Shown here in pieces: positions 1-45,458 of a stretch of DNA of 45,458 nucleotides (positions are counted from its first letter, which is position 1; each line of letters opens with the position of its first letter). The notes under the pieces are model-generated. The model was not told the DNA's origin. It ran no database searches and worked only from the letters and a program-made list of their open reading frames with translations. The stretch covers positions 1 to 45,458 of the forward strand of contig JAHJQV010000039.1 in assembly GCA_018819105.1 (NCBI GenBank), read 5' to 3'. This DNA comes from Gammaproteobacteria bacterium (GTDB taxonomy: Bacteria > Pseudomonadota > Gammaproteobacteria > Xanthomonadales > Wenzhouxiangellaceae). The position numbers and the translations under genes were made by a program.

Positions 1-139
1 AATTTATGAATACATTAAGCGACACAATGATAATCCCAAACCATTTACTTGGACGAAATCAGTTGAAACCATCTTAGAGAAAGTAAATCGTGCTCGTCAA
101 AACGCAGCATTTCATGCTGCAGTTTAGGACACTACACTA
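1..139 (+). mobile_element. Right end of an IS630-type insertion sequence
   Basis: The window opens inside an insertion sequence whose transposase C-terminus is readable. The transposase stops at 127. About 11 nt later the sequence returns to a gene of a different family (CsgG-like), so the element's right end lies near 137-139. The junction reads cacTAgt, which fits the TA target preference of IS630 elements, often within CTAG. Read inward from the end, the terminus is TA-GTGTAGTGTCC. The left end is outside the window, so inverted repeats and the target duplication cannot be confirmed. Confidence 0.7.
2..127 (+). CDS. IS630-family transposase, C-terminal fragment (cut by window edge)
   Basis: Reading from base 2 gives an open frame of 41 residues ending at a TAG at 125-127. 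It contains the pieces HNDNPKPFTWTKS and ILEKVNRAR. This is the typical C-terminal tail of IS630-type (Tc1/mariner-like, DDE) transposases: 'YI..HN.NPKPF.WT...E.IL.KV.RAR'. The catalytic DDE residues lie upstream, outside the window, so intactness cannot be judged. The assignment rests on recognising the tail only. Confidence 0.75.
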   Translation: MYEYIKRHNDNPKPFTWTKSVETILEKVNRARQNAAFHAAV

Positions 140-597
140 GTAGCCGCATTTTGGCAGCGACAAGCGTTGAAGGCGAAGCCAAGGACTTCAACATCGGAGG
201 TGCGCTTGGAGGGTATTTCGGTGGTGGTGCTTTGGGTGGCGGCCTGCAATCTTGGAAAAACACGCCACGTGAAAAAGCGTTAAGGCAGGTCATCAATGAG
301 GCTGTGAACTACGTCATTTCAGTTACGCCGCCTGAGTACATGAGATATGGCGGAATAGCAAATGAACCGGTCGTGCAAGAAACAGCTGAATCAACAAGTA
401 CCGGTGAACGCGTTGTCATCACCGCCAGTTCACTGAATGTGCGCAGCGGGCCCGGATCCGACAATCCGGCCCAGTTCTCCCTGCCGTCTGGCAGCATCGT
501 CGATGTGCTGGCGCGTGCCGGTGACTGGATTCAGGTGCGTGATGCGCAGGGTCGCAGCGGCTGGGTTGCCGCCGCCTACACTGTGGCGGTACAGTAA
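140..597 (+). pseudogene. CsgG/HfaB-like lipoprotein with C-terminal SH3b domain, 5' part displaced by the IS630 insertion
   Basis: From the IS junction an uninterrupted frame reads SSRILAATSVEGEAKDFN, followed by a Gly-rich GGALGGYFGGGALGGG stretch and a helical segment (TPREKALRQVINEAVNYVI). This is the C-terminal part of CsgG-type outer-membrane secretion or assembly proteins. The last ~60 residues form a bacterial SH3 (SH3b) domain with the hallmark SLNVRSGPG and GWV motifs, a fold often used to bind cell wall or peptides. The N-terminal lipoprotein signal and barrel region are missing on this side of the IS, so the gene is interrupted. A TTG at 151 could start a fragment of 148 residues, but no ribosome-binding site supports it. 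Inference: the intact gene encoded a periplasmic or outer-membrane lipoprotein. Confidence 0.65.
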
Positions 598-617
598 GCC
601 TTATCACTGTTCGCAGG

Positions 618-643
618 AAAGCCCGGGTTTCCGGGCTTTTTTG
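618..643 (+). terminator. Rho-independent terminator after the CsgG/SH3b gene
   Basis: A GC-rich stem (aaagcccggg / ccgggcttt, loop ttt) is followed by a run of T. It lies 21 nt after the stop of the plus-strand fragment and 18 nt beyond the end of hisIE on the other strand. The T tract favours the plus strand. The complementary A tract could give weak termination of the his operon from the other side. Confidence 0.8.
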
Positions 644-660
644 CATTGGCAGAGATGTGG

Positions 661-1284
661 TCAGCGATGGCGCTGTTGCAGTCTTTGCACCACGCCGTTC
701 AGGTTCAGCCCACTGCGGGTGAGCAGCACCAGCAGGTGGTAGAGCAGGTCGGCGGCTTCGTCGCTCAGCTTGTCGCCGTCGGTGAGCATCGCCGCCAGCG
801 CCACTTCCACGCCTTCCTCTCCGACTTTCTGTGCCACCCGATCCATGTTCGACTGCAGCAGCCTGGCGGTGTAGCTGTGCTCGGGATCGGCTTCTCGACG
901 GGTCTCGATCAGCGCCTGCAGCTCGCCCATAAAGCCATGACCCGGCCAGGGCTGATCGCCAAAGCAGGTTGGTGTCTGCAGATGACACACCGGACCTGCG
1001 GGCAGCGCCTGCAGCAGCAGGGTGTCGCGGTCGCAGTCAACGCTTAGGGACTGCAGCCGCAGTACATGTCCGGAGCTTTCACCTTTTTGCCACAGCCGCT
1101 GTTTGCTGCGGCTGAAAAAGGTGACCAGGCCTGAGGCCAGGGTCTGCTGCAGGGCGGCCGGGTTCATGTAGCCCAGCATCAGCACCTGGCCGCTGTGGGC
1201 ATGCTGGATGATTGCCGGCAGCAGGCCGTCGCTGCTTTTGCTCCAGTCCAGCGCTGCAATGTCGGTGTTGTCTGTGACAGTCAT
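661..1284 (-). CDS. hisI: Bifunctional phosphoribosyl-AMP cyclohydrolase / phosphoribosyl-ATP pyrophosphatase
   Basis: This protein (207 aa) catalyses steps 2 and 3 of histidine synthesis in the cytoplasm: removal of pyrophosphate from phosphoribosyl-ATP, then ring opening of phosphoribosyl-AMP. Residues ~1-120 are the HisI domain, with FFSRSK and the metal-site cysteine segments VDCDRD and GPVCHLQTPTCF. Residues ~125-207 are the HisE domain, with QKVGEEGVE and DEAADLLYHL. The fused HisIE form is usual in gammaproteobacteria. It is the last gene of the his operon and the only one not overlapping its upstream neighbour: about 405 bp of repeats separate it from hisF. The ATG at 1284 has only a weak ribosome-binding site, so translation may be less efficient than for the coupled genes (inference). 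Confidence 0.96.
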   Translation of the reverse strand: MTVTDNTDIAALDWSKSSDGLLPAIIQHAHSGQVLMLGYMNPAALQQTLASGLVTFFSRSKQRLWQKGESSGHVLRLQSLSVDCDRDTLLLQALPAGPVCHLQTPTCFGDQPWPGHGFMGELQALIETRREADPEHSYTARLLQSNMDRVAQKVGEEGVEVALAAMLTDGDKLSDEAADLLYHLLVLLTRSGLNLNGVVQRLQQRHR

Positions 1285-1354
1285 ATCAATGGTTTCGTGG
1301 TTGTTTTGCGTTGATGCGACGGAAAAGTGTGCGCAGGCTGATGCACCCCCACCC

Positions 1355-1729
1355 CGGCCCTCCCCCGCTCGCGGGGGAGGGAGTGTAAACGCTGTTCATG
1401 CCATTTCATGTGGCATGATGCTGTCCAGTTAATCATCCTGGCACAGATCGGATTCGATTTGCTCCAACCCGGCATCGTGACCTGATGCTGGAGCTCCCTC
1501 CCCCGTGAGCGGGGGAGGGTTGGGGTGGGGGCGGTGCTGATCGCATGTTGTGCGACGCACCTTGTGACCCTGTCCAGCCAATCATCCTGGCGCAGACTGG
1601 ATTCGAATTGCTCCTGACCTGCATCGTGTCCTGACGCTGGAGTTCCCGCCCACGCGAGCGGGGGAGGGTTGGGGTGGGGGCGGTGCTGATCAGCATGTTG
1701 TACCGCGCACGCTGTGACCCTGTCCAGCC
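1355..1729. repeat. REP-like palindromes and 149-bp tandem duplication carrying the hisF tail
   Basis: Three imperfect palindromes with arms ccctccccc/gggggaggg lie at about 1358-1381, 1496-1519 and 1645-1668. The first is inverted relative to the other two. Copies 2 and 3 sit in two tandem ~149-bp units (1431-1579 and 1580-1729), each running from 'aatcatcctgg' to 'ctgtccagcc'. The end of unit 2 is the real 3' end of hisF. Unit 1 holds a decayed copy of the same tail (tgtgaccctgtccagcc), and a shorter remnant (ctgtccag) sits just before 1431. The GGGGGAGGG...TTGGGGTGGGG pattern is a dispersed intergenic repeat type seen in many proteobacteria. No gene is visible in the part outside hisF. Confidence 0.8.
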
Positions 1730-2469
1730 AGCCATTGCTTCAGCTCAGGTATGGCCAGCACACCCTTGTGAAACACGCTGGCGGCCAGCGCGCCGTCGAC
1801 GTCAGCTCGGGTGAAGACCTGGTCAAAATGAGCCATGCTGCCGGCGCCGCCAGAGGCGATCAGCGGCACCTGGCACAAGGCGCGGGCGGCGCTGAGTTGG
1901 TCAATGTCATAACCTGAGCGCACACCGTCTGCGTCCATGCAGTTGAGCACGATTTCACCGGCACCGCGCTGCTGCACTTCCTGCAGCCAGTCCAGCGTCA
2001 GGCGTTGACTGTCGACCATGTTGTCGGGGTCGCCGGTGTGGTGGCGTACCTGCCACTGGTCGTTGACCAGAATGCTGTCGATGCCGACCACCACGCACTG
2101 GCTGCCGAAGGCATCGGCCAGCTGGTTGATCAACGCCGGTGTCTGCAGCGCCGGCGAGTTGATCGAGATCTTGTCGGCACCGGCACGCAGGGTGGCATCG
2201 GCAGCCTGCACGGTGCGAATGCCACCGGCGACCGAGAACGGGATGTCGATCACGGCGCTGACACGTTGCACCCAGGCCACATCGACACTGCGCTGTTGCG
2301 GACTGGCGGTGATGTCATAGAACACCAGTTCGTCGGCACCCTCGTCGCGATAGCGCGCCGCCAGCTCGACGATGTCGCCCACCACCTCGTGATCGCGAAA
2401 GCGCACGCCCTTGACCACCTGGCCGTCGCGCACGTCCAGACAGGGGATGATGCGCCGGGCCACGCTCAC
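1690..2469 (-). CDS. hisF: Imidazole glycerol phosphate synthase, cyclase subunit
   Basis: HisF (259 aa) is a TIM barrel. It uses ammonia supplied by HisH to convert PRFAR into imidazole glycerol phosphate and AICAR. The signature [16 protein letters not shown] near the N-terminus (catalytic Asp ~11), the phosphate-binding FSVAGGIRT and LIASGGAGS loops, and VVVGIDS are all present. It starts at a GTG (2469) overlapping the hisA stop as GTGA. The last four residues (GTTC) extend past the usual end. They are encoded in the region that has been tandemly duplicated downstream. HisF is expected to work with HisH as a heterodimer. Confidence 0.97.
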
Positions 2470-3209
2470 GATGACACCTGCGCCAGTGCCTGTTGCAGGG
2501 TAAAACGCCCTTCCAGCAGTGCCTTGCCGATGATCACGCCAGCCACCTGCAGACGCTGCAACTCAGCCAGATCGGTGAGCGCGTGCACGCCACCGGATGC
2601 CTGCAGCTGCAGCTGCGGAAAGCGCTCGCGGATCTGCGCATACAGTGCGAGATTGGGGCCTGCAAGCATGCCATCGCGACCGATGTCGGTGCACAGCAGA
2701 TGCTGCAGGCCACCGGCGGCCAGCTGTTCCAGCAGGCACATCAGATCGCTGTCGCTGTCCTGCTCCCAACCGGCCACGGCAGGCACCCAGACCTCGTTGC
2801 CGGCGCGGGTCTGCTGGCGCACATCCAGCGCCGCCACCAGCTGTTGTGCACCGAAGCGCTGCAGCCAGTCGATGAACCGCTGTGGCTGGCGCACGCAGAC
2901 ACTGCCGACGATGACGCGTGCAATGCCGGCGGCCAGACGCTGCTCGATGTCGTCGCCGGTTCTGACACCGCCGCCGCTTTGCACCTTTACACCGGCACTG
3001 CCAGCCAGCCGGCTGATCAGCTCCAGTTGTGCGTCGCGGCCGCGGGCGGCATCCAGATCCACCACGTGCAGCCAGTCGGCACCGGCGCTGGCATACTGCT
3101 GCGCCAGCTGCCCGGCGGTGATGGAGTAGTCGGACTGGCGCTGGAAATCGCCCTGTTGCAGGCGCACACAGGCACCGTCTATCAGATCAATGGCGGGATA
3201 GATGATCAT
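2466..3209 (-). CDS. hisA: Phosphoribosylformimino-5-aminoimidazole carboxamide ribotide isomerase
   Basis: HisA (247 aa) is the TIM-barrel isomerase that converts ProFAR to PRFAR, the substrate of HisFH. The N-terminus [20 protein letters not shown] holds the catalytic Asp region. [14 protein letters not shown] and QASGGVHAL are the phosphate-binding glycine loops. The ATG at 3209 was chosen because the family begins just before 'IIYPAIDL' and because it makes an ATGA overlap with the hisH stop. The open frame continues 74 codons further upstream inside hisH, but that part is not HisA-like. HisA and HisF are ancient paralogues, and both are intact here. Confidence 0.96.
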
Positions 3210-3826
3210 AAGGCAAGAAATGTCCTGAGCAGGGCCGCGCCTGCCTGTGCCGAACGTTCGGGGTGAAACTGTGCGGCAAGAAAATTTCCATGTTGCGCCA
3301 CTGCAGTGAAGGCGCTGCCATGGGTGGCGCTGGCCACCGTGCAGGCATTGACCGGTGCGGCATAGCTGTGCACAAAATACATCCAGGCCGGATCCGGCAG
3401 GGCCTGCTGCAAGGCAGCGTTGGCATGCCACTGCAGCTGGTTCCAGCCCATGTGCGGGACGCGCAGACCATCGCCTGATGGCAGTCGGGTGACGGTGCCG
3501 GGCAGCACTCCCAGGCAGTCCACATTGCCTTCGTCGGAATGTTCATACAGCAGCTGCATGCCCAGACAGATACCCAGCACCGGCTGGGTCAGCTGCGGGA
3601 TCAGTCTGTCCAGGCCGTGCTCACGCAGCTTGCGCATGGCCGCAGCGGCATGTCCGACGCCAGGCAGAATGACGTGGCTGGCGGACTGGATCAGTGCCGG
3701 GTCGTCGCTCAATGTGGCGTCTACCTGCAGCCGCTCCATGGCGGCCATGACCGAACCGATGTTGTAGCCTCCGCTGTCGATGATCACCAGACGCGGCGGT
3801 GCAATGGCGTCGCTGACCTTGCTCAC
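3206..3826 (-). CDS. hisH: Imidazole glycerol phosphate synthase, glutamine amidotransferase subunit
   Basis: HisH (206 aa) hydrolyses glutamine and channels ammonia to HisF. The class I glutaminase nucleophile is Cys87 in GICLGMQLLYEHSDE. The His/Glu of the triad sit in AQFHPERSAQAG. The oxyanion-side VILPGVGHAAAAM segment is also present. The start is a GTG (3826) giving a GTGA overlap with the hisB stop. The N-terminus carries about ten extra residues (SKVSDAIAPP) before the first beta strand, RLVIIDSGG. Its position directly before hisA and hisF keeps the interacting subunits in one translational chain. Confidence 0.96.
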   Translation of the reverse strand: MSKVSDAIAPPRLVIIDSGGYNIGSVMAAMERLQVDATLSDDPALIQSASHVILPGVGHAAAAMRKLREHGLDRLIPQLTQPVLGICLGMQLLYEHSDEGNVDCLGVLPGTVTRLPSGDGLRVPHMGWNQLQWHANAALQQALPDPAWMYFVHSYAAPVNACTVASATHGSAFTAVAQHGNFLAAQFHPERSAQAGAALLRTFLAL

Positions 3827-4911
3827 AACATGCCCTTGCTGCTGGGAATCTGCTGCTCACCGCTCTGCTGTGCCAGCGCCGGCCGCAGGGCGCGACCGCA
3901 GGATTTGAACATGCCCTCGACCATGTGATGGGCATTGTCGCCACGCACATTGATGTGAATGGCCGCGCGCAGCGTCTGTCCCAGCGAGTGAAAGAAATGC
4001 TTCACCATCGCGGTGCTGAGGGCGCCGATACGGGTGTCCGGCAAAGCGCCCTGCAGCACAAACCAGGGGCGGCCGGACAGATCCACGGCGGCCAGATGGA
4101 CGCTGGTCTGCGCCAGCGCTTCGTCCATCGGAACGACAAACCCGTAGCGGCCGATGCCACGACGATCACCCAGCGCCTGGTCCAGCGCCTGTCCCAGTGC
4201 CAGCGCGACATCCTCGACGGTGTGATGCTCGTCGATGTGCAGATCGCCGCGCGCCTGGATGCGACAGCCGAAATGGCCGTGGATCGCCAGCTGTTCCAGC
4301 ATGTGATCAAAAAAGCCGATGCCGGTGCTGATCTCTGGTGCCTGCATCTGATCCAGATTGACCTCGACTTTGATTGAGGTCTCGCTGGTGTTGCGCTCGA
4401 CTGAGCCACAGCGTGGCGTGCTCAGCATGGCGTCGACGATGGATTGCCAGTCATGCTCGGCGTCCAGCAGATATCCCCTGATGCCCAGGTTTTCCGCCAG
4501 CTGCAGATCAGTCTGGCGATCGCCGATTACCACACTGTGTTGAAAATCCATGTCGCCGGAGCGCAGGTAATCCAGCAGCATGCCGATGCCCGGCTTGCGC
4601 GTGGGCGCGTGGTCATGCTCGAAGTGCGGATCGAAATGCTCGGCGGCAAAGTGAATGCCCTGCGAGTCAAGAATCTGCCGCAGCAATTGCTGCGGTGATT
4701 CGAAATCGGCCTGCGGAAAGCTGTCGGTGCCCAGGCCATCCTGGTTGCTCACCATGATCAGCCGGTAACCTGCCTGCTGCAGCCGCAGCAGGGCCGGAAT
4801 CACGCCAGCGATCAGGGCGAACTTTTCCAGACTGTCGATCTGCTCGTCGGCCGGTTCCTCGATGAGGGTGCCATCGCGATCGATGAAGGCGTATTTGATT
4901 TTGCCGCTCAT
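3823..4911 (-). CDS. hisB: Bifunctional histidinol-phosphatase / imidazoleglycerol-phosphate dehydratase
   Basis: This 362-aa fusion joins an N-terminal HAD phosphatase (residues ~1-170, DRDGT with Asp11/Asp13, VVIGDRQTDLQLA) to a C-terminal dehydratase (~175-350, GIGFFDHMLEQ, DEHHTVEDVA, NVRGDNAHHMVEGMFKS). It performs steps 6 and 8 of histidine synthesis. The two metal-binding His-rich motifs of the dehydratase are intact. In the phosphatase, the region that forms the zinc site in E. coli (Cys93, His95, Cys101, Cys103) reads FDPHFEHDHAPTRKP. Only the His (96) is kept; the cysteines are replaced by Asp94, Ala102 and Thr104. From memory, a similar cysteine-free form occurs in some other HisB lineages. 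ATGA overlap with hisC. Confidence 0.96.
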   Translation of the reverse strand: MSGKIKYAFIDRDGTLIEEPADEQIDSLEKFALIAGVIPALLRLQQAGYRLIMVSNQDGLGTDSFPQADFESPQQLLRQILDSQGIHFAAEHFDPHFEHDHAPTRKPGIGMLLDYLRSGDMDFQHSVVIGDRQTDLQLAENLGIRGYLLDAEHDWQSIVDAMLSTPRCGSVERNTSETSIKVEVNLDQMQAPEISTGIGFFDHMLEQLAIHGHFGCRIQARGDLHIDEHHTVEDVALALGQALDQALGDRRGIGRYGFVVPMDEALAQTSVHLAAVDLSGRPWFVLQGALPDTRIGALSTAMVKHFFHSLGQTLRAAIHINVRGDNAHHMVEGMFKSCGRALRPALAQQSGEQQIPSSKGML

Positions 4912-6017
4912 TGACAGAAAGTCTCCATGAATGCCAGCAGGCGCCGGTTTTCAGCGGCTGTGCCGATGCTGATGCGCACACAATTGTGCAGTCCCGGCTG
5001 GCGGCTCTGGTTGCGCAGCAGAATGCCCGCGTCGGCGGCTGTTCGCACCAGCTTATCGGCATCGGCGACTTGCACCAGCAAAAAGTTGCCAGCACTGGGC
5101 CAGACGGTCTGCAGCAGCTCGGGTTGTCTGCGTTGCAGCGCCGTCAAGTCGGCAAACAGTTGCTCGCGGGCCTGGACCAGCGTGGTGATGTGGGCGCGGG
5201 CGATGACTTGCTGGGCATCGGCCAGTGCCGCCGCCACCAGCGCCTGACTGGCAATGGACAGCGGATACGGGGCCATGATCTTGCGCAGCAGCTGGATGAT
5301 GGCGGCATCGGCCAGCACCGCACCACAGCGCAGACCGGCCATGCCCCAGGCTTTGGACAGTGTGCGCAGAATCACCAGATTGGCATGTTGCCGCAGTTCG
5401 GTGGCCATGCTGGGCACCCCGGCAAACTCGATGTAGGCCTCATCGACGATCACCAATGTCTGCTCCGACAGCCGCTGGCACAGCGCCAGCAGGCGATGGG
5501 GCTGCATCAGGTTGCCGGTGGGGTTGTTGGGGTGGCAGAGAAACACCAGCTTCGGCTGTGCCGCCACGATGGCATCCACATCGGGCTGCCAGTCGTCGGT
5601 CAGGGCGATGGCATCGATCAGCGCACCCTGGATACCCGCACTGACGGCATACATGCCAAACGCCGGCGGGCAGTACACCACCTTGTCCACGCCAGCACGA
5701 CAGCATGCACGGGTCAGCAGGTCGATGCCTTCATCGCTGCCGCGTGTGACCAGCAGCTGTGCGCTGGTCACGCCATACAGTTCGGCCAGCTGCGCCAGCA
5801 CCTGCTCTGGTTGGGGTGGCGGGTAGCGATTGATCTGCCAGTCGCCGACGCCGTCGAGCTGCGGCGCGTAGGGATTTTCGTTGGCATTGAGGATGACCTC
5901 GGCTGCGCCGGCCTCCATGCGTGCGGACACATAGCCGGACATGGCCAGAATCTCCGGCCGGGCGACGCGCTGCAGCAATGCGGTGGCATCACTGTTGCGG
6001 AGTGCGCTGCTGCTCAT
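4908..6017 (-). CDS. hisC: Histidinol-phosphate aminotransferase
   Basis: HisC (369 aa) is a fold type I PLP aminotransferase. It transfers the amino group of glutamate to imidazole acetol phosphate (step 7). The diagnostic segments are NANENPYAP near the N-terminus, CHPNNPTGNL, VDEAYIEF, and RTLSKAWGMAGLR with the PLP lysine at residue 222. The C-terminal Arg motif is in NCVRISIG. The length is normal for the family. The ATG at 6017 overlaps the hisD stop as ATGA. Confidence 0.96.
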   Translation of the reverse strand: MSSSALRNSDATALLQRVARPEILAMSGYVSARMEAGAAEVILNANENPYAPQLDGVGDWQINRYPPPQPEQVLAQLAELYGVTSAQLLVTRGSDEGIDLLTRACCRAGVDKVVYCPPAFGMYAVSAGIQGALIDAIALTDDWQPDVDAIVAAQPKLVFLCHPNNPTGNLMQPHRLLALCQRLSEQTLVIVDEAYIEFAGVPSMATELRQHANLVILRTLSKAWGMAGLRCGAVLADAAIIQLLRKIMAPYPLSIASQALVAAALADAQQVIARAHITTLVQAREQLFADLTALQRRQPELLQTVWPSAGNFLLVQVADADKLVRTAADAGILLRNQSRQPGLHNCVRISIGTAAENRRLLAFMETFCQ

Positions 6018-7327
6018 GCCAGGCTCCGCAGGCGCGACCGTACCGCCTCGGCGTGTGCCTGCAGCTGTTCGTGATCGGCCATGATGGCGGCATCCGGGCC
6101 GATGTTGGCCAGACCTGCCGGGGAGGCCTGCTGCACCGTCATGCGCAGCATGAAATCGGCGGTGGACAGGCTACCGTGGCTGCGCGCCCATCCGGCGGTG
6201 GGCAGCACATGATTGGTGCCGCTGCAGTAATCGCCCAGTGATTCCGGCGTGTAGTGACCGACGAATACCGAGCCGGCGCAGTGCACATCAGTCACCAGTT
6301 CGGCGGCGTTGTCGGTGCTGATGATCAGGTGTTCGGGAGCATACAGATTGCTCACTGCCAGCGCCTGCGCCAGATCCCTAACGACGATGGCGCGGCTGTC
6401 CTGCAGAGCCTGTCTGGCGGTAACTTCGCGGGCCAGGCGGGCCAGTTGGTCGACCAGTGCCGCCTGCACTGCAGCGGCAATTTCGGTGCTGGTGCACACC
6501 AGCATGACCTGGGAATCCGGGCCATGCTCGGCCTGCGACAGCAGATCGGCGGCGACCCACTCGGGCCGGGCGCTGTGGTCGGCGATCACCAGCACTTCCG
6601 ACGGTCCGGCCGGCATGTCGATGGCGGCACCTTCGGCATCAATGCTGACCTGCTGTTTGGCTTCGGTGACATAGCGGTTGCCGGGTCCGAACAGTTTGTC
6701 GCAGCGCGGCACGCTGTCGCTGCCGTAGGCCATGGCGGCAATGGCCTGTGCGCCGCCAATGGCAAACACCTGGTCCACGCCACACAGTTTGGCTGCCGCC
6801 AGCACCGCCGCATCCGGTCTGCCGTGGCGATCCGGCGGTGAGCACAACACCAGTCGGCGACAACCGGCAATGCGTGCAGGTATTGCCAGCATCAGCACGG
6901 TGGACGGCAGTGGTGCGGTGCCGGCCGGCACATACAGACCCACGCTGGCAATCGGTCGGTACTGCAGCTGACATTCAATACCATCGGCGGTATCGACAAC
7001 AAAGCCCTGCGGTTTGGCCTGCTCGTGGAAACGCCGGATGCGGCGGGCGGCATTGCGCATTGCCGTCAGCAGCTCTGCGGACAGGCTGTGTTCGGCCTGT
7101 GACCAAAGGTTTGTAGCAACTTCCAGTGGCTCCGGCACCACGCCGTCAAAGCGTCGGCCCAGTTCCCGGATGGCGTTGTCGCCGTCGGCGCGCACACTGG
7201 CGATGATGTCGCTGACCGCTGCGGCGACCTGCGGGTCACGCTGCAGCGAGGGTCGCTGCAGGCAGTCGCGACGTTGCTCCGGATTCAGTGTGTTCCAGTC
7301 GACGATGTTCAGCATGGCCGTGCTCAT
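6014..7327 (-). CDS. hisD: Histidinol dehydrogenase
   Basis: HisD (437 aa) is a zinc enzyme that oxidises L-histidinol to L-histidine in two NAD-dependent steps, the last two of the pathway. The family signature is clear in GPGNRYVTEAKQQVS and in AIDMPAGPSEVLVIAD. VGLYVPAGTAPLPSTVLM, LLSQAEHGPDSQ, YAPEHLII and CSGTNHVLPT are also present. The ATG at 7327 (MSTAMLNIV) was preferred over the frame's further upstream extension inside hisG. It gives the usual length and an ATGA overlap with the hisG stop. An internal Met four codons later is an alternative. Confidence 0.96.
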   Translation of the reverse strand: MSTAMLNIVDWNTLNPEQRRDCLQRPSLQRDPQVAAAVSDIIASVRADGDNAIRELGRRFDGVVPEPLEVATNLWSQAEHSLSAELLTAMRNAARRIRRFHEQAKPQGFVVDTADGIECQLQYRPIASVGLYVPAGTAPLPSTVLMLAIPARIAGCRRLVLCSPPDRHGRPDAAVLAAAKLCGVDQVFAIGGAQAIAAMAYGSDSVPRCDKLFGPGNRYVTEAKQQVSIDAEGAAIDMPAGPSEVLVIADHSARPEWVAADLLSQAEHGPDSQVMLVCTSTEIAAAVQAALVDQLARLAREVTARQALQDSRAIVVRDLAQALAVSNLYAPEHLIISTDNAAELVTDVHCAGSVFVGHYTPESLGDYCSGTNHVLPTAGWARSHGSLSTADFMLRMTVQQASPAGLANIGPDAAIMADHEQLQAHAEAVRSRLRSLA

Positions 7328-8208
7328 GTCAGCATCTTCTCCACTGGCAGCACCAGAATGGCGGTGGCACCCATGGCCTTGAGTTCTTCCAGGTGTTCCC
7401 AGAACACCGTTTCGGTGCACAGCATGTGTACCGCCACTTTGTCCGGTTGACCTTCCAGCGACAGCACGGTGGGGGATTCGGCGCCGGGCAGGATGTCGGC
7501 GATGGCGTCCACGGCTGCTTTTGGCGCGTGCATCATGACGTACTTGCTGTCGCGTGCCTGCAGAATGCCGACGATGCGCTTGATCAGCAGTGCACGCAGC
7601 TTGCCGGCTTCGTCATCCAGCCTGCGTGTGCCGCTGTACAGCACGGCCTGGGATTCCATCACCAGAGCCACTTCGCGCAACTGGTTGGCGCGCAGTGTGG
7701 TGCCGGTGGAGACCAGATCAACAATGGCGTCGGCGGTGCCCATGCTGGGGGCGATCTCCACCGCACCGGACAACTCGACAATCTCCGCGCTGACGGCGTG
7801 CTTGCGCAGATATTCCTGCGTCAGCGCCGGATAGCTGGTGGCGATGCGGCGACCGTCAAGGCTGCTGACGGCATCGAAGCTGACCGTTTCCGGCAGCGCC
7901 AGACAGAGGCGGCAGAAACCGAAACCCAAGGCCACTTCCGGCGTCAGTTCGGCCTCTGAGCGCTGGCGGTCGAGCAGGCATTCGCGGGCCACGTTTTCGC
8001 CGCAGATGCCCAGATCACAGACCCCATCAAGCAGCAGCCGGGGGATGTCGTCGTCACGGATCAGCAGCAGATCGACCGGCAGGTTGCGGCCATACCAGAA
8101 CAGCTTGTCCTTGCTGCGCGCGAACTGGATGCCGCAGTTTTCCAGCAGCTCCAGCGACTGATCCGACAGCCGGCCGGATTTCTGAATGGCGATCTTCAGG
8201 CGTGTCAT
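7324..8208 (-). CDS. hisG: ATP phosphoribosyltransferase (long form)
   Basis: HisG (294 aa) catalyses the first, committed step, joining ATP and PRPP. It begins with the canonical LKIAIQKSGRLSDQSLELL, followed by DLGICGENV, the segment RIATSYPALTQEYL and the PRPP loop region ADAIVDLVSTGTTLRAN. The ~75-residue C-terminal part (APKAAVDAIADILPGAESPTV onward) is the regulatory ACT-like domain of the long, HisZ-independent form. It is expected to bind histidine for feedback inhibition. The start at 8208 overlaps the stop of the upstream regulator gene as ATGA, so the two are translationally coupled. Confidence 0.97.
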   Translation of the reverse strand: MTRLKIAIQKSGRLSDQSLELLENCGIQFARSKDKLFWYGRNLPVDLLLIRDDDIPRLLLDGVCDLGICGENVARECLLDRQRSEAELTPEVALGFGFCRLCLALPETVSFDAVSSLDGRRIATSYPALTQEYLRKHAVSAEIVELSGAVEIAPSMGTADAIVDLVSTGTTLRANQLREVALVMESQAVLYSGTRRLDDEAGKLRALLIKRIVGILQARDSKYVMMHAPKAAVDAIADILPGAESPTVLSLEGQPDKVAVHMLCTETVFWEHLEELKAMGATAILVLPVEKMLT

Positions 8209-8537
8209 GTGTTGGTTTCCTGTTTTGGGTTGCTGCTCGAAAGCGTCGCCAGCGCCTGCTGGTAGCCGCCGGCACCGTGGCTGATGAAACGGGCCACACG
8301 ACCTATGGTGGTGACGCTGACGCCGGTGCGGTCATGGATTTCGCGGTACGGCAGGCCCTGATCCAGCAGCATCGCCACCCGCCAGCGGTCAACGATGGCT
8401 TCCAGCTCGGCAGGTGTGCACAGGTCATCCAGCAGCGCCAGACAACGCTTGCTGTCGGGCATGCTGAGCAGCGCCTGGGCCAGCGAGTCGGCGGCCTCTC
8501 GCAGTTCTTGCTGTCGTGCCAGTGGATTGGTTTTCAT
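8205..8537 (-). CDS. hisR: TrpR-like YerC/YecD-family regulator of the his operon (HisR-type)
   Basis: This 110-aa helical protein belongs to the Trp-repressor superfamily (YerC/YecD). It has a helix-turn-helix near residues 60-85 (GLPYREIHDRTGVSVTTIGRVARFI) after the TPAELEAIVDRWRVAMLL helix pair. In Xanthomonadales a TrpR-family protein named HisR, encoded at this position, is reported to control histidine genes; the symbol is given by analogy. The ATG at 8537 is used because the frame upstream of it runs back through the promoter (TATAAT) and operator-like palindrome. It is the first gene of the his operon and overlaps hisG by 4 nt, so autoregulation together with the operon is likely (inference). 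Confidence 0.85.
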   Translation of the reverse strand: MKTNPLARQQELREAADSLAQALLSMPDSKRCLALLDDLCTPAELEAIVDRWRVAMLLDQGLPYREIHDRTGVSVTTIGRVARFISHGAGGYQQALATLSSSNPKQETNT

Positions 8538-8573
8538 GCTGCGGTGATGCCTGCAGAAACGATAATGTTGAGC

Positions 8574-8601
8574 ATTATAACGTATTAACGCATTAATACA
8601 A
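8574..8601 (-). promoter_or_regulatory. his operon promoter with embedded palindromic operator
   Basis: On the minus strand a perfect -10 TATAAT (8579-8574) follows a 16-nt spacer and a weak -35 TTGTAT (8601-8596). The spacer and -35 are almost filled by a perfect inverted repeat, GTATTAA-CGCA-TTAATAC on the plus strand (8582-8599). Its size and symmetry resemble TrpR-family operators. The predicted transcript starts near 8567 and would give a ~30-nt leader, too short for a his attenuator. The likely ligand-sensing repressor is the adjacent YerC/HisR protein (inference). Confidence 0.75.
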
Positions 8602-8789
8602 TAGCTCGTTGCCATGAGTTGGCCTGCACGATGTTTTCACCAGGCTTAGCAGCGGCTGTGCGCGGTACAACAGTTGTCCCGTGAGCCATCAGCGGTTAAT
8701 TGCGGGGGGCATGCTTCCCGGGCGCGCCGCGAGGCCGCCAGCAGCAAATTTCGCTGCTGCCAGAGCCCCCGCTCGTGCAATGATTTATC

Positions 8790-9677
8790 ATGATGGACAT
8801 GAGCATTCTGATCGCCATGCCGAACCGGGACCAGCAGGCACTGAAGAACGAGCTGCTGGCCATGGACAATGGTCTGGACGTGCGCCTGTGGCCGGACATC
8901 GGGCGTGCCGACGACATTGAGTTCGCCGTGCTCTGGCAGCATCCGGAAGGCCTGCTCGGGCAACTGCATCGCCTGCGCGTGGCGCAGTCGTATGGTGCCG
9001 GTGTGGAGGGCATTCTCAAGGATCGTGATCTGCGCCACAACGTCCACATCACCAGGGTGTGCGGATCGGCGTTGCAGGATTCCATGTCGGCCTATCTGGC
9101 CGAGCGCATTGCGGCGCACAATCTGCCCGGACGCAGCATTGCCGAGACCCGGGTCGGTCTGCTTGGGGTGGGGCGTCTGGGGCTGGCGGCTGCGCAACAC
9201 CTGCAGTCACTGGGTTATCAGGTGACCGGCTGGCGGCGTAGTGCCGGGGCGCTGGAGGGGGTGCCGGTAATGCATGGCGGTGAACAGCTGTTTGCCCTGT
9301 GCGCGGACAGCGATTTTGTCATCTGCCTGCTGCCATTGACGCCAGCCACCGAGAACATGCTGAACATTCATCTGTTCAATCATTTCCGTCCCGATGCCTG
9401 GCTGATCAATGTCGGGCGTGGTGCCCACGTGGTCGAAAACGATCTGATCTTCGCGCTGGACAACGGTTTGCTGCGCGGTGCCACGCTGGATGTCACGCGG
9501 GTCGAGCCCTGTCCGGCGCAGCACCCATTCCGCCGTCACCCGGCCATCGAATCGACCGAGCACACCGCCAGCATCACCGACCCGCATGAAGCGGCCGAAG
9601 TCATTCTCAGCAATTATCACAATCTGCAGCACTCGGCACCGCTGCTGTGCCGGGTGGATCACAAGCGGGGCTACTGA
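8790..9677 (+). CDS. GhrA-type glyoxylate/hydroxypyruvate reductase (D-2-hydroxyacid dehydrogenase)
   Basis: This 295-aa cytoplasmic oxidoreductase matches the GhrA branch of D-2-hydroxyacid dehydrogenases. It has the NAD(P)-binding LLGVGRLGLAAAQHL, the CLLPLTPATENML segment, LINVGRGAHVVENDL with the catalytic Arg, GATLDVTRVEP, and a catalytic His in EHTASITDPHEAA. It likely reduces glyoxylate or hydroxypyruvate with NADPH; the true substrate is not decidable from sequence. The ATG at 8790 is followed by further ATGs at 8793 and 8799, and there is no clear Shine-Dalgarno, so the start may be up to three codons later. The stop overlaps the next start by one base (TGATG), so this is an operon with the two genes that follow. 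Confidence 0.88.
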   Translation: MMDMSILIAMPNRDQQALKNELLAMDNGLDVRLWPDIGRADDIEFAVLWQHPEGLLGQLHRLRVAQSYGAGVEGILKDRDLRHNVHITRVCGSALQDSMSAYLAERIAAHNLPGRSIAETRVGLLGVGRLGLAAAQHLQSLGYQVTGWRRSAGALEGVPVMHGGEQLFALCADSDFVICLLPLTPATENMLNIHLFNHFRPDAWLINVGRGAHVVENDLIFALDNGLLRGATLDVTRVEPCPAQHPFRRHPAIESTEHTASITDPHEAAEVILSNYHNLQHSAPLLCRVDHKRGY

Positions 9678-10939
9678 TGCCTGCAGACCTGTCGGCGCTT
9701 TATCACCTTGCGGTGGCATTGGCCATAGGCCTGCTGATCGGTGCCGAGCGCGGTTGGAACAAGCGCGATGTCGGAGAAGGCCATCGCATTGCCGGTCTGC
9801 GCACTTATGGTCTGCTCGGACTGCTTGGCGGTGTCGGCGGCCTGCTGGCCAGCCAGCTTGGCGTGGTGCTGACCGGATTGATGTTCATCGGCATTGCCGG
9901 TGTGCTGGTCACTGTGTACGCGGTGAACCTGCGTCAGCGCGATGATGTCGGCATCACCAGCATGGTGGCGGCACTGCTGACCTGGCTGCTGGGGGTGGTG
10001 GCCGGCAACGGCCAACTGGTGATCGCAGCCGCCAGCGCAGTGGTCATGGCCCTGTTGCTCAGTTACAAGACGCTGCTGCATGGCTGGCTGGCGAAACTGC
10101 AAGCGGCGGAGCTGAAAGCCGGACTGAAGCTGCTGCTGATCTCTGTGGTGATGCTGCCGCTGTTGCCGGATCGTGGTTACGGGCCATGGCAGGCGCTGAA
10201 TCCGTATCAGCTCTGGTGGATGGTGGTGCTGATTGCCGCAATCTCGTTTGTCGGCTATTTCGCCATGCGCATCGGTGGTGCCAGACGCGGTTTGATGTTC
10301 ACCGGGCTGGCCGCCGGGCTGGCCTCGTCGACCGCATTGACGTTGCACTTTTCCCGCCTCGCGCGCTTGCAACAGCAGGCGGGCAGGGCGCTGTCTGCCG
10401 GCATACTGCTGGGCTCAGGTACCATGTTTCCGCGCATGCTGCTGGTCGCAGGCATTGTACATATGCCCCTGTTGCAGACCTTGTGGCTGCCGGCACTGAG
10501 CATGATGCTGATCATCTTCATTGCCGCCGCTGTGGTGCTGTGGCAGGCGGACATACCTAAACACGACCTGCATGAAAACCTCAGCAACCCGCTGGAATTG
10601 CGTGTGGCATTGCTGTTCGGGCTGTTGCTGGCACTGGTCATGCTGCTGGGTAAGGCATTGCGTGAACGGCTGGGAGATGCCGGCATCTGGGCGCTGGCAG
10701 CGGCCTCGGGCATGGCCGACGTCGATGCCATCACCCTGTCGCTGGCGCAGATGAGCAAGCAGGACCTCGCGCTGGCACTGGCCACCGGCGGCATCACGGT
10801 TGCCGCAGCGGTCAATACACTGGTCAAGGCCGGCATGGCGAGTATCATCGGCGGCAAAGTGCTGCTGCTGCACGCCGGCTTGCCGATGCTGTTGGCAGCG
10901 TTGACGGGTCTGGTGATCATCGGCTGGCAACTGACATGA
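9677..10939 (+). CDS. MgtC/SapB-family membrane protein with DUF4010 domain
   Basis: This 420-aa integral membrane protein has about a dozen hydrophobic segments. The N-terminal part (~residues 5-130) is MgtC-like, with GLLIGAERGW, IAGLRTYGLLGLLGGVGG and DDVGITSMVAAL. The C-terminal part is DUF4010, with GLMFTGLAAGLASSTALTLHFSR, SAGILLGSGTMFPR and ASGMADVDAITLSLA. The function of this two-domain family is unproven; MgtC proteins are tied to survival at low magnesium and to ATP synthase control in Salmonella. The start at 9677 overlaps the reductase stop by 1 nt. The stop overlaps the decarboxylase start by 4 nt, so the three genes are translationally coupled. Confidence 0.88.
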   Translation: MPADLSALYHLAVALAIGLLIGAERGWNKRDVGEGHRIAGLRTYGLLGLLGGVGGLLASQLGVVLTGLMFIGIAGVLVTVYAVNLRQRDDVGITSMVAALLTWLLGVVAGNGQLVIAAASAVVMALLLSYKTLLHGWLAKLQAAELKAGLKLLLISVVMLPLLPDRGYGPWQALNPYQLWWMVVLIAAISFVGYFAMRIGGARRGLMFTGLAAGLASSTALTLHFSRLARLQQQAGRALSAGILLGSGTMFPRMLLVAGIVHMPLLQTLWLPALSMMLIIFIAAAVVLWQADIPKHDLHENLSNPLELRVALLFGLLLALVMLLGKALRERLGDAGIWALAAASGMADVDAITLSLAQMSKQDLALALATGGITVAAAVNTLVKAGMASIIGGKVLLLHAGLPMLLAALTGLVIIGWQLT

Positions 10940-12966
10940 TGCAGGACGTCCATCAGCAAGCAAATCAGAAGGATGCCGATCTGGATTTTCGACGCTGGTT
11001 GAGCCCGCTGTTTCTCGGCAGCTACGCCGAGAACGACGATTTGCTGGAAAAAATCGTCGTGGAGCTGTTGCGCGATCACATGTACTGGCGGCGCAATGTG
11101 CATCCGGAAGATCCGCCATTGATCTCGATGCTGGATCAGCACAGCGATGAGTACCTGAATTTTGTTGCCGACATGAAGCGTGAACTGCACGGGCTCAGTG
11201 CCCGGCTCAAGAACACGGCACCATTCTTCAATCCGCGCTACATCGGCCACATGGCCTCGGATCTGCTGTTGCCGGGGCTGATCGCGCAACTGGTGACCAC
11301 CCTGTACAACCCCAATCATGTCACCGATGAAGCGGCCCCGGCGACGCTGCGACTGGAGCTTGATGTGGGGCTGCAGCTCGCAGGCATGTTCGGCTACAAC
11401 ACCGACGAGCGTCATCAACCCTGTGCCTGGGGTCATGTCACCTCCGGCGGCACCCTGGCAAACGATGAATCCCTGTGGTATTTCCGCGCCGTGCGCTACT
11501 GGCCGCTGGCCGCCGCCGCCGTGCTGCGCGAAACGGGGCTGGAGCCAGGCCCACTGCGTCATTGCCCACTGGATTTGCTTGCTGCCAGCGACTGGCAGCT
11601 GTTCAACCTCGGCATAGATCGTGTCATTGGCCTGCGCCGGGAATTGCTTACGCTGCTGCGGCAGCGACTGTCTCAGGATGACGCCCGCGTGCTGGCTGCC
11701 CGCATCGAGTCGCAACGCGTGGAGGCGCTGGGCATGGCTGGGTTTCAGCAGGCGCATCCGGGATTCAACACACCCTGCGTGATGGTGCCCGACAGCGCGC
11801 ATTACTCCTGGGCCAAGGCGCTGAAACTGCTGGGCTTTGGCAGTGCCAACCTGGTCAGTGTGGCGGTCACTGAACACATGCGCATGGACGCTGCTGCGCT
11901 GGATCAGGCACTGGCGGATGCTGCAGCCCAGCAGCGCCCGGTACTGGCCGTGATCGGCGTGCTGGGCACCACCGAGTTCGGTGCCATCGACCCGATCGAC
12001 AAGCTGGTCACTGCGCGCCGACGCTGGCGTGAGCGTGGACTGGATTTTGCCATCCACATCGATGCCGCCTGGGGCGGTTATCTGGCCAGCATGTTCCGTC
12101 AGCCCGATGGCGCAATGCTGAGTCGTGAGCAGATGCTGCAGGATTTTCGCCATTTTCCCTCGCCACAGGTGTATCAGGCTTTTGCCGCGCTGCGGCATGC
12201 CGATTCCATCACCGTGGATCCGCACAAGCTTGGATTTGTGCCGTTCGGCTGTGGCGCGTATCTGGCCCGCAATCGTGGCATGACCGACTTCATCAGCCAG
12301 CGTGCAGCGTATGTTTTCGATGTCGAGGATGACCACACCGAGGTGGAATACCAGCGGCGTTTTCACAACCTCGGGCAGTACATTCTGGAAGGTTCCAAAC
12401 CCGGTGCCGCTGCCGCAGCCGCCTGGGTGACGCACAAGGTGTTGCCGCTGGATCACGACCATTTCGGTCGTCTGTGTGCGCAGACGGTGCGCAACGGAGA
12501 GTACTTCTTTGATCATCTGCAAGAGCTCCGTTCGGCGCTGCACGGCATGGCGCGGGTGATCATTCCGTTTGAACCGGATACCAATCTGGTATGCCTGGCG
12601 ATCAACCCGGAAGGCAACCGCAGTCTGGGTGCCATGAACCGGTTTGGCCGGGCGCTCTACGAGCAGATGCGCGTGGGCACCAGCGTGGACATGCACACGC
12701 GAGCCTGGTTTGGTTCCAGGACACTGGTGCATCGCAGTGCCCTGGCCGATGCAGTCGCCACCAGACTGATGCAGGAGTTGGGATTGGACCCGGCCAGTTT
12801 CAGCCTTGAGCCACGGCCTGGCAGTGATCAGGCCGACAGCATTTTTCTGCTGCGTCACACATTGATGAACCCCTGGCTGGCAGTGTCGACCGGCGGTAGC
12901 AATCACTTGGATCGATATTGTGCATATCTGGCGGAGCTGGTTCGGCAGCAGTTACAGCGCCAGTAG
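10936..12966 (+). CDS. Group II PLP-dependent decarboxylase (tyrosine/aspartate decarboxylase-like)
   Basis: This 676-aa protein is a pyridoxal-phosphate decarboxylase resembling the bacterial tyrosine decarboxylase branch. Family marks are FFNPRYIGHMASDLLLPGL, LYNPNHVTDEAAPAT, VTSGGTLAND, SAHYSWAKAL (His289, ring-stacking), HIDAAWGGYLAS (Asp376) and TVDPHKLGFVPFGCGA with the PLP Lys431. The substrate is probably an amino acid (tyrosine, aspartate or glutamate), but sequence alone does not settle it. There is no neighbouring amine antiporter, so the classic acid-stress tyrosine decarboxylase module is not present. The ATG at 10936 overlaps the previous stop (ATGA); a second ATG follows at once. 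Confidence 0.9.
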   Translation: MMQDVHQQANQKDADLDFRRWLSPLFLGSYAENDDLLEKIVVELLRDHMYWRRNVHPEDPPLISMLDQHSDEYLNFVADMKRELHGLSARLKNTAPFFNPRYIGHMASDLLLPGLIAQLVTTLYNPNHVTDEAAPATLRLELDVGLQLAGMFGYNTDERHQPCAWGHVTSGGTLANDESLWYFRAVRYWPLAAAAVLRETGLEPGPLRHCPLDLLAASDWQLFNLGIDRVIGLRRELLTLLRQRLSQDDARVLAARIESQRVEALGMAGFQQAHPGFNTPCVMVPDSAHYSWAKALKLLGFGSANLVSVAVTEHMRMDAAALDQALADAAAQQRPVLAVIGVLGTTEFGAIDPIDKLVTARRRWRERGLDFAIHIDAAWGGYLASMFRQPDGAMLSREQMLQDFRHFPSPQVYQAFAALRHADSITVDPHKLGFVPFGCGAYLARNRGMTDFISQRAAYVFDVEDDHTEVEYQRRFHNLGQYILEGSKPGAAAAAAWVTHKVLPLDHDHFGRLCAQTVRNGEYFFDHLQELRSALHGMARVIIPFEPDTNLVCLAINPEGNRSLGAMNRFGRALYEQMRVGTSVDMHTRAWFGSRTLVHRSALADAVATRLMQELGLDPASFSLEPRPGSDQADSIFLLRHTLMNPWLAVSTGGSNHLDRYCAYLAELVRQQLQRQ

Positions 12967-13048
12967 GCTGCACAGCGACGACCACACTCTATGGTAAGAT
13001 AGAACACAAATCAGACACTGCAAACATTCACTGCTACGGGGTATAACC

Positions 13049-14194
13049 ATGATCAAGACCAACCATTCAATCGTGCCACATGGCGCTGGCTTCCGCTCAC
13101 TGCTTGCTGTCGGTTTGCTGCTGGCTGCAGTCACCCTGCAGGCTGCGACCGAAGCGCAGATTGAGGCTGAACTGAGCGGCAATGACAGCAGCACTCCAGC
13201 GGCGCTGCCGGTGCCCGATCTGCAGGCTCGTCAACAGGCACTGGGCGCCTTGCCGGTGACCGGACTGCTGCTGATTCCGGAATCCACCAATGATCGCGTG
13301 ATGGCGTTTGATCCGGTCACCGGTGATCTGATCGATGCCGATTTCATTCCGGCCGATCCGGACAATCTCAGCACGCCGATCCATGCCATCCTCAGTGCCG
13401 ATGGGGCATCCATTCTGGTTTCCGATCAGCTCGATGATGTGGTACAGCAATACGACATCACCGATGGCAGCTACATCGGCGTGTTTGCTCCCGCCGGTGG
13501 TGTCGATGTGGGCATTCTGGACAATGTTCGCGGTATGGCACTGGATCCGGACAATGGCAACCTGCTGGTCAGTGTGGGTGGCGGTGCCAACGACGACGCC
13601 ATTGCCGAATTTGACACTGCCGGCAACCCGATCGGCAATCGTGTGGCCAACGCTGCCGGTGGCCTGGACAGCCCATTCGATGTGTTGCCGGTTGCTGGCG
13701 AGTTGCAGGTGGCCGGCATCACCAGCGATGCCATCCACACCTACCAGCTCAACGGCACCTACATTGATGACTTTGCTCCGGTCGACACCTTCCCGGAACA
13801 GATCGCTGTGTCTGCCCCAGGCGGGTTTCTGGTGGCCAATTTTTCCGGTACCCAGGAAGGGGTGATCGAGTTTGATGCGGCGGGTAACGTCATCGGTGTC
13901 TACAATCCGGCGACACTGGGCGGTTATCGTGGTGCCTATGAGCTGCCCAATGGCAACATTCTCACCACCAATGGCGGCGGTGTGCACGAAATCGACCGCA
14001 GCGGTAATCTGGTGGAAACCAAGATTGATGGTGTCAGTGCAAGGTTCATTGAACTGGTGGTTGCCGGTGAGGATGTCGTGTTGCCGCCACCCCCGGCGGT
14101 GCCGGCATTGTCCGGTCTGAGTCTGCTGCTGCTGGCGCTGCTCGTGGCAACGCTTGGCTGGTTAGCGGCACGGCGACGAGGCCGTATTGCCTGA
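13049..14194 (+). CDS. Secreted beta-propeller protein with IPTL-CTERM-like sorting tail
   Basis: The 381-aa product starts with a signal peptide (hydrophobic core FRSLLAVGLLLAAVTLQA, ending about residue 33). The body is made of repeated strands such as DRVMAFDPVTGDLIDADF, GMALDPDNGNLLVSVG and DVVQQYDITDGSYIGVF, typical of NHL/YVTN-like six- or seven-bladed propellers. The C-terminus is proline-rich (PPPPAVPALSG), then one hydrophobic helix (LSLLLLALLVATLGWLA) and the basic end ARRRGR. That is a variant of the IPTL-CTERM surface-sorting signal. The protein is expected at the cell envelope; no enzymatic function can be assigned. A separate transcript is likely, since 82 bp precede it and a terminator follows. 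Confidence 0.8.
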   Translation: MIKTNHSIVPHGAGFRSLLAVGLLLAAVTLQAATEAQIEAELSGNDSSTPAALPVPDLQARQQALGALPVTGLLLIPESTNDRVMAFDPVTGDLIDADFIPADPDNLSTPIHAILSADGASILVSDQLDDVVQQYDITDGSYIGVFAPAGGVDVGILDNVRGMALDPDNGNLLVSVGGGANDDAIAEFDTAGNPIGNRVANAAGGLDSPFDVLPVAGELQVAGITSDAIHTYQLNGTYIDDFAPVDTFPEQIAVSAPGGFLVANFSGTQEGVIEFDAAGNVIGVYNPATLGGYRGAYELPNGNILTTNGGGVHEIDRSGNLVETKIDGVSARFIELVVAGEDVVLPPPPAVPALSGLSLLLLALLVATLGWLAARRRGRIA

Positions 14195-14208
14195 GAATTG
14201 ACCACTGC

Positions 14209-14236
14209 AAAAAAGCGGCCGCCAGGCCGCTTTTTT
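14209..14236. terminator. Bidirectional Rho-independent terminator between convergent genes
   Basis: An A6 tract, a stem agcggcc/ggccgct with a short loop, and a T6 tract lie between the propeller gene (stop 14194, plus) and the potassium-channel gene (stop 14258, minus). The symmetry lets it serve both strands. Confidence 0.9.
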
Positions 14237-14257
14237 CATGCCCGGAATCTGTTTCTG

Positions 14258-14716
14258 TTACTCCCAGTTGCGGCGCATCTCCAGATAGGTGAACGAGGCT
14301 GACCAGGTGATCAGCATCAGTCCGGACAGCGACTCTATGCCGACCATGAATGCCAGTGGGCCTTTCGGAGTGAGGTCACCAAAGCCCAAGGTGCTGAACA
14401 CGGTGGCGGAAAAGTACACCGCATCCAGCAGCCCTGCATTGGGCAGTTCCGCCAGTTGGCCCATGGCGGGAAATACCAGCATCAGAGCAAACACGATACC
14501 GAACAGCCAGATCTCCAGAATATGGGCCAGCAGGGTCATCAGCACGATGAACAGCACGCGTGGGCGGCGTCTTCTGACCACTGTGTTGGCGCGTTCGTTG
14601 AGCCAACCCAGCATCAGATAATGAATGCTGAACGCGGCAATGACAGTAATGACGGAAATGATCACCGCCAGCCAGTGCGCGATTGAGGTAATGGCCTCAA
14701 TGAAACTGATGTGCAT
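14258..14716 (-). CDS. Small potassium-channel-type membrane protein
   Basis: This 152-aa inner-membrane protein has hydrophobic segments at about 10-35, 53-82 and 120-140. Between the last two is a pore loop with the selectivity-filter sequence TLGFGD (in AVYFSATVFSTLGFGDLTPKGP). TxGFGD and TxGYGD mark K+ channels, and the layout matches the Ion_trans_2 pore module. No cytoplasmic RCK/TrkA domain is attached, so gating is unknown. The protein would need to form a tetramer. It lies downstream of, and on the same strand as, the ABC cassette but is separated by ~190 bp and a hairpin, so co-transcription is doubtful. Confidence 0.8.
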   Translation of the reverse strand: MHISFIEAITSIAHWLAVIISVITVIAAFSIHYLMLGWLNERANTVVRRRRPRVLFIVLMTLLAHILEIWLFGIVFALMLVFPAMGQLAELPNAGLLDAVYFSATVFSTLGFGDLTPKGPLAFMVGIESLSGLMLITWSASFTYLEMRRNWE

Positions 14717-14850
14717 AAGTCAGAACCTGTTCACGCTGATCCGATGTCTGAGTTGGCCAACAACCACTGTCTGGGTGGATATTCTTCCAGCAACGCGGCA
14801 TCAGCGAGGTGTGATCATTCTACACAAGTGACGGTGATCGCCGCTGGGCT

Positions 14851-14886
14851 ATTAACCCGGCATACATCCAGATATGCCGGGTTAAT
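14851..14886 (-). terminator. Perfect 14-bp hairpin after the ABC adaptor gene
   Basis: The arms attaaccc ggcata (14851-14864) and tatgccgggttaat (14873-14886) are perfectly complementary across an 8-nt loop. They begin 22 nt after the adaptor stop. No T run follows on the minus strand, so intrinsic termination is uncertain. It may instead stabilise the 3' end of the ABC transcript. Confidence 0.5.
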
Positions 14887-14907
14887 AATTCGGCGGCATG
14901 GAGCGGC

Positions 14908-16128
14908 TCAATCCAGCGCCAGCTGTTCGAACGGTTTGACCAGTGTGCCGTCGGCAATTTCGCGGTCAGGGTGATTGATCACCACGTCACCGCTTTCCAC
15001 ACCGGCAGTGATCTGCACCTGCTGCTCGCCGCGACGGCCGATCTCCACCGGGCGCAGTCGCGCCCGCTGTTGCTCGACACGAAACACAGCCCAGCCGTCG
15101 GCATGCCGGAACACGGCACCATTGGGCACCTGCAGAACATCGTCTTGCTGCCACAGCACAAACGTGGCGGCAACCCGATAGGCATCGCCCAGGCCCTGCC
15201 AGAGCGCATACGGCGAGACGATGTCAACAATCACGCGCACCCGCTGCTCTTCCACACCCAGCGCGGAAACCTTGGTGAAGCCGCCCGGCTCAACCACACT
15301 GACCACCCCTGCCAGCGGTTCCGCCCCACCCCAACGATGCAGCTGTACCGGCATGCCCGGCTGCAGCCGCACGGCGTCGTCAGACAGCACCTCGACGACA
15401 ACCTCCAGTGAGGCCGGATCGGCCACGCACAGCAGCGGATCGGCCAGTTGCACAATGCCGGCACTTTGATGATGCACCTGCAGCACTCGCCCATTCACCG
15501 GCGCGACCACCGGGATGGTCTGCTCACCCTGGGTCAGGGGCGTATCCAGCGCGATCACCGCTTCGGCCTGGCGCAGATCCTGTCTGGCAATTTCCACCGC
15601 ATGACTGGCCGAACGCAGCTCGGCAGCGCTGCGCCGCAGATCGGCATTGGCACGATCGAGCATGCTGCGGGAAATCGTCCCCTGTGCGAACAGGGGCTGC
15701 AAGCGCTGCCACTCCTGCTGTGCCAGTTCATGACTTGCGGCGGCGGCTTCATGCTCGGACTGGGCCGCAAGCAATGCCGCGCGGGCACGTTCAACCCTGG
15801 CTTCTGACTCTGCCCGGCTGCGCGCATCCAGAACGGCCGATGGCATCGGTTGCAGCCGCAGCAACTCCTGTCCGGCGCTCACCGCATCGCCTTCCTGCAA
15901 TTGAATGCGCGGCGCAAACGCGGCCACCGGTGCCGAGATCAGATAGCGGTTCTGCACCCTGGTGCGACCCTCCTCGGTGAGGGTCACCGCCAATGGGGCA
16001 CGTTCGGCGCTGGCCAGTGCTACAGGGACAGGCTGCGGTTGCATGCTCCAGATCAGCGCCGCGATGACGAGTCCGGCTGCGAGTCCCAGCAGTATGGTTT
16101 TCCGGTGAGGGATTGTTGGGTTTGGCAT
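14908..16128 (-). CDS. HlyD-like periplasmic adaptor (membrane fusion protein) of the ABC export cassette
   Basis: The 406-aa product has an N-terminal membrane anchor (TILLGLAAGLVIAALIWSM). It then has the first half of a lipoyl domain (ISAPVAAFAPRIQLQEGDAVSAGQ split across the hairpin), and a long Ala/Glu/Arg-rich coiled coil (~residues 100-185, with QRLQPLFAQGTISRSMLDRA). The second lipoyl half follows (PVVAPVNGRVLQVHHQSAGIV), and then beta-barrel and membrane-proximal domains. Such adaptors link an inner-membrane pump to an outer-membrane channel. The ATG at 16128 was chosen because GGAG lies 8 nt upstream. A GTG at 16137 is in frame but overlaps that Shine-Dalgarno. It lies 7 nt after the permease stop, so it is the last gene of the operon. 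The substrate is unknown. Confidence 0.88.
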   Translation of the reverse strand: MPNPTIPHRKTILLGLAAGLVIAALIWSMQPQPVPVALASAERAPLAVTLTEEGRTRVQNRYLISAPVAAFAPRIQLQEGDAVSAGQELLRLQPMPSAVLDARSRAESEARVERARAALLAAQSEHEAAAASHELAQQEWQRLQPLFAQGTISRSMLDRANADLRRSAAELRSASHAVEIARQDLRQAEAVIALDTPLTQGEQTIPVVAPVNGRVLQVHHQSAGIVQLADPLLCVADPASLEVVVEVLSDDAVRLQPGMPVQLHRWGGAEPLAGVVSVVEPGGFTKVSALGVEEQRVRVIVDIVSPYALWQGLGDAYRVAATFVLWQQDDVLQVPNGAVFRHADGWAVFRVEQQRARLRPVEIGRRGEQQVQITAGVESGDVVINHPDREIADGTLVKPFEQLALD

Positions 16129-16144
16129 GCCGATCACTCCTGTG

Positions 16145-18514
16145 TCAATCCGGTGTTTTCAGCACCGAGATCAAATCAAGCCGGTAGATTCTGTGTGCAA
16201 TGGTCAAAGCAGATAGCACGGCGGCAACCAGTATGACCACGGCCGCAAAGCCGTAGCTGTCTGCGTGGATTATGGCCGGTATGCGATAAAACTCTGAGGC
16301 CATGCTGATCGCCAGCCAGCGGCACAGACCGTAACCAATCCACAATCCCAACGGAATCGCAATCAGAGTAATGATGGCCAGCTCACCGAGCAGAATATAA
16401 CTGGCCTCGGCACGGGTAAAGCCCAGCACCCGCAGTGAGGCCAGTTCGTGACCCCGTTCGGCCAGTGCCATGCGCACGGTGTTGTAGACCACACCAAAGG
16501 CAATCACTGCGGCCAGCAGGGTATTGATGAGCGAAAAGATCAACAGGTTTTCCCCCATGGTGTCCTTGAAGCTGTCGATGGAAGCAGTGCGCAAACTGCT
16601 GCCGGCAACACGCGGCAAATCGCGCAATGCGGCATGCACAGCCGGCAGGCTGGCGAGATCATCCAGCAACAGAAAGGCACCGGATATTGCACCACCCTCG
16701 CGCATCAGCCGATTCAGGCTGTCCAGGCGCATGTAGCCGGACACACCGACGAACTCGCTGGCCAGTCCGCTGACCAGCACTTCGCGCACCGGCTGTGCCG
16801 CTTCCAGCACTTTTACCGTGACATGGTCACCTGGCTGCAAATGCAGCTCAGCAGCCAGCCAGTCGGTGAGGATCAGTCCCTGTTCCGGCAATTGCAATGG
16901 CTGCAGGCTGGAGTCAACGATGCGGTGCAGCACCGCATGCTCGGAATAGGCCTGGATCACGCTGCGGTAACGTCGGTGCTGTGACTGCAGTTCCACCGCG
17001 ATGGCCCGAAACGGCTCGGCCTGTACAACACCGGGCATGGCCTCGATTTCATGCAGTGCCTGGCGTGATGTGGGCTCGATGAAAGTGACCGTGAGATCCT
17101 CGCGGCTAGCATAGGCGAACTGCACATCCAGCATGTAATCAATGGTGTCTTCCTGGAACTGGCCCACCACCAGGATGGCGGTGCCCATGGCCACACCGAG
17201 GATGGTCAGCACTGCCTTGCCGGGGCGACGTTCCAGATGCCGCAGGATCATGCGTGTCGGCTGGTCCAGCAGACGGCTGATGCCCAAACGTTCGAGCAGG
17301 GTCCGGTGATAGCGGGGTGGTGGCTCCGGCCGCATCCCCTCGGCAGGCGACAATGCGAAAGCCGCAGCCAGTGAACGCAGACAGCCAAACATCGCAGCGG
17401 CAACGATGATGGCCACACCGCTGCCGAGAATGTTGGGGTGGATGCGGTAGTCCAACGTAGGGAAACGGAAGAAATCCTGGTAGATCACCGCCAGACCCTC
17501 GCCCAGCCAGGCTCCCAGCATCACCCCCGGCACGATGCCAATTAGCAGGATCAGCAGCACCATGGTCAGATAATGACCGGTGATGGTGGCATGGTGGTAG
17601 CCGAAAGCCTTGAGGATGGCAATCTGTTCGCGCTGCTGCTGGATGATGCGGCCTATGACCACATTGAGCAGAAACGCGGCCACGGCAATGAATATTACCG
17701 GCACCACCCGTGCCATGCTGCGCAGCTGGGTCATCTCCTGCTGCAGGTAGTTGTGCGAGGTCTGGTCCTTGCGCGGATAGGCACCGGTGCCACCCCAGGG
17801 TGCGAGGATGCTGTCGATCTGCTCGATCACCTGCTCCGGGGTCGCGCTCCATGCCAGGCTTGCCAGCACATGATTGAACGCGCCCTGCATGTCGCTGGCT
17901 TCGGCCAGACTTTGTCTGCGCATCCACAAGATTGCGTAGCGCTGATGATCTGGAAACAGCGCGCCAGGCCGGATCTGATAGACATACTCGGGCGACAGGC
18001 CGATGCCGCTGACCAGCAGTTCGGCACTGCGGCCTTTGATCAGTGCCCGGAAACGGTCACCAATCTGCAGCTGGTGTGCCTGGGCAAAAGGTTCGGCGAT
18101 GACCACCGCGTTATGCTGTTCCTCGGCTGGCAGGCTGCCGCTGCGCAGGAACAGCCGGTTCAGAATCGGCTCGCCGGCATCGGGAATGCTGTGGATGAGC
18201 GCTGTCACCGGCTCGTCAAAGTTGGCCAGGGTCAAGCTGGCGCTGGTCACGATGCGGCTCTCGGCCTGCACCACACCCTCGATATCCAGAATGCGCTGCA
18301 GCACAGACTCCGGGGCTCGTTTGAGCGGGGCGAACAGCTCGGCAAAACGATATTGCTGATAGAAGCGGTCTCTGGAAAGCTGCAGTGAATCGATCGTGGT
18401 CAGGGCGATCATCCAGGTTGCCATGCCGCCGGCGATGACCAGCGCAATGGCAGCGACCTGGGTGCGCATCTGCCAGGTTTCGCGCAGCAGTTTTTTATGC
18501 AGACCTGAGAGCAT
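16145..18514 (-). CDS. FtsX-like ABC transporter permease
   Basis: This 789-aa inner-membrane protein has one N-terminal helix ([19 protein letters not shown]). It has a large periplasmic MacB-type domain and two FtsX-type three-helix bundles (about residues 265-385 and 665-785, the second opening [24 protein letters not shown]). Between them is a second periplasmic domain. The duplicated arrangement is that of export permeases paired with a MacB/LolD-type ATPase. With the adjacent ATPase and HlyD-like adaptor it forms a tripartite efflux or export system; no outer-membrane TolC homologue is encoded nearby. 14 nt separate it from the ATPase stop. The substrate cannot be read from the sequence. 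Confidence 0.88.
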
Positions 18515-18528
18515 CTGTCGCTGCCACG

Positions 18529-19242
18529 CTACCAGTGCAGGGACTCAGGCGCGGCCCGTACCGGATTGCTGGTAATGTTGCTGATGCTGCCATCCGAGAG
18601 CAGGATGACCCGATCCGCCATGGCCGCGATCGCCGCGTTGTGGGTGATGATTATCGTGGTGGTGCCAAGCTGTTCGTTGGCCTGCAGCAGTGCGCGCAGA
18701 ACCACAATGCCGGTTTTTGAGTCCAGTGCGCCTGTGGGCTCGTCGCACAGCAGCACCTCCGGGCGCTTCGCCACCGCCCGGGCAATGGCCACCCGCTGCT
18801 GTTCACCGCCGGACAGCTGGGCTGGAAAATGCTGCAGCCGTTGCGCCAGCCCGACCATTTCCAGTGCCTGCTCCGGCGGCATTGGATGGCTGGCGATCTC
18901 GGTGACGATGGCGACGTTCTCGCTGGCGGTCAGACTGGGAATCAGATTGTAGAACTGGAACACAAAGCCCACGTGCTGGCGACGATAACGGGTCAGCGCC
19001 TGGTCACTGGCATGGGTCAGGTCCAGATCGCGGAAGAGCACAGATCCGGAACTGGCGGTATCCAGGCCGCCGAGAATGTTCAGCAGAGTGGATTTGCCAC
19101 TGCCGGATGCGCCCAGCATGACGACGAACTCGCCCGGATAGAGGTCCAGGTCAACCCCGCGCAAGGCATGGATGTCGATATCACCGACATGATACGTCTT
19201 GCACAGTTGCCGGATGGTGAACACAGCATCTTTGCTTGCCAT
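18529..19242 (-). CDS. ABC transporter ATP-binding protein (MacB/LolD type)
   Basis: The 237-aa ATPase has Walker A ([13 protein letters not shown]), Q-loop ([18 protein letters not shown]), ABC signature ([14 protein letters not shown]), Walker B ([17 protein letters not shown]) and switch His (TIIITHN). The segments around the Q-loop and '[12 protein letters not shown]' are typical of the MacB/LolD/FtsE clan that pairs with FtsX-fold permeases. The frame is open for 34 more codons upstream, but that part has no similarity to the family. The ATG at 19242 is preferred, and a promoter -10 sits 7 nt before it. It is the first gene of the export operon. Confidence 0.92.
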
Positions 19243-19248
19243 GTATGC

Positions 19249-19277
19249 ATTATATAAGAAATGACTTAACCAGCAGT
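19249..19277 (-). promoter_or_regulatory. Promoter of the ABC operon, predicted leaderless
   Basis: A perfect TATAAT lies on the minus strand at 19254-19249, in an A/T-rich context (TTATATAATGC). No good -35 is visible at 16-18 nt spacing. Counting 7 nt downstream places the expected transcription start on the A of the ATG at 19242, so the mRNA would have no 5' leader. There is no Shine-Dalgarno in front of that ATG, which fits. Confidence 0.5.
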
Positions 19278-19363
19278 TACCTGTGGCCAAGGCGGCTTCG
19301 CAGGATGCTCCCGTTGTCTGCGATACCAAAGCGTCTGTGGTCATGATAGCCTGTTGCCAGATG

Positions 19364-19433
19364 GCCAGGTTAATCTGACCAGGGTGAGCTGACCAGAATA
19401 ATCACACCAGGGTAATCCGATGCGGGTAATGCA
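19364..19433 (+). repeat. Degenerate tandem array, five 14-bp units, upstream of a membrane protein gene
   Basis: The sequence falls into consecutive 14-nt units: gccaggttaatctg, accagggtgagctg, accagaataatcac, accagggtaatccg, atgcgggtaatgca. The approximate consensus is ACCAGGGTAATCTG. The array fills the space directly before the ATG at 19437 and lies ~110 bp from the divergent ABC operon start. It could be a multi-site operator, a remnant of repeat expansion, or both. Confidence 0.6.
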
Positions 19434-19436
19434 AGC

Positions 19437-19829
19437 ATGCGCAGAGTACTGTCGACAAGCCTGATCTATTTCGGACTGGTGTTCGCCGCCGGTTTTGCGC
19501 TGGCTCCGCTGCGCATCCTCGTGCTGCAGCCCCGGCTGGGAGAACGCCTTGCCGAACTGATCGAGTTGCCAGTGATGGTGCTGGTCAGTTGGTTGATCGC
19601 TAGCTGGCTGATGCGCCGGCGGCTCATGCCCTATCGCCGCTGGCAGCGTTTGCTGGTCGGTGCGCTGGCGCTGCTGCTGCTGCTGCTGGCAGAGTTCTGG
19701 GTGGTGCTGTTTGTGAGTGAAATCACGCTGGCCGGGTATTTTGCCACGCGCGACCCGGTGGCCGGACTGGCTTACTACATCTCACTGCTGTTGTTTGCAG
19801 CCATGCCGGCGTGGGTCTGCAAACGTTGA
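19437..19829 (+). CDS. Small integral membrane protein, function unknown
   Basis: The 130-aa product has four hydrophobic segments (about residues 7-28, 42-60, 70-95 and 108-125) separated by short Arg-rich loops (WLMRRRLMPYRRWQR). It lacks a recognisable domain name. Similar short four-helix proteins with an N-terminal 'FAAGFALAPLRILVLQPRLGERLAELIE' type region are found in proteobacteria as conserved hypotheticals (from memory). It is followed after 34 bp by the FMN-binding protein gene and may be co-transcribed. The 14-bp tandem array lies just upstream and might regulate it. Confidence 0.65.
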   Translation: MRRVLSTSLIYFGLVFAAGFALAPLRILVLQPRLGERLAELIELPVMVLVSWLIASWLMRRRLMPYRRWQRLLVGALALLLLLLAEFWVVLFVSEITLAGYFATRDPVAGLAYYISLLLFAAMPAWVCKR

Positions 19830-19863
19830 CGCTGTAATGCAATCTTAGGAATGGGTCCATCAC

Positions 19864-20541
19864 ATGCACACCAGAACCACACCCAGACAACTTCCGGATC
19901 GTGTCAATCATGATTTTGCCGGTGCCGCAGCAATCCTCGATCAGGCCATGCTGGCACACGTGGGCTTTTGCGACCACAGCCAGTCGGTTGCCCAGCCGTA
20001 TGTGATACCGATGACCTATGTCAGGCTGGGGCAGACGCTGTACCTGCATGGTGCGGCGGTCAGCCGACTGCTCAACAGTCTGGCTGGCGGCATCGAGGTT
20101 TGTGTCACCGTCACCTTGCTGGATGGACTGGTGCTGTCGCGCTCATCGTTCGGGCATTCCATGAACTACCGTTCGGTGATGCTGTTTGGCCGCGCTGAAC
20201 CGGTCACCGATGCGTTCAGGAAAGCCGACATCCTGCAGCGGCTGGTGGAGAGTCTGGTGCCGGGCCGCACCGCAGACGCCCGCGCAGCCGATGCCAAAGA
20301 GCTCAACGCCACCTTGTTGCTTGGATTGCCGATCACCGAGTTCAGTGTCAAGCAGCGTAGTGGTCCACCGCACGATGCCACCAAGGATATGGCCAGGGAT
20401 GTGAGCGCACCGATCTGGTGCGGCGAGTTGCCATTGCGCCAGCAGACACTTGATCCCGTGATTGATCCGTTGCTGCTGGAGGTGGGTATCGATACCCCGG
20501 AGTTGCCGGCTTATTTGCGGGACTATCAGCGTAAGGTGTAA
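19864..20541 (+). CDS. Pyridoxamine 5'-phosphate oxidase-like FMN-binding split-barrel protein (NimA-like)
   Basis: The 225-aa protein has the layout of flavin-binding split barrels related to PNPOx and NimA. A helix with ILDQAMLAHVGFCDHSQ is followed by strands PYVIPMTYVRLGQTLYLHGA, CVTVTLLDGLVLSRSSFGHSMNYRSVMLFG, and a C-terminal helical region. The His-containing LHGA and the SFGHSMNYRSV strand are the usual FMN contact region. Its closest type is the 'flavin-nucleotide-binding protein' group; the reaction is unknown, and NimA-like nitroreduction is only one possibility. A possible Shine-Dalgarno (taggaatggg) precedes the ATG. Confidence 0.8.
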   Translation: MHTRTTPRQLPDRVNHDFAGAAAILDQAMLAHVGFCDHSQSVAQPYVIPMTYVRLGQTLYLHGAAVSRLLNSLAGGIEVCVTVTLLDGLVLSRSSFGHSMNYRSVMLFGRAEPVTDAFRKADILQRLVESLVPGRTADARAADAKELNATLLLGLPITEFSVKQRSGPPHDATKDMARDVSAPIWCGELPLRQQTLDPVIDPLLLEVGIDTPELPAYLRDYQRKV

Positions 20542-20723
20542 TACGGGCTGGCGGCCGCGACAGGCTGTCGGCAGCTTCTGAGATCCGCAGGCAGGATAAG
20601 TGCCAGCGCATCCGGCAAAAATGGGTAGGCTGGTGATCTCATCGGTATAGCAGGCGCTGGACAATGCTATTTGCTGACAACAGAAAACGCAGCGCAGCTG
20701 ATCGATGGATTGTGAGAGTGATT

Positions 20724-23700
20724 TCAGGCACCTGAAATGATGAAACCGGCCCAGAAATAAGGGTGCGACCAGCGCTCCTGTTGCTGCATCCACTGCTGCG
20801 CCGACTGCAGCGCCAGTTGCGGCGCTTGTCCGTCGTTGAGCAGATTGCGGTAGAAGCGCTCCATCAGCACCGCAGTGGCCTGATCTGAAACCTGCCACAG
20901 ACTGGCCACCACCTGACGCGCACCGGCAGCCAGAAATGGCCGGCTCAGGCTCATCAGACCATGTCCGGCGACGGCCTTGCCGATGCCGGTGTCGCAGCCA
21001 GACAGCACCACCAGATCGGCATTCAGCTGCAGTTCGCGGATGTCACGCGGGTACAGATAGGACGGCTGCTGACCCTGTTCCGGGGCCAGCACCAGCGCGG
21101 ACAGTGCCGGCAGATCGGTGTCGATCACGCCATGGGTGGCGAAGTGCACGATGTCATGATGGCGCAGACCGCCATGGCCGATAAAACGCCGGTTGGCATC
21201 TGCGCCCAGGCGCAGATTGACGCGGTAGTTACCAGCGGCAACACTGGCGATCTGCTGTGCTTCCAGCCGCGCACCGGGCAGGCGCTCGGGCACGATGCCG
21301 GCCTGCCTGGCCGAACGCATCGCCAGCAGCTGATCCATGCCGTCGGTGCTGCCTGCACTGTCTGTGGTGGAGCTGGCATCGTTGGTGCTGTTGGACATCG
21401 GATCGGCCAGCACCAGCAGGCTTTGCAGCGCCCGCGCCGGCCGTGTTGACAGTGCTGCAAACACGCTCGCCGATGGCGTGTAGCGGGTCAGCAGGAGGTC
21501 ACGGTCGCTGGCATCAGCCGGGTCCAGCGGCAGCAGGTTGAATGGCACCAGCTGCAGGTTGCCGTCAGCGACAATCACCACCTGCCGCTGCCGCAGTTGG
21601 GCAGCAACGGGTTGCAGTACCAGCTCGCTCAGACGCCGACACAGCCAGTCGATTTTGCCGGGCGATTGCCGCGGCTGGCGCAGGATGTCTGCCAGCGCGG
21701 CGGCGGCGCTGTTGATGTCATCGGCAGCAGCCAGTTGATGATGCTGCAGGTCATCGGCGGACAGCAGCCACAGGTGACTTTGCCGGGCTCCAAGAAAGTA
21801 ACTCAGCAGCACGGTGTCGTCCGACAGGCTGGCCTGCAATGCCGTGATGGCGGCTGCTGTATTGGTTTCAGGCGGCAACTGGAACTGAGTCAGCAGGTCA
21901 CGCGCACGAATGCGTTCAGCGGCCAGAAAGGCCTCAGCCACTTGCTGGTTGGCCAGCAACAGGTCGATGTAGCGGCCCTGCACGGCATGTACCGTCTGCA
22001 TGAAGCTCAACTGCAGCGTCTCGCTGTCGCTGCCGGCATCAATCTCAAGCGCCAGTGTTGCCGCCTGTGCCGCATCCTGCAGCGCTGCCGTGGAGTCATC
22101 GCGCGTGTAGGAGAGGGCGAGCAGGGTTTCCAGTTCGAACAGTTCATCGGCCACCTGGCGATGGCCGCTCAGAGCCTGCTCCAGCAGCTGTCTGGCCTGG
22201 CTGAGGTCACCTGTCTCCATCAGCATGCGGCCGTAACGTGAGCGGGCGCGGGCGGCTTCGCGCAGGTTGCCGATCTGATCCAGCACTGCAACGGCCTGAT
22301 GTTGTGCTGCCAGTGCCGCTGTGGTCTGGTTGAGCTCCAGCTGCAGCATGGCGTATTTGCTGCTGATTACGGCATGCATCGCAGGTTCAGCATTGGCGTC
22401 AACCAGTTCCAGTGCCTGCTGGAATAAAGTGTCTGCGGTTGAATATTGACTGAGCTCTGCATGCGAGAGAGCCATTTGAGTAAGCAGGTTGATCCTCTGT
22501 TGGGTGTGTTGGAGTCCCAGCTCCAGGCCTTGCTGATATTGATTCAATGCAAGTTGGTGCTCGCCAATCGCGGCATACACTTCGCCGATTGCAAAATAGG
22601 TTTCACCAACCCAGTAATCATCCTGCCGCTGCTGATGACCGTCCAGCGCCTGCTGCAGGAAGGCCAGTGCCTGCTGCAGCCGGCCCTGGCGCTGGTACAG
22701 CCAGCCCAGGTTTTTTTCAATCTGACCCATGCGCGCGCGGTTGCTGGTGCGCTCGGCGAGTTGATGTGCCAGCAGCCAGGCCGATTCGGCATAGTCCAGA
22801 TCGCCGCTGATGAATTCGGCCACACTGAGATCTTCGCGCTGGATCAGGGTCTGCAGCGAGCGTTCATAATATTCGCTGGCTTCGCGGTAATGGTCCTGGC
22901 GCCAGTGGGCAAGAGCCAGATTGTTGCTGGCCTGGGCGAGGTAGTAATCTTCACCAGTGTTTGCCCTCAGGCTGATGGCGCTGCGAAACTGCTGCATGGC
23001 GTCATCCATGCGCCCCAGATTAAGCCACACCAGGCCAAGCAGGTTGCTGGCGGCGGCCACGCCGCGCTGGTCATCCAGTTGCCGATAGCCGCTGATCACC
23101 TGCTGCAGCAGGTCACCGGCCTGTTCCAGTTGGCCGAGTTGGGCAAAGCGGGTGGCGGCCAGTTCGTAGCGCAGGTCGGCCTGCCAGTCCGACAACTGCA
23201 GTGATGCAGCGGTGGCAACGGCCTGTGCAAATGCCTCTGCGGCAGCGCTGGCAGCATCCGCTGCGGGGGACATGATCAATGCAGAACCGCTGGCTGCGGC
23301 GCTCAGCAGTGGACGCAGACTGGTGTCGATGTCATTGCCACGCAGCCATTGCAGCCGCACACTGCCGGGGGTGGCGTGCGTCTCGCTGCTGCGGATGCGC
23401 AGGCTGGCCGGTGCCGACAGCGCGTTGTCCGCAGCACCCAGTGCTATCACATAGCGGCCCTCGCGGTTGCGCCAGCTGCCATGGCTGCGCAATGGCTGGC
23501 CGTTGGCGGCGATCACTTCGATGACGGCATCGATGCCGACATTGCGCACGATGAGAAATTCGGGCAGCGGTTGCGGCAGGCTCAGCTCGATGGCGGCACC
23601 GGCCTCAAGGTGGTGGGTTTCGACTTTGCTGCTTGTGTTCGGCACAAAGCTTGCCACCACGCCAGCCAGTACCGAGGCCTGAGCAGTGGCAACAGCGCTG

Positions 23701-23834
23701 GCAATGATGCCACTGCCGGCAACTGCCAGCCAGCCAGACAGCAGGCAAAACAACGACCAGACCGACCTCCCTGTCAGCCCGGTGTTGTGTGTGTCCCGCG
23801 ACGATGCTTTCTTCTTATTATAGGTATTGATCAT
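20724..23834 (-). CDS. Membrane-anchored or secreted TPR-CHAT protease-like protein
   Basis: This 1036-aa protein has an N-terminal hydrophobic segment (SVWSLFCLLSGWLAVAGSGII, about residues 25-45) and a beta-rich domain (~70-165). Tetratricopeptide repeats run over ~205-620, e.g. LNLGRMDDAMQQFRSAISL, HYREASEYYERSLQTL, QGRLQQALAFLQQALDG, GEHQLALNQYQQGLEL. The C-terminal CHAT domain (~720-1036) has the catalytic His901 in HFATHGVIDTDL and Cys947 in VVLSGCDTGIG. CHAT domains are caspase-related cysteine peptidases, and TPRs usually bind the partner or substrate. The signal-like N-terminus implies that the peptidase acts outside the cytoplasm. It lies 23 bp downstream of a small secreted cysteine protein gene, so both are probably one operon. 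Substrate and trigger are unknown. Confidence 0.88.
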   Translation of the reverse strand: MINTYNKKKASSRDTHNTGLTGRSVWSLFCLLSGWLAVAGSGIIASAVATAQASVLAGVVASFVPNTSSKVETHHLEAGAAIELSLPQPLPEFLIVRNVGIDAVIEVIAANGQPLRSHGSWRNREGRYVIALGAADNALSAPASLRIRSSETHATPGSVRLQWLRGNDIDTSLRPLLSAAASGSALIMSPAADAASAAAEAFAQAVATAASLQLSDWQADLRYELAATRFAQLGQLEQAGDLLQQVISGYRQLDDQRGVAAASNLLGLVWLNLGRMDDAMQQFRSAISLRANTGEDYYLAQASNNLALAHWRQDHYREASEYYERSLQTLIQREDLSVAEFISGDLDYAESAWLLAHQLAERTSNRARMGQIEKNLGWLYQRQGRLQQALAFLQQALDGHQQRQDDYWVGETYFAIGEVYAAIGEHQLALNQYQQGLELGLQHTQQRINLLTQMALSHAELSQYSTADTLFQQALELVDANAEPAMHAVISSKYAMLQLELNQTTAALAAQHQAVAVLDQIGNLREAARARSRYGRMLMETGDLSQARQLLEQALSGHRQVADELFELETLLALSYTRDDSTAALQDAAQAATLALEIDAGSDSETLQLSFMQTVHAVQGRYIDLLLANQQVAEAFLAAERIRARDLLTQFQLPPETNTAAAITALQASLSDDTVLLSYFLGARQSHLWLLSADDLQHHQLAAADDINSAAAALADILRQPRQSPGKIDWLCRRLSELVLQPVAAQLRQRQVVIVADGNLQLVPFNLLPLDPADASDRDLLLTRYTPSASVFAALSTRPARALQSLLVLADPMSNSTNDASSTTDSAGSTDGMDQLLAMRSARQAGIVPERLPGARLEAQQIASVAAGNYRVNLRLGADANRRFIGHGGLRHHDIVHFATHGVIDTDLPALSALVLAPEQGQQPSYLYPRDIRELQLNADLVVLSGCDTGIGKAVAGHGLMSLSRPFLAAGARQVVASLWQVSDQATAVLMERFYRNLLNDGQAPQLALQSAQQWMQQQERWSHPYFWAGFIISGA

Positions 23835-23857
23835 GTTGTTCTATTGCTTCCATTCAA

Positions 23858-24409
23858 TCAGGTTTGTCCGCCAGAGCCGACACCGGTGCCTGCATCAGGA
23901 CGGCCGTGAATACCACACACGACGTTCGGGTTGTCGATGTCACGCGCCAGCCAGCTCATGCTGTGGACGTTGTTCTGCGTGCTCGGCTGCGGCTGTATCA
24001 GCAGTTCCCGTGCGACGTTGTCCTGCGATTCCCAGTAGCTGCAGCTCAGTACCAGTTCACCATCGGCATTGCTCACCACGCGGCCATTGCCGGGGCAGAG
24101 CGGAATGCGCGTGGCCTGGCTGACCGGATCGTTGGGGTCGGCACCAGTCGGTTCCTGGTAAAAGTCTACCGACCAGCGGCCGGTCTGGTTGTCGCACTGG
24201 ATGTCGATGGCATCGTTGTTTTGCAGATTGGTGCTGCTGCCCAGATCACAGGCATCGCCGATGATCCAGAGCCCGGTCAGCGGTAACCCGCATGACTTGC
24301 TGTAAGCGTCCTGTGCCCTTGCCAAATCCATGCTGCCAATGCTCGTCAGAATCAGAGTCGCCAGCCATGCGCTGGAACCTGCCCGGAACAGTTTGGTATG
24401 TGCTTTCAT
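23858..24409 (-). CDS. Secreted six-cysteine protein, function unknown
   Basis: Starting at the ATG at 24409 (preceded by a clear GAGGAAAAG Shine-Dalgarno), the product is 183 aa. The signal peptide has the hydrophobic core AWLATLILTSIGSMDLA and a likely cleavage after ARA (residue 32). The mature part holds six cysteines (40, 54, 72, 105, 123, 165), consistent with three disulfides in the periplasm or outside. Segments such as GLWIIGDACDLGSST and IDIQCDNQTGRWSVDFY suggest a small beta-rich domain. An alternative start 9 codons upstream is less likely. No family was recognised. The gene directly precedes the TPR-CHAT gene, making the product a candidate partner or substrate of that peptidase (inference). 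Confidence 0.65.
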   Translation of the reverse strand: MKAHTKLFRAGSSAWLATLILTSIGSMDLARAQDAYSKSCGLPLTGLWIIGDACDLGSSTNLQNNDAIDIQCDNQTGRWSVDFYQEPTGADPNDPVSQATRIPLCPGNGRVVSNADGELVLSCSYWESQDNVARELLIQPQPSTQNNVHSMSWLARDIDNPNVVCGIHGRPDAGTGVGSGGQT

Positions 24410-24660
24410 CGTCTTTTCCTCTAGTTTGAAAATCAATCAAAGGATTCAGACGTGCAGCTCAGTACCGCTCATGCTCACCGTATCCAGGCCGTAATCAGGC
24501 GTTACTGAATCAGGTTCCGCACATGCCGCGTGGATGGTCAGTGACAGGGATGCAACGCTGCGTAGACGCCAAACCGCGTGCCAGCGAACAACAACCCCTG
24601 CAGCAATACCTCCCTGCACGGCCAAACTCCACAAAAAGACCGGGAAAAATGCCGGCCGGA

Positions 24661-24733
24661 TCAGGTTTTGGGGCCTATCCCCGGGCGTGACCATCCCGGG
24701 CATGCACGCATGCCTGTAGACGATGACACCTGA
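24661..24733 (-). ncRNA. Candidate structured 5' leader RNA of the secreted-protein/CHAT operon
   Basis: On the minus strand UCAGGU (24733-24728) can pair with ACCUGA (24666-24661), closing three consecutive hairpins: GGCAUGC-GU-GCAUGCC (24714-24699, perfect), CGGG...CCCG, and GGGG-AUAGG-CCCC. The block ends about 250 nt before the secreted-protein start codon. It does not match a riboswitch class I can name. A passing likeness to the TPP 'CCUGAUC' box is not supported by the rest. This is inference from pairing by eye only. Confidence 0.3.
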
Positions 24734-24948
24734 GGTGGGCAATTCTCTCACCCAAAAGTCGTATTTTGTTAAGATCCAGTTGGCGTGAAGCCTTGAGCCT
24801 GCACGGCCAGCGATGGCACGCTGCCTGCGGTGCAGCAGATTCTGGTGCCTGGTCAAGGCTGCGGTGATTGGCATAAAAAAGCAGGTGATACGCACGAGCA
24901 AATATGCTCGGGGAGGTTACGGCATCCATTACAGACAGAGTAGACATA

Positions 24949-24977
24949 TTGCCACCAGCAATGGAATCAACTAATAT
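24949..24977 (+). promoter_or_regulatory. Sigma70-type promoter for the 64-aa ORF
   Basis: The -35 TTGCCA (24949-24954) and -10 TAATAT (24972-24977) are separated by exactly 17 nt. Transcription would start near 24984 and give a ~70-nt leader before the ATG at 25053, which has a caggag Shine-Dalgarno about 8-10 nt upstream. Confidence 0.65.
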
Positions 24978-25052
24978 AGGTAGAGTCTGTAGCTGTCAGC
25001 ACACTTAAAACTTTGACAGACGAGCCGAGTTTCAGCACAGGAGCTGCCGCCA

Positions 25053-25247
25053 ATGCCTTCCTTTTTCAGCAAAAGCAACAACGAAGCCGCACGTAGACTG
25101 CAGCGTGGTATTGAACGCGGTCTTGAGAAAGGTGTGATTACCGAAGTCACGCCCACCGGCGGCGTGACGATCAATGTTCGCAAAATGCTGGAGCAGCCAA
25201 AAGTTCGACGGCAGATGGAAGAGATGGCCAAGATCAGGGTGGGCTAA
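25053..25247 (+). CDS. Small basic hypothetical protein (64 aa)
   Basis: The protein is short, charged and lacks membrane segments. A helix rich in Arg/Glu (NNEAARRLQRGIERGLEKG) is followed by a short strand region (VITEVTPTGGVTINV) and a second helix (RKMLEQPKVRRQMEEMAKI). No family is recognised. Support for it being real comes from the well-spaced promoter, a Shine-Dalgarno (caggag) and normal codon use. It lies 77 bp before the next plus-strand gene, with which it may be co-transcribed. Confidence 0.55.
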   Translation: MPSFFSKSNNEAARRLQRGIERGLEKGVITEVTPTGGVTINVRKMLEQPKVRRQMEEMAKIRVG

Positions 25248-25324
25248 CTGGCTCTATGGAGCAAGGGTGGCATGTCTTGGCACACAGCATTCCACGGCAT
25301 AATCAAGTGCCATAAAACAGGGGC

Positions 25325-26134
25325 ATGGAAAAGCTACTAATCCCGCTTGCACTTTTGCCTATTGTGGCAGGGTTTCAGTTCGGTCGTATTTGGGAGCCTA
25401 CCCGCTACCAGATTGCTCGATCCGATGGACAAAAACTGTATCTCACATCGGCATACTATGGCTATTTTATCGCATTAGCATTATTCGCCTCAATCTGCTC
25501 ATTTGACTGCTGGATACTGGATTTGTGCTCTGTGCACGAGCGCTGTTTTGGGCATTTCGCTGGAGTGACATTTGTGCTGTCGCCACTGGTCGCATGGCCA
25601 GCTGCAAAGTTATTGAATCTGTTCGTGAATGAATATGATTACTGGAGCAAGGCAGTAGAGTCCAATGAGTTGGAAAAGACCTTACTCTATGCCAGAATTG
25701 ATTCCGAATCTGTCATGGTGACTCTGAGCAACAACAAGGTGTACGTTGGCTATGTCACCATCATCGCAGATCCCAACCAGCAGCATGATCGAGATTGGAT
25801 AGAGCTGTTTCTGACACTCTCTGGCTATCGGGATGGCGAATTCAGAGTTCACTACACACTCAATTACTTAGAAATGATGGCAAAAACACTGTTCGCAGAT
25901 GAGCAAAATAAAGAGCTGGACAGCAATCAGCCTGAGGTGGAAGCTGAGAACTCAGAATCTGTGCAACAGAGTAAGCAGGATGACAAGGATATGGCTTATC
26001 AGAATTTCATGATAGCCTTGCCGGTGTCAGAAATCATTTCGGTACACCGTTATGATGCGAAGATCGCTTTGCTGGCGCAACAAGCGCAAGATACTGCTCA
26101 AACAGAAACGCCAGACGATCGGCATCACCACTGA
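25325..26134 (+). CDS. Conserved hypothetical membrane protein with C-terminal cytoplasmic domain
   Basis: The 269-aa product has hydrophobic segments at about 3-20, 44-66 and 80-100. A soluble region follows with SESVMVTLSNNKVYVGYVTIIADP and IELFLTLSGYRDGEFRVHYTLNY. This 'vmvtL.n.KVYVGyv...LSGYRD' pattern occurs in unnamed small membrane proteins of many bacteria (from memory); its function is unknown. It is more AT-rich than its neighbours, suggesting recent acquisition. The last ~100 bp overlap, tail to tail, the 3' end of the restriction-modification gene, and the final residues (TAQTETPDDRHHH) look like fill-in from that DNA. The original C-terminus may therefore have been replaced. Confidence 0.65.
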   Translation: MEKLLIPLALLPIVAGFQFGRIWEPTRYQIARSDGQKLYLTSAYYGYFIALALFASICSFDCWILDLCSVHERCFGHFAGVTFVLSPLVAWPAAKLLNLFVNEYDYWSKAVESNELEKTLLYARIDSESVMVTLSNNKVYVGYVTIIADPNQQHDRDWIELFLTLSGYRDGEFRVHYTLNYLEMMAKTLFADEQNKELDSNQPEVEAENSESVQQSKQDDKDMAYQNFMIALPVSEIISVHRYDAKIALLAQQAQDTAQTETPDDRHHH

Positions 26135-28850
26135 ACTTGCGTCGGCTGTAGGCGGCGTCCACGGCGCGATCAAGTGCCTGATGTGCTTTCAGCAGATTGG
26201 CGGGCATGCTGCGTGGATCGTACAGATCGGCCAGGCTGGCATCGGCATGGCTGGCTCTGGCGGCGAGCACCGCGCGGGCATGTTCGGCGATGTTTTCACG
26301 CTGGGTGTCGCTGATGTTTTGTGGCCAGGGGAAGTTGTTGTAGACGATACCGGCTGAATAACGATACCTGCTCTCTAGCCTTCCACATACTCCTCGTACC
26401 CAGGCCATGTGCATGGTTGATGTGATGACCCCAAAGTGAAATTGAGTAGCGCCCGGAATTATCAGGCAAAGATTGCTTGCAATCACGGTTGGCGGCATAA
26501 AACCGATTGGAATATGCTCTCGTCGCTCAGACGAAACACTGGGGATCAGAAGATAGCTAACCTCCTCGTGAGAAACAAAAGCGAATTGTGATGGAGTGCT
26601 TGATAACTGCTTTGTGGCATCTCGCTTGCTTGCACATCGAAATGCTTTTACTGCGTCCAGGCGATCAAGAACATCATCACACTTCCGAAGTAAACTCGGA
26701 TCAATATCTAAAAGCCATAGGCAGTATCTGGGCTTGTCATTTATGAATTCTTTGGAGCCGAGGAAGCGGCGAACATAAGGGGCAAAATCTGGACATTTTT
26801 GTAACAACTGATGACGGTCAGATTCTGATAAAATTAAATTTCCACCATCTATAGGCTGATTTCCGAATTTCATTTGTGGGACATCAGATATAGCTAGAAC
26901 TCTTCTGCTTAGCACCACATCCGGCGCATCAACCAGATAAGGGTTAATGTTGCTGGCCTTGAGCGCCTGCGGTTCCGATTTTGGCGTCAGATAATCATAG
27001 ATGACCTTTGGCAGCGTGTCGTCACAACCCAGCCCGATGATGACGCAGTGCACAGCGGCCTTGCCACGTGCTTCATTGCTCCATTGAAAAGTGCGGTGGG
27101 CAAACTGGATGCGCATGCCGCGCTGCAGCAGCCATGGCCACAGCACGCCAACCTGCTCGCCCTGGGTAATGGAGTTGGTGGAGACAAAGCCGATTCTGAT
27201 GGCTTTGTTGCCGGGCTGTGCAAAAATCTCTTCCTGCAATGCGTCTGCCTGGTCGTCAACACTCGCAGTACCTGCCTCGCTGCCGTGCAGGTAATCCACC
27301 GCCTTGAAGTACCAGGCGCTGACGTAGTCGAGAATGCCATGGCTTTTCAAGCCATGGCTGGCGCGTGCCAGATCCCTGCGCTGTGCGGGTGTCATCATCT
27401 TGGAGCCGATAAACGGTGGATTGCCGAGCAGGTAGCTGAGTCGATGCGGCGGAATCAGCTCGCTCCAGTCATGCTGCAAGGCATTCGCGTGGACGATATG
27501 CGGACTGGTAGTGAGCGGGATGCGGGCAAAATACATGCCGAACTCGGCACCGACGCGCATGTTCATCTGGTGATCGGTCAGCCATAGCGCCACCTGGGCG
27601 ATCAGCGATGGAAACTCTTCGATTTCGATGCCATAGAACTGGTCCACGTCCAGCTGAATGATGCTGTGCACATCCAGCATCATCTGACTGCTGGCGCGTG
27701 CTGCGCGCAGCACCTCCAGCTCCAGCAGACGCAACTCACGATAGGCGACCACGAGAAAGTTGCCGCAGCCGCAGGCAGGGTCAAGAAAGGTCAAAGAGCG
27801 CAGCCGCTTGTGAAATTCCAGCAGCTTGTTGCGCTGCGTTTTGATGGTTTCGAACTCAGCACGTAGCTGATCCAGAAACAATGGCTTGATCAGTTTCAGT
27901 ATGTTGCTTTCTGAAGTGTAATGAGCACCCAGGTTGCGGCGTGCCTTTTGATCCATGATGGACTGAAACAGCGCACCGAATATGGCGGGTGATATGGCGC
28001 TCCAGTCCAGTGCACAGGCATCCAGCAGCGCCTCACGCAGTGCGCGGTCAAAGTCGGCAATGCGGATGGGCTCGGCAAACAGTTTGCCGTTGACATAGGG
28101 AAACTGTGCCAGTTGCTCGTCAATGTTGCGTGCACGCTGCGCTTCTGGCGTGTTCAGAACCTGGAAGAAGCGAGCGAGCATGCCGCCCAGGTCGGAACCG
28201 TCTTCACGCGAGCGCTGCTCCAGCCATTCCTGAAAGGCATGCGCAGGCTGGAAGATGCCGGTGTCGTCGGCAAACATGCAGAACAGCAGACGTACCAGCA
28301 ACACTTCCAGATCGTGACCAGTGTAGCCAAACGCCTTGAGCTGATCATGCAGCTTGCCCATGCGCTCGGCGGCCTTAATGTTGACCGGGTTTTCCGGCCG
28401 AATCTCCTGCGTCTGGTAACCCGCGATGAAGCCAAACAGGCGGATGTGAGCGGGCAGCTCAGCGGTCAGCAGTTCGGATTCCGAGTCCTGCTCCAGATCA
28501 TACAGCCGGATGCGCTCGAAATCAGAGACAATGATGTAGCGAGGCAGATCACGGTGCTTGAGTCCGTCCAGATACTCAAGCGCCTGCATGTGGGCCTTGT
28601 GCAGCGGCTTGCCGCGCGACTTGTGCTCGGCGATCAGCACACCAGGCCAGAAGCAATCGATGTAGCCGCTGCCGCCACCAAGCTTTTCCACCCGCTTTTC
28701 AAAGCTGTAAACCCTGGAGCGATGCATGCCGAACACGGCAAAGAACTCATTCCAGAAGGTCTGAGCCTCGCCGCGTTCATAGCTGGCATCCTGCCAGTCG
28801 CGAGCAAAGCGGGTCGCGCGATCGCGTATGTCATTCCACGATAGTGGCAT
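26034..28850 (-). CDS. MmeI-like type IIL restriction-modification enzyme (nuclease and DNA methyltransferase in one chain)
   Basis: The 938-aa length and order match MmeI. The N-terminal PD-(D/E)XK nuclease has Asp65 in YIDCFWPG and Glu75-His-Lys77 in IAEHKSRGKP, with the same Asp-to-ExK spacing as MmeI. A helical spacer follows (~150-340). The gamma-class N6-adenine methyltransferase has SAM motif I FLDPACGCGNFL (357-366) and catalytic NPPF (477-480, LLGNPPFIGSKMM). A target-recognition region and a C-terminal helical tail (SLADLYDPRSMPANLLKAHQALDRAVD) complete it. Such enzymes modify one strand and cut about 20 nt away. The recognition sequence cannot be read here. It stands alone, with no S subunit, and ends in a convergent overlap with the membrane-protein gene. 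Confidence 0.88.
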   Translation of the reverse strand: MPLSWNDIRDRATRFARDWQDASYERGEAQTFWNEFFAVFGMHRSRVYSFEKRVEKLGGGSGYIDCFWPGVLIAEHKSRGKPLHKAHMQALEYLDGLKHRDLPRYIIVSDFERIRLYDLEQDSESELLTAELPAHIRLFGFIAGYQTQEIRPENPVNIKAAERMGKLHDQLKAFGYTGHDLEVLLVRLLFCMFADDTGIFQPAHAFQEWLEQRSREDGSDLGGMLARFFQVLNTPEAQRARNIDEQLAQFPYVNGKLFAEPIRIADFDRALREALLDACALDWSAISPAIFGALFQSIMDQKARRNLGAHYTSESNILKLIKPLFLDQLRAEFETIKTQRNKLLEFHKRLRSLTFLDPACGCGNFLVVAYRELRLLELEVLRAARASSQMMLDVHSIIQLDVDQFYGIEIEEFPSLIAQVALWLTDHQMNMRVGAEFGMYFARIPLTTSPHIVHANALQHDWSELIPPHRLSYLLGNPPFIGSKMMTPAQRRDLARASHGLKSHGILDYVSAWYFKAVDYLHGSEAGTASVDDQADALQEEIFAQPGNKAIRIGFVSTNSITQGEQVGVLWPWLLQRGMRIQFAHRTFQWSNEARGKAAVHCVIIGLGCDDTLPKVIYDYLTPKSEPQALKASNINPYLVDAPDVVLSRRVLAISDVPQMKFGNQPIDGGNLILSESDRHQLLQKCPDFAPYVRRFLGSKEFINDKPRYCLWLLDIDPSLLRKCDDVLDRLDAVKAFRCASKRDATKQLSSTPSQFAFVSHEEVSYLLIPSVSSERREHIPIGFMPPTVIASNLCLIIPGATQFHFGVITSTMHMAWVRGVCGRLESRYRYSAGIVYNNFPWPQNISDTQRENIAEHARAVLAARASHADASLADLYDPRSMPANLLKAHQALDRAVDAAYSRRKFSGDADRLAFLFEQYLALVAPAKRSSHHNGVPK

Positions 28851-28914
28851 CAGGGCATCCTGTCAGGCATTGGTCAATGTTACAGCATGGTGGGTGTGGC
28901 ACAAGTGGGTATGA

Positions 28915-28926
28915 ATGACATGTCAT
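28915..28926. promoter_or_regulatory. 12-bp perfect palindrome upstream of the restriction-modification gene
   Basis: ATGACATGTCAT is a perfect palindrome 65 bp before the start codon of the MmeI-like gene, in the ~250-bp divergent region shared with higBA. It could be an operator, but no regulator gene of the controller-protein type is encoded next to it. Confidence 0.3.
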
Positions 28927-29069
28927 CATATGCTGGGATACTTTGTTAGTGACATGGGAGATGCCACCATACTGCTTGACGTGTTGCTGTGAACGGATCT
29001 GTGTGATGTGGCAAATGACCCGGCAAGACTGGTCGCTTAAACATGATTGAAGCGACAACGATAATGTAT

Positions 29070-29098
29070 TTGCATGCCTACCGTGAATGCGTTAATCT
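29070..29098 (+). promoter_or_regulatory. higBA promoter with short palindromes, predicted leaderless
   Basis: The -35 TTGCAT (29070-29075) and -10 TAATCT (29093-29098) have a 17-nt spacer. The expected transcription start, 7 nt after the -10, is the A of the higB ATG (29105), so the toxin mRNA may be leaderless. GTTA-atc-TAAC (29091-29101) overlaps the -10. GTCGCTT/AAGCGAC (29032-29038 and 29050-29056) lies upstream. Either could be the HigA operator for autoregulation. Confidence 0.55.
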
Positions 29099-29104
29099 AA
29101 CAAC

Positions 29105-29395
29105 ATGATTGCTTCATTCGGGAATCGGGTAACTTCCGACCTGTTCCACGGTATTTCGAGCGCGAAGGCGCGTCGATTGCCGCCACAGATCAAAGAGTCG
29201 GTACTGAGCAAGCTCGATATACTGAATGCAGCAACATCGTTTGATGACCTGCGATCTCCTCCGGGGAATCGTCTAGAAGCCCTGAAGGGTGATTATGCAG
29301 GATTCCACAGCATTCGTGTCAACGCTCAATGGCGCATCATGTTCCGGTGGAATGATAGCAGTGCCTATGATGTGAGCGTCATTGATTACCACTAG
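29105..29395 (+). CDS. higB: HigB-type toxin (RelE/ParE superfamily mRNA endonuclease)
   Basis: The 96-aa protein begins MIASFGNRVTSDLFHG. Its middle part KLDILNAATSFDDLRSPPGNRLEALKGDYAGFHSIRVNAQWRIMF, listed here only as landmarks at about residues 38-82, matches the HigB core. The conserved NRLEAL and H-SIRVN-QWRI elements contribute RNA-cutting residues. HigB cleaves mRNA on the ribosome when free of HigA. It precedes the antitoxin, the usual higBA order, with 15 bp between them, and shares the promoter just upstream. Confidence 0.9.
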   Translation: MIASFGNRVTSDLFHGISSAKARRLPPQIKESVLSKLDILNAATSFDDLRSPPGNRLEALKGDYAGFHSIRVNAQWRIMFRWNDSSAYDVSVIDYH

Positions 29396-29410
29396 AGGTA
29401 GAGGTGGGGT

Positions 29411-29701
29411 ATGATCCCGAGCAATAGAACAGCAACACATCCTGGCATAATTCTGCTGCATGAATTTCTGCAGCCTATGGGCGTGAGCCAAAAGGCATTT
29501 TCTGCTCATTTGGGTGTTCCCATTCAGCGGATCAACGAACTTGTTCGTGGTAAGCGTGGCGTTACGCCAGATACCGCATGGTTGCTGTCGGAAGCGCTCA
29601 CTACCAGCCCTGAGTTCTGGCTTAATCTGCAGGCAACACATGATCTTTCGGCAAATCGACCGCAGCGCCACATCAAGCCATTGGCTGCAGCCAGTGCCTA
29701 G
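29411..29701 (+). CDS. higA: HigA-type antitoxin (XRE/HTH family), C-terminus set by a MITE
   Basis: The 96-aa helix-turn-helix protein has the HigA opening THPGIILLHEFLQPMGVSQKAFSAHLGV. The recognition helix region IQRINELVRGKRGVTPDTAWLLSEAL and the trailing SPEFWLNLQATHDL are also present. It neutralises HigB and represses the promoter. A Shine-Dalgarno (agaggtggg) precedes the start. Its stop codon TAG (29699-29701) is the outer end of an inverted repeat that bounds the MITE-like element following it. The last residues may therefore be shorter than the ancestral protein; the core is intact. Confidence 0.9.
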   Translation: MIPSNRTATHPGIILLHEFLQPMGVSQKAFSAHLGVPIQRINELVRGKRGVTPDTAWLLSEALTTSPEFWLNLQATHDLSANRPQRHIKPLAAASA

Positions 29702-29883
29702 CCCGCATTATTCATGAATTGGCGTAACGAGATGCTGCCAGAACGTGTAGCTGTGGTGTTTCGCGACCGAACGAACCGCAGGCGTACTTGAACAGTACGT
29801 TGAGGATTCGTGACCGAGCAAAACGCCGCAGATGCGCGGGCTGGAGGCATCGCAGTAGCCAGGTTCATGAATAATGCGGGCTA
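29699..29883. mobile_element. MITE-like element A (185 bp)
   Basis: A perfect 20-bp terminal inverted repeat bounds it: tagcccgcattattcatgaa at 29699-29718 and its complement at 29864-29883. There is no coding capacity, and TA sits at both ends. The interior holds a small hairpin (cgtact/agtacg). It abuts higA and shares its right end with element B. The family is not recognised. Confidence 0.75.
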
Positions 29884-30048
29884 GGAGCCTGTCGGATTTG
29901 ACCGATCGTAGCGAAGGAAAGCCGGTTGGAGTCAGATTTTGCGATCTTTTGAGGCGAATAGTGTGCCTATGCAACGATGAAGATCGGAGAATCTGGCCCA
30001 ATCCGGATTTTCAGCAGTAGATCAGTGTTAAGTCCGACAGGCTCCTAG
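29882..30048. mobile_element. MITE-like element B (167 bp)
   Basis: Terminal inverted repeats of 18 bp with one mismatch (taggagcctgtcggattt at 29882-29899; complement of taggagcctgtcggactt at 30031-30048) enclose non-coding sequence. Both ends are part of a CTAG tetranucleotide, consistent with insertion at a TA/CTAG target. It directly follows element A. Confidence 0.75.
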
Positions 30049-30115
30049 CACCAAATGATGGAACAAGCGCGGGGGATGATGGTGGGAAGATTCAGCCGAC
30101 GCATGGCCAGTGCTA

Positions 30116-30391
30116 GTGTACCCCGCCGGATATACTGTGACATTCAGAGCGCGTCCTGAGGCTGCAGTACAAGACGCGGATCGTAGTGGCTGGGCAGTGA
30201 ATGGCAAGCCCTTGACAAGGATTGCAACGCCGTCATGCAGCCTCAGGGGCGCTCCCACAGGGCGAGCCGGAAAGCACTCATCCGCTGTGTTAAGGCTCTT
30301 GGCCATGGAGTGGCCATGACCTGCGAGCCATGCCTTGCGGCTAAGTGCTTTCCGACTCGCTGAACGTTACAGTATTTCCGGCGGGGTACAC
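30116..30391. mobile_element. MITE-like element C, complete copy (276 bp)
   Basis: Inverted repeats of 32 bp with three mismatches (30116-30147 and 30360-30391, outer sequence gtgtaccccgccgga) bound a non-coding interior. Two internal hairpins are visible: cctgaggctgca/tgcagcctcagg on the left, and gagccggaaagcac/gtgctttccgactc on the right around a tggccatggagtggcca palindrome. The right half recurs, inverted, at 45321-45458. The left flank is CTA. Confidence 0.85.
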
Positions 30392-30503
30392 CAGGAAACA
30401 CCGGGTCGTATTGCCACACGTAAGCTGAACCGGAGCCCGGCCTGCGTCGGCATGCCAGGCTCTAGCTGGTGAAGATAATCTGATGGGTTTCGATGTTTTG
30501 GCA

Positions 30504-30538
30504 GCGAGGCCATCAGTGATGGCCTCGCCTTGTTTTTT
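30504..30538 (+). terminator. Rho-independent terminator (plus strand)
   Basis: A perfect 10-bp stem (gcgaggccat/atggcctcgc, loop cagtg) is followed by cttgtttttt. It has no intact plus-strand gene just upstream other than higBA beyond the MITEs. It sits 20 bp after the stop of the large minus-strand BNR gene, where the hairpin could also mark that transcript's end. The 30392-30503 stretch before it holds no gene that I can recognise. Confidence 0.75.
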
Positions 30539-30558
30539 CCGCTGAATGATTCCTGCGC

Positions 30559-33500
30559 TCAGAGCAAAAACGGTCGCAGCTGCAGCAGCGCCGGCAGTTG
30601 CTGGCGTATGAACCATTTGCTCAGACCGGCAGTGTTGGGGGCACCGATGCCTTCGCGCTCGTTCCAGTCGGCACGGCTGATGCGTTGCAGTGGCTCGATG
30701 TTATTGCGTTGCAGTATGCGGTTGGCACGCGGCAGTTGTTGTTCCAGCAGTTTGTCGGTTTCAGTTTGCGCTGTGGCCAGTTGCTGCAGCAGCTGCTGCT
30801 GTCGCTCAAGCTGGGTGTCGGTGGGGCGGCCGTCATAGCCACTGACATCTCCGTAGAGTTCGCCCAGGCGTTCGCGCAGGCGTTCCTGCCCGCTGATGAA
30901 GCCGCCTTCGCGCACCGCCAGCGTGCCGCTGTGTTCGTCCAGCCGGTCGGCAATGCGCTTGAGATCGCGGGCATTGCTGCCGGACAATTCGTCGGCCTGC
31001 TCGCGCATGGCTGCCGCCAGTTCATCCACCGAATCCAGCATGTAGGTCAGATCGGCCAGGGTGTTGTACAGCTCCAGCGTGACTTGCTGCTGCAGCTGGC
31101 GGTCTTCCGCGCTGTGCGGTGAGCGTGGATCGGGCACCAGTTCCACGCTGCTGTTGAGGGTCTGTTTGCCCTTGATCAGCTCTATGCGGTAGCTGCCCTC
31201 GGGCAGGCGCGGGCCGACGAAGCCGGGCACCAGGCTGGTGGCGGCGGGGAACTTGGGTGGTTTCAGCCGCATCGGCCAGGCCACGCGGTTGATGCCTCTG
31301 CGCTTGTCGCCGGGCAGGCTGGTGATGAGCTGATCATTGCTGTCGTAGACATTGATCTTGAGATCACCAAGCAGGTGCCGTTTTTTCAGGTAGTAACTGA
31401 TCATGGCCGCTTCCGGCGGGTTTTGCGCGATGAACTCATCGTTGCCGCCAAACGACTGCAGCGCGCCGCCGCTGTACATGATGCCGGGGCGGGACGGCAG
31501 CAGGGCGACGTTGTCAGCGATGATCCCGGCGCTCAGTGCGCGCAGCGGCGTGATGTCGTCGATGATGTAGATGCCGCGGCCATGGGTGGCAAGAATCAGG
31601 TCGTGGTCACGCTCGTGGATACTGATGTCGTGGACGGCCACCGGCGGCAGGTTCTCCTGGAAGCGGGCCCAGCGCTGACCGCCATCGAGACTGATAAAGA
31701 GACCGAATTCGGTGCCGACGAACAGCAGCTGCGGGTTTTCCAGATCCTGGCGGATGACCCAGACGTAGCCGTTGATGTCGTCGCTTGCCAGCGAAGTCCA
31801 GCTCTGGCCATAGTCGGTGGTGCGGTAGACGTACACATTCATGTCACCACTGCGGTGGCCGTCGGCGGTCAGGAAGGCGGTGCCGGGATCATGTGGGCTG
31901 GCTTCGACTCGGGAAATCCAGGTACCTGCTGGCAGATCGGGAATGTTGCCGGTGACGTTGTCCCAGTCCTCGCCGCCGTTGCGGGTGACGTGCACCAGGC
32001 CGTCATCGCTGCCGACCCAGATCAGACCGGCATCCAGTGGCGATGCGCTGATGGTGTAGAGGGTGGTGTTGTTCTCGGCGGTGGAATTGTCGATGGTGAT
32101 GCCGCCGGATTCCAGCTGACGCTGGCGTTGGGGATCGTTGCTGGTCAGATCCGGTGAGATGGTCTGCCAGCTTTCGCCGCGGTCGGTGCTGCGATGCAGG
32201 TACTGTGAACCGTAGTAGATGGTGCCGGGCGTGGCACGGCTTAAGTGCAGCGGGGTGTTCCAGTTGAAACGCAGCTTGCTTTCGTCATCGCGGGCAATGG
32301 GGGCAATGCTTTTCACTTCGCTCAAGCTGCGGTTGATGCGCATCAGCTTGCCGCCCTGGTATTCGGAATAGACGATGTTGTCGTCGAACGGATCCACCGC
32401 TACCCAGAAACCATCGCCGAAACCGACGTTGTCCCAGTCGGCGTTGGTGACGCCACCGGGACCGCGTGACGGCCCCGCCCAGCTGCCGTTGTCCTGCAGA
32501 CCGCCATACACCTGGTAGGGGATCTGCTGGTCATGGCTGACATGATAGAACTGCGAGATGGGCAGGTTGCGCGCGAAGTTCCAGTTGTTGCTGCGGTCAT
32601 GGCTGATGTAGAGACCGCCATCGGTGCCGAGCAGCACCTGCTGCGGATTGTCCGGATTGATCCACATGGCATGATGATCAGGGTGGATGCCTACGCCGAA
32701 GCCGGAGCCGAACAGTGAGGTAAAGCTGTTGCCGCCGTCCTCGCTGACGCTGGTGGTGAAGGCTGGTCGGTAAACGCGCTCATGGTCCGTGGGATCGACC
32801 ATGAGTTCGCCGAAATAAAACGGTCGCATCTGCACGTTGGAGGCGTCGCTCATGCGCTGCCAGCTGTGGCCAAAATCGTCGGAGCGATAGAGGGCGGTGT
32901 CTGCCGATTCCACATTGGCATAGACCACGCTGGTGCGTGACGGCGCGATGGCCAGTGCAATGCGGCCCAGCTCGCCTTCAGGCAGGCCCTGTTCCAGGCG
33001 TTGCCAGCTGTCACCGCCGTCGAGGCTGCGATACAGGCCACTGCCGGGGCCGCCGGAGCGGAAAAAGTCCGGTGAGCGGCGGAAGTCCCACATCCCGGCA
33101 TAGAGGATGTTGGGTGCCGACGGGTCCATGACCAGATCGCCGCAACCGGTGTTGTCGTCGACGTACAGCACCTGTTCCCAGTTTGCTCCGGCGTCGCTGC
33201 TGCGGTAGACACCGCGCTGCGCATTGGCGCTCCAGGCCTGACCCAGGGCGCAGACAAACACGGTGTCACTGTCGTCGCTGCTGACTTCAATCGCGCTGAT
33301 GTGCTCGGACTGCTCCAGACCCAGCGACTGCCAGGTCTTGCCTGCATCGCTGGAACGGTACACGCCGGTACCGACCGAAACGCTGTTGCGCACCCAGGGC
33401 TCACCGGTGCCGACCCAGATGGTGTCGCTGCTGGATGGATCGATGCGGATGGCGCCGATGGATTGGCTGTGGTCGTCAAACACCGGCTCGAAAGTGATGC

Positions 33501-33729
33501 CGGCGTTACTGGATTTCCACACTCCCCCGCTGGCGGCACCGACATAGATGTTGAGCTTGCCGTCGATCTCGACCGCATCCAGAGCAGCAATGCGACCGCT
33601 CATGGTGGCCGGGCCCAGCGCGCGGGCACTGAGACCGCCGAAGGTGTAGCTGTCAATGTCGATTTGGGCTGACAGCGGCAGACTGCCGGCCAGCAGGCCG
33701 AGCAGGGCGAATTTCAGGGTGGTTTGCAT
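30559..33729 (-). CDS. Large secreted sortilin/VPS10-like BNR-repeat protein
   Basis: The 1056-aa product has a signal peptide (FALLGLLAGSLPLSA). It then has many BNR/Asp-box motifs of the S-x-D-x-G-x-x-W kind: VWKSSNAGITFEP, VYRSSDAGKTWQS, VYRSSDAGANWEQ, LYRSLDGGDSWQR, LHRSTDRGESWQT, VYRTTDYGQSWTS. These form one or two large beta-propellers (residues ~20-740) as in sortilin-like 'glycosyl hydrolase, BNR repeat' proteins. The C-terminal ~300 residues contain a beta domain (INVYDSNDQLITSLPG) and a long coiled-coil-like helix region (~880-1010). Such proteins are periplasmic or exported; no catalytic residues can be named. A GGAG Shine-Dalgarno precedes the ATG at 33729. Confidence 0.85.
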   Translation of the reverse strand: MQTTLKFALLGLLAGSLPLSAQIDIDSYTFGGLSARALGPATMSGRIAALDAVEIDGKLNIYVGAASGGVWKSSNAGITFEPVFDDHSQSIGAIRIDPSSSDTIWVGTGEPWVRNSVSVGTGVYRSSDAGKTWQSLGLEQSEHISAIEVSSDDSDTVFVCALGQAWSANAQRGVYRSSDAGANWEQVLYVDDNTGCGDLVMDPSAPNILYAGMWDFRRSPDFFRSGGPGSGLYRSLDGGDSWQRLEQGLPEGELGRIALAIAPSRTSVVYANVESADTALYRSDDFGHSWQRMSDASNVQMRPFYFGELMVDPTDHERVYRPAFTTSVSEDGGNSFTSLFGSGFGVGIHPDHHAMWINPDNPQQVLLGTDGGLYISHDRSNNWNFARNLPISQFYHVSHDQQIPYQVYGGLQDNGSWAGPSRGPGGVTNADWDNVGFGDGFWVAVDPFDDNIVYSEYQGGKLMRINRSLSEVKSIAPIARDDESKLRFNWNTPLHLSRATPGTIYYGSQYLHRSTDRGESWQTISPDLTSNDPQRQRQLESGGITIDNSTAENNTTLYTISASPLDAGLIWVGSDDGLVHVTRNGGEDWDNVTGNIPDLPAGTWISRVEASPHDPGTAFLTADGHRSGDMNVYVYRTTDYGQSWTSLASDDINGYVWVIRQDLENPQLLFVGTEFGLFISLDGGQRWARFQENLPPVAVHDISIHERDHDLILATHGRGIYIIDDITPLRALSAGIIADNVALLPSRPGIMYSGGALQSFGGNDEFIAQNPPEAAMISYYLKKRHLLGDLKINVYDSNDQLITSLPGDKRRGINRVAWPMRLKPPKFPAATSLVPGFVGPRLPEGSYRIELIKGKQTLNSSVELVPDPRSPHSAEDRQLQQQVTLELYNTLADLTYMLDSVDELAAAMREQADELSGSNARDLKRIADRLDEHSGTLAVREGGFISGQERLRERLGELYGDVSGYDGRPTDTQLERQQQLLQQLATAQTETDKLLEQQLPRANRILQRNNIEPLQRISRADWNEREGIGAPNTAGLSKWFIRQQLPALLQLRPFLL

Positions 33730-33787
33730 GGCATCATTCTCCGCAGCTTGCCCGCAGCCGATGCGTTTGCCGCTGGTGCAGGCGGGG

Positions 33788-33822
33788 ATAAAAAAAGCGC
33801 CGATTCGCTCAGAATCGGCGCT
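33788..33822 (-). terminator. Rho-independent terminator of the LolA-like gene
   Basis: On the minus strand the stem agcgccgatt/aatcggcgct (loop ctgagcg) is followed by T6-7. It lies 37 bp after the stop of the LolA-like gene and 59 bp before the BNR gene, so these two genes are probably separate transcripts. Confidence 0.9.
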
Positions 33823-33858
33823 GTGATCAGGTGTTCATCGGGGCGGTGTGAGCTGGCT

Positions 33859-34614
33859 TCAGTCGGCGGTGGCGGCTTCGACCGCGACTTCCGGCATGTC
33901 AAAGATGCTATGGTCTATGTCCGGATTCATCAGCATCTCTTCAATGACGATGCCCTGCTCGGCGTCACCGGCACCAAAGCCGACCTGTACCGAGAACGGC
34001 ACCAGCAGACCATCGACTTCCTTGTAATCGCCCATGGTGGTGGTGGTTTCGACTTCCTGGCCCATCATGCTGGCCACCGACTCGACCCGAAACGGCAGGT
34101 TGTACTCGGTGTCCAGGTACCAGTCCTCGACGTCCTCATTCGCCTTGGTCACCTTGATGTGGTAGGCCTCGGTGCCTTCGATGTCGGTCACGCCAACCAG
34201 CTCCAGCTGGTGGCCCTTGTCTTTGTGATTGATCAATGGGCCGAAGAAATCGGCCTGATCACGCGCCTGCTTGAGCTGGTCATCGGCCATCGGTTCGGCC
34301 GTGGTCTTGCCCATGAACGGCATCACTGACCAGCCGGATTCGCCATCGTAGGCGCTGGTGGCCTGCATGCCCTGGAATTCGAAGTCCATGCGCATTTTCT
34401 GCGCTTTCGGTACGAACTTGAGCGTGAACGGGGCCTCCATGCCGCCGGGGAACATCAGCGTTCCTTTGGCACTGACCGTTTCGGTTTTGTCGATGGCAGC
34501 CTGTCCGCCCATGGTGTCCAGATAACCGGCGAGCACGGCGTCCAGATTGTCTTCCACCGCGCTGGCTGACAATGACAGCATGGCGACGGTAAGCAAGGTA
34601 ATGAGGTAGCGCAT
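33859..34614 (-). CDS. Periplasmic LolA/LolB-fold-like protein
   Basis: The 251-aa product has an N-terminal signal peptide (YLITLLTVAMLSLSASA). Its body has the alternating strands of the outer-membrane-lipoprotein-sorting-like fold: LDTMGGQAAIDKTETVSAKG, APFTLKFVPKAQKMRMDFEFQG, SAYDGESGWSVMPFMG, EAYHIKVTKANEDVEDWYLD, LPFRVESVASMMGQEVETTT. Such proteins are periplasmic and bind lipids or lipoproteins; the exact partner is unknown. The acidic C-terminus (DIDHSIFDMPEVAVEAATAD) follows a region resembling the end of DUF4292/LolA-type proteins. It ends at a strong terminator. Confidence 0.7.
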   Translation of the reverse strand: MRYLITLLTVAMLSLSASAVEDNLDAVLAGYLDTMGGQAAIDKTETVSAKGTLMFPGGMEAPFTLKFVPKAQKMRMDFEFQGMQATSAYDGESGWSVMPFMGKTTAEPMADDQLKQARDQADFFGPLINHKDKGHQLELVGVTDIEGTEAYHIKVTKANEDVEDWYLDTEYNLPFRVESVASMMGQEVETTTTMGDYKEVDGLLVPFSVQVGFGAGDAEQGIVIEEMLMNPDIDHSIFDMPEVAVEAATAD

Positions 34615-34652
34615 GGTGTTACTCCTGTGATGATGGTTATTCTGCGGGTACT

Positions 34653-36932
34653 TTATAACAGATCGAAGTCAGTGCCCATCTGCCATTGGTCATGCTGTTG
34701 TGGCCCATATAGATGCTGCAAACAGCCCAGTACATCTTCCACTTCCAGGCACAGGCTGATGATCAGCTGCGTGTTTTTGCCGGAATAATGCCGTGCACGC
34801 AATCCCTGCAGCTGCATCCGCAGCAGTGCCTGGATCTGCGTGTGGCAATGCTGTCGGTGGCTCGTGTCGGCCGTCGTTAAGAGCTGCTCCAGCGCGTCGG
34901 CCAGACGCTGCAGTGCTTCCCGTTGAGGTGCATGCAGCGGCGGATGCGAGTTGCGCTGGTAAGTGTGGCAGGCGCTGGCGATCAGCTCGGCGGACTGGTA
35001 CAGATCCTGCTGCGTGGCAAACAGCTGCAGGCGCTGTATATCCTCATCGCTGTGGCTGGCGGCAACTGGCGCTGGCGGTGGCAGCGTCACCGCAATGTTT
35101 GTCCCTTCTGTCTGCAATCCTTTGTCTGCAGCAGTGCTTGCTGATGGCGTGGCGGCGACCATGTTCGGTTCGGCGAGCAGCTCAAGCAGACGGATTTCCA
35201 GGCCGCGCAGCTGCTGGCCAAGCCGCTGCGCGGCCTGCACAGCGCGCAGCAGTTCAGCGCGGTTTGCGGCTGCCAGCGCGCGCAATGTCATGACGGCAAT
35301 CTGCAGCGCGCAGTTTGCGACCTGTTGTGGTGCAAAAGGCGTGCTGTCGGTAACAGGGTGCAAGCGCGCTTTGCGATGCCGGTGCAGTCGATGCGTGTGC
35401 ACCAGTGCGGCACCACCGACCAGAGTCAACAGCAGCATTGCCACGCCGCCGAAATGATGAATCAGGCTGGCATAGATAAACGCCACCAGCAGCGCAATGA
35501 CGGCAGTGGCGAACCAGCCGCTGATGACATTGATGACACCACTGACACGAAACACGGCGCTGTCCAGGCCCCAGGCGCGGTCGGCCAGCGATGAACCCAT
35601 GGCCACCATGAAGGTGACATAAGTGGTGGAAAGTGGCAGCTTCATCGACGTGGCAATGGCAATGAGAATGCTGGCAACGGTCAGATTGACGGAGGCCCGC
35701 AACAGGTCGAATGCCGGTGCATCGGTCTTGCTCTCTGCGCCATGGCCGGGTGTTGTCAGCTGGTAGCGCTGATCGACCCAGTACATGGCGCGACGCGGGA
35801 ACAGCCACAGCAGGAGCTGGCCCAGCCGCAACCCGCTGCGCACCAGCCAGCGGCTGATCAGGTGCGGGCTGAAGCGTTCCGGCCCGTTATCCTGACGGCC
35901 CAGGCTGATTTCGGTTTCGGTCACGCTGCGAGCTTTTTCTGACCACCACAATGCGGCCACCATGATCATGCCGGCCAGCAGCAGATACTGGGTCTGACCA
36001 CGCACCGGTGCAGTCAGCGCGGTCATCGCATACTCGCTGGCTGCGACGCCGCTGGCTGACCAGTCCTGATAGGCCGCCAGCCCGGCCAACGGCACGCCGA
36101 TGAAATTGACCAGGTCGTTGCTGGCAAAGGCCATTGCCAGGGAAAAGCTGCCGACCAGCACCACCAGCTGTAGCAGGTTAATGCGCCAGAGACGCTGCAG
36201 CAGGGCGAGCAGCAGCAGCAGACCGCCAAACATCGTCACCGCGAGCAACGGCATGTTGCCATCCAGCACAGCGCTGAAGTGTTCACCGAACACGCTGGCG
36301 CTGCCCAGACCCTTGAGCAGGATGAAAAAGACGATGCTGGTGATGGCCAGTGCACACCAGATCACGGTGGCGATTTGCTGCTGCCGGTGTTGAAAGGTAA
36401 ACACCAGCCGCGAGACGAACTGTACAGCGGCGCCGATGACAAAAGCGATCAGCACCGAAGCGACGATGCCGACAATGATGGCCACAGCACTGCCGGCATT
36501 GATGTAGCTCAGCAGTGCTGTCGGGCTGTCCGACAGAGCCAGCAGCTTCCACATCGCCACCGCCAATGCCGCGCCGAGCAACTCGAACACGATGGATACG
36601 GTGGTCGAGGTCGGCATGGCAAAAGTGTTGAAGGCGTCCAGCAGCAGAATGTCCGCCAGCATCACCGCCACGAACAGGCAGGTGATGTCAGCGAAGCTGA
36701 ACAGCTCCGGATGGAAGATGCCCTTGCGTGCCACTTCCATCATGCCGGATGAAAACAGCGCGCCGGCGAGCACCCCGGCCGAGGCGATAAGCAGAATCGT
36801 GCGGCGACTGGCGGCACGCGAGCCGAATGCGGAATTGAGAAAATTGACCGCATCATTGCTGACACCGACCAGCAGGTCAGCGACCGCAAGCAGAATCAGC
36901 AGGCCGACCACGGCCAGGTAGAATGAGTCCAA
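34653..36932 (-). CDS. PiT-family inorganic phosphate transporter with C-terminal helical (PhoU-like) domain
   Basis: The 759-aa protein shows the duplicated PiT signatures: VGVSNDAVNFLNSAFGSRAASR at the N-terminus (Gly-x-Asn-Asp motif) and AMAFASNDLVNFIGVPLAG in the second half. The segment MPTSTTVSIVFELLGAALA and its repeat LPLSTTYVTFMVAMGSSLADRA are also present. About 11 membrane helices are present over residues ~5-510. The last ~230 residues are soluble and helical (ANRAELLRAVQAAQRLGQQLRGLE), resembling a PhoU-like regulatory domain. It is expected to import phosphate coupled to cations in the inner membrane. No pho box is obvious upstream. It lies in the minus direction, divergent from the atp operon. 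Confidence 0.88.
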   Translation of the reverse strand: MDSFYLAVVGLLILLAVADLLVGVSNDAVNFLNSAFGSRAASRRTILLIASAGVLAGALFSSGMMEVARKGIFHPELFSFADITCLFVAVMLADILLLDAFNTFAMPTSTTVSIVFELLGAALAVAMWKLLALSDSPTALLSYINAGSAVAIIVGIVASVLIAFVIGAAVQFVSRLVFTFQHRQQQIATVIWCALAITSIVFFILLKGLGSASVFGEHFSAVLDGNMPLLAVTMFGGLLLLLALLQRLWRINLLQLVVLVGSFSLAMAFASNDLVNFIGVPLAGLAAYQDWSASGVAASEYAMTALTAPVRGQTQYLLLAGMIMVAALWWSEKARSVTETEISLGRQDNGPERFSPHLISRWLVRSGLRLGQLLLWLFPRRAMYWVDQRYQLTTPGHGAESKTDAPAFDLLRASVNLTVASILIAIATSMKLPLSTTYVTFMVAMGSSLADRAWGLDSAVFRVSGVINVISGWFATAVIALLVAFIYASLIHHFGGVAMLLLTLVGGAALVHTHRLHRHRKARLHPVTDSTPFAPQQVANCALQIAVMTLRALAAANRAELLRAVQAAQRLGQQLRGLEIRLLELLAEPNMVAATPSASTAADKGLQTEGTNIAVTLPPPAPVAASHSDEDIQRLQLFATQQDLYQSAELIASACHTYQRNSHPPLHAPQREALQRLADALEQLLTTADTSHRQHCHTQIQALLRMQLQGLRARHYSGKNTQLIISLCLEVEDVLGCLQHLYGPQQHDQWQMGTDFDLL

Positions 36933-37017
36933 TGAACTGCCTCGTGCAAGATCGGCACGCTGAACCGGTGATGGCCAGCGCAGGGTTCATCGTAGGTCGC
37001 CGATGTGACAGTTTATT

Positions 37018-37046
37018 GACAGCAGCCAGGACAGCAGCCAGGACAG
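37018..37046. repeat. 12-bp tandem repeat (2.4 units)
   Basis: gacagcagccag occurs twice in direct succession (37018-37029 and 37030-37041), followed by gacag. It lies between the divergent phosphate transporter and atp promoters. No function is evident. Confidence 0.5.
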
Positions 37047-37090
37047 AGTTGACGCCGCAGCAATCCGGTTGCGAATGTGTGTCATATCCA

Positions 37091-37119
37091 TTGTGACTGG
37101 CATCGGCCAATGCTATAAT
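37091..37119 (+). promoter_or_regulatory. Promoter of the atp operon
   Basis: The -35 TTGTGA (37091-37096) and a perfect -10 TATAAT (37114-37119) are separated by 17 nt. Transcription would begin near 37126, leaving a ~130-nt leader before atpI (37257). The rest of the 36933-37256 divergent region contains only the 12-bp repeat and no other recognisable signal. Confidence 0.85.
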
Positions 37120-37256
37120 TGAATGGATTTGCAGATTGCTGTGGTTTGCCCGCGACGATGATCTGCCGGCGGCTGGTCTGAACGCTCGGGCGAACGCACA
37201 GGTATGCGCCGTGCGATGATTGTGCTGCGAGCCGGCAATCTGCGACGAGAGCCAAT

Positions 37257-38844
<1,588 letters not shown>

Positions 38845-38883
38845 AACACGACTTCACCATCCTTTTGACAACCTGAGTAATAA

Positions 38884-39165
<282 letters not shown>

Positions 39166-39226
39166 TGGCGCGGTGCCTGACGCATGGCATGGCACTGCAT
39201 CTGACATTGAGTATTGAGGAAAGCTT

Positions 39227-39691
39227 GTGAATATCAATCTGACGCTGGTACTGCAGTCGATCGCGATGATGATCTTCGTGTGGTTCTGCATGAAGTTCAT
39301 CTGGCCACCCCTGACCAAAGCGCTGGAAGAGCGGCGCGCCAAGATCGCCGAAGGTCTGGCCGCCTCCGATCGCGCCGAGCAGGAGCTGGAACGCGCCAAG
39401 GTCGAAGCTGAACAGATCATCAAGGAAGCGCGGCAGCAGGCTGCCGGCATTCTTGACCAGGCTGGTCAGCGCGGCAATCAGATCATTGAGCAGGCCAAAC
39501 AGGAAGCCGTCAGCGAGCGTGAGCGTCAGGTGCGTGCGATGGAAGCCGAAATCATGCAGGCACAGAATCAGGCACGCACCGCACTGCAGAAAGAGGCAGT
39601 GGAACTCAGCGTCGCCGGCGCCAGCAAGGTGCTCGGTCGCGAAGTGAAGGCGGCTGATCACGAACAGCTGCTGGCCGAACTGATCGCCTGA
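39227..39691 (+). CDS. atpF: F1Fo ATP synthase subunit b
   Basis: The 154-aa peripheral-stalk subunit has an N-terminal membrane helix ([21 protein letters not shown]). A long coiled coil rich in Glu/Ala/Arg/Gln follows ([25 protein letters not shown] region). The conserved C-terminus ([25 protein letters not shown]) binds subunit delta. The start is a GTG at 39227 with GAGGAAAG upstream. The length matches the E. coli protein (156 aa). Confidence 0.96.
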
Positions 39692-39707
39692 ATGGAAGCC
39701 GTGCATC

Positions 39708-40247
39708 ATGCTTGAAAACGCCACCCTGGCCCGGCCCTACGCCAAAGCCATTTTTGCCATCGCCCGCGAAGCTGATGATCTGCCCGGTTATGCCGGACAG
39801 ATCGACTTGCTGGCGGCGCTGGTGAATGATCAGTCCCTGGCTGCGTTGATCGGTCATCCGCGCATTGCCAGCTCGGCACTGGCGGAAGTCATCAATGACG
39901 TCGCCGGCGAGGCCTTCAGCGGGCCGATGCAGAATTACGTCAAGGTGCTGGCCGAAAATGGTCGCCTGCCGCTACTCAGCGACATTGCCCGGCAGTTCGA
40001 GCAACTGCGGGCGGCGGCGGAAAATGTATTGCCGGTGCAGGTACTGACCGCCATGGCACTGACTGAATCGCAGCAGCAGCAGTTGCAGCAGAGTCTGGCC
40101 AAGCGTTTTGGAGCCGACATCGCCTTGACCACCGATGTCGATGACTCGCTGCTCGCCGGTGTCATCGTGCGTGCTGGTGATCAGGTCATCGATGCCTCTG
40201 CCCGCGGTCGGCTGCAGCGGCTGGCGCAGGCCATGCAGCATGGTTGA
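39708..40247 (+). CDS. atpH: F1Fo ATP synthase subunit delta
   Basis: The 179-aa subunit links the top of F1 to the b stalk. The N-terminal six-helix domain begins LARPYAKAIFAIAREADDL, a family landmark. The C-terminal segment DVDDSLLAGVIVRAGDQVIDASARGRLQRL matches the PROSITE-type delta signature (positions ~140-172). It starts 16 bp after the atpF stop, with GGAAG as Shine-Dalgarno. 72-87 bp follow before atpA. Confidence 0.96.
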   Translation: MLENATLARPYAKAIFAIAREADDLPGYAGQIDLLAALVNDQSLAALIGHPRIASSALAEVINDVAGEAFSGPMQNYVKVLAENGRLPLLSDIARQFEQLRAAAENVLPVQVLTAMALTESQQQQLQQSLAKRFGADIALTTDVDDSLLAGVIVRAGDQVIDASARGRLQRLAQAMQHG

Positions 40248-40334
40248 TTGAGCGGCTTTGTGGCCTGCCTGTCTGAACAAACATCAATTTATCCGGAAAC
40301 GTAAAGGTCCACAGGGACCATGAAGGAAACCAAC

Positions 40335-41882
40335 ATGCAAACGCAACTCAAGCCATCGGAAATCAGTGAACTGATTCGCAAACGCGTCGAGCAGTTCGAG
40401 GTTGTCGCCGAAGCGCGCAATGAAGGCACCGTGGTCAGCGTCGCCGACGGCATCTGCCGTCTGCACGGCCTCAACGATGCCATGCAGGGCGAAATGATCG
40501 AGTTCCCCAACGACACCTACGGTCTGGCGCTGAACCTGGAGCGTGACTCGGTGGGCGTGGTGGTGCTCGGCGATTATGAACACATCTCGGAAGGCGACAC
40601 GGTCAAATGCACCGGACGCATTCTGGAAGTGCCGGTGGGCCCTGGCCTGCTCGGACGTGTGGTCGATGCGCTGGGCAATCCGATTGACGGTGCCGGGCCG
40701 ATCGACAACGATGGCTTTGAGGCGATCGAGAAAATTGCTCCGGGCGTGATCACGCGTGAAGCGGTATCGCAGCCGGTGCAGACCGGCCTCAAGTCCATTG
40801 ACGCCATGGTGCCGGTTGGCCGCGGCCAGCGAGAGCTGATCATCGGTGACCGCCAGACCGGAAAAACGGCGGTGGCGATCGATGCCATCATCAATCAGAA
40901 AGGTACTGGCATCAAGTGCATCTATGTCGCCGTTGGCCAGAAGGTGTCGTCGGTGGCCGCACTGGTGAAAAAACTGGAAGAGCACGGTGCCATGGAGCAC
41001 ACCATCGTGGTCAACGCCAGTGCCGCCGAATCGGCAGCGATGCAGTACATCGCCCCGTATTCCGGTTGCGCCATGGGTGAATACTTCCGCGATCGTGGCG
41101 AAGATGCTCTGATCGTGTTTGACGATCTGTCCAAGCAGGCGGTGGCCTATCGTCAGGTGTCGCTGCTGCTGCGTCGTCCGCCGGGTCGTGAAGCCTATCC
41201 CGGTGACGTGTTCTATCTGCATTCTCGTCTGCTCGAGCGCGCTGCGCGCATCAATGCCGATGAGGTGGAGAAACGCACCGGCGGCAAGGTCAAAGGCAAG
41301 ACCGGCTCGCTGACCGCGCTGCCGATCATCGAGACCCAGGCCGGTGACGTCTCGGCGTTCGTGCCGACCAACGTGATTTCCATCACCGATGGCCAGATCT
41401 TTCTGGAAACAGACCTGTTCAACGCTGGCATCCGCCCGGCCATCAACGCCGGTCTGTCGGTGTCTCGTGTCGGCGGTGCCGCGCAGACCAAGATCATCAA
41501 GAAGCTGGGTGGTGGCGTGCGTCTGGCGCTGGCTCAGTTTCGTGAGCTGGCCGCGTTCGCGCAGTTTGCCTCCGACCTGGACAAAACCACACGCTCACAG
41601 CTGGAGCGTGGAGAGCGCGTCACCGAGCTGATGAAACAGCCGCAGTACAGCCCGCTGAGCGTGGCGGAAATGGCCATCAGCCTGTATGCCGCCAACGAAG
41701 GTTTTCTCGATGATCAGCCGAAAGACAAGATCGTTGATTTCGAAAAAGCCCTGCACGCATACATGAACAGCGAACACGAAAAGCTGATGCAGGAAGTGAA
41801 CGAGAAAGGCGACTGGAACGACGATCTGGCGAAACAGTTTCACGCTGCCATCACTGCGTTCAAGCAGACCGGCAGCTGGTAA
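40335..41882 (+). CDS. atpA: F1 ATP synthase subunit alpha
   Basis: AtpA (515 aa from this start) forms the non-catalytic nucleotide-binding half of the F1 hexamer. [20 protein letters not shown] opens the protein like E. coli AtpA. Walker A is GDRQTGKT (171-178), and the arginine finger lies in [12 protein letters not shown]. The ATG at 40335 has AAGGAA 8 nt upstream and gives the family's usual N-terminus. An ATG at 40320 adds MKETN and has a weaker site. The sequence is highly conserved throughout, with no lesions. Confidence 0.97.
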
Positions 41883-41957
41883 GCGCTGCCGTTGGCACAG
41901 ACATCAGTTAAACAGAATCCGGTCTACACAGCCAGAGTTAATCACAGGTAGTCGAAT

Positions 41958-42827
41958 ATGGCAGGTGCACGCGAAATTGTCGGCAAGATCCGCAGCGTCA
42001 AAAACACCAAGAAGGTGACCAAGGCGCTGGAAATGGTGTCGGCCAGCAAGATCCGTAAATCACAGGATCTGATGTCGGCGTCGCGCCCGTATGCGCGCAT
42101 GATCCGGCAGGTGGTGGGCCATCTGTCCGAAGCCAATCCGGAATACCGGCATCCGTTCATGGTCGAGCGCGAGCAGGTCAACACGGTGGGCTACATCGTG
42201 GTCTCCACCGATCGCGGTCTGTGCGGTGGACTCAACAGCAATCAGAACCGCCTGCTGGTCAAGCACATCCAGCAGCAGCGTGACGAAGGTGCCAGCATCA
42301 GCATGGTCACCATCGGTCGCAAGGCTAACCAGTACTTCCGCAACATCTGCGGCATCGATGTGGTGGCGCACGCTTCCGGGTTGGGTGAGCAGCCACGACT
42401 GGAAGACCTGATCGGCGTGATCAAGACCATCCTCGACAGCTACCGTGATGGCGGCGTGGATCGCCTGCATCTGTGCTACACCGATTTCATCAACACCATG
42501 ACCCAGCAGCCGCTGATTGCGCCGCTGCTGCCGCTGCCGGAAGCCAAGGATGAGGACCAGTTGCTGCAGAACTGGGACTATCTGTACGAACCGGAACCAC
42601 GTGAATTGCTGGACCACGTGCTGACCCGCTACATCGAATCACTGGTTTATCAGGCGGTACTGGAAAACCTGGCCAGTGAGCATGCGGCGCGCATGGTGGC
42701 AATGAAGAGCGCGTCGGACAACGCCAGCGATCTGATTGACGAGCTGAACCTGGTTTATAACAAGGCCAGACAGGCGGCGATCACGCAGGAAATTTCTGAA
42801 ATCGTCGGCGGCGCGGCCGCGGTATAG
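41958..42827 (+). CDS. atpG: F1 ATP synthase subunit gamma
   Basis: The 289-aa central shaft begins [22 protein letters not shown], with the conserved [12 protein letters not shown] in the Rossmann-like domain. The C-terminal helix ends [41 protein letters not shown] (~residues 248-289), the part that rotates within the hexamer. Length equals that of E. coli (287). Two bases after its stop begins an unrelated lipoprotein-like gene, where most atp operons go straight to atpD. Confidence 0.97.
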
Positions 42828-42829
42828 CG

Positions 42830-43354
42830 ATGCGTCACGGTCTGCCACTGCTGCTGATCATGTTGCTGACCGGCGGCTGTGGTGTGTTCGCCGATCGTCA
42901 GCGCGCCGAGCCGATCCCGCCAGCGCGGGTCAGCGCAGCCGATCAGCCGCTACCGGCTGCAAGCGCCGGGCAGTATGCCGGGATCGAGGTGAGCTGGGAA
43001 GACAAAGCTGGTCTGCAGTCACCGGCCAACGAAGCCAGACTGCTGTCGGCAGCGGTCATGACCGAACTGCGGGCGCGCGACATGTCGCATCGGCAGGCCG
43101 GACAGAGTTTGCGGGTGCGCATCATGGAAGTGCTGCTGCGCCCTGGTGGTCGCATGAAAACCGCCACCAATGTGCTCAATGCCAGGGTCTATGTGCTGGC
43201 GGAAGACGGCAGTGAAGTGTGGAATTTCGCCCAGCGCACAGCGCAGACGGTAACCGGCAGAAGCTCACAGTCAGCCGAACAGCAGCTGGCTGAGCTGTAC
43301 CGGCAATTTGCACAACAGCTGGCAGATCGCCTGCAGCAGTCGGCACAAAGCTGA
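42830..43354 (+). CDS. Putative lipoprotein encoded inside the atp operon
   Basis: The 174-aa product has a short basic N-terminus, a hydrophobic core (LPLLLIMLLTGG) and Cys17 (TGGC, a slightly atypical lipobox). A Gly at +2 suggests outer-membrane sorting. The mature part has an N-terminal linker (~18-45) and a compact alpha/beta domain (VSWEDKAGLQSPANEARLLSAAVM; RVRIMEVLLRPGGRMKT; ARVYVLAEDGSEVWNFAQRT). It ends in a Gln-rich amphipathic helix. The arrangement is faintly like DUF4410/LptE-type small lipoproteins, but no family is assured. It begins 2 nt after atpG and is followed 88 bp later by atpD, so it must be transcribed with the ATP synthase. The function is unknown. Confidence 0.75.
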   Translation: MRHGLPLLLIMLLTGGCGVFADRQRAEPIPPARVSAADQPLPAASAGQYAGIEVSWEDKAGLQSPANEARLLSAAVMTELRARDMSHRQAGQSLRVRIMEVLLRPGGRMKTATNVLNARVYVLAEDGSEVWNFAQRTAQTVTGRSSQSAEQQLAELYRQFAQQLADRLQQSAQS

Positions 43355-43403
43355 GTGCACAGGCGCATCACTGAATCACAAGACAAGTTATTTATCGTAT
43401 TGA

Positions 43404-44834
<1,431 letters not shown>

Positions 44835-44881
44835 TGTCGGCACGCTCCCGGCACATTCAGCACAGCAACAGGTAACACAAC

Positions 44882-45304
44882 ATGTCCACGATCAAATGCG
44901 ACATCGTCAGTGCCGAGAAGTCGATCTTCTCCGGTGAAGCCGTGCGCGTTTATGCCACCGGCCAGATGGGCGAGCTTGGCATCGCGCCGCGCCATGCACC
45001 GCTGCTGACCCGTCTGGCACCTGGCCAGGTTCGGGTGCAGACTGCAGATGGTGAGGAGCAGCACTACTACATCTCCGGTGGTCTGCTGGAAGTGCAGCCG
45101 CATCTGGTCACGGTGCTGGCGGATACCGCCGAGCGTGCCGAAGATCTGGATGAGGCCGCCGCCCTGCGCGCCAAGGAAGATGCCGAACGCAAACTGGCCG
45201 ACAAGGCCGGAGAACGTGATCTGGCCGAAGTGCAGATCGAGCTGGCCATGGCCCAGGCACAGCTGCAGGCTCTGGCCAGACTGAAGAAGAAAATCAAGCG
45301 CTGA
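44882..45304 (+). CDS. atpC: F1 ATP synthase subunit epsilon
   Basis: The 140-aa subunit has the N-terminal beta sandwich (IKCDIVSAEKSIFSGEAVRVYA, GELGIAPRHAPLLTRLAPGQVR, YYISGGLLEVQPHLVTVLADTA). Its C-terminal two-helix arm (EAAALRAKEDAERKLADK; AEVQIELAMAQAQLQALARL) can inhibit ATP hydrolysis. It is the last gene of the operon. No classical terminator follows; instead a hairpin-rich MITE begins 16 nt after the stop. Confidence 0.97.
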   Translation: MSTIKCDIVSAEKSIFSGEAVRVYATGQMGELGIAPRHAPLLTRLAPGQVRVQTADGEEQHYYISGGLLEVQPHLVTVLADTAERAEDLDEAAALRAKEDAERKLADKAGERDLAEVQIELAMAQAQLQALARLKKKIKR

Positions 45305-45320
45305 CAGTCGTTTCTGTCTA

Positions 45321-45458
45321 GTGTACCCCGCCGGAAATACTGTAACGTTCAGCGAGCCGGAAAGCGCTTAGCCGCAAGGCATGGCTCGCAGGTCATGGCC
45401 ATTCCATGGCCAAGAGCCATAACACAGCGGATGAGTGCTTTCCGGCTCGCCCTGCGGG
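45321..45458. mobile_element. MITE-like element C, second copy (cut by window edge)
   Basis: The end sequence gtgtaccccgccggaaatac and the following ~120 bp repeat, in inverse orientation, the right half of the element at 30116-30391, with only a few differences. The left flank is again CTA. The nested stem cgagccggaaagc.../...gctttccggctcg and the central tggccattccatggcca palindrome are kept. The position just after atpC means its hairpin could act as the transcript end of the atp operon. Confidence 0.85.

Follow-up and report, generated by a model that had tools for sequence, protein, structure and literature searches.

The DNA analyzed here (the window; 45,458 nt) contains an ATP synthase operon in which an additional gene lies between atpG and atpD. 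The gene for the gamma subunit (atpG; 41958..42827, + strand) is followed, after a 2-nt spacer (42828..42829, +), by an ORF with an ATG start that encodes a predicted 174-aa lipoprotein (42830..43354, +). A second spacer (43355..43442, +), which carries a GAGG-type ribosome site, leads to the gene for the beta subunit (atpD; 43443..44834, +). The first 51 nt of the ORF (42830..42880, +) encode a predicted signal peptide II that ends in Cys17 (codon 42878-42880); the residues MRHGLPLLLIMLLTGG directly precede this cysteine and Gly occupies the +2 position. These coordinates agree with the earlier note on this DNA, which had described a lipoprotein-like gene 2 nt past the atpG stop, with Cys17 and with atpD following after 88 nt, in an otherwise standard operon. 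The order atpI-B-E-F-H-A-G-[gene]-D-C was found in the window and likewise in genomes G001, G004 and G008; the lipoprotein copy of G004 fell below the tblastn threshold in this check and its position at the junction was located separately. Two in-frame ATG codons are available to atpD, at 43437 (82 nt past the lipoprotein gene) and at 43443 (88 nt; MNQGK...), and G001 lacks an ATG at the earlier of these, which makes the second the likelier start. No promoter- or terminator-like sites were detected on the + strand at the junction, the overall count being below the shuffle means, and an Rfam scan across the junction returned nothing at gathering scores. The nine atp genes span 0.573-0.626 in GC and 0.708-0.785 in GC3; at 0.634 and 0.695, respectively, the lipoprotein gene falls slightly above the first range and slightly below the second, with no strong sign of recent import.

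Searches of 101 relatives identified credible homologues in the same genus only in G001 (E 9e-58, 59% identity) and in a second genus in G008 (E 6e-14, 31%) and G004 (E 2e-12, 29%), and the many matches at E > 0.001 were treated as chance. A profile built from the four sequences (A1) matched strongly in four of 43 genomes of the family; among 299 genomes of the order it recovered the same four carriers together with four weak partial matches, and among 369 genomes of the class it found the window's own genome (G000) alone at E ≤ 0.001. The weak partial matches in the order (G210, G108, G250 and G106; E 0.005-0.01) were treated as chance, as was a partial match in G000 itself (C62), which contains an internal stop; the five together span E 0.004-0.01. 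No relative was found when the named genome collection was searched with the lipoprotein itself, NCBIfam gave no match, and solved structures searched by sequence yielded no relative of use, the two top rows aligning over 18 residues. DUF3016 was considered as an origin and gained no support: only G001 matched it, at E 0.23 and below the cut-off, and hhalign gave a probability of 0.2% with thin profiles. All four genomes examined of the two genera carry the gene, and each copy lies between atpG and atpD, so the earlier note's question whether the gene is always located in atp operons was answered in the affirmative for every credible homologue, with the same tight spacing. Homologues scattered through other contexts, which the earlier note had named as evidence against an association with atp, did not appear; the genomes of the family (43), the order (299) and the class (369) yielded no credible copy at any other location.

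Identity of the lipoprotein ranged from 26 to 71% over the four pairs compared and was 26-32% between the two genera. Nei-Gojobori estimates within genera gave dN/dS ratios of 0.28 for G000-G001 (dN 0.333, dS 1.21) and 0.19 for G004-G008 (dN 0.21, dS 1.13), both of them rough because dS is already high at this distance; between genera, dN was 0.79-1.05 and dS was near saturation, and for this reason no ratio is quoted. For the same two within-genus pairs, dN was 0.051 and 0.076 for AtpG and 0.153 and 0.179 for LptE, so that the lipoprotein dN is ~3-7 times that of AtpG. The presence of homologues in four genomes of two genera, together with the two dN/dS ratios, establishes that the ORF at 42830-43354 is a real gene, beyond a chance ORF, and that its product is a fast-evolving yet constrained protein under purifying selection within both genera. 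Rapid evolution between genera and a narrow distribution would also suit a neutral passenger, i.e., an inserted gene kept only since its removal would disturb atpG-atpD expression. This explanation appears improbable given the purifying selection in both genera, the lipobox, cysteine and 34 invariant columns kept in the alignment of all four copies, the open frame in each of them, and a spacer to atpD that varies by genus (88 nt in G000 vs. 19 nt in G004 and G008).

The gene is almost in contact with atpG in every carrier. The distance from the atpG stop to the lipoprotein start is +2 nt in G000, -1 nt in G001 (a TGATG overlap), +5 nt in G008 and +2 nt in G004. By eye, no clear Shine-Dalgarno sequence occurs at a normal distance in any of the four copies, G001 having a GGAG ~13 nt upstream of the start. 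Near-zero spacing without a clear Shine-Dalgarno sequence suggests that translation of the lipoprotein is coupled to that of atpG.

Analysis of the surrounding taxa showed that this junction is seldom interrupted. AtpG was found in 39 of the 43 family genomes. The atpG-atpD gap was 564-609 nt in the four carriers vs. a clean 22-185 nt in all 34 other family genomes measured; in G020 the junction runs off the contig and lies outside this count. In a FastTree phylogeny of AtpG and AtpD (38 family sequences and 16 chosen named sequences), the carriers formed one clade (support 0.998) whose sister, G003 (0.968), has a clean 65-nt junction and no lipoprotein gene. The gene was therefore most simply gained once, before the two genera split. 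Three Wenzhouxiangella-labelled MAGs (L041, L043 and L071) are 100% identical to G040, G031 and G019, respectively, which identifies the family as Wenzhouxiangella-related. The NCBI taxonomy places Wenzhouxiangellaceae in Chromatiales; the order as grouped here appears, judged from names, to include Xanthomonadaceae-like families. The earlier note had reasoned that a clean junction in close relatives would suggest a recent chance insertion. The rest of the family is indeed clean, but that conclusion is not warranted: the two genera have kept the gene while diverging to 26-32% identity.

The 80 named loci with the nearest AtpG (three of which, L041, L043 and L071, are the family genomes above) gave 79 measurable junctions, 76 of them with a gap of 22-197 nt. 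A 321-nt junction in L098 consists of repeated sequence with no convincing gene, and genes occupy the junction in two of the 79, L050 (Rudaea sp., 549 nt) and L105 (Pseudoxanthomonas jiangsuensis, 616 nt). At the level of the class, 276 genomes were searched and AtpG was found in 270; the 149 junctions taken were those of the matches listed, with AtpG most like that of G000, which was itself left out. Gaps of 5-296 nt were found at 147 of them, the two above 200 nt containing no ORF above 53 aa, and one more runs off its contig. Thus, only one of 148 measured junctions among the class matches listed was interrupted (G444), in keeping with the earlier note's statement that extra genes between atpG and atpD are rare. 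The G444 junction (L401:864-3180), from a gammaproteobacterium of another family, holds ORFs spanning ~2.3 kb; repeats occur among them, some have signal-peptide-like starts, and none is lipoprotein-like by eye. A lipoprotein encoded between atpG and atpD was not encountered in the literature searched, although the limited coverage of that search leaves its absence in print unproven.

The predicted structure of the protein was determined using AlphaFold2 from only four sequences (pLDDT 75.4, pTM 0.66). In the model, the signal peptide and a linker are unstructured to about residue 45, and 10 of 13 ten-residue blocks past residue 50 are above pLDDT 80. The domain consists of E49-56, H65-82, E92-102, E112-123, E129-141 and H149-173, a β-α-β3-α arrangement. 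The top Foldseek match was LptE (5tse; E 4.1e-7), and the 28 chains at E ≤ 0.001 were bacterial lipoproteins or similar proteins, including LptE, PqiC/DUF330, HpaA, GNA1162 and CT253; TM-scores were modest (0.37-0.57 for ranks 1-9). The proteins at these ranks are LptE or lipoproteins that we take to be LptE. VIA-align superposed the model on 5tse_B with Z 12.2 and an rmsd of 3.1 over 119 residues, and Z values of ~9-12 were obtained alike for LptE, FlgT, PqiC/DUF330, CsgG, PelC and TraT, a listing in which the absence of a family does not exclude that family. Because the fold is common to several families, a match to the LptE fold is not diagnostic of LptE. In PMC10897342, PqiC, PelC and LptE are described as structurally akin and 5tse and 2r76 are named LptE. 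The lipoprotein is accordingly predicted from the model to belong to the LptE/PqiC/PelC fold class, with no closer family assignable.

The resemblance to LptE raised the question of whether the protein might be a second LptE: a paralogue that has diverged, partners LptD (or a paralogue of LptD) and modulates LPS export. Like LptE (RlpB, PF04390), it would be a small outer-membrane lipoprotein with a predicted β-α-β3-α domain; residues 63-168 match the Pfam LptE family at E 0.0053, and the first nine Foldseek ranks point in the same direction. The Pfam score, however, is 17.9 bits vs. a cut-off of 23, and the other three homologues gave no LptE match at E ≤ 1. A comparison of profile A1 with 18 family LptE sequences by hhalign reached a probability of 23% over 18 columns, a value obtained with a thin query profile (Neff 1.9). 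All four carriers, and 40 of the 43 family genomes in total, already have an LptE above the cut-off, and FlgT, DUF330, CsgG and PelC share the fold at similar Z. In G000, the one genome whose neighborhood was viewed, the canonical LptE (C60; 50.1 bits) is encoded at leuS-lptE-holA, whereas our gene lies in the atp operon. We therefore rejected the lipoprotein as the genome's own LptE, which is encoded elsewhere and, unlike it, scores above the Pfam cut-off, and we regard a role as a second LptE as rather unlikely. PqiC/DUF330 (XCC0632) and PelC are of the same fold class (Z 11.5 for 2iqi, 10.4 for 8q2d and 10.6 for 5t11), but neither was matched by sequence (PqiC/ABC_trans_aux is not listed in Pfam up to E 10), and MCE/ABC transport or Pel gene neighbors are absent, all four copies being inside atp operons.

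A scripted check with a PS51257-type lipoprotein rule was satisfied by all four homologues, which answers the signal-peptide II prediction that the earlier note had called for. In each of them the residue at +2 after the lipobox cysteine is Gly or Ser. If the Lol +2 rule holds in this group, the lipoprotein is predicted to be sorted to the outer membrane and not to the inner membrane, where ATP synthase resides.

The same operon encodes a long form of AtpB (37774..38844, +; 356 aa). Its extra segment (~residues 252-318, net ~63 residues; 38527..38727, +) is predicted to form a transmembrane hairpin before the last helix. AtpB was present in 42 family genomes, of which 30 loci, one of them cut, were compared. 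Counted from the conserved Arg motif, the C-terminal part of AtpB was 128-129 residues long in all four carriers and 62-65 residues in the 25 other family AtpBs measured, including the sister G003 (65). As the carriers are long and G003 and the others short, the AtpB gain and the lipoprotein gain fall on the same branch. The insert contains two hydrophobic segments flanking a basic turn. A model of AtpB was poor overall (pLDDT 64) and reached 68-90 over residues 271-310, with helices at 273-291 and from 297 onward, the latter unbroken to 354. The insert therefore looks like a membrane hairpin, mostly intramembrane; the earlier note had placed it facing the periplasm, which from these predictions would hold for short parts of it. 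Three further observations were made on AtpB and the region upstream. The AtpB of G018 (L164, genus g6) is 65% identical to that of the window over residues 9-251, vs. 43-52% for the main matches of other g6 genomes; AtpG and AtpD of G018 group with g6, and transfer of atpB is possible. G022 has, besides its operon copy, a second AtpB-like match (G022:C1:4332-4661; 55% over residues 133-251). Upstream of atpI on the opposite strand (34653-36932) is a gene for a 759-aa membrane protein that by eye resembles a Pit-type phosphate permease with a C-terminal extension.

The earlier note had suggested that the lipoprotein pairs with the long AtpB and is tied to ATP synthase. On this explanation the lipoprotein would be a clade-specific supernumerary factor that aids or senses a modified Fo, e.g., by stabilizing the AtpB hairpin or the periplasmic edges. 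Both gains lie on one branch, with long AtpB in four of four carriers and in none of 25 others and with neither feature in G003, and the gene nearly touches the atpG stop in every carrier. Since the carriers are one clade and one event, this co-occurrence counts as n = 1. Elsewhere, AtpB segments of 126 residues but different sequence were found in L054, whose junction runs off its contig, and in L113, whose atpG-atpD junction is a clean, gene-free 150 nt; conversely, L050 and L105 carry junction lipoproteins with short AtpB segments (78 and 71 residues, respectively). A pairing of lipoprotein and AtpB is thus possible within this clade but is not general. The AtpB insert is mostly in the membrane, the lipoprotein is predicted to go to the outer membrane, and the ~30-residue linker is probably too short to bridge the membranes. 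The lipoprotein is found in 4 of 43 family genomes and 1 of 369 class genomes (G000), and so does not accompany ATP synthase widely. To our knowledge, no lipoprotein factor of a bacterial ATP synthase has been described. A physical tie to ATP synthase is possible but unsupported, with the predicted sorting pointing away from it, and we consider an accessory role unlikely.

The genes at the L050 and L105 junctions proved to be of another kind. That of L050 (L050:4943-5341) is DUF5339-like at E 5.5e-10, above the Pfam cut-off, and that of L105 (L105:4972-5367) at E 3.5e-4, below it. At E ≤ 1e-5, a profile of the two (A3), which is rich in Ala and Pro and prone to weak chance matches, had matches in 24 of the 299 genomes of the order. 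The best five (G268, G137, G297, G283 and G121, each from a different genus; E ≤ 3e-30) all occupy the atpG-atpD junction; the other 19 (one at E 3e-24) have no atpG or atpD within 1.5 kb on each side. As the G268 protein is identical to that of L050, the set comprises, with L105, six species of at least five genera (including L228-L232). These genes resemble ours in being of lipoprotein type and in lying between atpG and atpD. They differ in that they begin 78-113 nt past the atpG stop, whereas ours directly adjoins it, and in having an Ala/Pro-rich linker and a domain with a conserved Cys. Our protein has no Pfam match to DUF5339, searching G000 with profile A3 gave nothing at E ≤ 1e-5, and no search that we ran indicated kinship between the two. 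The occurrence of two unrelated lipoprotein families at a seldom-interrupted junction within one order suggests that the junction is a favorable expression site, a pattern that was noticed post hoc; against its being specific to lipoproteins, G444 shows that non-lipoprotein genes can enter it too. It could also be proposed that lipoprotein and AtpB hairpin are a single innovation, in which a clade-specific periplasmic lipoprotein acts at the periplasmic proton half-channel of a remodelled Fo by docking there, by helping in assembly or by gating, the DUF5339-like proteins being independent recruitments; we think this very doubtful.

Taken as a whole, these results lead us to favor, with somewhat better than even confidence, an envelope lipoprotein with an adaptor-like role whose growth-linked expression comes from the atp operon through coupling to atpG. 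The product is probably a clade-specific lipoprotein attached to the outer membrane, whose periplasmic domain is of the predicted LptE/PqiC/PelC class. The gene would have been gained once between atpG and atpD, in an ancestor of two genera of the Wenzhouxiangella-related family, and then retained by purifying selection. With the operon serving as its expression site, it would presumably be co-transcribed in one long mRNA, and ribosomes ending atpG may restart at the adjacent ATG, so that lipoprotein output would follow growth and ATP-synthase output. It would act in the envelope and not as an F1Fo subunit; like its fold relatives, it would most likely serve as an adaptor or plug, with a partner that lies in the outer membrane or spans the envelope. 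The finding of DUF5339-like lipoproteins with short AtpB in L050 and L105 fits an expression site better than a part of ATP synthase. This preferred reading does not explain why the AtpB hairpin arose on the same branch, a point against it, and the retained operon position could reflect a functional link to ATP synthase.

Extra non-subunit genes within atp operons have precedents. AtpI (UncI) is an inner-membrane protein encoded at the head of the operon, a position that differs from that of our gene, and Tybulewicz et al. are said to have described, in 1984, a gene X in the atp operon of Rhodopseudomonas blastica, located between those for gamma and beta. By sequence, the lipoprotein described here forms a new family; its predicted fold is of a known class, and its place in the operon is rare. 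The gamma-beta junction is seldom interrupted, yet two unrelated lipoprotein families have settled there within one order. If the junction is an expression site only, a housekeeping operon would link the dose of an envelope lipoprotein to growth; if the position is functional, these bacteria would possess a lipoprotein factor for ATP synthase alongside a remodelled subunit a.
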